Assembly: GCA_016926175.1 (NCBI GenBank)
Contig: JAFGPA010000012.1
Coordinates: 1 to 49,691, forward strand
Source: Microcaldota archaeon
GTDB taxonomy: Archaea; Micrarchaeota; Micrarchaeia; Anstonellales; Bilamarchaeaceae
Length of the DNA stretch: 49,691 bases
Reading direction: 5' to 3'
The notes below the pieces were generated by a model. It did not search any database. It had not been told where the DNA came from and worked only from the letters and a program-made list of their open reading frames with translations. The position numbers and the translations under genes are program-made. Below, in pieces: positions 1 through 49,691 of this stretch (its first letter is position 1; every line of letters starts with the position of its first letter).

Positions 1-44
1 ATTATAGGTAATAATTTTAAAACAAGCTTGAAATTTCCGCGAAA

Positions 45-687
45 ATGGGGTCTCTGTCCAAGATTATAAATGAAGAATTGGACAATGACCTTATGGGGGA
101 TGATGGAGTAAGTAACAAGAGGAATTTCAGGTAAACCAAGAAAAAGAATGCAGGTTTGTTTTTGTGGTAATTTAAAGTCTGAAACAAGATATAGGGAATA
201 TCTTCAAAAGCTGATAAAAAGTACTTTGAATGTTACTGGGTATTACCAAGAAAGGAAAAAGATCAACACTTACTACATAATCATAAACAGCGAAGGCATT
301 TTTGACTTATTTCATAGCAAATTCGATTTCCCCATAGGTTTCAAGAGTTTCTTTAATATTGAAAATTTCCCTAGATCGTGGAATCTCCAGAAACGCCTAA
401 TTAGAGGCATCTTTGACACAGATGGTTCGATTTTCTTTGATAAAGATCAGAGATATAAAAAACCGTATCCCATCTTAGACATAACTCTGAAAAACAAAGA
501 AGTATTGGATTGGATAGCTAAAATTTTACGCGGGCATAATTTCAAAGTAATAAGATATGGCAGGCATGTAAGATTAAAAGGAAGAGAAAACATTGGGAAT
601 TGGTTTAAAGAGATATCTCCTAAAAATGACTTACACGTAAGAAAGTATTCTAGATGGTTAATGGAATATTATGACAAGGGCCCGTAA
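45..687 (+). pseudogene. LAGLIDADG homing endonuclease, apparently frameshifted; the C-terminal two-thirds is the intact ORF 148-687
   Basis: ORF 148-687 contains LIRGIFDTDGSIFF (second LAGLIDADG motif). In another frame, ATG at 45 gives MGSLSKIINEELDNDLMGDDGVSNKRNFR*, resembling a degenerate first motif. The two parts join only by a frame change near nt 105-125. Confidence 0.65.
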
Positions 688-803
688 CTCAGTTTGGATA
701 GATTGAAGTAGTCACCATATTTGCTATTTCAAGTCTTAAGTGCTGTCCTCCTAATCCAAAAGGAGATAGACAGAAGTCGAGGGTTCAAATCCCTCCGGGC
801 CCG
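678..803 (+). tRNA. tRNA-Arg(CCT) with two introns: about 703-739 (D stem, 37 nt) and about 755-768 (anticodon loop, 14 nt)
   Basis: Acceptor GGGCCCG/CGGGCCC with discriminator G; D stem ACTC/GA|GT; anticodon stem CTGTC/GACAG around CTCCTAA; T arm GAGGG-TTCAAAT-CCCTC. Removing both introns leaves a 75-nt cloverleaf. Confidence 0.85.
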
Positions 804-834
804 TATTCTTATCCCGGCCTTCAGTTTCATGGAT

Positions 835-1431
835 TTATTGCATGATAGTTGAAAGAATCTCGTATGCTTTTTGCGTCTCTGACTGTTTCAGAACCAAGAT
901 TGTATCAGTATAGCAGGAAATGAATTCCACTACATTAATCCCTTCTGCAGCCAAAGCACCAAGAAGATATGAGATAAAGCCGGGAGTTTGTTCCACTTCT
1001 TCAGGGCTTTCTATAATTATAAGATTCAGGTTTTCCTCAATCCTGCCCGGCATCTTTTCCATGGAATCGAGTTCCCTTTGTTCAACAATATAAGTCATGT
1101 GCCTTCCCGACTGGGTGAATGAAAGGAACTTCAGCTCATCAAGTTTTCTTGATGTCATTATTACTGCCACCTTGTTTTTCACGATCATTGAGCTTTTTTT
1201 CATTACAGAACGGATTTTGCTTTCAAGATCAGATTCGTTCCTTTCCATTTTTCTTGAAAGGCGTATCAGGGCCATTTTGACGGCGTCTTCGTTTTTCAGG
1301 TTCAGTTCCATGGAAATCTTTCTTGCAAGCGAGGAATAGTTTACTACGCCCTGGCTGAGAACTTCCTTAAAGAAAGGCCTTTGTTTGATATAAAGGGCTA
1401 CAATATTTGAGATGTTTTCCATATGTTCCAT
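835..1431 (-). CDS. ACT-domain-like regulatory protein, archaeal conserved hypothetical
   Basis: 198-aa ORF; C-terminal PGFISYLLGALAAEGINVVEFISCYTDTILVL resembles an ACT domain. Confidence 0.6.
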   Translation of the reverse strand: MEHMENISNIVALYIKQRPFFKEVLSQGVVNYSSLARKISMELNLKNEDAVKMALIRLSRKMERNESDLESKIRSVMKKSSMIVKNKVAVIMTSRKLDELKFLSFTQSGRHMTYIVEQRELDSMEKMPGRIEENLNLIIIESPEEVEQTPGFISYLLGALAAEGINVVEFISCYTDTILVLKQSETQKAYEILSTIMQ

Positions 1432-1506
1432 TTAGAACAGAAGAGGATATAAATGTAACAAATTCTACAAAACATTTATAAGAGTGATTTTTCCCCAATA
1501 GAGACC

Positions 1507-2016
1507 ATGCTAATTCACAATACAATACAAAAGAGCAGGGTGCCTGCTTCGCCGCCGCCTTTGGTGGAAACCATAGAAAAGGCCCTCGTTGTAAAAAACA
1601 GCTTTGCCGGGCTGGACAAAAGCAAAGTCAGAAGCCTGCTGGAGGCCAGCTTTGGAAAGAAGCTTGGCCCCGGATATTTTGATGAGCAGATCAAACTGGC
1701 CATACTGGATAAAGATTACAGGGGCATTGCAATAGTTAAGGAAATAGACGGCATGCCCTATCTTGACAAGTTTGCCGTAGCTCCCGAATACCAGAGCAAC
1801 GGGGTGGGCAAAAGACTGTGGAATGAGCTTAAACAGCAGTGCCCCTCTGTAATATGGCGCGCTTCGGAAAATAATCCTATCAACGGATGGTACACACTGA
1901 AAAGTGACGGAAGCGAAAAATCCGGCAAATGGATAGTTTTCTGGTGCGGAGTTGAAGCTACATCTGAGCTGATTCAAAAAATATCTGCAAGGGAAGAAAG
2001 CTTTTCAGCGATATAG
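1507..2016 (+). CDS. GNAT-fold N-acetyltransferase resembling the NAT (DUF619) domain of N-acetylglutamate synthase
   Basis: YLDKFAVAPEYQSNGVGKRLWNEL...VIWRASENNPINGWYTLKSDGSEKSGKWIVFWCG. Confidence 0.65.
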   Translation: MLIHNTIQKSRVPASPPPLVETIEKALVVKNSFAGLDKSKVRSLLEASFGKKLGPGYFDEQIKLAILDKDYRGIAIVKEIDGMPYLDKFAVAPEYQSNGVGKRLWNELKQQCPSVIWRASENNPINGWYTLKSDGSEKSGKWIVFWCGVEATSELIQKISAREESFSAI

Positions 2017-2018
2017 GA

Positions 2019-2639
2019 TCATTCTTCAAGGCTTTTCCTGAAAAGCATGAACAAAACAATTATTGCAGCTACTCCAAGAAAGATTATTATCAGGCTAAGA
2101 TCCCCAAATGCACTGTCAAAGTTATTCTGTGATGCTGCAGGAATCTCTCCTTCATTTTTTGGAGGTTCTGTGGGTTTTGAAGGCCTGTAAGGCTCTGGGG
2201 CCGGAATTTCTTCCGCCTCAGGTTCCGGAACGGGATCCTCAGGCCCGGCCACAACAGGTGCTTCCACAGTGGCATTATTCTGTCCGGGGAACGCTTCTTC
2301 AGGCGAATAGCCGCATTCTGCTTCTGCCGGACAATAGTTTGGATGAAGCATCTGGACGCATGCCGCACCCATTTCAGATGGAGAAACGGGGGGGCAGTGG
2401 ATTACATTGCCGTCAGGCCTGTAGAACGTGCTTCCTTGGCTTTCAATGGAAGAAACAACCTTGACAACGTTTCCAAGGCAATGATAGACTGCTTTGGTAT
2501 TTTCCTGCTTGCATTGTGCTTCAATAGTGTCCTTTGCGAATTGTTCTCCATTGTCACCTGATGAGATTATTGCCGTAGCCGTAAAACTGACTGAAAGCAT
2601 TAGTAGAATGAATAAAAACGCCATCCGTTTCATATACAC
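2019..2639 (-). CDS. Secreted or membrane-anchored Cys-containing protein with Pro/Glu-rich stalk and C-terminal TM segment
   Basis: N-terminal signal-like hydrophobic segment, six or more Cys, stalk PEDPVPEPEAEEIPAPEPYRPSKPTEPP, C-terminal LSLIIIFLGVAAIIVLFMLF. Confidence 0.6.
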   Translation of the reverse strand: MYMKRMAFLFILLMLSVSFTATAIISSGDNGEQFAKDTIEAQCKQENTKAVYHCLGNVVKVVSSIESQGSTFYRPDGNVIHCPPVSPSEMGAACVQMLHPNYCPAEAECGYSPEEAFPGQNNATVEAPVVAGPEDPVPEPEAEEIPAPEPYRPSKPTEPPKNEGEIPAASQNNFDSAFGDLSLIIIFLGVAAIIVLFMLFRKSLEE

Positions 2640-2674
2640 ACCTAAACAACCTATGAAACAACTAATTTAAATAC

Positions 2675-2944
2675 CTATTTACTTGTAACGAGGATGAGGT
2701 GGTAGCCGAACTGCGTTTTGACAGGATCTGAAATCTTGCCTACATTAAGGGAAAATGCTGCATCTTCAAATTCCTTCACCATCGCTCCTTTTCCGAATTC
2801 TCCCAGATCTCCGCCGTTTTCCTTGCTTGGGCAAAGCGAATGTCTTTTTGCCATCATGACAAAATCTGCGCCGTTTTCAATTTCCTGCTTAAGTTTTCTT
2901 GCTGTTTTTTCATTGTCAACCAGAATATGGCTTGCTCTGACCAT
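2675..2944 (-). CDS. Parvulin-type peptidyl-prolyl cis-trans isomerase
   Basis: [11 protein letters not shown]...[42 protein letters not shown]...[11 protein letters not shown]. Confidence 0.9.
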
Positions 2945-3137
2945 TGTTTCACCTGTTTGGATATTAGCAAAAGAAAGAATAAATTTGTGCGTATTTTGAG
3001 TGGTAAAATGAGCATTTTCAAGCGAAAGATTTAAATAGTGGTAAAATAGGAGATTTCATATTTACAGACGTAAAATGTGGTTACTAAAAAAGTAAAATCA
3101 TGCATATTTATAAACTTAATAGTCGATAGAGTACAAC

Positions 3138-4079
3138 ATGAAGCTATCCTCTCATGCATCCCCCCTCGAAAAAAGTGGCACCAGAAAGAAGAAATTCAGT
3201 GGGTATGAATGTAAAATCGATGATAATTTAGTTGGAAAAAAAGTAAATGACAGGTATCAGTTGATAGAAAAAATTGGAGAGGGGGGCTGTGGTAATATTT
3301 ACTGTGGTTATGATGAGGAAAAAAAGGATTTTGTAGCAGTTAAAATTGATATTGATGGTAAAGATCTTGTTGCTGAAGAAGCTGCAATCCTGTCCACTTT
3401 CAGCAATGAGAACATCGTAAGATACCTGGACCATGGAACATTTCATGGTAAGGCATTTATGGTAACTGAACTGCTTGAAGGAGAAAGCCTTGCAGACGCA
3501 ATGATGAATGGAATAAGCTGGGAACAGCTAAAGCAGGCAATCTCACAGGTTTGCACTGCACTTAAGGCAGTGCATCAGGCTGAATATGTCCACAGGGACA
3601 TAAAGCCGGGAAACATATTCCTTGCAATTAAGGATGGCGTACAGGTCGCAAAACTGCTTGACTTTGGCATAGCAAGGAAGGTTGGGGTTGATGAAGGGCC
3701 CTTAAAGGGCACCCCAACTTATATTGCACCAGAGGTTGGCTCGCAACTGCATTATGATCAGAGGGCAGACATCTATGCTCTCGGATCCATAATGTACAGG
3801 GCCCTCTGCGGAACTGCACCTTTCATTGGAGAGTTCCTGGAGGTTCTGATCAGAAGCCTGAAGGAGGATCCCCTTCCTCCAAGCAAAAAAACTCCGGTAA
3901 GATCAATACCGCGTGAGATTGATGCGATTGTTCTTAAGGCAATGGCAAAAGAACCTGAAAACAGGTATCAGAATGTAGAAGAGCTTATGGCAGACCTAAT
4001 AAATTGTAAACACTCACCTAAGGAATTGGAACAACCGCCAATGGAAGCACCAACCAGGGCAGAAGCTGCTCATGGTTGA
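3138..4079 (+). CDS. Serine/threonine protein kinase, bacterial Pkn-like
   Basis: Glycine loop IGEGGCGNIYCG, VAVKIDI, YVHRDIKPGNIFL, KLLDFGIARK, GTPTYIAPE. Confidence 0.92.
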   Translation: MKLSSHASPLEKSGTRKKKFSGYECKIDDNLVGKKVNDRYQLIEKIGEGGCGNIYCGYDEEKKDFVAVKIDIDGKDLVAEEAAILSTFSNENIVRYLDHGTFHGKAFMVTELLEGESLADAMMNGISWEQLKQAISQVCTALKAVHQAEYVHRDIKPGNIFLAIKDGVQVAKLLDFGIARKVGVDEGPLKGTPTYIAPEVGSQLHYDQRADIYALGSIMYRALCGTAPFIGEFLEVLIRSLKEDPLPPSKKTPVRSIPREIDAIVLKAMAKEPENRYQNVEELMADLINCKHSPKELEQPPMEAPTRAEAAHG

Positions 4080-5239
4080 ATCCATTCTATTTCAAAATAT
4101 TCATAGTCGCTTCCAGGAAGATCGATTTTCTTGATTATGTAATGGGTAACGCTGCTTTCACGGTCACTGATTGCCATCATCATTTCCAGGCCAAAACATG
4201 AACACTCGGCCAGAGCCTGCGCCAGTTCATCGCCTCCTATATATTCATCCTCAGTAAGGGAATACATAAGATATTTGGGGGTTCCGTCTTTTGGAGTTTC
4301 AATGCCTCCCTTCTTTCTGTGATAGAGAAGAAAATCCAGCCTGGGTTTATCTGGATTGACTTTTACCTGGGTTTTCTTTCCGGGAATGGCAAGTATAAAT
4401 GTTTTTTTCACTGAATGGGCAACCCTTATTGCCCTGGACCATTCTGAGATGATCTGCTTGTGTTTTCTCGGGAAAACATGAATGACGTGCCTGGAATGCA
4501 TCCATTTGTCATCTGTTTTAAGCGGGGATGCCCCGGGGAAATAAAGCCGGAAATGGGTTCCAAACTTGAATCCGGTCTTTATTACATAGCCTCTTTTTCT
4601 CCAGTCTTCATAGACAGAGTAAAGGTCAGGGAAAAACATGATTCTTTTTTTTGCCAGTGCTTCGGCGTCTTTCAGTCTGGCATTGAGAAGATGAAGCTGG
4701 CCGTGGCGAAGAAGGTAGATGGTTTCAAAGATATCGAGCTTTCCTATCTTTCCCCTGTGGGATGCCTTGTATGTTCCGAACTGCCCTATCCAGTGCCGTT
4801 CATAGAGCTCCTTGGCAACTTTCTCATCATCTACAAGAGTGATAAGATCATAGGGAAAGAAAAGCCCGTCAAAGGAAAAGGAATCTACTTCAAAGCTGGA
4901 GCTTTCATATTTCAAAAGAATTGTCCTGCCATAATTTCCATCTGCCTCGTTTGTCGGCCTCAGAACCAGCCCTTTGTCCCTCCAGTCCTTGTAGGTAAGG
5001 TATTTTGCCAGCAGCTTCTTGTTTTTCAGGAACAGGGAGGCAACCTGGTTGAAAGTATAGTGGTTTCCCGATTTGTCAAAGCATCTGCCGTTCCTTATGT
5101 CCATTATATAGAGGGCTTCCTCTGGGGTGAGGGTAATTATTCCTTTGTTCATTGAACCGTAAAAACCGTTTTGCAGGGAAGAGACATCAGAAGGCTCTTT
5201 GACAAATATGGTTTTTCGGTCCAGCTCAAGTTTAATCAT
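4070..5239 (-). CDS. endA: tRNA-splicing endonuclease, apparent three-unit (epsilon-2-like) fusion
   Basis: 389 aa; catalytic-domain motifs VYEDWRKRGYVIKTGFKFGTHFRLYFPG, HSRHVIHV, AHSVKKTFILA (candidate triad Y233/H248/K279); additional N-terminal and C-terminal endonuclease-like units. Confidence 0.85.
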   Translation of the reverse strand: MIKLELDRKTIFVKEPSDVSSLQNGFYGSMNKGIITLTPEEALYIMDIRNGRCFDKSGNHYTFNQVASLFLKNKKLLAKYLTYKDWRDKGLVLRPTNEADGNYGRTILLKYESSSFEVDSFSFDGLFFPYDLITLVDDEKVAKELYERHWIGQFGTYKASHRGKIGKLDIFETIYLLRHGQLHLLNARLKDAEALAKKRIMFFPDLYSVYEDWRKRGYVIKTGFKFGTHFRLYFPGASPLKTDDKWMHSRHVIHVFPRKHKQIISEWSRAIRVAHSVKKTFILAIPGKKTQVKVNPDKPRLDFLLYHRKKGGIETPKDGTPKYLMYSLTEDEYIGGDELAQALAECSCFGLEMMMAISDRESSVTHYIIKKIDLPGSDYEYFEIEWIQP

Positions 5240-5290
5240 GATAACAGCTCAGGCGGAATTTCCGAATAATAGAATAAGGATGTGAAAGTT

Positions 5291-5917
5291 TTATAGAAGC
5301 TTTCTTATTTCCTGGTCAGTGAAGTCTTCAGATACAAGGTCGCAGTCCGGAGCTTCAAGGGAAGGATGGGGCCTGAACCAGACAAGTTTCATGCCTGCTG
5401 CTTTGGCAGCCTGCGCACCCGAATAGGAATCCTCGATAACAAGGCATTCTTCCGGCTTTACATCCAGTGCTTTTGCTGCCGTCAGGAAGACTTTTGGATC
5501 TGGTTTCCGGTATGGAATGTCATCCGCAGAGATGACAAAATCAAAGGACAGGCCATGAATATTGTTCAGCTTTTCTATGTAGCCCCGATGGCCTCCTGAT
5601 GCTATTGCCGTCCGGATATTTTTCTGTTTCAGAATTTCCATAAAATCTTTCAGCCCTGGGATAAGAGGAACTTTTCCTTGGTCAACATAAACATCAAACA
5701 AAAGCCTTCTTTTTTCAATGAGGTCATCGATGCTGGCTTCAATTTTGTTTTCTTTCAGCAGCCTGGCAAAGATTTTTCCTGAACCTGTACCTGCAAATTC
5801 CCGGAACCAGCGGTTTTCATCCACTGATATGCCAAGCAGTTCCTCGAATGTTTTTTTATGGAATTCTTCAGAATGCACGATAACGCCATCGAAATCAAAT
5901 AGTACCGCTTTAATCAT
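5291..5917 (-). CDS. HAD superfamily hydrolase, beta-phosphoglucomutase-like
   Basis: VLFDFDGVIVHSEE, IASGG, KPDPKVFLTAAKAL, VIEDSYSGAQAAKAAGM. Confidence 0.92.
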   Translation of the reverse strand: MIKAVLFDFDGVIVHSEEFHKKTFEELLGISVDENRWFREFAGTGSGKIFARLLKENKIEASIDDLIEKRRLLFDVYVDQGKVPLIPGLKDFMEILKQKNIRTAIASGGHRGYIEKLNNIHGLSFDFVISADDIPYRKPDPKVFLTAAKALDVKPEECLVIEDSYSGAQAAKAAGMKLVWFRPHPSLEAPDCDLVSEDFTDQEIRKLL

Positions 5918-5969
5918 GAGAATAAAGATTTAGGTAATGTTTTTATTATGAAAGGCAGAACAAAAGGTC

Positions 5970-6689
5970 ATGAAATCTGTCATTCTTTCACTTCTGCTGA
6001 TGGCTGCATTGCTCAGTGGTTGTGTAATATTTGGAGAAGAGGAGGCAGTAGTAAATGAAACTGAAGGGCCGCCTCCGCCCCCGCCACCAAAGACGCCGGT
6101 GATATTAATCTCGAATCCGGTCAGCGGTGAAATGATCATTGTACCTGAAGAAGGAGGAGAAGTAGACCTCGTCATTACAACCCAGAATCTGATCCTGAAG
6201 CCTGCCGGCGGCTCAAAGAAAACAGGAGAGGGGCATTTCCTGATAACTGTCAATGGGCAAAGCAGTGAATTTTCAGGGAAAATTTATTCAGTTCCTGTAA
6301 TCCCGGGGGAGTATACTGTAGAAGTGGAATTGCGGCATAATGACAGGACTTCATACAGCCCAAGTATTGTGCGGGCAGTTTCATTTGCCGTGCAGGCAGA
6401 AGAACCTGAAGTTTATGTTCCCAGGGAATACACTGTAAAAATACGTGATTTCAGCTATGATCCTGAAGAACTTACAATAAAGGTCAGTGACAAGGTTGTT
6501 TTTGTAAATGAAGGAACATTCCCGAGATCAGCAACATGCTTTATTTCAGGAAAGCAGATTTTTGATACTGGCGTAATAGGTTCTGGAAAGCAGGCCACAA
6601 TAACGGCAGAGCAGATTGCCAGCTGCGAATATTATTCAACAACACACAGGGCAATGACAGGAAAGCTCGTTATTGAATCAGCAGAATAA
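5970..6689 (+). CDS. Putative lipoprotein with C-terminal cupredoxin-like domain
   Basis: Lipobox-like LLSGC; PPPPPPP linker; YTVKIRDFSYDPEELTIKVSDKVVFVNEG...CEYYSTTHRAMTGKLVIE. Confidence 0.7.
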   Translation: MKSVILSLLLMAALLSGCVIFGEEEAVVNETEGPPPPPPPKTPVILISNPVSGEMIIVPEEGGEVDLVITTQNLILKPAGGSKKTGEGHFLITVNGQSSEFSGKIYSVPVIPGEYTVEVELRHNDRTSYSPSIVRAVSFAVQAEEPEVYVPREYTVKIRDFSYDPEELTIKVSDKVVFVNEGTFPRSATCFISGKQIFDTGVIGSGKQATITAEQIASCEYYSTTHRAMTGKLVIESAE

Positions 6690-6764
6690 TTTTTTTCTTT
6701 TTATTATATATTTAAAAAACCTAGTCCTCTACAAAATACCACAATCATTGCCCCGGGGATTATT

Positions 6765-7424
6765 GTGAAACTAAAAAACAAAGCAGGGATAAAAAAGGCG
6801 AATTTTGCTTCAAAGGCAGTGCTTGCAGGAATGCTGGCCGCCGCCAGTGCCTCGGCTGCAGAAAAAGAACCTGATGAAACGCAGGTACATCCCATTCTCA
6901 AAGCAGTTGCCGGGGTTTATGACAAAGGAAAGCATCCATTGATTGCATATGGAATCGGAATGGGGGTAGAATACAAAGAAGTTTCCATGTACGGAGAGAT
7001 AGAGGGGTCGGTAAATGAGCTATACGGCAGTTTTCAATTTCCGGTGGGCCGGTTCAGGCTGGGCCCTTTTGCATACAGATCAGATTACTACGAAGTTTCC
7101 TTTGGGGCAGGAATACTTTATGAAATTCCGCAGCTGAATGTTATTTTTTCACCTCATTACCTGCCTGAAGGAAAAACATTCTGCTATCCGGTAAACTGGA
7201 CTTCTTCTGCAGGCAGATTCAATTTTAATCTGGGAATTTCCTATATCCCGGCATATGAAAGCGGTGGGGCAAGGGAAACATATGTTGGCGGAGAGATCTT
7301 AACTGGATTAAATATCAGCGAGGGGGTATCAGTCTTTGGAAAGGCATTTGTTATGGCTGACGCAAATAAAAAGCCGCAGTTAGTTGTTTTGAATGCCCAG
7401 GGTGGATTCCAGCTGGCTTTCTAG
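6765..7424 (+). CDS. Signal-peptide-bearing protein with beta-barrel-like pattern; GTG start
   Basis: N-terminal signal ending in AAASASAA, alternating aromatic/polar strands, many Gly/Tyr/Phe, ends in GGFQLAF. Confidence 0.5.
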   Translation: MKLKNKAGIKKANFASKAVLAGMLAAASASAAEKEPDETQVHPILKAVAGVYDKGKHPLIAYGIGMGVEYKEVSMYGEIEGSVNELYGSFQFPVGRFRLGPFAYRSDYYEVSFGAGILYEIPQLNVIFSPHYLPEGKTFCYPVNWTSSAGRFNFNLGISYIPAYESGGARETYVGGEILTGLNISEGVSVFGKAFVMADANKKPQLVVLNAQGGFQLAF

Positions 7425-8044
7425 TCAGATAGTTTTGTCTGGTTGAGATTATCGATTGTTTTCCATCTTGACCTTATGAATGGAACCAGTTTTTTCAGCT
7501 TTTCCCTGTCGTTTAATGCTGCAATGGTCTTGGTATCAGAAGGATAGCCGGACCCGAAATCAAAGGTTGCCTTTTGTATTTCCTGGATTTTTTTATCTCT
7601 TATTATTTTGGCGCATATGGATGCAGCAGCAACTATAGGATAATGATCATCTGCCTTATGTTCTGCCTCGAATTTGGTTGCGCCGAATCTTGCCATCCTT
7701 TCCCTGAACGTCCAGGAATAGCGGTCAGGCATATCGATCATTATATCGCCATCCTCGTTCTTTATAAGATCCGCCATGGCATTTGCCTCTATATCATTAA
7801 GGGACATTTCCTTCATCAGCCTGTTAAGATCTTCTGCGCTGATCTCAATCCATCGAAACTTCACAAATTTCCTGAGCTCCGCATAAAGTTCCTCCCTTTG
7901 CCCGGGAGTAAGTTTTTTAGAGTCTTTTGGCCCGGTTTTTTTGAGGCGCTTTTCATCGTCGCGTTTGCATATGGCACAGCATATTACAAGAGGGCCTATG
8001 ACAGGCCCCCTGCCTGCTTCATCGACACCGATAATATTCATCAA
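7421..8044 (-). CDS. rnhB: Ribonuclease HII
   Basis: MNIIGVDEAGRGPVIGPLVIC, KDSKKLTPGQRE, AEHKADDHYPIVAAASICAKIIRD, GSGYPSD. Confidence 0.95.
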   Translation of the reverse strand: MMNIIGVDEAGRGPVIGPLVICCAICKRDDEKRLKKTGPKDSKKLTPGQREELYAELRKFVKFRWIEISAEDLNRLMKEMSLNDIEANAMADLIKNEDGDIMIDMPDRYSWTFRERMARFGATKFEAEHKADDHYPIVAAASICAKIIRDKKIQEIQKATFDFGSGYPSDTKTIAALNDREKLKKLVPFIRSRWKTIDNLNQTKLSD

Positions 8045-8102
8045 AAAAGAATGTCAGCAAATATTTATGTTGTTATGGGAAAGAAGGAGAGAGAATAAAA
8101 AA

Positions 8103-8363
8103 TTAGTAAGTCATGTTCCTTTTTTCAACAATAATGAAATCGCCTACTGCAAGAACACTTTCATAAGGAATATGAACCATGCCATCGTCTTTTCTCAGTT
8201 TAGTGGCAAGGGGGCTGTCAGGATTTGGCTCAACGACTATATTTTCTATTCTGCCACTCACTTCATTGACAGCAATATCAACCAGCCTGCCGAAGTCTTC
8301 CCCTTCGTTAGTAACTAGTTTCTTTCCGGAAAGTTGTCGCGCTATAAGATACTTGGTCATCAT
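8103..8363 (-). CDS. PRC-barrel domain protein
   Basis: ARQLSGKKLVTNEGEDFGRLVDIAVNEVSGRIENIVVEP...IPYESVLAVGDFIIVE. Confidence 0.8.
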   Translation of the reverse strand: MMTKYLIARQLSGKKLVTNEGEDFGRLVDIAVNEVSGRIENIVVEPNPDSPLATKLRKDDGMVHIPYESVLAVGDFIIVEKRNMTY

Positions 8364-8424
8364 ATCACCTAAATTAACGTCTTGAAAGAGATTTGCAGTC
8401 TAAGTTTATAAAGATATCCTAGCC

Positions 8425-9828
8425 TCATGAGGATTTGAAATCAAGAGTATGCAGTCGCCCATATTTCATTTCATATACAGGTACGAGGGCGGGGGTAGGA
8501 ACATGGCCCTGTTTTATCTGGAAATCAGTACGGTCCTGGAATGTTCCGGAATTGATGACAAAAGTGCCGCGATACTGGGTATAGCCGTTTTTATGAACAT
8601 GGCCGCAGTGAAGGACATCAGGAGGCTCTTCCACCACCATATAGTCCACATTTTCAGGGATTATAAGATTTCCTCCATAGAGCGGGGAAAGGTGGCGGCG
8701 TTTCAGGTATTCGGTCATTACCTTCTCCGGATGGGAGTATGAAGTTCCCGGAACCGAGGCAATCATGGAATCTATGGAGGTGCCATGGTACATAAGGTGC
8801 TTTATCCCTTCAATGGAAAAACTGCATGGATTGCCAACCCGGTGGATATCAGATTCAAAGAGATCCTTGCCCATGGCAGGCTGTGGCTCGCCTCTTCTTA
8901 CGGCATCGTGATTGCCAGGGCCAGCTATTACCTCTATATGGTCAGGAAGATCCTCAAGAAAATCATCAAACATCTGATATTGCCTGTAGATGTCTTTGAC
9001 AACAAGATCTTTTTCCTGGTTTGGATAAATGCCTATGCCGTCAACAATATCTCCGGCTATGTTCAGGTATTTCACCTTCCCTGCAAGTTCCTTTGCCTCG
9101 CCCCTGCCGTGGAGCCAGTCTGAGAAGGTATCAAGGTATTTGTCAAGAAAATACCTGCTCCCAAAATGGATATCAGAAAGATACGCTGAAGCAACATCTA
9201 TCTCGGTTCTCTTTTTTTCACGTATGACTGGGAGGTCAGGCCATTCTATTTCTTCTGCTATCAAAAACGGCTCAAGTATCTTTCCTGAAAATGCGACAAC
9301 GTCATCTTTGAGGACGTTTCTGGCTTTTTCCATTGCCTTTTCGTTTGAAACAACGACTTTAAACTGGCCTGTCAGATCTTCAACTTCAAAAAGCAGGTTG
9401 CCTTTTTTTGTTTCCCGGACATCTGAAACAAGTACGATTATCCGGACTTTTTCATTGATGTGCCGCACAACATCGCAAAGATCAATGTTGTCTCCGGTGC
9501 CGCTCCTTCTGAGCATCCTCGATATGCGCTCATACCGGTTGCGAAAATGGCTGACAAAATTGTCAACTCCGCCTTTTGTCCGGGACTTGCCAGTGACATC
9601 AAGCCTGTGATCTATTTTGATATTTGCAGAATATTCCTTTGCAGGCGGACTGAAAAAGGAAGGTCTTTTCACCTCTACATTTATCAGCAAAAGAATGTCT
9701 TCCCTTGATATCAAAGGTTTGCCAAGCGCCAGGATTTTCTGAAAAAGTTCATTGGGGGGGTTTGAAGGCAATACAGCCTCAGCATCAGTTGTAAGCCTTA
9801 TTCCTCTTGCAGATAAATCCCCTATCAT
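8425..9828 (-). CDS. polB: DNA polymerase D small subunit DP1
   Basis: OB-fold region followed by phosphoesterase motifs YLSDIHFGS, NIAGDIVDG, GPGNHDAVR, MYHGTS, HCGHVHKNG. Confidence 0.93.
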   Translation of the reverse strand: MIGDLSARGIRLTTDAEAVLPSNPPNELFQKILALGKPLISREDILLLINVEVKRPSFFSPPAKEYSANIKIDHRLDVTGKSRTKGGVDNFVSHFRNRYERISRMLRRSGTGDNIDLCDVVRHINEKVRIIVLVSDVRETKKGNLLFEVEDLTGQFKVVVSNEKAMEKARNVLKDDVVAFSGKILEPFLIAEEIEWPDLPVIREKKRTEIDVASAYLSDIHFGSRYFLDKYLDTFSDWLHGRGEAKELAGKVKYLNIAGDIVDGIGIYPNQEKDLVVKDIYRQYQMFDDFLEDLPDHIEVIAGPGNHDAVRRGEPQPAMGKDLFESDIHRVGNPCSFSIEGIKHLMYHGTSIDSMIASVPGTSYSHPEKVMTEYLKRRHLSPLYGGNLIIPENVDYMVVEEPPDVLHCGHVHKNGYTQYRGTFVINSGTFQDRTDFQIKQGHVPTPALVPVYEMKYGRLHTLDFKSS

Positions 9829-10064
9829 TTAGACGACTCTAATGCACTTATTATTGCCCAGATCTGCGTTCTGGCATGAGGAGGCATATTGATGTCTTCC
9901 GTAATCGATTCGATGAGATATATTGCTGCGCTTACCTTGACATTGGGCTCTTCATCTCCTTCCAGACGTCCTTTGGCATCTGATAGTGCTTTTCTTATGT
10001 TTTTGGGAATTGTATTGTCATTAACAAGATTATCCAGCATCTCAGTAATATCTTCAAGTTCCAT
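9825..10064 (-). CDS. UPF0147 family protein
   Basis: DNTIPKNIRKALSDAKGRLEGDEEPNVKVSAAIYLIESITEDINMPPHARTQIWAIISALE. Confidence 0.85.
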   Translation of the reverse strand: MELEDITEMLDNLVNDNTIPKNIRKALSDAKGRLEGDEEPNVKVSAAIYLIESITEDINMPPHARTQIWAIISALESSK

Positions 10065-10198
10065 AAAATCACCTAAGGATAAGAATACTCTATAATCTGG
10101 TAGATAAGTAATTTAAATCATGGTTTTCCTGTTCTTCACTATTGCACCAGCAACTGCGACATAATATTTATATATGTTGTCTTCTAATTGGTCTAAAG

Positions 10199-10603
10199 AT
10201 GTCCAGTGCACTTACAAAAAGACCCGGCCAATTGGATGCCTGTGAACAAACCAGCCGTACTGTAAAGCAGTCGTTTATCAGGGCAACGGCCAAAACATTC
10301 GGGTTCAGTGATCTGCTGAAGATAAAAATAGCGGAGCTTGAACGGGCTTTTGACAAGGCGATAAGAATCAGACAGAGCGACGGCACCAGAATGCTTGTGC
10401 CCATAAGAGCGCTGGAACTGCATCCTGATGAAAAATCCCGGATAATAAAGGATGCCAGGACAGTTCTGCAAAAAGCAAATGCCAGAATAGCAAGCGATCA
10501 AACAAGCCTGTTTGAAATGAAAGAATCCATAGATGAATGCCAGAAGGCAATCTACAGCATCCACCCGCAACATCTTGCCGGAATATGGAAAATAAAAATA
10601 TAA
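10199..10603 (+). CDS. Hypothetical protein; start moved to internal ATG downstream of TATA-like ATATTTATATA
   Basis: In-frame ATG at 10199 with TATA-like element about 10162-10175; no recognised family. Confidence 0.5.
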   Translation: MSSALTKRPGQLDACEQTSRTVKQSFIRATAKTFGFSDLLKIKIAELERAFDKAIRIRQSDGTRMLVPIRALELHPDEKSRIIKDARTVLQKANARIASDQTSLFEMKESIDECQKAIYSIHPQHLAGIWKIKI

Positions 10604-10605
10604 AT

Positions 10606-10897
10606 CGGGCCCGGGGGGAATTTCACAATTCTTAACGATCCTGATTTGAACCGTCTTTTTGATTTGAACCCCCGGCCTACAGCTGCCATCTGCTTCCGGC
10701 TTTCTGTTTCCTGCATCCCGAAGGAAGCCGGAGGGTCAAGGCCGGAAACATTAGAAGGCTGCCGCTCTATCCAAGTTGCTCCTGCAATTTAGCAGGCAGG
10801 TTTTGCCATGCTTCCCGATGGAAAGATATTTCTTTCCACGAGCGCGCCGAACAACGTCCGGTCGCGTTTACTAAAAAGCGGACTGAGCTACGGGCCC
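10606..10897 (-). tRNA. tRNA-Arg(TCT) with three introns: about 10774-10880 (D-loop, 107 nt), 10684-10750 (anticodon loop, 67 nt) and 10619-10661 (T-loop, 43 nt)
   Basis: Minus strand GGGCCCG-TA-GCTC-AGTC|...|TGGATA-GAGC-G-GCAGC-CTTCTAA|...|GCTGT-AGGCC-GGGGG-TTCAAAT|...|CCCCC-CGGGCCC-G. Spliced length is 75 nt with all stems paired. Confidence 0.85.
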
Positions 10898-10925
10898 TAA
10901 AAAGGAAATTATAATGGGGAAAGAA

Positions 10926-11006
10926 TTAATACTCTTCTTCGTCTTCTTCGCCCCATTCTTCTTCTTCAGATTCGTCATCTTCCCAATCTTCTTCCTCGTC
11001 AAACAT
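10926..11006 (-). CDS. Acidic microprotein 2, MFDEEEDWEDDESEEEEWGEEDEEEY
   Basis: 26-codon ORF with GGTG motif 8-10 nt upstream of ATG; similar in composition and C-terminus to the adjacent microprotein. Confidence 0.5.
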   Translation of the reverse strand: MFDEEEDWEDDESEEEEWGEEDEEEY

Positions 11007-11016
11007 AATTACACCC

Positions 11017-11091
11017 TTAGAACTCCTCGTCTTCCTCTCCCCAGTCTTCTTCTTCGAAATCATCATCCTCGAGCTCATCTTCTTCGTCCAT
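11017..11091 (-). CDS. Acidic microprotein 1, MDEEDELEDDDFEEEDWGEEDEEF
   Basis: 24-codon ORF; AAGGTG upstream of ATG; TATA-like TTTTAAAT about 35 nt upstream. Confidence 0.5.
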   Translation of the reverse strand: MDEEDELEDDDFEEEDWGEEDEEF

Positions 11092-11180
11092 ATGGACACC
11101 TTGAACTGGGTATGGTGTGGAAACATTTAAAATCTTACCTAGTATGCCGGATTAAAAATTGGAAATTTTATAAGAGGAAT

Positions 11181-11639
11181 ATGAAATTCGAAAAAATAGG
11201 ATGGAATGAAATTGCAGAGGATTGCAAAAAGCTTGCAAAAATGGTTGATGATAAGCCGGATTTAATAGTTGGTTTATCAAGAGGAGGCCTTGTGCCGGCA
11301 AGGATTTTAAGCGATATTCTGGATACCAAAATGCTTGTCCTTGGAATCAGGTTTTACAAAGGAATCGGAGAAAAAGAAGAAAATCCGGTCATAACGCAGG
11401 AGATGCCAAAAATCCAGGGCAAGAAGATTCTAATTGTTGATGACGTGGCTGATTCAGGAAAGAGCCTTGTAGCTGCAATGGAGTACCTTAAAGGAAATGA
11501 ATTGAAAGCTGCAACTCTGCATTATAAAAGAAGTTCAGAATACCGGCCTGACTATTTTGTCGGAACTACGGATGCCTGGATCATTTACCCCTGGGAAATC
11601 AATGAGATTGAGAGGCTACTTAAGTCTAATGGCCTCTAG
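11181..11639 (+). CDS. Phosphoribosyltransferase family protein
   Basis: DLIVGLSRGGLVPARILSDIL and PRPP motif KILIVDDVADSGKSL; ATG at 11181 preferred over the upstream ORF start. Confidence 0.88.
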   Translation: MKFEKIGWNEIAEDCKKLAKMVDDKPDLIVGLSRGGLVPARILSDILDTKMLVLGIRFYKGIGEKEENPVITQEMPKIQGKKILIVDDVADSGKSLVAAMEYLKGNELKAATLHYKRSSEYRPDYFVGTTDAWIIYPWEINEIERLLKSNGL

Positions 11640-13523
11640 ATCCGCTATTGCCCTTGTATCCTTTCTCATCATTGCGCCAATTGAGCGGGCGAATTCATCG
11701 GTCTTGTTCCAGTCTCCATGCATTGTAAATACCCTTTCCGGAGACGGCCTCAGATTCTTAAGATACGCCATAAGCTGTGCCCTGTCGCTGTGGCCCGAAA
11801 AGCCTTCTGCAGTTTCAACGCGCATGTTGATTTTCAGGGATTTCATCCTGCCGTCATCGCCAAGCATTGGCACCTCTTTCTGCCCTCTCTGGATCTTGCT
11901 GCCCAGTGAAAGCGCACTCTGATAGCCGCAGAATATAAGTGCATTCTTCGGATCATCGGCAAGCAGCTTAAGGTATTCATATGACGGACCGCCTGTAAGC
12001 ATGCCTGATGGCGCAAGTATCACTGCCGGCTCGTCAGGAGCAACGATTTGCTCCTTGTCTGTTCCCTTTGCAACACGCAGTATTGGAGATTCGAAAGGAC
12101 TCCTGTCTGAAAGAATCCTTCTCTGGAGCTGCTCCCTGAGATATTCAGGGTATGCAGTGTGTATTGCAGATGCTTCAAGAATCATTCCATCAATGTATAT
12201 GGGTATGTTGAAGTCAGGGTCCCTTCTTGCATATTCTTCAATAACAAGGAGGAGCTCCTGTGATCTTCCGACAGCAAATGCCGGAATGAGAACTTTTCCT
12301 CTTTGTACGGCGGTTTCCTTGATTATTCTCATCAGCCGCTTTTCTGAATCAAATCGGTTTACAGATATATCATTTCTTCCGCCATATGTGGATTCTATAA
12401 ACATTGTTTCCAGCCTTGGAAACCTGGTATTTGCCGGGTCAAAAAGCCTTGTGAAGCCGAATTTTATGTCTGCAGAATAAACAAGATTGTGGGCGCCTTC
12501 GCCAATGTGAAGATGGACTGATGAACTTCCAAGAATGTGCCCCGCGTTGTAAAGCGTCATTTTGATTTCCGGGGTGATATCCACAACTTCCTCATAATCA
12601 ACAGTTATGACATTTCTGAGTTCTTTCTGGATGTCCTTTTTCTTGTACGGCGCATCAACATTGAAAACCTTGTTGCAGAGATTCAGATAATCCTGCTGCA
12701 AAAGGGCCATAAAATCCCTGGATGGCGGAGTGCAGTAAACCGGGCCTTCATAGCCATAGGCAAACAAAAATGGCAGGAATCCCATGTGATCCATATGTCC
12801 ATGGCTGATCACCACTGCATCAATATCTTCAAGTGAGAATCCGGCCATGTTCAGGTAAGGATATGCTTTTGTAGGATCAGATGTTGCAGGATTGACTCCT
12901 ACATCAACAAGCACCTTGCTGTTGGGGGTCTGTATCAGAAGACATGACCTGCCGATTTCCCTGAACCCTCCAAGTGCCATTACGCGAATCCAGTCGCTTG
13001 AAGGCGGATTCTGGCATATCTTTTTTCCAATATTAATCAGGAATTTTTTTCTTTCGTCAGCTTCTGCCACTGCGCTTTTCCTTACTCCATCCAGCGTTGC
13101 TGAAGGCATTGTAGGGGCACGCAATGTAACCGGAGCCCAGTTTGTCTCAAGCATTATCTGCTTAAGGATTGAGCCTCCTTTGCCGATCACAAGGCCGGGC
13201 TTTATAGCCTCAATCCTTACTTCGCACATTTCCGGAACGAAGGTAATCTTTTTTATCTCGGCTTCTGGAGGAACAACCTGCTCAATAAGCTTCTGGGCTT
13301 TGTCTGTCTGCATGAGCTGGGTTGGATCAACCCTGATTGTTACCTTCTTCTTTAATGCCCCTGCAAGTTCCTTTATAAGGCGGTCATTTTCATAAAAAGC
13401 CCTTATGTTCCTGATATAAATAACTGTTGAAAGCCCTTCAGGCTCTACCTTTGTCACTTCGCAGTTTTTTGGCATAATGTCATTAATCTTTTTTACAATG
13501 TCCTTAAAGTGCAAGAAAAACAC
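11616..13523 (-). CDS. Beta-CASP ribonuclease with N-terminal KH domains (aCPSF1/FttA family)
   Basis: KH-type GLVIGKGGSILKQIM; GGFREIGRSCLLIQT; SHGHMDHMGFLP; ESTYGGRND; GYQSALSLG; SGHSDRAQLM; MHGD. Confidence 0.95.
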   Translation of the reverse strand: MFFLHFKDIVKKINDIMPKNCEVTKVEPEGLSTVIYIRNIRAFYENDRLIKELAGALKKKVTIRVDPTQLMQTDKAQKLIEQVVPPEAEIKKITFVPEMCEVRIEAIKPGLVIGKGGSILKQIMLETNWAPVTLRAPTMPSATLDGVRKSAVAEADERKKFLINIGKKICQNPPSSDWIRVMALGGFREIGRSCLLIQTPNSKVLVDVGVNPATSDPTKAYPYLNMAGFSLEDIDAVVISHGHMDHMGFLPFLFAYGYEGPVYCTPPSRDFMALLQQDYLNLCNKVFNVDAPYKKKDIQKELRNVITVDYEEVVDITPEIKMTLYNAGHILGSSSVHLHIGEGAHNLVYSADIKFGFTRLFDPANTRFPRLETMFIESTYGGRNDISVNRFDSEKRLMRIIKETAVQRGKVLIPAFAVGRSQELLLVIEEYARRDPDFNIPIYIDGMILEASAIHTAYPEYLREQLQRRILSDRSPFESPILRVAKGTDKEQIVAPDEPAVILAPSGMLTGGPSYEYLKLLADDPKNALIFCGYQSALSLGSKIQRGQKEVPMLGDDGRMKSLKINMRVETAEGFSGHSDRAQLMAYLKNLRPSPERVFTMHGDWNKTDEFARSIGAMMRKDTRAIADLEAIRLK

Positions 13524-13543
13524 CCCTTCAAATTAGAAAAAAA

Positions 13544-14176
13544 TTATGATTTCAAAATTTTATTTACGTATTCTTTGCTCATTCTCTTGAAACCAGATGT
13601 TGTTACGATACAAAGATCAACGCGTTCTCCGCTTGCGGCATCTCTTTTCATTGCAGCGCTCACTGCCTTTGCCGCAACTTCCATGTTGACAATAGTGTCC
13701 TTGTTTTCTTTGTAAAGCTCTTCAAGAACACCGTATGCAATTGGAGATCCGCTTCCCGTGGAAGTAAGATGCTCTTCGGTTAGCCCTCCCATCATATCAA
13801 CAGAAAAAAGTCTTGGTTTATCATCAACTCCCCCTACAAGAAGCTGAACAAAGAACGGGAAAAATTTATGCTGTGCCAGGATGTTTCCCAGCAGTGTAGC
13901 TGCGGCCTCAACACCCATCTGCCTTTCATGCTTTAGCTCATAGAGCTTGATTTCTGCTTTCATCCATCTTACAAGCGTCTGGGCATCACCAACACTGCCT
14001 GCAATTGTCATGGCAATGCGGTCATCGATTTCGTATATTTTGTCAATGTCCTTACTTGCAATGAGATACCCCATAGTCGCCCTCCTATCACTAGCCAGAA
14101 CAACTCCATCCTTACAAACTAGACCTACAGTGGTAGTTCCTGTTTGAACACCCTGGGTTTGCTTCGCGCTATCCAT
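13544..14176 (-). CDS. psmB: Proteasome subunit beta
   Basis: TGTTTVGLVCKDGVVLASDRRATMGYLIASKDIDKIYEIDDRIAMTIAGSVGDAQ...GSGSPIAYGVLE. Confidence 0.95.
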   Translation of the reverse strand: MDSAKQTQGVQTGTTTVGLVCKDGVVLASDRRATMGYLIASKDIDKIYEIDDRIAMTIAGSVGDAQTLVRWMKAEIKLYELKHERQMGVEAAATLLGNILAQHKFFPFFVQLLVGGVDDKPRLFSVDMMGGLTEEHLTSTGSGSPIAYGVLEELYKENKDTIVNMEVAAKAVSAAMKRDAASGERVDLCIVTTSGFKRMSKEYVNKILKS

Positions 14177-14292
14177 ATAACCAACTTTGGGAGAATTAAT
14201 AAAACAACTAACATCCTGAATCTTTTTAAAACAATCTAATATTCATGGAAAATTAGTGCTGTTATAATCTATGGCATATAGTATTTATAATA

Positions 14293-16917
14293 CTATCGGA
14301 TTATGTGTTTCTCCATTTTCATTGCTCCCCAGACAATTGCAACGAATACCAGGCCAACCGCCCATGTAATAAGCCAGTCCATGAGATCCGGTGCAGTGAC
14401 ATTGAACCATGATGACAGATCGGTATAGAGAAGGACAATCTGCAGAACAAAACTTGCAAGTACGGAAAGATGAAGCCATTTATTTGTCAGGAACCTGGTA
14501 TTGTATCTCCAGCGGACAAGATAGACGGAGATTATTTCAAAAACAATGAATGAAGTGAAAAACATGGTCTGGGCTTTTATAATATCGTGGTTAAGGGAAT
14601 AAAATGCATATATTAAGATAACAGCAAGCATTTCAAAAATTCCTATAACAGCAATGAAGTAAAGGACGTTTTTGCTGATGATTCTTTCTTTCCTGTCCCT
14701 TGGCTTGTTCTGCATTACATCGGAACTTGGAGGATCTGCTCCAAGCGCCAGTGCAGGAAGACCGTCAGTAAGAAGGTTTATCCAGAGAAGCTGGATTGCT
14801 ATTTTTGATGAAATGCCCAGCGGAGAGAGAGTTGCAATTAACACTGCAAGAACTTCCGAGGTATTGGCACCCAAAAGCAGGGTAACGAATTTTCTTACGT
14901 TTGTAAATGACGCCCTTCCCTCTGCAATTGAATTTTTTATTGTTATGAAATTATCATCAAGGATTATCATGTCGCTGGCTTGCTTTGTAACTTCGGTGCC
15001 TCTGATGCCCATGGCAATGCCTACGTCAGAATTCTTGATGGCCGCGGCATCATTTACGCCGTCCCCGGTCATGCAGACAATATGACGGTTTTTTTGCAGT
15101 GCGCGCAGAAGCATAACCTTGTGTTTCGGACTGGTTCTTGCATAGATGTCATGCTCTTCAACTTTTTTCAGCAGCTGCTCTTCGCTTAGAGCATCAAGTT
15201 CGGTGCCTGTAATTACACTATCACGGAAACCAAGATCGCGGCCAATTGCTGCGGCTGTGTATTTGTTATCCCCGGTTATCATAACAACACGGATTCCGGC
15301 CTTTCTGCAATCCTGGATCGCCTCTTTCACGCCTTCTCTTGGAGGATCGATCATTCCCATGAGGCCAAGGAAAATCAGGTCTGATTCAGGGTTTTTTTTG
15401 CCGTTTTCAGTGTAGGCAAAGGCAAGAACCCTGAGTGCGCTTCCCGCCATGTCGATATTTTTCCTTGAGATTTCCTCTGCGTCTTTTTTGGTCATTTTCC
15501 TTATGCTGTTTTTGATTTTGATTCTCTTGCACCTTGAAAGTACTTCTTCTGGAGCTCCTTTGACGAAGGAGGTGTCTCCGTGAAGGGTGGACATCAGTTT
15601 TCTGTCAGAAGAAAAGGGGATTTCATTGCTTCTTGGATGGTCCTGGCGCAGCATGTCAACATCCATTTTTGCCTTGTATGCAGGAATAAGAACGGCTATT
15701 TCCGTGGGGTCGCCCCGGAATCCTTGTTCTGTTTCCCTGGAATCGTTGCAGAGAACTGCACATTTCAGGAGCTGGTCCAGCTGCTCAACTGCGCCTTCCC
15801 TGCTAATCAGTTCTCCCAGCTTTGCGAGCCCGGAACCGGAAACATAAAACAATGCTCCGGGAACATACATCCTTGTAACAGTCATGGTATTTTCGGTGAG
15901 CGTGCCTGTTTTGTCGCTGCATATAACATCGACAGAACCAAGATCCTGAATAGTGGACAGCCTCCGGGTAAGAGCTTTTTGCCTGAGCATCCTGTTCGTT
16001 GCTATTGATAATGACAGGGTAACAACTGCAGGCAGGCCTTCTGGAATGGCAGCAACCCCAAGGGCAACTGCGGCAATAAATATGAAGAGCAGATCCCCGG
16101 TTCTTAAAAGGAATTCCGTCGTTACTATTATAAAAAGCACAAAAAGCGTAATGTACATTATTTTCTTTCCTACATCCTCAATTTCGATCTGGAACTGCGT
16201 TGTTTTTTCTGGAGCATCTGATATTTCCTTTGCAATTTTCCCAACTTCAGTCTTAAGCCCTGTTTCAACAACAACGGCAGTTCCGCGCCCCCTTGTGATT
16301 ACAGAATTCATGTAAAGCATGTTTTTTCTTTCTGCAAGAGGCAGGTTGTCTGAAAGTTTTCCCGTTGATTTCAGGGATGGTACGCTCTCTCCTGTGAGGG
16401 CTGATTCATCTGCATGCAGGGAAAATGATTCTATTATCCTTGCGTCTGCCGCAACCTTGTCACCTTCGCGCAAAAGCAGAATGTCTCCAGGAACAACATC
16501 GTCTGACTGGATTTCCGTTTCCTTTCCGTCGCGCAGTACTGTTGCCTTTGGAGCTGACATTTTGGACAATGCTTCGATTGTCCGTTCCGCCTTGTACTCC
16601 TGGAAAAAACCAAAAAATGCATTGGCAATTACTATTGCAAAAATAAGAATGGAATCAAGGTAGTCCGATTCGCCTGGACCGATATAGGAAACGGCAAATG
16701 AAACAACAGCTGCAAAAAGAAGGACAATGACGAGGGCATTCTTAAACTGCTCAAGGAAGATCTTGAGTGGAGAAATCCGCTTTTCAATGATTATTGAATT
16801 CAGGCCATACTGAGCCAGCCGCTCCTCTGCCTGCAATCCGGTAAGGCCGGATTTGCCGGAATGCAAATCGGATAGGATTTCTTTTATTCCTTTTTCATGC
16901 CATTCCATCGGAATCAT
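14293..16917 (-). CDS. Cation-transporting P-type ATPase, P2 (Ca2+-ATPase-like)
   Basis: CSDKTGTLTENTMT, TGESVP, MITGDN, MTGDGVNDAAAIKNSDVGIAMG, PEGLPAVVT. Confidence 0.95.
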   Translation of the reverse strand: MIPMEWHEKGIKEILSDLHSGKSGLTGLQAEERLAQYGLNSIIIEKRISPLKIFLEQFKNALVIVLLFAAVVSFAVSYIGPGESDYLDSILIFAIVIANAFFGFFQEYKAERTIEALSKMSAPKATVLRDGKETEIQSDDVVPGDILLLREGDKVAADARIIESFSLHADESALTGESVPSLKSTGKLSDNLPLAERKNMLYMNSVITRGRGTAVVVETGLKTEVGKIAKEISDAPEKTTQFQIEIEDVGKKIMYITLFVLFIIVTTEFLLRTGDLLFIFIAAVALGVAAIPEGLPAVVTLSLSIATNRMLRQKALTRRLSTIQDLGSVDVICSDKTGTLTENTMTVTRMYVPGALFYVSGSGLAKLGELISREGAVEQLDQLLKCAVLCNDSRETEQGFRGDPTEIAVLIPAYKAKMDVDMLRQDHPRSNEIPFSSDRKLMSTLHGDTSFVKGAPEEVLSRCKRIKIKNSIRKMTKKDAEEISRKNIDMAGSALRVLAFAYTENGKKNPESDLIFLGLMGMIDPPREGVKEAIQDCRKAGIRVVMITGDNKYTAAAIGRDLGFRDSVITGTELDALSEEQLLKKVEEHDIYARTSPKHKVMLLRALQKNRHIVCMTGDGVNDAAAIKNSDVGIAMGIRGTEVTKQASDMIILDDNFITIKNSIAEGRASFTNVRKFVTLLLGANTSEVLAVLIATLSPLGISSKIAIQLLWINLLTDGLPALALGADPPSSDVMQNKPRDRKERIISKNVLYFIAVIGIFEMLAVILIYAFYSLNHDIIKAQTMFFTSFIVFEIISVYLVRWRYNTRFLTNKWLHLSVLASFVLQIVLLYTDLSSWFNVTAPDLMDWLITWAVGLVFVAIVWGAMKMEKHIIR

Positions 16918-17765
16918 TTTGCAGGTTCAACTTTAACAAGGGTTACCTCAAAATTCAAGGTTTTATTTGCAAGCGGATGATTGTAATCCAGGGTTATATT
17001 GTCATCGGTCTTGTCAACAACACTGAATATCTGTGGCACTCCTGTTTCTGGATTTGGAAGCAGATAACTTTGATTTACATCAAGTGCAAATTCGATGGTT
17101 GCAGTGAAATTAGAGGTATTGGCGATTCTCTGTGGAATGCCGTTTAGTTCGAATTCGGCGCCTGGAATGAAAAGATAGAAAAGTGTCACATTTTCCTCAT
17201 TGAAATCATTAATGAAAACAGTTCCGTATGGGCTTTCAAAACCTGTGCCGTTTGATATGTTTATGCCCTGGGACTCAAGATAAGACCTGGGAATTGTTTC
17301 GTAGAAGCTCTTTTCATAATATCTCTGAACAGCGATTATTTTGGTCGGATCATGATTCCCGTATCCTCTTGCCGGATCAACATCATATCTTACAGTTTCA
17401 TTTACTTTCATGCCAATGGTGTTTATGATTACACCGTCTATAATGCCTTTTCCGAATTCAACGGTAAATTTCAGCGGCTCATACATTCTTCCAGGATTGT
17501 ACTCGCTGGTTCCAAAAACAAGATCCAGCCTGCTGGTATCATAGATTTCATCATCAATCCTCAGTACATAATCAATCCAGACAGTATCACCAAGCTGAAC
17601 AGAATAATCCGGACCCGGAACAGTAACATTAGTTATATTCTCGGTGAGATTCGCAGGCGGGGTTACATTGGTCATGTTCGTCTCATTTAGAGGAGGGGTC
17701 TGTGCAACACACCCGGCAAAAACCATCGCAAAAACCATCATAAGAAAGATCAACATATATCTCAT
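16914..17765 (-). CDS. FKBP-type peptidyl-prolyl isomerase, putative lipoprotein
   Basis: Lipobox-like VFAGC; SVQLGDTVWIDYVLRIDDEIYDTS, FTVEFGKGIIDGVIINTIGMKVNET, NHPLANKTLNFEVTLVKV. Confidence 0.9.
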   Translation of the reverse strand: MRYMLIFLMMVFAMVFAGCVAQTPPLNETNMTNVTPPANLTENITNVTVPGPDYSVQLGDTVWIDYVLRIDDEIYDTSRLDLVFGTSEYNPGRMYEPLKFTVEFGKGIIDGVIINTIGMKVNETVRYDVDPARGYGNHDPTKIIAVQRYYEKSFYETIPRSYLESQGINISNGTGFESPYGTVFINDFNEENVTLFYLFIPGAEFELNGIPQRIANTSNFTATIEFALDVNQSYLLPNPETGVPQIFSVVDKTDDNITLDYNHPLANKTLNFEVTLVKVEPAK

Positions 17766-17782
17766 ATCATCATCTCAAAAAT

Positions 17783-17889
17783 TGGGGTTACAGGGATTCG
17801 AACCCCGATATGCAGGTTACGGCCTCACATTGCCACATAAGCGGCGGGATCTGGAGCCTGCCGTACTAACCTGGTTATACTATAACCCC
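17783..17889 (-). tRNA. tRNA-Trp(CCA) with a 33-nt anticodon-loop intron (about 17817-17849)
   Basis: Acceptor GGGGTTA/TAACCCC, anticodon stem GCAGG/CCTGC around CTCCAGA, T arm CGGGG-TTCGAAT-CCCTG. Confidence 0.9.
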
Positions 17890-17979
17890 AATAAGCAAGG
17901 AAAATTAATCCTTACACATTTAAATCAGTATCTTCGCAGCAGCAACAGTATTTAACCGTTGTCGATCATTTCTATCATT

Positions 17980-18732
17980 ATGGAAACAATCCTCTGTTTC
18001 GGCATAGACCCCGATATACAGCGAATGAAAGTAGATGTTGACGGCATTTCACACTATTTTCAGGAACTTACGGACAGGCTTATTGAAGAACACCAGATAG
18101 CAGCAATAAAACCGAATTATGCTTTTTTTGCCCAATATGGGTTTGAAGGGTTGTATAATCTTGAAAACATAATCCAGCATTACAAAGGAAAAATACCGAT
18201 AATCCTTGATGCCAAAAGAGGGGACATTGGAAAGACCGGCAAAGCATATGCAAAGGAAGTTTATGATTTCTGGGGTGCTGATGCAGTTACCATAAGCCCG
18301 TATATGGGAAAGGATTCTGTTGAGCCTTTTTTAAGGGAGGGTAAAACGGTCTACCTTCTCTGCAGAACCTCCAATGAAGGGGCAGGGGACTTCCAGGAAC
18401 TGAAATGCGGAAGGAAATTCCTCTATGAAGAAGTAGCCCTGAAAGCTGTTGAATGGAAATGTGGCCTGGTTGTGGGTGCCACAAGCGATTCCATAAAGAA
18501 AATTGTCAAAATAACAGATAATCAGGTACCCATGCTGATTCCGGGGATCGGAACCCAGGGCGGCGATCTGGAGATGATCATGAAGGCAATAAAGTCCAAT
18601 CCTTCAATCCACAGGATAAATGCATCCTCTTCAATCGCTTATGCGCATGAAAAAGGCGGAATGCCGGCGGCAGATGCTGCCCTGAAAGAAGCGCAGAAAC
18701 TCAACGACACCATAAAAAAATACATGCAGTAG
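17980..18732 (+). CDS. pyrF: Orotidine 5'-phosphate decarboxylase
   Basis: LCFGIDPD, IKPNYAFFAQYGFEG, IILDAKRGDIGKTGKAYA, LIPGIGTQGGD. Confidence 0.93.
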   Translation: METILCFGIDPDIQRMKVDVDGISHYFQELTDRLIEEHQIAAIKPNYAFFAQYGFEGLYNLENIIQHYKGKIPIILDAKRGDIGKTGKAYAKEVYDFWGADAVTISPYMGKDSVEPFLREGKTVYLLCRTSNEGAGDFQELKCGRKFLYEEVALKAVEWKCGLVVGATSDSIKKIVKITDNQVPMLIPGIGTQGGDLEMIMKAIKSNPSIHRINASSSIAYAHEKGGMPAADAALKEAQKLNDTIKKYMQ

Positions 18733-20272
18733 AATATGCAACCGTATGGCTAGCCTGGGAAAAGTCCAGAGAATCAGGGAATCTTCCGATCAAATCCCAG
18801 TTTAGATAAATAACATAAATTACAATTAACAGCAGAATGAAATAGATAATTCTGACAGGTTTTCTGGCCAGATATTTCAGGAAGATTTTTATTGGCTTAA
18901 GTATTATTGCAGAAAAAAGTTTTCCAATAACTTTGAGCATAAAATCCAGGAGTTTCAGCAGGAATCTGAAGATGCCTTCGTAGAAAGCCGGCCCCCGTTT
19001 TTTTGGCTTATTGGTTTTGTTCTCAGTTGTTTTTGATGTTTCATGAGATTGCTTCAGTTCAGGCTTTTCACGGATGATAGCGGTCCGTATTTCCTTTTCG
19101 CTTTTTGGTTTTTTCACTGGTTTTTTCCTTGAGTATTTTTCAATTAATTTAGGGTCGGATGCTTCAAGCAAAGTTGGATCATCAATAACTTCCATGGCAG
19201 TTGCCGGAGCAAACATTGTAACTTCGCCGGGCTCAGTCTGGTTTCCGTTTCCATCAAGTGTTGAAACTATGGCAACTCCGGGAGAGAGGCGCTTGAGCCT
19301 TTCCATAACATCGATATCTGATTTTGGAAATGATGTTGCCAGGGCATTCAGCTTTTTGTTCCCTTTTTGGGTGAAAACCTTTTGCGAGAAGATTATCTTT
19401 GTGGAAAGCTGGCCGAGTATTTCATCTGGAAGATCAGTAACGTCCTGAGTCACAAAGAAAACTGAAACTCCCTTGGACCGGATCTGCTTGAGGATTGTAA
19501 CCATAAGATCGCGCAAGGATTTGTTTGAATCCTTGAAAAGATAGTGCGCCTCATCAAAGAAGATTGCGTATTTTGGCTTTTCAACATCGCCGACTTCCGG
19601 GAGTTTTTCGAAAAGCAGCTGCAGCAGAAAAGCAGGTGCAATGGAAACCAGCATGTTTTTCCTTGAATCAGAAAGATTGAGGACATTCATGCCGCTGAAA
19701 TCATTGAGCTGAAGGCCGGGTTTGCCAAAAAGACTTCCGATGCCGGACTCCTGCATTGCAAGTATCTTTCTTTCAATTACATTGACTGATGACCGGCTCA
19801 TGCCCCTTTCCTTTCTTTCAAGCATTTCATCCAGGACATCAAGGAGATTTTCAAGGCTGTCAAGCGGAAGGCCGTTTTTTCTGGCATAGGCAAATACAAG
19901 GGAAAGATGGCTTTCCTGTGTGGGATTCAATGAAAGCATTCTGGAAAGCAGAACTGAGCCGGCTGCCTGCAGTGAGAATCTCAGTTGAATAAACCTGTCT
20001 GAAATGCTCCAGTAGTTTGTTTCTATTCCATGGGGCCGATAGCCTGCCAGTGCGTTTCTTTTGTTGTCTTTTCCCTCAATGCAGAATCCGGAGGCATCTC
20101 CTTTTACATCTGAAACGAAAACATTTGTGCCGTTGTCGGCCAGCTGTTCTGCAATTACCTGCATGGTTCTTGATTTGCCTGAGCCTGTGCTTCCGGCAAT
20201 AAGCCCGTGCCTTGTAAGATAATTTTCCGGAATGGAGATGACAGATTTTCCGCTTACTCCAAGATCGATCAT
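18701..20272 (-). CDS. HerA/FtsK-superfamily ATPase (DUF853/YjgR-like) with C-terminal membrane region
   Basis: GLIAGSTGSGKSRTMQ (Walker A), YAIFFDEAHYLF (Walker B); hydrophobic FRFLLKLLDFMLKVIGKLFSAIILK and PVRIIYFILLLIVIYVIYL. Confidence 0.8.
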   Translation of the reverse strand: MIDLGVSGKSVISIPENYLTRHGLIAGSTGSGKSRTMQVIAEQLADNGTNVFVSDVKGDASGFCIEGKDNKRNALAGYRPHGIETNYWSISDRFIQLRFSLQAAGSVLLSRMLSLNPTQESHLSLVFAYARKNGLPLDSLENLLDVLDEMLERKERGMSRSSVNVIERKILAMQESGIGSLFGKPGLQLNDFSGMNVLNLSDSRKNMLVSIAPAFLLQLLFEKLPEVGDVEKPKYAIFFDEAHYLFKDSNKSLRDLMVTILKQIRSKGVSVFFVTQDVTDLPDEILGQLSTKIIFSQKVFTQKGNKKLNALATSFPKSDIDVMERLKRLSPGVAIVSTLDGNGNQTEPGEVTMFAPATAMEVIDDPTLLEASDPKLIEKYSRKKPVKKPKSEKEIRTAIIREKPELKQSHETSKTTENKTNKPKKRGPAFYEGIFRFLLKLLDFMLKVIGKLFSAIILKPIKIFLKYLARKPVRIIYFILLLIVIYVIYLNWDLIGRFPDSLDFSQASHTVAYSTACIFLWCR

Positions 20273-20304
20273 GGAAAAACATTGAATTATGAGTTTATAA
20301 TACT

Positions 20305-21039
20305 TTGAGGAGAGTGATAGTCATGTACGTTCCGCCAAAAAGCTCGCATAAAGGGGAAAACGGCAGGCTGCAGATAATAGCAGGCAGCAGAATGTATCAT
20401 GGAGCTGCAATGCTCACGATCCTGGCAGCAAAAAGATTTGTAGATCTCGTCTATTTTACTCCTGGCGAGAAAGACAGTTATCTGCTTCAGACAGTGAAGG
20501 CAATTCCCGAGGTAATTGTAGCAGACAGGTCGGGTGAGGCAGACGCCATTCTTTTCGGGAATGGCATAGGAAATGCAAAAGTAAAACTGCCAAAAACAAA
20601 TGCAAAACTGGTTATTGACGCTGACGGCCTGAAAAGGATAAGGGGAAAAATCCCGAAAAATGCAATTCTGACCCCGCATGAGGGGGAATTCAAAAGATTG
20701 TTTGGATGCGATGGAACAAAGGAAAATGTCAGGAAAATGGCTGTAAAGCACAAGTGCACTATTCTGAAGAAAGGGGATGCAGACATTATCAGCGATGGAA
20801 AAAGAATTGCAATCAACAGGGTGCACAATCCTGGGATGACCAAGGGAGGAACCGGGGATGTCCTTGCAGGCCTGGTGGCTGCACTGGCATGCAAGAATGA
20901 CTCATTTGAAGCATGTGTTGCTGCAGCAAGGGTCAGCGGCGAGGCGGGCAACATACTTATGAGGTATTACGGATACAATTATTCTGCATCTGATATAGCG
21001 CATATGCTTCCGTTTGCATACAAGAAAGTGATAAAATGA
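20305..21039 (+). CDS. nnrD: ADP-dependent NAD(P)H-hydrate dehydratase
   Basis: KGENGRLQIIAGSRMYHGAAMLTILAA, LVIDADGLK, ILTPHEGEFKRL, NPGMTKGGTGDVLAG. Confidence 0.92.
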   Translation: MRRVIVMYVPPKSSHKGENGRLQIIAGSRMYHGAAMLTILAAKRFVDLVYFTPGEKDSYLLQTVKAIPEVIVADRSGEADAILFGNGIGNAKVKLPKTNAKLVIDADGLKRIRGKIPKNAILTPHEGEFKRLFGCDGTKENVRKMAVKHKCTILKKGDADIISDGKRIAINRVHNPGMTKGGTGDVLAGLVAALACKNDSFEACVAAARVSGEAGNILMRYYGYNYSASDIAHMLPFAYKKVIK

Positions 21040-21917
21040 GGATACAGAATCTGGAGCGGATAGACCGGAAATCGCTGGCGCACTGCGGATTCCAGGCAAC
21101 TAATGTTGCACAGGCAGCAGAAATCATCGAAAAAATGGAAAAAGAAAAAGCGGTTGTTTTTCTGGCATTTACTTCAAACATGGTGGCCTCTGGACTGCGG
21201 GGCTTGATAACAAGGCTTTGCAAGGAAAAGAAAGTCGATGCCATAATAACAGCAGGGGGAAGCCTGGATCATGATCTCATAAAAAGTTCGAAGGACTATG
21301 AACTCGGAGAGTTTGTAATGGATGATGCCAAACTGCATCAGAAGGGGATAAACAGAATAGGGAATATCCTGGTTCCTAATGAATGCTATGAATATCTGGA
21401 AAAATTCATGCAGAATGCATTCTCTGAACTCTACAATAATGAAAAGATTGTTTCTCCAAGCGAAATTGCAGTGAAAATAGGGGAAAAAACAAGCGACGAT
21501 TCGTTCCTTTACTGGTGCGGAAAAAATGGCATCCCGGTGTTCTGCCCGGGTATAACCGATTCGGCAATTGGCCTCCAGGCACATTTCTTCAGGCAAAAGA
21601 AAAAAGACTTTTCAATTGATGTTACAAAGGACATGAACCAGCTGTCCCAGATAGCCCTGAATGCAGACAAAACAGGCGGCATCATTCTGGGGGGTGGAAT
21701 CTCAAAACATCATGCAATAGGGGTTAATCTTCTCCGGGGCGGATTCGACTATGCAGTCTATGTAACAACAGCATCACCATGGGACGGATCATTAAGCGGA
21801 GCAAGAACAAATGAGGGGATATCCTGGGGAAAAATAAAGGAAAAGGCAAACCATGTAACAGTTGACTGTGATGCATCAATAGCATTTCCTCTGATTCTGG
21901 AGCTGTGTAAATGGTGA
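21036..21917 (+). CDS. dys: Deoxyhypusine synthase
   Basis: FLAFTSNMVASGLRGLI, DAIITAGGSLDHDLIK, VFCPGITDSAIGLQ, GGIILGGGISKHHAI, TNEGISWGKIKE. Confidence 0.95.
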   Translation: MRIQNLERIDRKSLAHCGFQATNVAQAAEIIEKMEKEKAVVFLAFTSNMVASGLRGLITRLCKEKKVDAIITAGGSLDHDLIKSSKDYELGEFVMDDAKLHQKGINRIGNILVPNECYEYLEKFMQNAFSELYNNEKIVSPSEIAVKIGEKTSDDSFLYWCGKNGIPVFCPGITDSAIGLQAHFFRQKKKDFSIDVTKDMNQLSQIALNADKTGGIILGGGISKHHAIGVNLLRGGFDYAVYVTTASPWDGSLSGARTNEGISWGKIKEKANHVTVDCDASIAFPLILELCKW

Positions 21918-22402
21918 TGCATTTTGTATTGGCATTCCTTGCAGGAATCATAGTCAAGATAGTTGACTGGCTGGAAGATGACAAAAAAAGCCGCCACAAA
22001 TCAAAATATTTTATGGCGGCCATTTACGGCTGCCTGATAGGATATCTTATTGCAAATGCAAGTTTTGGCATTCTGTTCCTTGCCGCTCTTTTTGCACAGG
22101 TGCTGTCAAGAAAGATTGACAGTTTTGCTCACAGGCTTGGATTTCTTACTGCATTCATAGTAATCCTGTTTTATCAGCTTCCGGACATAAATATTCTGAT
22201 ATTCGGATATTTTGTTGTTCTGGCATTTCTGGATGAGATAGACTATGTGGGGATTCTCAGGCCGTTCAATGAATACAGGCCGTTTCTGAAATTGGGTCCC
22301 ATACCATTTGTCTTTCTTGGAAGGCCCGACTACCTCATAGGAATTCTTGCATTTGACCTTGGATATGAACTTTTCAAAACCCTCCAAAACAATAAAAAGT
22401 GA
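21911..22402 (+). CDS. Conserved archaeal membrane protein, unknown function
   Basis: Several hydrophobic segments; ATG overlaps end of dys. Confidence 0.65.
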   Translation: MVMHFVLAFLAGIIVKIVDWLEDDKKSRHKSKYFMAAIYGCLIGYLIANASFGILFLAALFAQVLSRKIDSFAHRLGFLTAFIVILFYQLPDINILIFGYFVVLAFLDEIDYVGILRPFNEYRPFLKLGPIPFVFLGRPDYLIGILAFDLGYELFKTLQNNKK

Positions 22403-22419
22403 AACACAGACAATAAATC

Positions 22420-23334
22420 ATGGATAATTTTGCCCTCAGGTACCCCTTCACAGATGATGCTAAGCAGGTACTTGAAGGTGCGGAACTGAATTCAAGAATA
22501 ATAGAAATGGGATTCCAGAGAATAAAAAATGCGCTTGAAGGAAAAGCAGCCGGAAAGATAGTTTATAGTGAAAATGAGATCATTGAGGAAATAGCCTCCT
22601 ATGCAGCTGCAAGAATGATACTCGGAACCCTGGGAAATCAGTTCATAACCGGAAGGTTTGCAGTCAATGAATCAAAAATTGCAAGAGCTCACCTCAACAA
22701 AGAAAATCAGGCTGCGGTAAACAGAATTGCATTGCATTTCGGGATCATCACCAATGAAAATCTTCTTGATATTCCAACCTATCTTAAATACTGTCCAAAA
22801 TCAACTCCATACAGACTGATCAACCGCAGAATAGTTAGCGGCAAGGTGGAGATAAGTGAAAATGAAAAGCTGAGACTTATAGAAGAGGGAATAAGAAAGC
22901 ACATGGAGGATATTCCGCGGCCAAATGACCCTCCGGAAGAGATAAAAAAAGCGGGGGAGCGTCTGCTGCTTGAATTGCCAAAGCACCAGACCAGGATAAC
23001 AGTCAAGGAAGGAGATCACCCCCCATGCATAATGAAATTGTTTGAAAGTGTAAAAAAGCACCAGAACCTCCCCCACACCGCAAGATGGTACCTAGCTACA
23101 TATCTTATCGGGATAGGAATGGAGGAGGATGCCATAGTAGAAATCTATTCAGGACTTCCTGACTTCAATGAGAAGATTACAAGGTATCAGATAAGCCATG
23201 CAAAGAAAAAGGGTTACAGGGTTCCCTCGTGCTCCACAATAATGAGCTATGGTCTTTGCTGTGCTGTCTGCAGAATAGGCAACCCACTGAAATGGCATAC
23301 CATAAGCAACATACGAAAGGAGGGAATCAGATGA
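22420..23334 (+). CDS. priL: DNA primase large subunit
   Basis: DHPPCIMKL...LPHTARWYLATYLIGIGM, four-Cys region including GYRVPSCSTIMSYGLCCAVCRIGNPLKWH. Confidence 0.93.
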   Translation: MDNFALRYPFTDDAKQVLEGAELNSRIIEMGFQRIKNALEGKAAGKIVYSENEIIEEIASYAAARMILGTLGNQFITGRFAVNESKIARAHLNKENQAAVNRIALHFGIITNENLLDIPTYLKYCPKSTPYRLINRRIVSGKVEISENEKLRLIEEGIRKHMEDIPRPNDPPEEIKKAGERLLLELPKHQTRITVKEGDHPPCIMKLFESVKKHQNLPHTARWYLATYLIGIGMEEDAIVEIYSGLPDFNEKITRYQISHAKKKGYRVPSCSTIMSYGLCCAVCRIGNPLKWHTISNIRKEGIR

Positions 23335-24395
23335 ACATCAGGAATATTTTTGCAAAATACTACGAAACCGCAGACATCAGGATTCCTGAGATTGAAAAAA
23401 GGGAATTTGGAATTGGCAACAACAAAAAGATAGATGCCAGGCATCTGAACTTTGCAAATGTTTCTGAATTCAGGAAATACCTTTGCATGAATACTCCGAT
23501 GTTTGTTTCGCATTCCACTGCATACTACAGATTTCCCGGAGCAACGCCCATACAGAAAAAGCACTGGCTCTATGCAGATATTGTATTTGATCTTGATATC
23601 CATGCTGAAGGAAAATACGGTGTTTACCCCCTGCTTGAGAATATGAAAAAGGATGTTGTAAGGCTTGTGGAGGATTTCATTGTAAATGATTTTGGAATTG
23701 AAAGGCAGCATGTCATGATAGTGTTCTCCGGAAACAGGGGCTACCACGTACATGTAAGGGATCCCCGCTATATGAAGATGGGTGGGGAGGAACGAAGAGA
23801 GCTTGTTGATTACATCATGGGGCAGGGATTGAACTATCTTGACTTTTTCCCATCAAGAGAAACTGTACATTCAAAACTTATGGGACCAAGGCCTGATGAA
23901 GGCGGGTACAGGGGAAGATTTGCAAGAAAATTGATTAAAAAGCTTGAAGAAGATCCAACGGCAATCTCAAGAATTTTCAAAAAAGACCAGCCAAGAAAAT
24001 TCTTCATTGACGGAATTAAAGAGGGCAATTACAGCAAGACAACATTGAAGCTGGATGATCTTTTGAATAGATTGTCCTTGATAGCACAGGACCTTTCAGT
24101 CGGTACTGTAAATACTGATGTTGCTGTTACGCAGGATCTCAGCAAACTTATAAGAGTCCCGAACAGCGTGCATGGTGAGACAGGGCTGATTGCAAAGATT
24201 GTTGATGACATCGAAGCATTCAGTCCATTTGAGGATGCAGGAATCAATGGGGAAAACAGAAGGATAAAATTCATTGAGGATGTTCCTGAACTTGAGATTA
24301 CAGAAACAAAAGAATTCAGAAAAGAAGATATGGCGGAACTGCCTTTACATAAAGCATTGTTTTTTGTCTTGAGAAAAAGCGCAGTGTGGGCCTAG
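23331..24395 (+). CDS. priS: DNA primase catalytic small subunit
   Basis: FRFPGATPIQKKHWLYADIVFDLDIHAE, VFSGNRGYHVHVRD, LIRVPNSVHGETGL; ATGA overlap with priL. Confidence 0.94.
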   Translation: MNIRNIFAKYYETADIRIPEIEKREFGIGNNKKIDARHLNFANVSEFRKYLCMNTPMFVSHSTAYYRFPGATPIQKKHWLYADIVFDLDIHAEGKYGVYPLLENMKKDVVRLVEDFIVNDFGIERQHVMIVFSGNRGYHVHVRDPRYMKMGGEERRELVDYIMGQGLNYLDFFPSRETVHSKLMGPRPDEGGYRGRFARKLIKKLEEDPTAISRIFKKDQPRKFFIDGIKEGNYSKTTLKLDDLLNRLSLIAQDLSVGTVNTDVAVTQDLSKLIRVPNSVHGETGLIAKIVDDIEAFSPFEDAGINGENRRIKFIEDVPELEITETKEFRKEDMAELPLHKALFFVLRKSAVWA

Positions 24396-25660
24396 TCCTT
24401 GCAGCAGCGGAAACCAACGGAATAGTCCTTGTAGTCTTTTTCATGGGCTGCAGTGGTATACATGCAGCCGGGTTTATTTTGCGTGGCATCAAGGAAATAG
24501 CCGCCTTTAAACTGGGCTTTGCCTCGTTGCGAGAGAGTGCCTACGAGCTCATTTACAGACCCGACCATATCATACACTTCATATTCACTTGTGCATTCCG
24601 GATAGCTGCCTGTAACCTCCATACCGATATGGATCTGTGCCAGCCTTTCATCCCAGAACAGTCTTTTGGAGTTGTTCCATACATACATCTCATCTTTTCT
24701 TGATGAGCATTTTGGATAAAGGGAAAGATTAACAGGAACGCCGTTCATATAAAGCGTTCCGTCAGGATCAACATTATTGTCAAACTTTGCCCGGCTTCCT
24801 TTTTGGCACCGGGCAAATAAGTGAAGAGGAGGGCTTTTAACGCCGAGTGCCCTCTCGAAAACGGACTGTTTGTTGTAATTGCATTTGCCTGGAATTTCAT
24901 TCCATCCGCCCCATGGATATGCTGCCTTCCTGGCATTTCCAAGACAGGATTTCATCCACTCGTTAATGGTGCAGAGCCTTTTGCCTGCGTTGTAGCATGC
25001 CTGCCTTGCAGTTTCATAGCTCATCTGCACCTGCGGAAAAACTCCCGCCTGCGAAACGGCTTTCAGATTGTGATGCTCCGGGGGCATTTTATAGTAGGGA
25101 TGCCTGGTGCCATCAGGATACTGGAGGTGGCATTCCCATTTGTCAATGCAGAACTGCTTTCCGTCCAGGTCAACCGCCGACATATCTGAAGAGCACCTTC
25201 CGGAAGCTCTGGATTTCTGCAGCGCAATTTTCTTTTCCGGTTCAGGAGCGGCGGCCTTGGGCTTATAATCCCTGCAGTCTTCCCTGCAATAGCCCATGGA
25301 ATATTCTTCGCAGGATTCGTTTTTTGTTATAGTAGAAAACATGTATCTGCCGTCCGGCTTCTTGTCAAGGATGGCAAATGTAACATTTTTGTCAAGTACG
25401 CCGTTTCCGCAGGCAAAATCAACAGGACACTGAACTGCAGTTTTCCAGGGCTGTCTTTTTCCGTCGCCGCAGTAGCCGCATGATTCAGGATCATAATTCC
25501 TGGACAGCGGATCTCTTTCGCCAAGTTCAGGCTGGCAATTGCCATCCCCTCTAAGGGAAATGCATTTTTCCGGAGCTGGTTTGTAGGTTGCAAGAAGGAA
25601 AATAGAAACAGCACAGATGGCGGTTCCCGTAGTAAAATCACTCCAGAAGCGCGTGTTCAT
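24392..25660 (-). CDS. Secreted/membrane-anchored formylglycine-generating-enzyme-like (SUMF1) domain protein with Cys-rich N-terminal region
   Basis: FCIDKWECHLQYP, ACYNAGKRLCTINEWMKSCLG, YDMVGSVNELVGT, KGGYFLDA, YSVGFRCCKD. Confidence 0.8.
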   Translation of the reverse strand: MNTRFWSDFTTGTAICAVSIFLLATYKPAPEKCISLRGDGNCQPELGERDPLSRNYDPESCGYCGDGKRQPWKTAVQCPVDFACGNGVLDKNVTFAILDKKPDGRYMFSTITKNESCEEYSMGYCREDCRDYKPKAAAPEPEKKIALQKSRASGRCSSDMSAVDLDGKQFCIDKWECHLQYPDGTRHPYYKMPPEHHNLKAVSQAGVFPQVQMSYETARQACYNAGKRLCTINEWMKSCLGNARKAAYPWGGWNEIPGKCNYNKQSVFERALGVKSPPLHLFARCQKGSRAKFDNNVDPDGTLYMNGVPVNLSLYPKCSSRKDEMYVWNNSKRLFWDERLAQIHIGMEVTGSYPECTSEYEVYDMVGSVNELVGTLSQRGKAQFKGGYFLDATQNKPGCMYTTAAHEKDYKDYSVGFRCCKD

Positions 25661-25697
25661 ATTGGTAATTGTGTTAAAAAAGGTTTAAAAAAGGAGG

Positions 25698-26087
25698 TTA
25701 CTGGGGCTTGCCAAGCTGTATCTTCGGCGGAATCAGCGGTGCAGTAAGGTTAAGAACTCTTGCAAGAAGGGTTCCATTTGCACTTCCGCTGTAGTTCACA
25801 GCACTTAAAACGACAGTGGCATAGTCATCAGGAATTTTTTTGCTCTTTTTCCATGTGCTTACAATTTCCTTTGACAGTTTCTCATCTTCTTTTGCAATAA
25901 GAAGCCCCTTGATCTTGATCTCACCCACATTATCCCTGTATTCGGCCGTGTAGATATAGGTAATCTCAAGATTTTTGTCTTTGTTCAGTTCTACATTCTC
26001 AAGCTGGATGTTGATGTTAAGTCCCTTGATTTGCTGTTGTGGAACCTTGTTTCCGCTGACATCAAGTATTCTTTCTCCTACTATCAT
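25698..26087 (-). CDS. Conserved hypothetical archaeal protein
   Basis: 129-aa ORF with normal archaeal codon usage. Confidence 0.6.
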   Translation of the reverse strand: MIVGERILDVSGNKVPQQQIKGLNINIQLENVELNKDKNLEITYIYTAEYRDNVGEIKIKGLLIAKEDEKLSKEIVSTWKKSKKIPDDYATVVLSAVNYSGSANGTLLARVLNLTAPLIPPKIQLGKPQ

Positions 26088-26178
26088 TTTATCACCAAGA
26101 ATATTGAACTGTATGGGAATATATTAAAAGCTAAGCAAGAGCCATTTGTTTTAAATATTTGCCAGCATCAACATTCTG

Positions 26179-27369
26179 ATGGCTTCTTTTGATCAAATAC
26201 TTTCACAACCTTCTATCTTTCGTAATCTCTCAGCCCTTTCTCCGCATTATGTGCCAAAGGAACTTCCATTCAGGGAAACCCACATACAGGAGATAATGAG
26301 AATAGTCTCTCCGGCCCTGAGAAAACAAAAGCCCAGGAATCTCATAATATATGGAAAAACCGGGACAGGAAAAACCTGCACCGTGAAGAGGGTAATGGAG
26401 GATTTTGTGGAAGCAGGCAAAAAAAGAAATGCAAGCATGCATTATGTAAACTGCAGAATCTACAATTCCAGGTACAGGATATTCCAGAAAGTCATGAAGG
26501 AGTATGTTCCTGAGCTCGACAAAACCGGATTCGGAATGCCATTCCTCTATGAAAAACTTGTTGAAACTGCATCCGGAGGAGAGCAGGTGGTTCTTGTATT
26601 GGATGAAATAGACATGATAAAGGATCTCGATGAACTCGTTTATACGTTAACAAGATCAAATGATGAAATAAAGGCTGGGGGGGTGACAATTGTCGGCATA
26701 TCCAACAAGCTGTCATTCAAGGATTCGCTTGATCCAAGATCAAGAAGTTCTCTTTATGAAACTGAAATGATATTCCAGCCTTACACTGCAGAGCAGCTAA
26801 AGAAAATACTTGAAGCGCGGGTAAAGGAAGGCTTCGAAAATAACGTTGTGGACCCCTCTGCCATCAATCTTTCTGCAGCCATAACATCCCAGGAAAGCGG
26901 GGATGCAAGATTTGCATTGAAACTGCTCAGCAAGGCAGGGGAACATGCAGAATCAGAGAAAAGAAACCTGGTCACTGACAATGATGTTGAAGCTGCAAGG
27001 AAGAAGGTTGAGATTGACCTTACCTTTGAGACAATAAGCACTCTTCCGCAGATGCATCAGATTGTACTTTATGCAATAGGATCCATTACAAAATCCGGAA
27101 GCAGATACTCCAGACTGGAAGGGGTGGAATCAGATTTCCTGTTCTCTGGAGAAGTATATGAGGAATATGAAAAGATCTGCAGAAGGCTTAAAACAAGGCC
27201 AAGAAGCTCCAGATGGTACAAGGAATACCTGAATGATCTTGAGGTTCTGGGCCTCATCACAACAACAATAAGCGGGAAGGGCGTACGCGGTACAACCACT
27301 CTTATAAGAATGGGCCAGGGAAGCGATGTTGTTATGTCAATACTGAATTCGCAACTCTTTGGAGAGTAA
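26179..27369 (+). CDS. cdc6: Orc1/Cdc6 replication initiator
   Basis: NLIIYGKTGTGKTCTVKRV, VLVLDEIDMI, SGDARFALKLLSKAGE, C-terminal winged helix. Confidence 0.95.
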   Translation: MASFDQILSQPSIFRNLSALSPHYVPKELPFRETHIQEIMRIVSPALRKQKPRNLIIYGKTGTGKTCTVKRVMEDFVEAGKKRNASMHYVNCRIYNSRYRIFQKVMKEYVPELDKTGFGMPFLYEKLVETASGGEQVVLVLDEIDMIKDLDELVYTLTRSNDEIKAGGVTIVGISNKLSFKDSLDPRSRSSLYETEMIFQPYTAEQLKKILEARVKEGFENNVVDPSAINLSAAITSQESGDARFALKLLSKAGEHAESEKRNLVTDNDVEAARKKVEIDLTFETISTLPQMHQIVLYAIGSITKSGSRYSRLEGVESDFLFSGEVYEEYEKICRRLKTRPRSSRWYKEYLNDLEVLGLITTTISGKGVRGTTTLIRMGQGSDVVMSILNSQLFGE

Positions 27370-27642
27370 CTATTTTCTGATTCTGAGAAATCCATAAAAC
27401 AAAGAGAACATGACAACGCCCGCAAATGATGCGATTGTAAGGGAATTCAGATCATCAAGCCCAAATGATACTATAAGAATGAACATGCTTACAAGTGCAA
27501 GTTTCAGGAAAAGCGATTTCAGTGAAAGGTCTGCCTGGAACGGATCCACTGGTTTTTCCCTGTGCTTCATGGTTTTTTCCAGAAGCACCGAACTCTTTTT
27601 CGGCTGGATTTCAACCGGAGTGTCCTTGCCTGTGAGGTACAT
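27370..27642 (-). CDS. Small two-TM membrane protein
   Basis: Internal ATG chosen because the longer ORF would overlap tRNA-Ser; two hydrophobic stretches. Confidence 0.55.
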   Translation of the reverse strand: MYLTGKDTPVEIQPKKSSVLLEKTMKHREKPVDPFQADLSLKSLFLKLALVSMFILIVSFGLDDLNSLTIASFAGVVMFSLFYGFLRIRK

Positions 27643-27719
27643 AATATCATAATGTGCACAAAAATGCTTAAAAATGTTTAACACTGCTCTTTTTGGCATG
27701 TTTTCACTGAAAACAAAAT

Positions 27720-27803
27720 CGCTGAGGGGGAGATTTGAACTCCCGCGTACTTTCGTACACAAGGTTAGCAACCTTGCGCAATACCGGGCTATGCGACCTC
27801 AGC
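27720..27803 (-). tRNA. tRNA-Ser(GCT), class II, no intron
   Basis: Acceptor GCTGAGG/CCTCAGC, anticodon stem CAAGG-TTGCTAA-CCTTG, long variable arm GTACGAAAGTAC, T arm GGGAG-TTCAAAT-CTCCC. Confidence 0.95.
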
Positions 27804-27856
27804 AGAAATTTTCCTTCAATAATTCTCAAGGTAAAATTTCATTAAACTTCCTGAGG

Positions 27857-29020
27857 CTACAGGATTTTCCCCCAGGCTGCGAGTTTCCATTTCTGGCCGA
27901 CGCGCTTTGACAATGCGGCGTGCATGCCAGGATAAACGGTTGTAGGTTTCTTGAGACGCACAGTTGCAGTCCCTTTGTGAAGTTTTGTTATCAGCCCGAC
28001 GCCTGTTGATGTATGTATGTTGATTACAATGGGCTCATTATCGTGCAATGGAATGGGACCCTCCTGCCTTTTCAGAAGGCTGTATTCCATCTTTATTTCT
28101 GTAACGGGCTCAGGAACTTCGCCGGGCCTCCCGACAATTGAACCTACCAGCGAATCTGCCTTTGTCAATGACGGATCGATTTCTGTTCCGACTGCAACAA
28201 GGCCTCCTGCCTTTGCTATTTTGAGGTCATCATTTTCTTCTCGGAGAGCAGTGACTTTCGTTATGATTTTTTCCGGTTTTGCGCCTTCTTTTTTTGCAAC
28301 CCCGGGTTTTATTTCTATTTCATCGCCGACTTTAAGCGCTCCATTTACAATGGAGCCTCCAAGCACCCCTCCATTAAGTTTCTGAATTGGGGTTCCGGGC
28401 CTGTTGATATCGAATGAACGTGATACATACATCCTGAATTGTGCCTTTTCATCAAATACAGGAGCAATCATTATCCTGTCTATAGCTTCCAAAAGAACAT
28501 CAATGTTCAGGTTATGGTTGGCTGAAACTGGAATAATTGGTGCATTTTCAGCTGATGTTCCCTTAAGGAACTGCTTGATCTGTTTGTAGTTTTCCAGCGC
28601 CTTTTCTTTTGAAACAAGATCAACCTTTGTCTGGACAATCAGGATTTTTTTGATTCCTGTTGAATTAAGAACAAGAAGATGTTCGGCAGTCTGCGGCTGG
28701 GGGCAGGGTTCATTTGCTGCAATTAGAAACAGCACACCGTCAAGGATGCTTGTGGCTGAAATAACAGTTGTCATAAGGATTTCATGACCCGGGGCATCCA
28801 CTATGGAAAACTTTCTGTAAAGCTTGCCTTCTTCAGGATTGATCGAAAGTTTGTCCTTGTTCTTGTAGATATGCGCATCTGCATAGCCAAGACGAATGGA
28901 AATGCCACGCTTCAGTTCTTCGCTGTGGGTATCTGTCCATTTGCCTGTCAGGGCCTGCGTAAGGGTTGTTTTGCCATGGTCAACATGCCCAAGCATGCCG
29001 ATATTCATATCAGCTTGCAT
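27857..29020 (-). CDS. eif2g: Translation initiation factor aIF2 subunit gamma
   Basis: MNIGMLGHVDHGKTTLTQALTGKWTDTHSEELKRGISIRLGYAD, VDAPGHEILM, PQPQTAEHL. ATG at 29020 preferred. Confidence 0.95.
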   Translation of the reverse strand: MQADMNIGMLGHVDHGKTTLTQALTGKWTDTHSEELKRGISIRLGYADAHIYKNKDKLSINPEEGKLYRKFSIVDAPGHEILMTTVISATSILDGVLFLIAANEPCPQPQTAEHLLVLNSTGIKKILIVQTKVDLVSKEKALENYKQIKQFLKGTSAENAPIIPVSANHNLNIDVLLEAIDRIMIAPVFDEKAQFRMYVSRSFDINRPGTPIQKLNGGVLGGSIVNGALKVGDEIEIKPGVAKKEGAKPEKIITKVTALREENDDLKIAKAGGLVAVGTEIDPSLTKADSLVGSIVGRPGEVPEPVTEIKMEYSLLKRQEGPIPLHDNEPIVINIHTSTGVGLITKLHKGTATVRLKKPTTVYPGMHAALSKRVGQKWKLAAWGKIL

Positions 29021-29402
29021 CTTTTTCCTCTTTCTTTCCAAATAGCTCTTCCAGCTTAGTGGCACCAGCCTTAACCACTTTCGTATTGACCTGGACTATA
29101 TCAACAGAATAGACGTTTCCTCGTACTATCACTCTTTTACGCTCGCCCTTTTCAGATGCATGGAATCCCTGGCCTTCGGTGGAAAGAATGGATTTCCTCA
29201 CTGCACCATAGACATTTTCCCTCATGGGGAATCCGCTTCCGTCGCTTCCTCCGGTAAGCTGGAGTGAATAGCCTGCAGCACCAACAAGATTGCCGTCGAG
29301 TTCATCGCCAATTTTCTTTCCTATTATGTTGGCCTCTCTGCCTTTTTCAAGTTCAGTCTGGTAACTTTTTCCGCTAGATGTTTCAGAAATTACTATCCGC
29401 AT
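29010..29402 (-). CDS. rps6e: Ribosomal protein S6e
   Basis: GKKIGDELDGNLVGAAGYSLQLTGGSDGSGFPMR...GERKRVIVRGNVYS. Confidence 0.93.
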   Translation of the reverse strand: MRIVISETSSGKSYQTELEKGREANIIGKKIGDELDGNLVGAAGYSLQLTGGSDGSGFPMRENVYGAVRKSILSTEGQGFHASEKGERKRVIVRGNVYSVDIVQVNTKVVKAGATKLEELFGKKEEKDAS

Positions 29403-29472
29403 TAGTTCACCTCATAAAAAGCAAAAAAAGAATTAGTTGGCTTTCATTTAAAAAAGAATGGGAAAAAAAGGA

Positions 29473-29688
29473 TTATGAATTTTTGAGCTTTGCTTTGTAA
29501 ACAAATCCATCTTTTCCGAGATAATACATGAAGCCGCCTTCTTTGTCGACTTTCTCGCTGCCTACTTTCTTTTTTCTTCCTTTCTTGTTGTGCTTCATTG
29601 GAGCAGCCCAGACGTATCCATCCTTTCCTACATAATAAAGATAGCCATCTTCTCTGCTAATTTTTTCTGATCCGATTTTTTTTCCCAT
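29473..29688 (-). CDS. Small basic protein with two GSEK-x4-GYLYYVGKDGYVW repeats
   Basis: Internal repeat GSEKISREDGYLYYVGKDGYVWAAP / GSEKVDKEGGFMYYLGKDGFVYKAK. Confidence 0.7.
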   Translation of the reverse strand: MGKKIGSEKISREDGYLYYVGKDGYVWAAPMKHNKKGRKKKVGSEKVDKEGGFMYYLGKDGFVYKAKLKNS

Positions 29689-29842
29689 ATTGTCACCTGT
29701 TTTCCCTCAAGGGTTTGCCCAAAAGAATTCTTTCCCAGGGCTACGTCTATATCCAGAAGATAATTTTTAAATCTATCGACGAAATTCAGACGGGCGTTAA
29801 AAATCAAAGGCCTTTTTAACGGCAAATGCCTTAATAATAGAC

Positions 29843-30109
29843 ATGTTCTCACTGCTTTGCAGGCCAAAACCCTGCCGGATTCTCATGCTTCTCAGAGACA
29901 ATGAAACATCATGGCACCTCTCGAAACTTGCAAAAAACAGTGACACCACATACGTCTATGTTACCAAGCTTATGTCAAATTTACAGGGAAAGGGACTGGT
30001 GAATATAGAGGTAAAGGGCAAAAAAAGGATTGTAAAATTAACAGAAAGAGGAGTGGGAGCAGCCAACCTCATTCATGAACTTAAAAACAAGCTAGACCAC
30101 TCTGAGTGA
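29843..30109 (+). CDS. MarR-like winged-helix transcriptional regulator
   Basis: SWHLSKLAKNSDTTYVYVTKLMSNLQGKGLVNIEVKGKKRIVKLTERG. Confidence 0.75.
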   Translation: MFSLLCRPKPCRILMLLRDNETSWHLSKLAKNSDTTYVYVTKLMSNLQGKGLVNIEVKGKKRIVKLTERGVGAANLIHELKNKLDHSE

Positions 30110-30517
30110 GCTGCTTTTCTTTACATAGCTCAGCACCTTGTCAAAGCCTATGTAATGGGAATAAACAGTTACTTCAATGGCATAGTTTCCTGAATTTGTC
30201 TGGCTGTTTGCAAATACCCTTACCGGAACTTCCACGGAGTCGCCGGATTTCAATTCGCCCACTCTTTTCTCAGTGGCTTTATTTATGCAGGCATCGTCAA
30301 ACCCAAGCATGACACCCTTGGGAAGAAGAGCATCGACAGAAACAAGATGGATCTCAGGGGATTTGTTTTCCACCCTTACAATAAGGTCAACCGAATTCTT
30401 CCGGTTTGCAGAAAGCCTGAGGGGGGCAAATTTCAGAGAAACATTGAATGGATTTGTTGATTTCTTCTCAGATTCTGGCTTTTTTTCTTCACCAAATATT
30501 GAGTTCCAGATTCCCAT
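30092..30517 (-). CDS. Beta-sandwich (CARDB/arrestin-like) protein, unknown
   Basis: VDLIVRVENKSPEIHLVSVDALLPKG...VPVRVFANSQTNSGNYAIEVTVYSHY; start at internal ATG 30517. Confidence 0.5.
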   Translation of the reverse strand: MGIWNSIFGEEKKPESEKKSTNPFNVSLKFAPLRLSANRKNSVDLIVRVENKSPEIHLVSVDALLPKGVMLGFDDACINKATEKRVGELKSGDSVEVPVRVFANSQTNSGNYAIEVTVYSHYIGFDKVLSYVKKSSSLRVV

Positions 30518-30604
30518 ATCAAAATCACCTGAATGTATCAGATAGATAAAGTATATAAACCACAGCAAATGGAAATTTTTAAAAGTAGTTAAGTAAAGAA
30601 CTAT

Positions 30605-31762
30605 TTGATGGAAAATAAATTAGTATTATTTGTAACCCTGGTTCTTGTCGCAGTTGCCCTTTATTTTGTAGCTACTGCTCCAGAGCCGGAAACTGAAGAG
30701 ATAAAAGAAGTTGATATCCAGGAGGCAAAGGACCTGCTAATGCGCGGGCTGGATTTCGGCAGAGGCACCACAGAATATGATTACTATTATACTGAAATCT
30801 CAAACGGATATCCGCTGGAATATCGAATAACTGAAAAAGGCAATATCAGCAGGGTTGAAGTTGTAAACCCACTTTCAGCAAAACAGCTTTATTTCCTTGA
30901 AAATGACACCATACTTTGTGTGGATTATGAGAACAGGGCGGTCTGTTCATCGGTCAAGAATCAGGCAGAGCTGAACAATTACGTTGAATCATTGAAAGTC
31001 AAGCTCCTGAATGACGAGCTTATCAACAGAAACAAGGCCAGTATGCAGTATCTTCTGGCGCACGGACTGGCGCAGCTTGATCCGGAATTAACTGAAAGGC
31101 CCGGATGCAAAGAAATCAGCTATCTGCTGAACTTCACGAACATTACGCTTTCTGAAGCAGCAACTTTTGGAATCAGTTCCAATTCTCCAAAAGTGTTCCA
31201 CTGGACAATGTGCATTGACTACAAAACAGTAAAGCAAAAATCATTCTGGTATATTCATGAGCAAATGAACAATACATATGAATACCGGTTTGTGTCATTC
31301 AATGAGCATCCTGCAGATATTGAAGTTCCTGAAAACATATCAACAGGAGCGATGGTCCAGCTTGAGAAAGAAAGAGAACAGTCCATAAAGCTTTCAAAGT
31401 GTTACACTGAAAAAGAAGGCCAGGAAAAGGAAAAATGCATCAGCGACAGGGCTCTGATACTGTCGCTACCGGCCCTTTGCGACCTTGCAGGAGAAAGAAG
31501 GGACAGGTGCCTGGTTTCGCTGATACCCAAAACAAACAATGAAACAATATGCACTACCATAATCAACCAGTCATACAAGGATGACTGCTACATTGAGCTT
31601 GCAGGCAAAAACAAAAACCAGAGCTATTGCAGCAATGTGATTGATGGCGAGAAAATTGATTTCTGCAATGAAGTTGCAACAAGAAATGAAACGAAGGTGG
31701 GCTCTGGAATTGATATTAATGAGCTGTTCAGCCAGATCGAAAGCTATGAAGGAATGGATTAG
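30605..31762 (+). CDS. Membrane-anchored extracellular protein with Cys-rich C-terminal repeats
   Basis: N-terminal TM LVLFVTLVLVAVALYFVAT; C-x(n)-C pattern in CISDRALILSLPALCDLAGERRDRCLVSL...CYIELAGKNKNQSYCSNV. Confidence 0.65.
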   Translation: MMENKLVLFVTLVLVAVALYFVATAPEPETEEIKEVDIQEAKDLLMRGLDFGRGTTEYDYYYTEISNGYPLEYRITEKGNISRVEVVNPLSAKQLYFLENDTILCVDYENRAVCSSVKNQAELNNYVESLKVKLLNDELINRNKASMQYLLAHGLAQLDPELTERPGCKEISYLLNFTNITLSEAATFGISSNSPKVFHWTMCIDYKTVKQKSFWYIHEQMNNTYEYRFVSFNEHPADIEVPENISTGAMVQLEKEREQSIKLSKCYTEKEGQEKEKCISDRALILSLPALCDLAGERRDRCLVSLIPKTNNETICTTIINQSYKDDCYIELAGKNKNQSYCSNVIDGEKIDFCNEVATRNETKVGSGIDINELFSQIESYEGMD

Positions 31763-32914
31763 ATGAAAATAGCCATCTTCACCGATACTTACCTGCCCCA
31801 GAGAAATGGGGTAGTTTCATATCTTTTGGATGCAACAGGAGAATTATCAAAGAAACATAAGGTAATTATTTTTGCCCCGGGAGGGAAAAAACTGAGGGTT
31901 GAAAGGAAAAATGTGACAACCTACTGGATACCCTCTTCCCCATTTCCATTCTATGAAGGATACAAAATTGCATCAATGAATTACGCCAGGGTAAATGAAT
32001 TGATAAAAAAGGAAATGCCCGACATAATTCATGCCCATGCCCCGGTTGTTCTTGGAGTGCAGGGGATAATATGTGCAAAAAGAAAGGGGATACCGCTTGT
32101 GATCACCCATCACACCCATTTTCCGGATTATGTGCCCTATCTTCTCAATGGAAAACTTCCTGAGGCTTTCGAGGATATCAGCGGATATACTGTCAAGAAG
32201 CTGATCAGGCATGTTTTTACAAATGCCGACGTTGTCACTGCACCAACAAATGAACTTGCCAAAGAGCTGCGTTCATACGGCCTCAACAACGTTGTCCATT
32301 TGCCCAATGGCGTAAAATTAAAAAAGTTCAAAAGAAACCCGAAAAAAGGAAATGCTTTCAGGAAAAAACTCGGCATCCCACAGAACAAAAAGATTATTCT
32401 TTATCTTGGCCGCGTAAGTTTTGAAAAGAAGCTGGATATGCTCCTTCATGCATTCAGCATGATAGACAATGCCTATCTTGTAATTGCCGGAACCGGCCCT
32501 TATCTTGAGGATCTCAAAAAGCTGGCGGAAACGCTTGGTGTGAGGAATGTCCGCTTTACCGGATTCCTGAAGGACATTGTAGAGGCCTATTCCGCAGCAG
32601 ACATTTTTGCCTCGCCTTCAGACACTGAAACTTTTGGGCTGACTTTTGTGGAAGCAATGCAAAGTGAACTGCCTGTGGTGGGAGTCTCGAAGCTTGGAGC
32701 CAGAGAGATAATCCAGAATGGAAAAACAGGCTATCTTGTTACGCCGGGAAAAGCAAGGGCTTTTGCAAGTGCCCTGGAAAAACTCCTGAAAAGCAGCGAT
32801 TTAAGGAAAAAATTCGCGAAAAACGGAAAGGAAAGGGCAAAAGAATACTCCTTAAGCAACAGCATAAAAAAAACCGAAGAGATCTACAAAAGGGTGAGGA
32901 GATCTACACCATAG
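31763..32914 (+). CDS. Glycosyltransferase family 4
   Basis: MKIAIFTDTYLPQRNGVVSYL, HAHAPVVLGVQG, LYLGRVSFEKKLDMLL, FASPSDTETFGLTFVEAMQSELPVVG. Confidence 0.93.
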   Translation: MKIAIFTDTYLPQRNGVVSYLLDATGELSKKHKVIIFAPGGKKLRVERKNVTTYWIPSSPFPFYEGYKIASMNYARVNELIKKEMPDIIHAHAPVVLGVQGIICAKRKGIPLVITHHTHFPDYVPYLLNGKLPEAFEDISGYTVKKLIRHVFTNADVVTAPTNELAKELRSYGLNNVVHLPNGVKLKKFKRNPKKGNAFRKKLGIPQNKKIILYLGRVSFEKKLDMLLHAFSMIDNAYLVIAGTGPYLEDLKKLAETLGVRNVRFTGFLKDIVEAYSAADIFASPSDTETFGLTFVEAMQSELPVVGVSKLGAREIIQNGKTGYLVTPGKARAFASALEKLLKSSDLRKKFAKNGKERAKEYSLSNSIKKTEEIYKRVRRSTP

Positions 32915-33354
32915 TCGGTATTGATGCTGGAATCAAAACAGGCTATGCAATACTGGATCTTTCCGGAAATCTCATAGGAACGGGCTGTGAAAAGGAGGCA
33001 AGTGATGAAAAGATCGTGAAACGAGTATCTGAATTTGGCATACCTGTTTTGATAGCATCCGATACTTCGCCGCCTTCTCATTTTGTCTCAAAAATAGCAG
33101 CAAGATTCAATATCAGGGTGTTTCATCCGATGAAAAGCCTTACAAAGGCTGAGAAAAGGGAGATAGGAAAAGGGATTGAGGATGTGCATATCAGGGATTC
33201 ATATGCAGCTGCTGTCAAGGCATACCGGAAATACCAGAACCGGCTGCGGCAGATAGATGCCATGGATGCTGATAACAAGGAAGAACTGAAGAGGAACGCA
33301 ATATGCGGCCAGAAGATAAGTGGTAATACGCATAAAGAAACATTTAAATACTAA
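32902..33354 (+). CDS. RNase-H-fold (DUF460-like) predicted nuclease; start codon uncertain, apparently non-AUG/GUG/UUG
   Basis: Frame reads IYTIVGIDAGIKTGYAILDLSG...PVLIASDTSPPSHFVSKIAARFNIRVFHP...RDSYAAAVKAYRKYQNRLRQID; the conserved N-terminus precedes the ORF-track start (GTG 33016). Confidence 0.7.
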   Translation: MYTIVGIDAGIKTGYAILDLSGNLIGTGCEKEASDEKIVKRVSEFGIPVLIASDTSPPSHFVSKIAARFNIRVFHPMKSLTKAEKREIGKGIEDVHIRDSYAAAVKAYRKYQNRLRQIDAMDADNKEELKRNAICGQKISGNTHKETFKY

Positions 33355-33385
33355 GAATGCGTAATTTATTGTTGTTGGTGATACT

Positions 33386-34003
33386 TTGGTGGGCAAAAAG
33401 AAAGTTGTTAGAAAGAAAACTGTTTCTAAAAAGAAGATTAAATCAGTAAAAAAGGCAGTCAAGCCTGCAAAAAATTCAAGCCCTCCAAAAAAAGAAGTTC
33501 CAAAGGACTTGCCAAGGCCTGAGAATATGAAAAGGATTTCAAAAATCCTTCAGGATGCCTACATCAGGCAGAATCTTATAGGTGTTGGCGGGGAAAATGC
33601 ACTTTCAATCATCAAGAATTTTTATGGCAGGCACAGTGACGAGGAACTCGCAAAGAAGCTTAAGATCAAGATAAGTGATGTCAGGGCTACATTGAACAAG
33701 CTTCACAACGAAGGGCTTGTAAACTACAACAGGCAGAAGGACAGCGAAACAGGATGGTATTCCTACAGCTGGACACTGAATCATGAAAGAATGGAAAGAT
33801 GGGCAAATGACCAGACAAATAAGATTGAAGATGTGCATGGGGATGGAGAAAAATACTATTGCCCTTCCTGTGGCGCAGCAACAATAACTGATTTTGAGAC
33901 AGCATCTTCAGGAAATTTCAAATGCTGCCAGTGCGAGAGGATGCTTGAATTTTTGGATAGAAATAAAATGCTTGAGTTGTATGATAGAAAACGATTAGGA
34001 TGA
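33386..34003 (+). CDS. tfe: Transcription initiation factor E (TFE alpha), GTG start
   Basis: LAKKLKIKISDVRATLNKLHNEGLVNYNRQKDSETGWYSYSWTL, zinc ribbon YYCPSCGAA...FKCCQCERMLEFLD. Confidence 0.93.
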   Translation: MVGKKKVVRKKTVSKKKIKSVKKAVKPAKNSSPPKKEVPKDLPRPENMKRISKILQDAYIRQNLIGVGGENALSIIKNFYGRHSDEELAKKLKIKISDVRATLNKLHNEGLVNYNRQKDSETGWYSYSWTLNHERMERWANDQTNKIEDVHGDGEKYYCPSCGAATITDFETASSGNFKCCQCERMLEFLDRNKMLELYDRKRLG

Positions 34004-34383
34004 AAATTCAGGAACTGAACTCTTACATGGTCGTTTTCAACAGGGGCAGAGTGCTACTTCTGAAAAGAGGGGATTTCTGGGAATTCCCCGGAGGCGGAGT
34101 GGAATGGGGAGAAGATCCCCTGAAAGCTGCCATAAGGGAAACAAAGGAAGAAACCGGCCTGGATACCTATAATGTGAAATATGTTACTGTGACTTCGGCA
34201 ACCTATGAGAAGGACGGAAATCAGAAGCATTCTGTTTACATTGTCTACAAAGGTGAAACTGATTCTGAAACGGTTAATCTGTCCGGTGAGCACAGGGAGT
34301 ACCGATGGCTTAACATGCTTGAGGCAAAATACCTTAAATTCGGCCTGAATGCAGAGGGCATTCTTGACTGCATTTCCGAATGA
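34000..34383 (+). CDS. NUDIX hydrolase
   Basis: GGGVEWGEDPLKAAIRETKEETGL. Confidence 0.93.
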   Translation: MKIQELNSYMVVFNRGRVLLLKRGDFWEFPGGGVEWGEDPLKAAIRETKEETGLDTYNVKYVTVTSATYEKDGNQKHSVYIVYKGETDSETVNLSGEHREYRWLNMLEAKYLKFGLNAEGILDCISE

Positions 34384-34399
34384 ATTCCCACGCCGCTTC

Positions 34400-36970
34400 T
34401 CACATTGACTTGAAATCGATAACCATTTGTTCCAGTTCATCAGGCTTATGGAACAAAAGGGATTTGCTTTCAGATTCCAGCTTCAGGATAAGAGGAGCAA
34501 CAGATGGAGAGGAATTGACAAGCTCTATGAAATTCTGCTTTTCTGCTTCATTCTTGAACAGCATTATTGTTATTCCCTTGCTGATTGTTGAAAGCGCACG
34601 CTTAAGCGAGAGTTTATTGTCTGCATTCCTGTCGTAGAAATGCAGGTACATCTGCTGGCCAACAACTGTGATAACTGAATCGGCTTCTTTGGATTCGTTC
34701 AGGCTTGTAAACGGAACTGCATTGTTGACACAGATGTCGCGGATTCTGCGCATCATTGCAAGATAGTCAATTGTCTTCTTGGTTTTATCCTCCCAGGAGA
34801 CAAGACCATAATAGTTTATGGAAAATTTTACTTTTCCGGCTTTGATAAGCTGGTCAAGAAGCAATTCAACATTGAAATCGGTTATGAATATGGGCCTGCC
34901 CTTATAGAATATATCCTTAAAGCCGTTTTTTATTTCTGCAGTTGTAAGAGGGGTGTTTTCCCATCGGTAGTTCTCATTTACTTTCTGGAAGATGCTGAGA
35001 ATGGTATCTGATGACAGCGGAACCCTTGTTCTGGCAACTGGCGGGAAAACAGGTATATCCAGCCAGTATGAAATTTCTTCCCGCCTTGCAAACAATACAC
35101 CAAGCCCAACGATGCCTCCGGTAAGAATGATCGTGATCCAGAAAACCGGATTGTCAAAAGGACCTTCCGGTCTTGGCAGGGACACAGGAACATTGACCCT
35201 AAGTGCTCCTGATGTGAATTCAAAATTATAATTTCCGTATGGAAGCCTCTGGTTATCTGTTTTTGATCCGACATCAACACGGATAGTATCAACATTGCGG
35301 AACTGATAGGATCCGTATTCTCCCCTGTTGACATTTACTGAAACTTCATTAAGGGTAACAGGGCTGCCGTCCATTGTAACGGCAAAAACATAAGTGGACG
35401 GATTTGCAGCAGCAGGGCCTTTGTATGTGATGTCTATTGAAACTACTTTCATGTAGGTCTGTGCATGAACGACATTGGAAGAATCCATAAGCCTGACCAT
35501 GTATTCCCCGCGGTCAAGGTCAACGGAAATATCAAATGATCTTTCAGACTGGGTATTTACCGGTCCCTGGGGGAACAGCTCGACTTCAGTGCCGTTCTCA
35601 TCAGTAATTTTAAGGAACATGTCAAGGGATGCGGGATTTTGCTCTTTCAGCACTGCATTGAGCCTTACGGATTCTGCCGTGATGCTTGTTGGAACAACCT
35701 TCACCCCACCCTGTATAAACAGCTGGTTTTCATCGAATTTTTCAACAAAAGTATAAAGAGTCTGGCGTACCGGAACATTGGATGCTTCTGATTCTCCAAT
35801 GAATTCAACTTTTATTGTAGCCTTTGGAGCTGTTCTCTCAAAAGAGAACGGCTCGGTATAGAAATAGGATTTTCCCGAATATGCCGTCTGGTTAGCAATG
35901 ACATATGTTTTTGATTCAGCTATGGGTTCGGCCCAAGGCGTCTCGAATATTAGTTTGGATATGTCATCTGCTGCACTTTTCGCGTCTCTTTTCCATCCGC
36001 CGTCAAGAGTCTGCGGAACAAAGATGAATGCTCCATTGCCTCTCTTAACAGAGCTTATTGCTCCATATATGAGCTTGCTTTCCCAGCCTCCGCTTCCAGT
36101 TGCCCGGTAAAGCGGCTGGAACAAATTAATATCTGAAGATGGCTGGAGAGGCGTGTTCCTGTCGAACGTCACCGGAAGGGATGCAATCTGAGCCTGTGAA
36201 AGGGAATTTACAAGAGTTCCGTTCAGCACCCTGTCAAAGGGCTGCCCCATGTAAATCAGAACTACGCCTTTTTCTGCAAGGGCAGTCATATTCAAAAGGC
36301 TCCCATAACCAAGCAGCTCTTTTGGAACTGCACCGCTTGGAACTATGATTATTGCGCCCTGTGGAAGGGATTCGAGCTCAGTCACGGTAATTTCATTGAG
36401 GAGTATGTTTCTTGTTTCAAGGTTTGCGCGCAGATGCACAGTGAAATTGGTATAAGTTGTTGCTTCAACCCTCTGGCTGTTCAACAGGAAAATCTCGGAA
36501 GGGATTTTTTCCCTGTATGGTGTAAGAACTATGCTGTAGTTGTCTATGTTCCTGGCGCCATATTCCACAAAAACAGCGCCCGTATATTCAGGGAAACCAA
36601 GCCTTCCGGAACTCAGGAGTTCGCTGTCATGAAGAACATTGTCTATTAATGGCTTGTCCATAGGCTCCTGGAAAACTTCAGGGGCCGTATGGCCCAGGGA
36701 AACAGTTATGTAAAGCAGACCCACGCCCAGTATGATCATGGCAATAAGCAGTGCTGCTCCGATAACTGCAAAATTGAATCCGCCCTGCGGTTTTTCAGGT
36801 TCCGCTTCTTTTTTCCCTGCTTTCGGCTTGAGGAATACCTTGATTGCATCCTTTATTCTTTCAACTGGAGGCCGGTCAATCATTTTATAGTGGGAGACAT
36901 ATTCATACTTGCGCTTAACATCGAACTTGTAAATTTTCTTCCTGATCTTAACATTACCTAGGTCCGCCAT
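34400..36970 (-). CDS. Large two-TM protein with extracytoplasmic beta-rich region; part of HerA/VirB4-type ATPase locus
   Basis: TM FNFAVIGAALLIAMIILGVGLLYI; TM NPVFWITIILTGGIVGLGVLF; long intervening region; cytoplasmic C-terminus. Confidence 0.7.
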   Translation of the reverse strand: MADLGNVKIRKKIYKFDVKRKYEYVSHYKMIDRPPVERIKDAIKVFLKPKAGKKEAEPEKPQGGFNFAVIGAALLIAMIILGVGLLYITVSLGHTAPEVFQEPMDKPLIDNVLHDSELLSSGRLGFPEYTGAVFVEYGARNIDNYSIVLTPYREKIPSEIFLLNSQRVEATTYTNFTVHLRANLETRNILLNEITVTELESLPQGAIIIVPSGAVPKELLGYGSLLNMTALAEKGVVLIYMGQPFDRVLNGTLVNSLSQAQIASLPVTFDRNTPLQPSSDINLFQPLYRATGSGGWESKLIYGAISSVKRGNGAFIFVPQTLDGGWKRDAKSAADDISKLIFETPWAEPIAESKTYVIANQTAYSGKSYFYTEPFSFERTAPKATIKVEFIGESEASNVPVRQTLYTFVEKFDENQLFIQGGVKVVPTSITAESVRLNAVLKEQNPASLDMFLKITDENGTEVELFPQGPVNTQSERSFDISVDLDRGEYMVRLMDSSNVVHAQTYMKVVSIDITYKGPAAANPSTYVFAVTMDGSPVTLNEVSVNVNRGEYGSYQFRNVDTIRVDVGSKTDNQRLPYGNYNFEFTSGALRVNVPVSLPRPEGPFDNPVFWITIILTGGIVGLGVLFARREEISYWLDIPVFPPVARTRVPLSSDTILSIFQKVNENYRWENTPLTTAEIKNGFKDIFYKGRPIFITDFNVELLLDQLIKAGKVKFSINYYGLVSWEDKTKKTIDYLAMMRRIRDICVNNAVPFTSLNESKEADSVITVVGQQMYLHFYDRNADNKLSLKRALSTISKGITIMLFKNEAEKQNFIELVNSSPSVAPLILKLESESKSLLFHKPDELEQMVIDFKSM

Positions 36971-37767
36971 TATCTTACCACTTCTATATAACCTTCATTT
37001 ACAAGGCGGTTTAGTGCATCTTCTATTTTTGCCTCGGAAACTTTGTAAAGTTTGGAAAATTCTATTATGTTTATTGAGCCGTTGTGCTCGCTGATCCATT
37101 CCTGAAGCTTTGATTTCAGAACATCATCAGAAAGACCTTCCAGTTCCTTTACACGGAGATTTAATTCGTCGTTTGCGGATTTGAGTTCATAGTTGCTTGT
37201 TGAAAGAGCCTGGCTCTGCTCGGTAAGCCTCTCCACTTTCTTGTTAAGGTCCTTGACTTCCTTCTTAAGTGAATCATACTGGGTATAGAGCTTTGTGTAT
37301 TCCATGGTAACTGAATTGGAAAGATCAGTAATTGCACTCTCTATGAGCTGATAAAGAGTCTTATTCTCAACCCGGTATGAGTCTTCAATAAGCGAGAATA
37401 TGTTGAGCAGATACCTGATAACGTCAACCCTTCTTTTTCTCGGGCTGATTTCGGTGGGAATAGTATATGTAACTTCAACTTCATCTTCCTTGATCTTGGC
37501 AATTGAAAAGAGATATGGATTCTTGTCAATGTCGCGGCTCTCGACATATATAACGTTGAGAACATCCTTTTCAGGGGCTATTTCAAGAAAAGATATTGAC
37601 CTTAGGACAGATGCAAGATCCTTGATTTTTCCGTTCACTAATTTTCCTTTGATCTTAAATCCGTCAACTTGTGGAGGATGGGTTTCTTCCTGTTGTGTTG
37701 GTCCTGCCATTATTTCACCTTCTTTTTCCCTTTTGGGGATTTTCCGATAGTCTTTGGCTCGTCCCAC
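36970..37767 (-). CDS. Coiled-coil protein with C-terminal winged-helix-like domain
   Basis: Heptad-like SLKKEVKDLNKKVERLTEQSQALSTSNYELKSANDELNLRVKELEG; C-terminal IIEFSKLYKVSEAKIEDALNRLVNEGYIEVV. Confidence 0.65.
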   Translation of the reverse strand: MGRAKDYRKIPKREKEGEIMAGPTQQEETHPPQVDGFKIKGKLVNGKIKDLASVLRSISFLEIAPEKDVLNVIYVESRDIDKNPYLFSIAKIKEDEVEVTYTIPTEISPRKRRVDVIRYLLNIFSLIEDSYRVENKTLYQLIESAITDLSNSVTMEYTKLYTQYDSLKKEVKDLNKKVERLTEQSQALSTSNYELKSANDELNLRVKELEGLSDDVLKSKLQEWISEHNGSINIIEFSKLYKVSEAKIEDALNRLVNEGYIEVVR

Positions 37768-38114
37768 TGCAATGCTGGGGAGTATTTAAACAATGGAAGC
37801 ACCAAAACAAATCCTGATATTATAAATGCCGATATTAGGGCCCACAGGTCAATTCTTCCTGAATATACCATGGAAAAAAGTGCAAGGATCATTATCAAAC
37901 CTGCAAAAACGCTTACAAAGAGCATGCTTCTTTCAAAGGATTTTCTTCTTTTCAGGTGTTCTTTTACATGGTCCTCGGAAACGTAGAGTTCATTCATCTG
38001 CGCTATGCCAAAAATCTTTTTGATTTTTCTGATGGCGTAGATTATCCTGTCTTCCTTTACAGGAATTGCACTTTTACCATCGACATTTTCCTGGGTATAG
38101 ATGCAGACTTTCAT
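37710..38114 (-). CDS. Two-TM membrane protein of the same locus
   Basis: MLFVSVFAGLIMILALFSMVY and LWALISAFIISGFVLVLPLF. Confidence 0.65.
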   Translation of the reverse strand: MKVCIYTQENVDGKSAIPVKEDRIIYAIRKIKKIFGIAQMNELYVSEDHVKEHLKRRKSFERSMLFVSVFAGLIMILALFSMVYSGRIDLWALISAFIISGFVLVLPLFKYSPALQWDEPKTIGKSPKGKKKVK

Positions 38115-38115
38115 T

Positions 38116-39708
38116 CTAATCCTCCAGAACTACCTGGCTAATTTCGCGGCCGACTCCGCCGCTCTTTTTCAGATCAACTTTGCCGAATATGTTGATTATG
38201 GTAACATCATCAACACCTGAATCCTTCAGGAAATCAGATATGTTTCTTCTTGCAACACCATATCTTTCAAGGGTGATCACCAATGAAATAACATCCATTC
38301 TTCTGTTGCCCTTGTCAAACTGCTTTGAAAGGGTTTCTATTCTGTCGTCTGCTAATCCAAATTGCCTTAATTTTCTTCTGAAATCTTCTTTCAGGAATGA
38401 CACGCTTCTTGCCATGGAAATATCCCTCCTTTGTTTTTCAGTAAGCACTTCTTTAAGGTCGAGGAAGTACTCCTTGCTTGGCTCTTCCCCTTCAATCTTT
38501 TCAAGAAGGAAAGTTGACGGGTACGGAGTCTGGGTTGTGAAGGACATGTTGACAGCCGCCTGGCCTACACCAAGCCTGCTGATCTCTTCACGCATAAATG
38601 GACTGAAGTTCAGGGATGACTGAAGATAATCCAGGAACCTTGCAAATTTCACTTTGAGTATAAATGTTGTTCCGACGTTGGAGAAGATTGCCTCGCTGAT
38701 ATCGGTAGGGTTCTGGGATGCAATGATCATGCCAAAGTTGTATTTACGGCCCTCACGAACAATCATAACGGCATCGGAATTGTCCTCTTTTCCGATTTTC
38801 CATGCTTCGTCCAGAACAATCAGAAGCCTGAGTCCTGACTGGCGGGCGCCTTCAATTGCACCGCTTATCCTCATTCTTTCCTTGATAAACTGCAGCAGCG
38901 TCAAAGCAGCCAGGGCACGCATTGTTTCATCAGGAAGGCCCACAAGGTCAAGGTCAACAAGGCCAGATGTTACAAGCCTTTCCAGGTCAACGGTACTTTG
39001 CTGTGCAAAGAAATCCTCCCCTGGTTTGGTAAACTGCCTCAGGCGGTAAATCGCGTTTTCCAGCTCTGCCGGGAATTCATAGGATCCCATCTGAGCCTGT
39101 TCGGTAAGTACTCTCACAACATCTTTCAGTGTCGGGGGGAGGATGGGCTTTCCCAGTTCATCCTTCTGTTCCCTCTGATCCATCCTGAACTTGTTTTCAA
39201 GATAGGTCTTTTCAATGGCCTGTTCTGTAAGCCTTCTTTGTTCCGGGTATTGGGAGATGTCTGTAAGAAGTTCCAGGGTTCTCATGATCTGCTTGATACG
39301 GTCATAGGGCTTCATGCCGCCCAGGTCAAGAAGATTGAGGTAGGAACCGCGGCCGAGCGAAACCACCTTGCCGCCTGTCTGTTTTACCCAATCCTTGTAT
39401 TCTCCTGCCCAGTCAATGATAAGTGCATTGGAATTCCAGACAAATGCCGCCCTCAAAAGAAAAGTCTTGATGAAGTAGGACTTTCCGGAACCTGAAATTC
39501 CGCACACTGCTATGTGAGGGTTTGCAACATTCTCATGGGTCCAGTAAAAAGGAGCATTGAATATTTTGGTTCTTCCGATGTAGACAGAATTGGTCGGATC
39601 TGCAAAAACTATCTCCAGGGGAGGCTCCGGCGGATGTACCAGTATATTCCTCTTTGAAATTGCAACATTAGGCAATTTGCCCAACCTAAGCCGTCCTGCT
39701 AATGCCAT
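38116..39708 (-). CDS. HerA/VirB4-like secretion-type ATPase (DUF87)
   Basis: IAVCGISGSGKSYFIKTFLLRA, LIIDWAGEYKDW, LRLLIVLDEAWKIG, FGMIIASQNPTDIS. Confidence 0.88.
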   Translation of the reverse strand: MALAGRLRLGKLPNVAISKRNILVHPPEPPLEIVFADPTNSVYIGRTKIFNAPFYWTHENVANPHIAVCGISGSGKSYFIKTFLLRAAFVWNSNALIIDWAGEYKDWVKQTGGKVVSLGRGSYLNLLDLGGMKPYDRIKQIMRTLELLTDISQYPEQRRLTEQAIEKTYLENKFRMDQREQKDELGKPILPPTLKDVVRVLTEQAQMGSYEFPAELENAIYRLRQFTKPGEDFFAQQSTVDLERLVTSGLVDLDLVGLPDETMRALAALTLLQFIKERMRISGAIEGARQSGLRLLIVLDEAWKIGKEDNSDAVMIVREGRKYNFGMIIASQNPTDISEAIFSNVGTTFILKVKFARFLDYLQSSLNFSPFMREEISRLGVGQAAVNMSFTTQTPYPSTFLLEKIEGEEPSKEYFLDLKEVLTEKQRRDISMARSVSFLKEDFRRKLRQFGLADDRIETLSKQFDKGNRRMDVISLVITLERYGVARRNISDFLKDSGVDDVTIINIFGKVDLKKSGGVGREISQVVLED

Positions 39709-39710
39709 TT

Positions 39711-40523
39711 TCAGATCACGCTCTCTTCAAGCTCCTGTGGGGATGTCGGGAAGAACCTCTCCCATTCAAAGCATTTAAGCATTTCATCGCCGCTAAGCTT
39801 TACAACCTCGATATTAAGGGCATTTGCAAGCACTGTTCTCAACTCATTGGACTGGGATCTTACAGCTGCAATTGCAGCATCCTTGCTCATTCCAACAGCA
39901 GTTGTCTGGGCATAGGCAATAATCCCCATAGGCTTTACCCCTTTTATAAGACGGGTGAGCTGGCTGTCCCATACGGCAGCTTCACGCTCGTATTTGTCTA
40001 TCTTAAGAACGTCAGCCTGCGCCTTGTCTCTTTCACGTGCAAGCCTGAGCTGCGCTTCAGCGCGCTTTGTTTCAATCATCTTTCTTTTTTCACCAACGTC
40101 TTCCACGTAGAGCATGTATGCGATTTTGGTTACATATTTCAGGTTTGATATTGCACGTTCAAAAAACTGGCTGTATGCAATGTTTTCCTCTCCTGTTTTT
40201 TCCGCCGCTGATTCGAATATTTTAATTCCCATAAAGGCAGATGCATAAAAAACGCCATTCCCTGATTTAACAATAACATCCTGGCTGGGAGGAATTTCAA
40301 AACCTTCATCGCTCATCATTATGATTTTGGTCCGCTGGGTGATAAGAGGGACAATGATATATCCGTATTTCCAGAACAAAACTCCCATAACCGATCCCAT
40401 GAAAGCAATAATGCCTCCAATTAAACCGAATATGCCGCCCCCCATGAAAGCAAAGAGAGCCCCTAAAACCCCGACAAAAATTGAGGCGAACATGTAATTC
40501 TTAGAACCTGCAGTGGCTACCAT
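39711..40523 (-). CDS. Membrane protein with N-terminal TM hairpin and helical cytoplasmic region, upstream partner of the ATPase
   Basis: MFASIFVGVLGALFAFMGGGIFGLIGGIIAFMGSVMGVLFW; helical RKMIETKRAEAQLRLARERDKAQADVLKIDKYEREAAVW. Confidence 0.65.
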   Translation of the reverse strand: MVATAGSKNYMFASIFVGVLGALFAFMGGGIFGLIGGIIAFMGSVMGVLFWKYGYIIVPLITQRTKIIMMSDEGFEIPPSQDVIVKSGNGVFYASAFMGIKIFESAAEKTGEENIAYSQFFERAISNLKYVTKIAYMLYVEDVGEKRKMIETKRAEAQLRLARERDKAQADVLKIDKYEREAAVWDSQLTRLIKGVKPMGIIAYAQTTAVGMSKDAAIAAVRSQSNELRTVLANALNIEVVKLSGDEMLKCFEWERFFPTSPQELEESVI

Positions 40524-40563
40524 AGTCTATCCCTCAGTAAATATCAAAGGAATGATATTAAAA

Positions 40564-41871
40564 TCAATCCCTTACCGCATCCTCCACTATCTTCTGAGCT
40601 TTTCCAATATAGGTGGAATAATCAAAAAGCGTGTTTGTTGTTTTTTCATCCAGAATCTTGCTTTCTATAACAAGTTCTTTCAGATGCCGGTTGTTTTTAT
40701 AGGCTTCCTGCGCCAGGGTCCTGACAAGCTCATGCGCCTCCTGCCTCCCCATGCCCTTCTCCGTGAGGGCAATCATCAGGCGTTCGGCCATGATAAGGCC
40801 GTTTGTTAGTTCAAGATTTTTCCTGATGTTTTTGTCATTGAACTCCAGACCGGAAAGGATTCTGGAAATTTCAAGGATCATGTAATGGACGCACAGAAAA
40901 GTTTCGCCGAAAATTGCGCGCTCATTTGCACTGTTTGTCAAATCCCTTTCATGCTCCAGGGCAATGTTCTCCAGTGCAGTAATCAGGTTTGCCCGGGGCA
41001 GTCTGGCAAGCGAGCAGACGCGCTCGCTTTTATGCGGATTTCTTTTATGGGGCATTGTTGATGAACCCACCTGCGATTTGCCGAACGCCTCTGAAATTTC
41101 AAGGATTTCCGTTCTCTGAAGATTCCTGATTTCCTTGGCTATTTTTTCTATGGAAGCTGCCAGAATCGCAAGATCTGCAATCACTTCGGCATGGCGGTCT
41201 CTTTGCACCACCTGGCTGGAAACCTTTGCAGGCGAAAGGCCAAGCTCTTTCATCACAAGCTCCTGTATTTCAGGACCCTGCTCACCAAAGGTTGCCATAG
41301 TGCCCACGGCTCCGGACATTTTGCCTACTGCAATCCGTTTTTTTGATTCCAGAAGTCTTTCCAGCGAGCGCAGGATATCCTGGTAGTAAAGGGCAAATTT
41401 CATGCCATAGGTTGTTGGTACGGCGTGCTGGCCATGGGTTCTTCCCATGCACACTTTGCTTTTGTTTTCCTTTGCCAGTTTTTTCAGAATGGCTGCAAGC
41501 TTCCTCCCGTCATCCTCAATAATTGCAATTGCATCCATGAAAATCAGGGCTGTCGCAGTATCTTCAATATCATAGGAAGTTGAACCAAGATGGACATATT
41601 TGCCAGCATCGCCTGACTGTTCTGAGAGGGCCTTCACCATTGCCATCAGATCATGATGGATTTCATCCTCTATCTCCTTAACTCTGGAAAGCTGCACTTT
41701 CTTTGCGCCTTGCTCTATTTTGGCAGGGGCATCGGGGGGGACGTTGCCAAGCTTTGCATGGGCTTTTGCCAGGGCAACTTCAACCTCCATCCATTTCCGG
41801 ATTTTGGTGTCATCCTCGAAAACCTTATTCATCCTGGTAGCATAACGCTCTTCAAAAGGAGAAATCGACAT
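40564..41871 (-). CDS. purB: Adenylosuccinate lyase
   Basis: HLGSTSYDIEDTATAL, MGRTHGQHAVPTTYG, QVGSSTMPHKRNPHKSE. Confidence 0.95.
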   Translation of the reverse strand: MSISPFEERYATRMNKVFEDDTKIRKWMEVEVALAKAHAKLGNVPPDAPAKIEQGAKKVQLSRVKEIEDEIHHDLMAMVKALSEQSGDAGKYVHLGSTSYDIEDTATALIFMDAIAIIEDDGRKLAAILKKLAKENKSKVCMGRTHGQHAVPTTYGMKFALYYQDILRSLERLLESKKRIAVGKMSGAVGTMATFGEQGPEIQELVMKELGLSPAKVSSQVVQRDRHAEVIADLAILAASIEKIAKEIRNLQRTEILEISEAFGKSQVGSSTMPHKRNPHKSERVCSLARLPRANLITALENIALEHERDLTNSANERAIFGETFLCVHYMILEISRILSGLEFNDKNIRKNLELTNGLIMAERLMIALTEKGMGRQEAHELVRTLAQEAYKNNRHLKELVIESKILDEKTTNTLFDYSTYIGKAQKIVEDAVRD

Positions 41872-42103
41872 GAAAAAAATATCTCATCAAAGGATTAAAA
41901 AGCTGCCCACTAAATGGAAATGATCGTAAAAAATGGGGATTAACGGGCCTTTATAAGCAAAATGTGGGAAATCCCGTAAAAAAAGGATAGATTTAAATAC
42001 TTGAAAGTCCATATTAAATAACAGCAAAAAAAATGGGACCAGTTGAAGTAATAGAAATATTTAAATACATGGAATCCCATATATTATAACATAGGCGAAT
42101 GAT

Positions 42104-43129
42104 ATGGCAGAACAAAAAATAGATGTGGATGAGGTCAAAAACGGCCTTTACAATATGGTTGAGGCAATGCTTAAGATGGGCGGCGGAGAGGAACTCATGA
42201 TGAAAACAGAGTTGCTCATGCTCGGCATCAGGCAGAGCAAAAAGCTTGAGCCGCATGACACCCAAAAATTCTATGACCTGCTTGTTCTTTCATACATAGG
42301 TCCTCAGGGAGATGCTCCGAATCTTGACAAAAAGCTGATGGATGGAATCAGCACGAAATTTATCCAGGGAACAACAGAAAGAGTAATACTTGAAACTGAC
42401 AGGGACGACAGATATGCAGAATTTGCAAAAAAATGCCTCATAAACGCTGCAAAGCATGGTAACGATATTACAAGAAAATATGCTGCAATCGCACTGGGAG
42501 CCTTCACAAATGATGTCCATATCAGGAATTCACTTGTAGATATTGTGGAAAAAGAAACGGGAGCTGCTGCTGAAGGTGCAGAAGCAGGCCTGAGGGCAAT
42601 CAAGATCAGAACAGAAAGGGAAACAGCAGACGCTGACCGTGCAATGCTTGTTGAAACAGAATATCCTGATCCGAAAATGGTCCAGAGGCAGTTTATTGAC
42701 AACATATTCAGGGCAGTAAACGCGATCTATGGAGGGACTGTAACTGGAACTGCCGGAAGAATCAATGTGATAACTTTGGCAACCCAGGGAACCAGCATTC
42801 CAGTAAAACTGGATGCCCACAGCATCAGGCTTGTGAAAAGAAACGTTGAGGGTGCCCTCATAAGCGCATTTATCAACGGAGATGAGGCTGTCAGAAATGA
42901 GGCAATTGAAGGAATAAAAAAGATGGGCAGCGTAAGAATACTTGAGAACCTTGAAGACATTACAAAAACAGAAAGAGATTCTGCAGGAAGTCTTAATCCT
43001 CTTGGAAGGAAAGCAAGAGAGATTGCGGAAGGGATACAAAGGACAAGATATGGAAAGACACTGCCTCCTCCGCTGTCAAGAAGGAAGGCAGCTTCAAGGC
43101 ATGATGCCAGGTTAACCCAGCAGAGTTAA
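42104..43129 (+). CDS. HEAT-repeat-like helical protein, unknown function
   Basis: Alpha-helical repeats such as ITRKYAAIALGAFTNDVHIRNSLVDIV and GDEAVRNEAIEGIKKMGSVRILENL. Confidence 0.6.
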   Translation: MAEQKIDVDEVKNGLYNMVEAMLKMGGGEELMMKTELLMLGIRQSKKLEPHDTQKFYDLLVLSYIGPQGDAPNLDKKLMDGISTKFIQGTTERVILETDRDDRYAEFAKKCLINAAKHGNDITRKYAAIALGAFTNDVHIRNSLVDIVEKETGAAAEGAEAGLRAIKIRTERETADADRAMLVETEYPDPKMVQRQFIDNIFRAVNAIYGGTVTGTAGRINVITLATQGTSIPVKLDAHSIRLVKRNVEGALISAFINGDEAVRNEAIEGIKKMGSVRILENLEDITKTERDSAGSLNPLGRKAREIAEGIQRTRYGKTLPPPLSRRKAASRHDARLTQQS

Positions 43130-43153
43130 AAGTGAATCATTCAAAATAGCCAT

Positions 43154-43837
43154 ATGGCAAAAAGCCGGATTCTGAAGAAAGAAAACAAGGCTTACCTTGA
43201 GCTTCCAAAGGAGCTTATGGAATATGACGAGGTAGAGCTTTTTCAACTGAAGGAAGGCTACCTTCTGGTGCCTGTTGAAGTAAGGGTAAAGGAAGCTGAA
43301 ATAGCCGTTATAAGAAAGCTCCTTGCCATTAAATTTGAGAACCGGACTCCTTCTGTTATTGAAAAGGAATTTGTAGACGTAGAGAAGATACTGCTCAGGG
43401 AGCTTGAGAAAAAAGGGCTTGTAAACATTTTCAGGGGGAAAAAATACCCGAAAGGGGTCTATAACATCAATGCAGAGGTTTATGCTCTCCTGCAGGAATC
43501 CAAAAAAATTGAGAATCCTGAAGGCCTTGTGCGGGGATTTGTGACTTTAAAGGACAAAGACGATGCATACAGGCTCTCCCAGAAGCTCGGTTCTGAAATG
43601 AAAAACGGTACAGTAATAGGAGTGAAAGGTTTTGATGGCAAATTCTATGCAGTGACAAAAAGCTACCTTGAAAGCTCCCGGAAGGATATTGAAAAGGCCC
43701 TTCAGGGCGAAATGGACGCAGGCGAAATTGCAAATGCTGCAAAACTGGATCCTGAAGGCTGTATTGCTGTCCTGAGGCTTATGGCTGAGAGCGGGGACAT
43801 TCTTGAAAAAAAGAAAGGGATCTTCGTGAGAGTATGA
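43154..43837 (+). CDS. Conserved archaeal protein, AbrB-like N-terminus and winged-helix-like C-terminus
   Basis: MAKSRILKKENKAYLELPKELMEYDEVELFQLKEGYLLV; C-terminal MDAGEIANAAKLDPEGCIAVLRLMAESGDILEKKKGIFVRV. Confidence 0.5.
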   Translation: MAKSRILKKENKAYLELPKELMEYDEVELFQLKEGYLLVPVEVRVKEAEIAVIRKLLAIKFENRTPSVIEKEFVDVEKILLRELEKKGLVNIFRGKKYPKGVYNINAEVYALLQESKKIENPEGLVRGFVTLKDKDDAYRLSQKLGSEMKNGTVIGVKGFDGKFYAVTKSYLESSRKDIEKALQGEMDAGEIANAAKLDPEGCIAVLRLMAESGDILEKKKGIFVRV

Positions 43838-44898
43838 TGATCAAGGATGAAATTTACGGAACAATTGAGTTCGATGATCTGGAAGAAAGAATCATCGACA
43901 GCGAGGATTTCCAGAGGCTCAGAAGGATAAAGCAGATGTCAGTAACAAATCTTGTTTACCCCGGGGCAAACCACACGAGATTTGAGCATTCCCTTGGAAC
44001 CGCCCACCTTTCAGGATATATTGCAGAAAGGGTGGGGCTGAAAACCGATGAAATAAAAAAAGTGAAGCTTTTCGGCCTCCTCCATGACATAGGGCACACT
44101 GTTTTTTCGCATGAGGGGGAAGATGTGCTGAAAAGGCATATTGGCAGCCATGAAGAGATAGGAAAAAAGAAGATCCTTCATGGAGACATTGCAGATATAA
44201 TATCAGAAAACTATAATCCTGGAGAGATTGCCGAATCAAACATTGTAACTTCGGATATTGGAGCAGACAGAATGGACTACCTGAAGAGGGATGCACAGAA
44301 CACAGGAGTGGCATACGGCATAATCGACCTGGACAGAATTGTCCATACGCTGATGATGAAGGATGGTGAGCTTTGCATAAAGAAAGGCGGCCTGGCGGCG
44401 GCAGAATATCTGCTTGTCGCAAGGTTCATGATGTTTTCAACAGTTTATCTTCATAAGACAGTGAGAATCGCAACTGCCATGCTTTACAGGGCCATGGAAG
44501 GCGCAATAGAAGATGGTTTTCCCCCTAAAAGGTTTACAGAAATAGATGATGAGCAGGCCATGGCAGTATTGCTGGAATCTGAAAAAGGAAGAAGATATGC
44601 TGAAGGACTGAAAAAGAGAAAGTTGTTCAAGGAAGTATGCTCAGTCAAAACATTGCCGGAAAAGCTTGAGGATGAACTGAAAGAGGAATTTGAAGTCATA
44701 GTGGACAGGCCGCATCAGTTTTTCAAGCCTGTCGGATTCAAAGTGGACAGTGAAAACGGGCCTGTGTCAATATCGGAAATATCCAATCTGGTGAAGTCAC
44801 TGAAAACGGCTGAAGAAGAAAGAATGAAAATACTCATACTGGCAAGCGATGAGAACAGGAAAAAATTCGGAAAAAGCATAATGGCTAAAGCAGGTTAG
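43834..44898 (+). CDS. HD-superfamily phosphohydrolase (SAMHD1/dGTPase-like)
   Basis: DSEDFQRLRRIKQMSVTNLVYPGANHTRFEHSLGTAHL, LFGLLHDIGHTVFSHEGED, DIGADRMDYLKRDAQNTG. Confidence 0.93.
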   Translation: MMIKDEIYGTIEFDDLEERIIDSEDFQRLRRIKQMSVTNLVYPGANHTRFEHSLGTAHLSGYIAERVGLKTDEIKKVKLFGLLHDIGHTVFSHEGEDVLKRHIGSHEEIGKKKILHGDIADIISENYNPGEIAESNIVTSDIGADRMDYLKRDAQNTGVAYGIIDLDRIVHTLMMKDGELCIKKGGLAAAEYLLVARFMMFSTVYLHKTVRIATAMLYRAMEGAIEDGFPPKRFTEIDDEQAMAVLLESEKGRRYAEGLKKRKLFKEVCSVKTLPEKLEDELKEEFEVIVDRPHQFFKPVGFKVDSENGPVSISEISNLVKSLKTAEEERMKILILASDENRKKFGKSIMAKAG

Positions 44899-45040
44899 CA
44901 ACGTGTACAATTACCACAAGAATAACCACTGCCGCCACAACGAATTTAGGCTCTATGGATTTTCCGCTTATCGCAATATCAGGCGAAGAGCCTATGATGC
45001 CGGCAGAACTCATGGGCATTGAAACCTTGTTTGAGGACAT
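44885..45040 (-). CDS. secG: Preprotein translocase subunit Sec61-beta/SecG
   Basis: Hand translation MSSNKVSMPMSSAGIIGSSPDIAISGKSIEPKFVVAAVVILVVIVHVANLL*; matches archaeal Sec61-beta plan (MP-SSAG, then I-P-V + one TM). Below the ORF-track length cutoff. Confidence 0.85.
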   Translation of the reverse strand: MSSNKVSMPMSSAGIIGSSPDIAISGKSIEPKFVVAAVVILVVIVHVANLL

Positions 45041-45095
45041 ATTTTTGATTGTGTTGGGGATGGTATTAAAACCTTTGTCATATCATATCTAGCGT

Positions 45096-45833
45096 ATGGC
45101 TGGCGTAGAAATACACACGAATTCCAGGATAAAAAAATTAAAGAAGCCGACAATAATTATAGGGTTTCCAGGCACCGGTCTTGTCGGAAGCGTTGCAGCT
45201 TCCCAGATTGTCGATTCCCTTAACATGGAATTTGGAGGCCATATAAGCAGCCCTGATTTTGCTCCCCTCGCTGCAATACACGATTACAAGCCATTGCCTG
45301 CAGCAAGAATACATTTTTCGGAAAAAGACAACCTGATAATAATAATTTCAGAAATGACAATACCAGTCTCTTCCTCCAGCGAACTCGCAGACAAGATATT
45401 CCAGTTTTCCAAGGCAGTTGATGCAGCATCAATAATCTCGCTTGGGGGAATTTCACTTAATGACGAGCAGGGCGAGGTATACATTGTTTCAAGCGACAGG
45501 GAAATGATAAAGCTTGCTACAAGCAAGAAGTTTGCAAAACCAATAAGGGAGGGCGCAACAACCGGAGTAACCGGCATTCTTCTTACAAAAGGAACCCTGG
45601 AAAGATTTCCAATCACAACAATACTGGCAGAATCTTCGGAAGAATATCTTGATCCAAAAGCCGCATCGCGTGTGATAAAGGTGCTCTCAAGAATAATAGA
45701 GCTTCCGATAAGCACAAGCAAGCTTGATAGGGAAGCCCGTGCAATGTCCGAAGACATAAAGACCGCTGTCAAGAAAGCAAAAATTTCAAAGAAAGGGCCT
45801 TCAAGCTATGAAGGCGGAACTATGTACGGCTGA
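45096..45833 (+). CDS. PAC2 family proteasome-assembly-chaperone-like protein
   Basis: PTIIIGFPGTGLVGSVAASQIVDSLNMEFGGHISSPDFAPLAAIHDYKPLPAARIH. Confidence 0.9.
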   Translation: MAGVEIHTNSRIKKLKKPTIIIGFPGTGLVGSVAASQIVDSLNMEFGGHISSPDFAPLAAIHDYKPLPAARIHFSEKDNLIIIISEMTIPVSSSSELADKIFQFSKAVDAASIISLGGISLNDEQGEVYIVSSDREMIKLATSKKFAKPIREGATTGVTGILLTKGTLERFPITTILAESSEEYLDPKAASRVIKVLSRIIELPISTSKLDREARAMSEDIKTAVKKAKISKKGPSSYEGGTMYG

Positions 45834-45885
45834 ACTTTTTGTAGCGGCAAGGCAGCATTTCTAATTAAAATAGGCCAGGGTATAG

Positions 45886-46085
45886 TGCAGGGAGCAGGAT
45901 TTGAACCTGCGAAGGCACTAAGCCGCAGGATTTCCCCTCAAGAAGTTTGATGGAACTTTACCCTTGGAGAAGTTTATCAAAAACATGAGAACAACTCATG
46001 AAGTTTGATGGAACTTTATCCTTGGAAAAACCTGGGGAAAGTTCCCTTAAGTCCTGCGCATTTGACCGGACTTTGCTATCCCTGC
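45886..46085 (-). tRNA. tRNA-Leu(TAA), class II, with a 114-nt anticodon-loop intron (about 45932-46045)
   Basis: Acceptor GCAGGGA/TCCCTGC, discriminator A; anticodon stem CAGGA/TCCTG around CTTAAG|A; T arm GCAGG-TTCAAAT-CCTGC. Spliced length 86 nt. Confidence 0.88.
45942..46026 (-). repeat. 27-nt direct repeat (GAAGTTTGATGGAACTTTAYCCTTGGA, plus-strand sense) at 45942-45968 and 46000-46026 within the tRNA-Leu intron
   Basis: 26/27 identical by eye. Confidence 0.95.
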
Positions 46086-46112
46086 ATAAGTATGAACTTT
46101 GCATGATCTGGT

Positions 46113-47051
46113 TTAAAGGATTTTTGCTTTTTTTCCGTCATGATAAACAGTTTCTTCAAATCGCATGCCGTATTTTTCATAATAGAATGCAGGCTCTATT
46201 GCCATTGTTGCACCGGCAATTCTGGCTTTTGATCTAAAGCCAAGGCCAGGGTACTCATGAACATCAAGCCCGATGCCGTGGCCAATAGAATGTATAAGAT
46301 GCGGAAATCCGGCTTTTTCCATCTGCTTTTCAGCAAACCCGGCAACATCTTTTCCGCATTTAAGATTTGGCAGTTCGTCAATTATGGAATAACAGATGTT
46401 CTGCAAAGTTTCGTATTCCTGCCTTTGTTTTTTTGTCGGCTGAAGAAGAAAGCAGCGGGTCAGATCAGAGCAGTAATGGCCATATTTCACTCCATAATCA
46501 ACCATGACAAGGGAGCCGAGTTTTTTCTTTCGCGCCCTGTAATGAGGATATGAGGTTGAAGAATCAGTTGCAACTATCGGATCGAATGCAGGTTCGAGAC
46601 CAAGTTCAATTGTTTTCATACGTATTTGTTTTTCGATATCAAGCTCTGTCCCGGCGGAAAAATCCAGTGAGTGAAAAATTTCCCGGGTGAACTGAGCTGC
46701 TTTTCTGATTTTTGCGATTTCGTCTTTTCTTTTAACAGACCTTCTGGCAATGATTTCAGCGGTAGCATCCTTCAGGCTGCAGTATTTTTCGAGCTTTTTG
46801 ACTGTTGCAGCAGCAAGCGAGGAAAAATCAGCGCACACTGTTTTTCCTTTTACAAAGTTTGAAAGCTTATCAAAAGGATCTGAATAAACCACTACCCTGC
46901 CGGGAAAATTTGCCTTTGCAAATGCTTCATTAAGCGCGGGAACAAAAAGGATTTTGCTCTTGCCAACAAGCAGAAAGGCATGATCGATATCAAGGCCGCT
47001 GTAGTAGTAGAAATTTGAATCAAAACTTTCGCCCCTGTAAAAGATATACAT
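46113..47051 (-). CDS. pepQ: M24 family Xaa-Pro peptidase
   Basis: VMVDYGVKYGHYCSDLTRCFLL, LIHSIGHGIGLDVHEYPGLG, AIEPAFYYEKYGMRFEETVYHDGKKAKIL. Confidence 0.93.
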   Translation of the reverse strand: MYIFYRGESFDSNFYYYSGLDIDHAFLLVGKSKILFVPALNEAFAKANFPGRVVVYSDPFDKLSNFVKGKTVCADFSSLAAATVKKLEKYCSLKDATAEIIARRSVKRKDEIAKIRKAAQFTREIFHSLDFSAGTELDIEKQIRMKTIELGLEPAFDPIVATDSSTSYPHYRARKKKLGSLVMVDYGVKYGHYCSDLTRCFLLQPTKKQRQEYETLQNICYSIIDELPNLKCGKDVAGFAEKQMEKAGFPHLIHSIGHGIGLDVHEYPGLGFRSKARIAGATMAIEPAFYYEKYGMRFEETVYHDGKKAKIL

Positions 47052-47053
47052 AT

Positions 47054-47353
47054 CTACATCTCATAGGTTCTTTGCTTTCCCTGCTCAGTTTCAACAATAA
47101 CTATTGTTTTTGTTTCAGCAGCCGGATAAGTAAAGTCAACTGTCTGCCCTTTTCTTATTTTTGACCTCGCAAAAATAATGTCGTTGGATTTTACAGTTAT
47201 TTTGTGGATATTCCTGTTGGCGGTTATTGTAAGAGTATCGAGATGGTCTCCTTTGCTTTTCCTTGCACTGAATGGCCGGTTTCTTATAATAAACAATACT
47301 ATCAGGATTAGGATTAGAAGAATTAAACCTCCTACACACGCTTCAACAATCAT
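47054..47353 (-). CDS. Small single-TM protein, unknown
   Basis: MIVEACVGGLILLILILIVLFIIRNR; start overlaps end of PIN gene. Confidence 0.55.
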   Translation of the reverse strand: MIVEACVGGLILLILILIVLFIIRNRPFSARKSKGDHLDTLTITANRNIHKITVKSNDIIFARSKIRKGQTVDFTYPAAETKTIVIVETEQGKQRTYEM

Positions 47354-47733
47354 ACGAATCCCAGGCTTGACTTTGATTTCATGGTTACTATTTTTATTCT
47401 GTGAGATTTCAGCCGCCGTCTGAGATTTGTGTCGTTGGTACAGACAATTGCGTTGGTCTCCTTGGAATAATTTACTATCCAATCATCTACAGCAGCGTCA
47501 TTTTTAATTATTTCAATGGGATTTGTCTCAAGAATCCTGAGGGCAAGGCGTGCTGCAATGCCATTTTTTCCTTTTCCCTTTCCTATTTTCTTAAGCTCGC
47601 TTATGGTCTGTGATGAAATTGCAAATTTATGGCTCACCTCCAGCATCTGCTCCAGCTCCTTGAAGATGTTTATCTTGAACTGAAAAGGCACAAGAAGGAA
47701 GTTAGTATCTAGTATTATGATTTTTGGAGGCAT
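47350..47733 (-). CDS. PIN-domain protein, archaeal Fcf1/Utp24-like
   Basis: MPPKIIILDTNFLLVPFQFKINIFKELEQML...DDWIVNYSKETNAIVCTNDTNLRRRLKSHRIKIV. Confidence 0.88.
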   Translation of the reverse strand: MPPKIIILDTNFLLVPFQFKINIFKELEQMLEVSHKFAISSQTISELKKIGKGKGKNGIAARLALRILETNPIEIIKNDAAVDDWIVNYSKETNAIVCTNDTNLRRRLKSHRIKIVTMKSKSSLGFV

Positions 47734-47864
47734 ATATCTGCTACGGCGGGGGGGCATAAAAAGCTTCCTTATGAAGATGTGGGAGAATATGTGTAAAAAG
47801 GAATATTTATAAACATTTCTTATCTTAATATTGTTATACTCAAGGGGAGAGGGTGAAATAAACC

Positions 47865-48767
47865 ATGATAGAAAAAACAAAAAAAGAAGGTAGAGATATA
47901 CAAGCCTCTGTGAAGAGGAATGTTACTGCACTGGGCAGGAAAGCAGTATTGGCATCATCAATTATGTTGATTGCAGCGTGCGGCAGCAGGGAGGAATCCA
48001 AATCTTCAGATAATGCTTCTGGAGGCAGCTCCGGTGTTGCAGGCACAGGAACCGGCGGCCAGACTGAAAGCGGCGGAACTGCAGGCCAGACTGAAAGCGG
48101 CGGAACTGCCGGCAGCGGAGGCACCACATGTCCTATTTCAGCCAGATACAATGTTGATTGCGAATCAACATCTTCAATATCGGCAACCATGGAAGTGAAC
48201 GAGGAAATGAAAATCGGAACTGAAAATGGGGCAATTTCGCTTAGGCTCGCAGGAGTTGTTGGAAGGAATTTTGAAGTCTCCCAATGGTATGCTTATGACG
48301 AAACATGCGCAGACTCTAATGAAGAAATTACAGAGGGAACCTCAAAGATTGTTGCTGCTGGAAGCAAAAGAGTGGATGTAACAGTTCATGAAATAGCACC
48401 TGATACAAGCGACGGAAAAATAAAGGTCACTACCACTTTCTCGGCAGTATGCGGGAATCTGCCTGTTGTTGATGGAGGAGCCGGTGCTTCAGGCGAAGGC
48501 TGCGGCGCAGTTCAGGAAGAAGGACAGGAGGCAACTTTCAACGTTGGCGACAGCGTCACGGTCGGAAATGTCACATTTGAGCTGGTATCCACAAGCACAG
48601 TATCTGCAGTAGTGGCAGTTTCATGCACAGATGCTGTTCCAGGAGAAATAACTGTTAATGCAGGATCAGTTGCAGGATATGATCTTGAAACTCATGAAGC
48701 TGAGGTAGAAAATATATGGAGCAATCCGGTTCAGGCCAGATTGAAGCCGTCAGTAAATAATAAATAA
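47865..48767 (+). CDS. Putative Gly/Thr-rich lipoprotein A
   Basis: Lipobox-like LIAAC followed by GSREESKSS; GQTESGGTA tandem repeats; paralogous to the next gene. Confidence 0.7.
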   Translation: MIEKTKKEGRDIQASVKRNVTALGRKAVLASSIMLIAACGSREESKSSDNASGGSSGVAGTGTGGQTESGGTAGQTESGGTAGSGGTTCPISARYNVDCESTSSISATMEVNEEMKIGTENGAISLRLAGVVGRNFEVSQWYAYDETCADSNEEITEGTSKIVAAGSKRVDVTVHEIAPDTSDGKIKVTTTFSAVCGNLPVVDGGAGASGEGCGAVQEEGQEATFNVGDSVTVGNVTFELVSTSTVSAVVAVSCTDAVPGEITVNAGSVAGYDLETHEAEVENIWSNPVQARLKPSVNNK

Positions 48768-48779
48768 AGGTGATTATGA

Positions 48780-49691
48780 ATGGTCGAAAAAATAATCAGG
48801 AAAACTCCTGAAGAAAAAAATTCAAATGGATTTAAGAGGGTAAAACTTCTGGCTTCCGTAGCACTCGCAGGAACACTTGCAGCATGCGGCAGCAGGGAGG
48901 AATCTGCACCTGGCATACCATCTGCAGGCGGTGCTGTAGGAAGTGCCGGAGCAACATCCGGCGGATCAACAACCGGAGGAGCAGCAAATGCAGGCGGAAC
49001 AACCAGCAGCGGCGGTTCAACTCAGGCTGGAGGAAATGCCGGCGAAGCAGAAGGAGGAGCTCCTGCATGCCCGGTTAATGTAGAATATAATCTTAGCTGT
49101 GATTCACTCAGCTCAGTCCCGAAAACAATGGTAGTCGGAGAAGAAGTCAACCTTGGCGTTTCAAACGGGGCAATAGTAGTCAGGCTGGCAGAAATAACTG
49201 GCCGAAACTTTGATACGGCGCAGTGGCACGCTTCAAACGAGACATGCGATCAATATCAGATCAGCATCAGTGAAGGACAAAGCTCGGATCTTTGGGTAGC
49301 TACCAATGTAGTCAATGTAAGGGTAAACGAAATTTCACCCGATCCAGTGACACAGGTGGCACTTGTAAATGTTGTATTCTCGGCCGTCTGTGAAGGCGGG
49401 GCCGGAGGCAGTGCCGGAGAAGGTGGAACAACTTCCGGAGCTGGAGGTCAGGCAACTGGCGGCACTGGAAACAGTGCAGGCATTGGAGGTTCTTCTGGAG
49501 AAGCCGGCGTTGGCGGAATTAGCGGCAGTGCCGGAATGTCTGGTGCTGGTGGAGCAACTGGTGGTGTTGGCGGAGTGTCTGGTGCTGGTGGAGCAACTGG
49601 TGGTGTTGGCGGAGTATCTGGTGCTGGTGGAGCAACTTCCGGAGCCGGAGGTCAGGAAACTGGCGGGGCTGGAGGCAGCGTGACATCAGGA
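48780..49691 (+). CDS. Putative Gly-rich lipoprotein B, truncated by window edge
   Basis: ATG 48780 MVEKIIRKTPEEKNSNGFKRVKLLASVALAGTLAACGSREES...; open to the window end; paralogous to lipoprotein A. Confidence 0.72.
   Translation, partial: MVEKIIRKTPEEKNSNGFKRVKLLASVALAGTLAACGSREESAPGIPSAGGAVGSAGATSGGSTTGGAANAGGTTSSGGSTQAGGNAGEAEGGAPACPVNVEYNLSCDSLSSVPKTMVVGEEVNLGVSNGAIVVRLAEITGRNFDTAQWHASNETCDQYQISISEGQSSDLWVATNVVNVRVNEISPDPVTQVALVNVVFSAVCEGGAGGSAGEGGTTSGAGGQATGGTGNSAGIGGSSGEAGVGGISGSAGMSGAGGATGGVGGVSGAGGATGGVGGVSGAGGATSGAGGQETGGAGGSVTSG
49542..49636 (+). repeat. 39-nt in-frame tandem repeat (GGTGCTGGTGGAGCAACTGGTGGTGTTGGCGGAGTRTCT), two full and one partial copy
   Basis: Copies at 49542-49580 and 49581-49619, partial at 49620-49636; encodes GAGGATGGVGGVS. 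Confidence 0.95.

Follow-up and report, generated by a model that had tools for sequence, protein, structure and literature searches.

The endonuclease gene and the interrupted tRNA genes

The window, i.e., the whole analyzed stretch of 49,691 nucleotides from a Microcaldota archaeon of the family Bilamarchaeaceae, contains an intact open reading frame with an ATG start at positions 4070-5239 of the reverse strand, whose 389-aa product we assign to the epsilon-type (three-unit) tRNA-splicing endonucleases. A convergent serine/threonine-kinase-like ORF occupies positions 3138-4079 of the forward strand, and the 3' ends of the two genes overlap by 10 nt. Pfam analysis of the 389-aa protein revealed tRNA_int_endo (E 3.8e-29) and tRNA_int_endo_N (E 8.3e-10), each in two stretches. 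When all PDB chains were searched with phmmer, the best match was the ARMAN-2 enzyme (4fz2/9w2k; E 9.6e-125), in which chain residues 8-387 were aligned with residues 5-389 of the query, followed by the Methanopyrus enzyme (E 1.9e-22).

This full-length alignment and the predicted structure corroborated the alphaN-alpha-betaC architecture that had been proposed in the first-pass annotation. The alphaN unit (residues ~1-92, approximate boundary; positions 4964-5239, reverse strand) is defined by the tRNA_int_endo_N match at residues 3-47 and by the secondary structure of the AF2 model, and is followed by a linker (residues 93-111) that was modeled with low confidence. The catalytic alpha unit (residues ~122-290; 4370-4876, reverse strand) comprises the tRNA_int_endo match at residues 205-291 and an invariant Tyr-His-Lys triad, which is present in this middle unit only, as well as an ARMAN-specific loop, GTYKASHRGKIGK (residues 155-167; 4739-4777, reverse strand). 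The betaC unit (residues ~323-389; 4073-4273, reverse strand) had been described as an inactive endonuclease domain, and both the homolog alignments and the strands and helix of the model (residues 323-387) agree with this description.

The superposition on the ARMAN-2 endonuclease that had been suggested as a check was carried out with an AF2 model of moderate confidence (pLDDT 70.5, 8 sequences). The best solved match was 4fz2 (TM 0.87 over 395 columns). Because the alpha fold is common to alpha'2 and (alpha-beta)2 enzymes, an ordinary member of these types could have been mistaken for a three-unit protein; we consider the chance of this negligible. The full-length ARMAN-2 alignment reached E 1e-124, as against 1e-22 to 1e-20 for the other types, three units are recognizable, and alpha'2-type structures matched the model with a TM of only ~0.5. 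Moreover, the protein contains its own structural unit, betaC, which the catalytic alpha subunit of (alpha-beta)2 enzymes does not. Hence, neither the sequence nor the model displays an ordinary alpha'2 or (alpha-beta)2 architecture, and such an identity is refuted by both; a single polypeptide of ~390 aa in alphaN-alpha-betaC order, with a triad confined to the middle unit and a Tyr-Lys ARMAN loop, corresponds to the epsilon2 type.

Four intron-bearing tRNA genes were found in the window using Rfam together with a scan for acceptor stem, box A and T-stem. The tRNA-Arg(CCT) gene (678-803, forward strand) has two introns, located in the D-arm (702-738) and in the anticodon loop (755-768), while tRNA-Arg(TCT) (10606-10897, reverse strand) has three, in the D-loop (10775-10881), the anticodon loop (10684-10750) and the T-loop (10619-10661); all these boundaries are approximate. 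A single anticodon-loop intron is present in tRNA-Trp(CCA) (17782-17889, reverse strand; intron 17817-17849; Rfam tRNA 52.5 bits) and in tRNA-Leu(TAA) (45886-46085, reverse strand; 114-nt intron 45932-46045; 41.7 bits). Thus, the earlier claim that multi-intron tRNAs are encoded in the same window as the endonuclease proved correct. The scan yielded 3 candidates in the window, whereas 40 dinucleotide-shuffled sequences gave 0.2 on average and never more than 2. ARAGORN applied to the unspliced window reported only a tRNA-Ser and did not detect the multi-intron tRNAs.

Some further features were noted at these genes. A 179-aa ORF (148-687, forward strand) with a weak but above-cut-off match to LAGLIDADG_3 (E 3e-5), and thus homing-endonuclease-like, overlaps the 5' end of tRNA-Arg(CCT) with its last 10 nt. 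The intron of tRNA-Leu(TAA) holds an imperfect direct repeat (CCAAGGATAAAGTTCCATCAAACTTC / CCAAGGGTAAAGTTCCATCAAACTTC), and the T-loop intron of tRNA-Arg(TCT) contains a repeat of the exon's own T-arm sequence, GGTTCAAATC.

The splice sites in the D-arm and T-loop were set by restoring the cloverleaf. A rigid 4-bp scorer did not find a clean bulge-helix-bulge at every intron junction as placed, and it offered many sliding alternatives that left some splice sites unfixed; we therefore give the intron boundaries as approximate. The missing motifs could be taken as a sign that the Arg genes interrupted in the D-arm and T-loop have decayed and, hence, are not substrates of the endonuclease. We regard this as very improbable, since their in silico spliced forms fold into complete cloverleaves whose acceptor stems are perfect, and ARAGORN accepts all four spliced tRNAs, assigning the right anticodon to each. 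Additionally, at least 9 of the 19 tRNA matches above the Rfam threshold in the whole genome span 100 nt or more, and therefore introns are general in this genome.

Conserved residues and the proposed splicing mechanism

In the middle unit, the residue numbering is offset by 3 from that of ARMAN-2, so that Y233, H248 and K279 correspond to Y236, H251 and K282 of that enzyme, whose residue roles are known from an RNA-bound crystal structure and from mutants (PMC12397907). All three residues are invariant in an alignment of 24 epsilon homologs, which, along with the match to the ARMAN-2 triad, confirms them as the catalytic candidates named in the first-pass annotation. K225, S249 and R272 are likewise invariant among the 24 homologs, and W386, the counterpart of ARMAN-2 W384, is kept in nearly all of them; in the ARMAN-2 enzyme, an Arg/Trp pair clamps the bulged base (PMC12397907). 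The Lys-containing specificity loop that had been postulated was also recovered: it aligns with the ARMAN-2 loop GTYKVSEHGNLNK, its residues G155, T156, Y157 and K158 are invariant in the same set, and Y157/K158 match ARMAN-2 Y160/K161, which hold the scissile phosphate (PMC12397907).

Since the residues needed for the mechanism are conserved, we adopt the ARMAN-2 mechanism for the protein described here, and it is very probable that the gene encodes the cell's catalytic epsilon2-type tRNA-splicing endonuclease working in this way. By analogy with ARMAN-2, two alphaN-alpha-betaC protomers would pair to create two active sites, in which Y233 would act on the 2'-OH, H248 would assist the leaving group and K279 would steady the transition state. 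The first bulged base would be clamped by R272 of one protomer and W386 of the other, while Y157 and K158 would keep the bulge in place, allowing relaxed bulge-helix motifs, e.g., those of the D-arm and T-loop introns, to be cut. The removal of these introns by the epsilon enzyme is what we infer from ARMAN-2 biochemistry. Ligation of the exons would follow, carried out by RtcB, a ligase encoded in the genome (E 2.8e-166).

A conserved one-unit paralog without the catalytic histidine

Besides epsilon, the genome encodes one further endonuclease-fold gene, a one-unit paralog of 157 aa located outside the window on another contig of the same genome (C2, L002:770-1243). The paralog was identified in 43/43 genomes of the family Bilamarchaeaceae (40 complete aligned copies and those of G012, G029 and G042), and in 42 of them it occurs beside epsilon, the exception being G009, a 62% complete genome without epsilon. 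ARMAN-2, searched up to E 10, gave epsilon only and no one-unit paralog, and the paralog was not found in the well-sampled families f12 and f13. Nor did we find a description of it in the papers that could be searched. Given this second gene, it may be that epsilon does not work on its own in this lineage.

By sequence, the closest solved relative of the paralog is the alpha4 enzyme of Methanocaldococcus jannaschii (1a79; E 1.3e-10). The AlphaFold model of the family is confident (pLDDT 88), and Foldseek again gave 1a79 as its best match (TM 0.78), together with the structural subunit of Nanoarchaeum equitans (3if0/3iey_B; TM 0.71-0.73). At the position of the catalytic His, 26 of the 40 aligned copies have Arg and the remaining 14 have Lys, and thus the complete Tyr-His-Lys triad of an alpha4 enzyme does not occur in any of them. 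The catalytic Lys is kept in all 40 copies, the Tyr position is taken by Tyr or His, the bulge-clamping Arg is lost or not conserved, and there is no ARMAN loop; where the catalytic His stood, a nearly invariant motif occurs, KGxRxGED[RK]T. From this residue pattern, the paralog is apparently catalytically inactive. We also considered whether a C-terminal Arg of the paralog is equivalent to the base-clamping Trp/Arg of known enzymes, and dropped this idea, as the alignments gave no confirmation. Pairwise dN/dS values of ~0.04 to 0.15 in the close-relative pairs tested indicate that the paralog is under purifying selection, and therefore that the gene is maintained.

In the genus of the window, the paralog is usually flanked by an RNase HI gene in divergent orientation and, on the downstream side, by a HerA-type helicase gene and an Elp3-type tRNA-modification gene; a cluster upstream of the paralog (C1) was not included among the genes, as it most likely represents RNase HI read in antisense. 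In all genomes of the genera g2 and g4, the paralog and epsilon lie within ~3 kb on the same strand. A common operon was rejected on account of a PF18894-type gene located between them on the opposite strand in several genomes.

In the tree, the paralog copies of families f1, f5, f6 and f10 cluster together with good support (99/91) and are separate from the epsilon alpha units (100/99). In families f15 and f28 there are one-unit copies that resemble ordinary alpha subunits: those of G241 (L131) and G220 (L132) have the full Tyr-His-Lys triad, and that of G067 differs in His to Arg only. As G241 and G220 also encode a complete epsilon, each of these genomes would possess two potentially active splicing endonucleases. 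Copies with the whole triad or with just the His to Arg change suggest a stepwise loss, and the triad-intact ones of these neighboring families, taken together with the His-less paralog, offer a natural series for studying how an active subunit may become a structural or regulatory one. However, the grouping of the f28/f15 copies with the f1/f5/f6/f10 clade is uncertain, and they therefore do not establish a stepwise loss within a single lineage.

What, then, is the role of the paralog? Possibly, it associates with epsilon as an additional structural subunit that tunes assembly or substrate choice, similarly to beta in the (alpha-beta)2 enzymes or to TSEN15/TSEN54 in eukaryotes. Such a role, which we put forward tentatively, is consistent with the presence of the paralog throughout the family, almost always alongside epsilon, with its one-unit endonuclease fold that matches both 1a79 and 3if0, and with purifying selection; the loss of His with retention of Lys is, moreover, the pattern of a non-catalytic subunit, and the proximity of the two genes in g2 and g4 points in the same direction. 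On the other hand, each epsilon already holds a structural betaC unit, and the ARMAN-2 enzyme, which has no paralog copy beside it, works without such a partner, which argues that the paralog is not needed for basic splicing. Furthermore, the intervening opposite-strand gene argues against a shared operon, and in the window's own genome the two genes are on different contigs.

Alternatively, the paralog would be a separate RNA-binding pseudoenzyme, i.e., a derivative of an alpha-type endonuclease that lost catalysis; its function would not be intron cutting but, for example, the chaperoning or protection of structured RNAs, tRNA among them. We give this explanation a little under an even chance of being correct. 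It would account for the absence of the ARMAN loop and of a conserved bulge-clamping Arg, for the new basic motif at the former catalytic His, for the f28/f15 copies with the full triad or with the single His to Arg change, and for the usual neighbors of the gene, which are RNase HI, HerA-type helicase and Elp3-type genes rather than epsilon. However, RNA binding is deduced here from basic residues only, and the uncertain grouping of the f28/f15 copies weakens the argument drawn from them. The co-occurrence and the pattern of residue loss fit both the subunit and the pseudoenzyme explanation.

Given the possibility of a subunit role, we speculate that Bilamarchaeaceae and related families have an undescribed endonuclease composition, in which a complete epsilon is accompanied by a conserved one-unit subunit, catalytically dead, that influences how the enzyme assembles or which substrates it chooses. 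We consider this rather unlikely; if true, a fifth type of subunit would stand between the enzymes of archaea and eukaryotic TSEN, which likewise relies on inactive endonuclease-fold subunits and in which non-catalytic partners are central.

Distribution of epsilon and comparison with known systems

With the ARMAN-2 epsilon as the query, matches were obtained in 287 of the 303 genomes of the phylum, including one genome (G054) whose epsilon is 100% identical to the query and which is, thus, ARMAN-2 or a near-identical genome. Because so many genomes match the ARMAN-2 protein, epsilon2 is, judging from these homology searches, the standard splicing endonuclease of the phylum; the three-unit form with its specificity loop is typical of nearly the whole phylum and no ARMAN oddity. 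Small genomes of the genus g24 carry a shortened epsilon of 277-293 aa. Three of them (G157, G169 and G180, L147-L149; family f6), 500-600 kb in size, encode an epsilon of ~280 aa from which the greater part of the alphaN unit is missing, and the one-unit paralog was not found in these three.

The enzyme type itself is not new. ARMAN-1 and ARMAN-2 have already been listed with multi-intron tRNAs and an epsilon2 enzyme (PMC4033280), and the presence of epsilon2 beside multi-intron tRNAs is known ARMAN-1/2 biology. With the gene described here, this well-studied enzyme type is extended to another order. The unexpected part is the paralog, i.e., the coexistence of a full three-unit enzyme with a conserved relative that lacks the catalytic His.

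The closest known system is the epsilon2 of ARMAN-2 (Candidatus Micrarchaeum acidiphilum; 4fz2/9w2k), which has the same length, unit order and triad (PMC12397907; PMC4033280), the same Tyr-Lys ARMAN-specific loop and the bulge-clamping Arg and Trp, and which likewise co-occurs with multi-intron tRNAs; about half of the residues are identical (46% in the structural alignment). The organism studied here differs in belonging to another order and family and in encoding, additionally, the one-unit paralog without His. In this respect it resembles the (alpha-beta)2 enzymes of Crenarchaeota, Nanoarchaeum and Methanopyrus, in which a catalytic protein is co-encoded with a non-catalytic one-unit relative; here, a putatively non-catalytic one-unit protein of the same fold accompanies epsilon in the family (paralog in 43/43 genomes, His absent in 40/40 copies). 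In the crenarchaeal (alpha-beta)2 enzymes, a Lys loop confers a broad range of substrates (PMC6379350). Unlike in the (alpha-beta)2 enzymes, however, epsilon holds its own structural unit, so that, in the ARMAN-2 sense, the enzyme is complete without the paralog. The M. jannaschii alpha4 enzyme (1a79), which is the closest solved relative of the paralog by both sequence and fold, has the full Tyr-His-Lys triad, whereas His is replaced with Arg or Lys in all 40 paralog copies. Finally, NEQ261 of N. equitans (3if0/3iey_B) is, at a size similar to that of the paralog, a non-catalytic one-unit endonuclease fold; NEQ261 completes an (alpha-beta)2 enzyme, whereas the paralog coexists with a complete epsilon protein.

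What the first reader, a model, noticed from the sequence alone, without database searches (positions are those of the whole stretch)
10606..10897. tRNA-Arg(TCT) gene interrupted by three introns, in the D-loop, anticodon loop and T-loop
Removing about 107, 67 and 43 nt restores a perfect 75-nt tRNA with discriminator G. Introns make up 217 of 292 bp. Three introns in one tRNA, two at non-canonical sites, are rare; they are mainly known from Thermoproteales and a few other archaea. Intron borders are uncertain by 1-2 nt, and standard tRNA finders may miss the gene.
Basis: partly seen in the sequence, partly recalled or inferred. Interest (0 to 1): 0.85.

Follow-up and report, generated by a model that had tools for sequence, protein, structure and literature searches.

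The report
tRNA-Arg gene broken by three introns
In a tiny uncultured archaeon (Micrarchaeota), the one gene found for the tRNA that reads AGA codons is cut into four pieces by three introns, which the cell's own splicing enzyme, encoded about 5.4 kb away, most likely removes; in its close relatives such introns are copies of a repeated, mobile-looking DNA element.

Summary
Confirmed. Window 10897→10606 (minus strand) encodes a tRNA-Arg(UCU). Introns of 107, 67 and 43 nt lie at 15/16 (D-loop), 37/38 (anticodon loop) and 59/60 (T-loop). Removing them gives a perfect 75-nt tRNA. ARAGORN and Rfam miss the unspliced gene.

Orthologues in 18 other genomes encode nearly the same tRNA with 0, 1, 2 or 3 introns. 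Each intron's 3' tail complements the exon bases required for a bulge-helix-bulge: D and T introns fully, anticodon intron 3 of 4. In T introns this covaries (UUCA/UGAA in Arg, UGCG/CGCA in Ala). The window encodes an ε2 (ARMAN-2-type) splicing endonuclease with its catalytic and loop residues; RtcB is elsewhere in the genome. No second tRNA-Arg(UCU) was found, and AGA is common. So it is very probably functional: a new member of a known kind (multi-intron archaeal tRNA, already known in ARMAN-1/2 and Thermoproteales).

The wider context is more novel. In this genus many tRNA introns are copies of one dispersed element with inverted-repeat ends, at D, anticodon and T sites of many tRNAs. The extreme genome yielded about 71 introns in 31 tRNA genes. 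The window's own three introns are not recognised copies; only its D intron shows a short relic.

The parts
10883..10897 (-). exon 1 of tRNA-Arg(UCU), positions 1-15 (GGGCCCGTAGCTCAG)
   Evidence: identical or near-identical in orthologues
10776..10882 (-). D-loop intron, 107 nt, between positions 15 and 16
   Evidence: its 14-mer CGCTTTTTAGTAAA also occurs in a congener's tRNA-Thr D-loop intron
10752..10775 (-). exon 2, positions 16-37 (CTTGGATAGAGCGGCAGCCTTCTA)
10753..10755 (-). anticodon TCT (34-36)
   Evidence: ARAGORN on the spliced sequence
10685..10751 (-). anticodon-loop intron, 67 nt, between 37 and 38 (canonical site)
   Evidence: no second copy by BLASTN in the genus
10663..10684 (-). 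exon 3, positions 38-59 (AGCTGTAGGCCGGGGGTTCAAA)
10620..10662 (-). T-loop intron, 43 nt, between 59 and 60
   Evidence: bulge-helix part present in the minimum-energy fold
10606..10619 (-). exon 4, positions 60-73 (TCCCCCCGGGCCCG), discriminator G
10778..10781 (-). GAGC in the D-intron tail; pairs with GCUC 10-13 (window 10885-10888) as central BHB helix, 3-nt bulges AG^U and AA^C
   Evidence: 4/4; 9 of 11 D introns full, random offsets mean 0.2
10687..10690 (-). GAUG in the anticodon-intron tail; pairs with CUUC 32-35 (window 10754-10757) with one U-U mismatch (relaxed BHB)
   Evidence: 3/4
10622..10625 (-). UGAA in the T-intron tail; pairs with UUCA 54-57 (window 10665-10668), 3' bulge AU^U
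   Evidence: 4/4; 9 of 11 T introns full, with covariation between Arg and Ala tRNAs
10642..10670 (-). direct repeat GGTTCAAATCA (10660-10670 across the exon 3/T-intron border, copied at 10642-10652 inside the intron)
4070..5239 (-). tRNA-splicing endonuclease EndA, three-unit ε2 (ARMAN-2) type, 389 aa
   Evidence: PF01974 and PF02778; PDB 4fz2 E=9.6e-125; Y157/K158, Y233, H248, K279, R272, W386 conserved

Best explanation
This is the organism's working tRNA-Arg(UCU) gene. It is transcribed as one precursor with three archaeal bulge-helix-bulge (BHB) introns. At each junction the last bases of the upstream exon (10-13, 32-35 or 54-57) pair with a four-base tail six to three nucleotides from the 3' end of the intron. 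This leaves short bulges that the homodimeric ε2 endonuclease cuts, and RtcB then joins the exons. The D intron takes GCUC 10-13 away from the true D stem, so the cloverleaf can settle fully only after splicing (inferred). The introns were gained piecemeal: orthologues carry 0, 1, 2 or 3 introns at overlapping sites around a nearly unchanged tRNA body. Shown: gene structure, borders, comparative series, BHB complementarity, enzyme genes. Inferred: transcription, splicing in the cell, order of splicing, origin of each intron.
For: Spliced 75-nt tRNA recognised by ARAGORN. Orthologues with 0-3 introns and 63-75 of 75 matching positions; G009 has introns at the same three sites. Same-genus orthologues mostly share the upstream acidic reading frame. 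BHB complementarity is D 4/4, AC 3/4, T 4/4 in this gene; across relatives 9 of 11 D, 1 of 9 AC (28 of 36 pairs) and 9 of 11 T introns are full, against random-offset means of 0.20, 0.12 and 0.45 full matches. Compensatory change in T introns. ε2 EndA in the window with all key residues, residues as defined in PMC12397907. RtcB present. No other UCU tRNA found, while AGA makes up 158 of 8651 codons in 21 window ORFs.
Against: No RNA data. The anticodon intron has only 3 of 4 central pairs, and its minimum-energy fold uses a shifted pairing. The D-intron BHB structure is 4.6 kcal/mol above the minimum-energy fold. The assembly is 93% complete, so a second copy could be missing. tRNAscan-SE, the proper archaeal finder, could not be run.
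Confidence: 0.93

Rival explanations
1. A decaying pseudogene: a former tRNA gene broken by insertions and no longer used.
For: Introns make up 217 of 292 bp; intron content changes quickly among relatives.
Against: Every exon position and stem is intact; the borders obey the BHB rule; no replacement UCU tRNA was found and AGA codons are common; orthologous genes in the genus are broken up in the same way.
Confidence: 0.04
2. Fewer BHB introns than three: one of the insertions is removed otherwise (self-splicing, or as part of trans-splicing or permutation) or the borders differ.
For: The anticodon intron fits BHB less well (3/4); the borders allow a 1-nt shift with an identical product.
Against: No group I or II match in Rfam; all four exons lie in order on one strand within 292 bp; comparison with relatives fixes each border.
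Confidence: 0.03
3. Assembly or binning artefact.
For: The genome is a 39-contig draft.
Against: Independent genomes of the genus show the same gene with introns at the same sites, e.g. G009.
Confidence: 0.01

Closest known systems
Multi-intron tRNA genes of Thermoproteales (Pyrobaculum calidifontis tRNA-Glu(UUC), P. islandicum tRNA-Pro(UGG); PMC4390854)
   Same: Up to three BHB introns per tRNA at canonical and non-canonical sites; similar introns shared between different tRNAs ('intron transposition', Fujishima 2010, as cited in PMC4090602 and PMC4033280).
   Different: Here a Micrarchaeota lineage with ε2 rather than (αβ)2 endonuclease; in the genus many introns reduce to one element with inverted-repeat ends.
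tRNAs and ε2 endonuclease of ARMAN-1/ARMAN-2 (Ca. Micrarchaeum acidiphilum; PMC4033280, PMC12397907)
   Same: Same endonuclease type, PDB 4fz2 (E=9.6e-125); multi-intron tRNAs already listed for ARMAN-1/2.
   Different: A different order (Anstonellales, by EndA similarity); the intron load per tRNA in some congeners looks very high.
Caldiarchaeum subterraneum tRNA-Thr(GGU) heterogeneity (PMC3293823)
   Same: Intron presence/absence at one tRNA locus within a close lineage, proposed to arise by mobile elements.
   Different: There a large integrating element and recombination; here short structured repeats in many tRNAs.
Cyanidioschyzon merolae tRNA-Ile(UAU) (PMC9602550)
   Different: Eukaryotic nuclear gene; not related by descent.

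Membership tests
Archaeal BHB-intron tRNA gene | Exons join into a complete cloverleaf tRNA | tested here: met
   75-nt tRNA-Arg(tct), all stems paired
Archaeal BHB-intron tRNA gene | Bulge-helix-bulge (or relaxed form) at each junction | tested here: met
   D 4/4, T 4/4; AC 3/4 (relaxed)
Archaeal BHB-intron tRNA gene | Cognate splicing endonuclease and ligase in the genome | tested here: met
   EndA in the window; RtcB
Archaeal BHB-intron tRNA gene | Spliced tRNA present in the cell | not testable with these tools
   no RNA data
ε2-type (ARMAN) EndA | Three-unit chain with ARMAN-specific loop Y160/K161 and catalytic Y236/H251/K282 | tested here: met
   Y157/K158, Y233/H248/K279, also R272 and W386
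Thermoproteales-type multi-intron tRNA | Lineage and (αβ)2 endonuclease | tested here: not met
   EndA is ε2; best relatives are Micrarchaeota records, among them LFW-283_2 (PMC8561730)
Group I/II self-splicing intron | Match to catalytic intron models | tested here: not met
   no Rfam intron hit on the window at gathering cut-off nor on the locus at E up to 10
   no hit in the three introns of this gene; other own-genome tRNAs do hold copies
   D intron shares CGCTTTTTAGTAAA with a congener's tRNA-Thr D intron (score 28, shuffle max 25)

The most novel reading that the evidence does not exclude
In this genus tRNA introns are generated by a dispersed, MITE-like DNA element with inverted-repeat ends that is itself removed as a BHB intron: an archaeal counterpart of eukaryotic 'introners'. 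Full copies carry both ends, shorter introns keep one end, and copies sit in the D, anticodon and T loops of many tRNAs, in 16S rRNA and at tRNA 3' ends. The three introns of this gene would be old or partly decayed products of such invasions; only the D intron shows a trace.
Probability: 0.5. Interest if true: 0.78.

Novelty: new member of a known kind. Interest (0 to 1): 0.55.

Why it matters
The locus gives a clean test case for how a tRNA gene survives repeated intron gain: the same tRNA with 0 to 3 introns in sister species, and the enzyme that must remove them encoded nearby. If the repeated element in the congeners is truly mobile, the long-open question of how archaeal tRNA introns arise (DNA transposition, reverse splicing, or relics of old gene halves) becomes directly testable. 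It also has a practical side: genomes of this genus look as if they lack most tRNAs (3 to 39 found by Rfam) when they probably do not.

Tried and rejected
2) First RNAalifold model R1 of the intron element had no pairs; replaced by R2 with a stated hairpin. 3) R2 on the window: the best hit scores only 13.8 bits and none falls in the introns of this gene, so I do not claim that they are copies. 4) BLASTN of the anticodon intron over the genus: only itself; its similarity to the own tRNA-His D-loop intron (36 vs shuffle max 23) is left as a hint. 5) An autonomous transposase next to element copies: two G057 loci showed tRNA 3'-flanking copies and no ORF that I recognised as a transposase; this was judged by eye on the ORF lists, without a family search. 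6) sigma-70 promoter/terminator scan: uninformative for archaea. 7) My first idea that most anticodon introns were the same element flipped was replaced by the inverted-repeat-ends reading after full-length copies were seen. 8) Group I/II intron, permuted and split tRNA: rejected, see rivals.

Full report
WHAT IS THERE. The minus strand at 10897→10606 reads GGGCCCGTAGCTCAG-[107]-CTTGGATAGAGCGGCAGCCTTCTA-[67]-AGCTGTAGGCCGGGGGTTCAAA-[43]-TCCCCCCGGGCCCG. Joined, this is a 75-nt tRNA-Arg with anticodon TCT, which ARAGORN accepts. In the unspliced window ARAGORN finds only a tRNA-Ser and Rfam only that and a second tRNA with an intron; nothing tRNA-like is found at this locus even at E up to 10.

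BORDERS. In the same-genus orthologues the nucleotide following G15, A37 or A59 varies, while CTTGG, A38 and U60 on the 3' side do not, and the intron-less gene in G003 reads straight through. This fixes the introns at 15/16 (window 10882-10776), 37/38 (10751-10685) and 59/60 (10662-10620).

NOT CHANCE. A spliced-alignment script scores 107.8 with the intron-less G003 tRNA-Arg(UCU) as template, against at most 27.6 for reversed templates over 20 G014 regions. In 18 other genomes the tRNA body matches the better of two Arg templates at 63-75 of 75 positions, while the introns go from none (G003, G036, G046, G050) to one (G010, G016, G013, G023, G035, G048), two (G012, G006, G014, G034, G030, G039) and three (G009 at the same sites; G008 with two in the D-loop). 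Most same-genus copies follow a conserved acidic reading frame, so they are the same locus.

HOW IT IS SPLICED. For each site I asked whether the four bases at -6 to -3 of the intron's 3' end complement the four exon bases that lie two nucleotides before the 5' cut. D introns: GCUC 10-13 with GAGC, full in 9 of 11 (this gene 4/4). T introns: 54-57, full in 9 of 11 (this gene 4/4), and the pair covaries: UUCA/UGAA in Arg, Lys and Glu, UGCG/CGCA or CGUA in Ala. Anticodon introns of Arg: 28 of 36 pairs, mostly 3/4 (this gene 3/4 with a U-U mismatch). Random offsets give means of 0.20, 0.45 and 0.12 full matches. The geometry (central four-base helix, bulges AG^U/AA^C for D and an AU^U 3' bulge for T) is the BHB motif; the anticodon intron is a relaxed form. 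The T-intron bulge-helix part is present in the minimum-energy fold; the D-intron BHB is 4.6 kcal/mol above the minimum. Introns were cut by hand from the sequences.

THE ENZYMES. Window ORF 4070-5239 is EndA of the three-unit ε2 type: best PDB match 4fz2 (E=9.6e-125), with the ARMAN-specific-loop Tyr/Lys, the catalytic Tyr/His/Lys and the bulge-binding Arg/Trp in place (roles from PMC12397907). This enzyme class cuts non-canonical introns (PMC4033280). A second PF01974 gene lies on contig C2, and RtcB ligase is present.

IS IT THE ONLY COPY? Of the 19 tRNA hits in the 93%-complete genome, ARAGORN names ten, none with TCT. The exon-2 pattern occurs once. The 5'-exon pattern finds four genes, read as Ala(GGC), Ile(GAT), Arg(TCG) and this one. 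AGA is 158 of 8651 codons in 21 window ORFs. A pseudogene is therefore unlikely.

WHO. EndA is 76-82% identical to five records that include LFW-283_2, the type genome of Ca. Bilamarchaeum dharawalense (PMC8561730), so the source is a Bilamarchaeum-like Micrarchaeote (order Anstonellales). This is an inference from one protein.

WIDER CONTEXT. Many introns of the genus share a core, CNNCTTTTNGGNAAAAGNNG followed by CCAAAAC, read forward or as the reverse complement; members score 30-103 against shuffled maxima of 23-36. A model of it (R2) hits 105 times in G014, 48 in G010 and 8 in the own genome, but only twice, weakly, in G003 and twice in G007. The count runs against the number of Rfam-visible tRNAs (G014 3, G003 39; Spearman -0.60 over 16 genomes at least 80% complete, p=0.014). 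In G014, spliced alignment recovered 31 tRNA genes with about 71 introns, only one gene intact, and at least 65 of the 105 hits lie inside them. Those regions were chosen for holding R2 hits, so intact genes are under-sampled, and some small neighbouring introns in the count are probably alignment artefacts. For comparison, P. calidifontis has 71 introns in 46 tRNA genes (PMC8450103). Full-length introns carry the core at the left end and its reverse complement at the right: neighbouring hits within 220 nt are +- 28, ++ 6, -- 5, -+ 9. Copies also lie in a 16S rRNA gene (L258), in an sRNA-like stretch and directly at tRNA 3' ends in a distant relative. Outside the genus, many copies are found only in one other genus of the family (G017, G029) and in G057. 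This looks like a mobile, introner-like element, but transposition itself was not shown and no transposase was found.

WHERE THE WINDOW'S GENE STANDS. Its introns are not recognised by R2. The D intron shares an exact 14-mer with a congener's tRNA-Thr D-loop intron, and the anticodon intron resembles the own tRNA-His D-loop intron but has no BLASTN copy. The T intron contains an 11-nt direct copy of its own 5' border, which suggests local duplication. Their origins remain open.

VERDICT. A real, probably functional three-intron tRNA-Arg(UCU): a new member of a known kind. The more novel reading concerns the intron element of the genus, which the window's gene only touches.

Noticed in passing
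L003:747-910 (own genome, contig C6): A second three-intron tRNA in the same genome: tRNA-Met(CAT), with introns near the anticodon stem/loop, in the variable region and in the T-loop; spliced score 96.1 against a control of 19.7.
   Followed up: partly
L029 (G008), tRNA-Arg(UCU): Appears to carry two successive D-loop introns plus an anticodon intron.
   Followed up: partly
L258 (G014:C76:22000-23200): A copy of the intron element lies inside an archaeal 16S rRNA gene, probably as an rRNA intron.
   Followed up: partly
L235, L143 (G014:C83 near 4200): Two facing element copies inside a stretch with box C/D-like motifs (ATGATGA ... CTGA) and several related repeats; no Rfam match.
   Followed up: no
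L279, L282, L283 (G057): Near-identical element copies sit directly at the 3' end of different tRNA genes in a distant relative, as if inserted there or processed there.
   Followed up: partly
window 17783-17889 (minus): tRNA with an anticodon-loop intron (anticodon read as CCA, Trp), seen by Rfam but not by ARAGORN.
   Followed up: no
L021 (G000:C2:956-1198): A second, short (160 aa frame) tRNA-splicing-endonuclease domain gene besides the ε2 enzyme.
   Followed up: no
window 148-687 (plus): LAGLIDADG-like ORF (PF14528, E=3e-5), possibly a homing endonuclease piece.
   Followed up: no
L066, L109, L111 (congeners): Copies of tRNA 3' ends followed by long hairpins just downstream of tRNA genes, another tRNA-associated repeat.
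   Followed up: no
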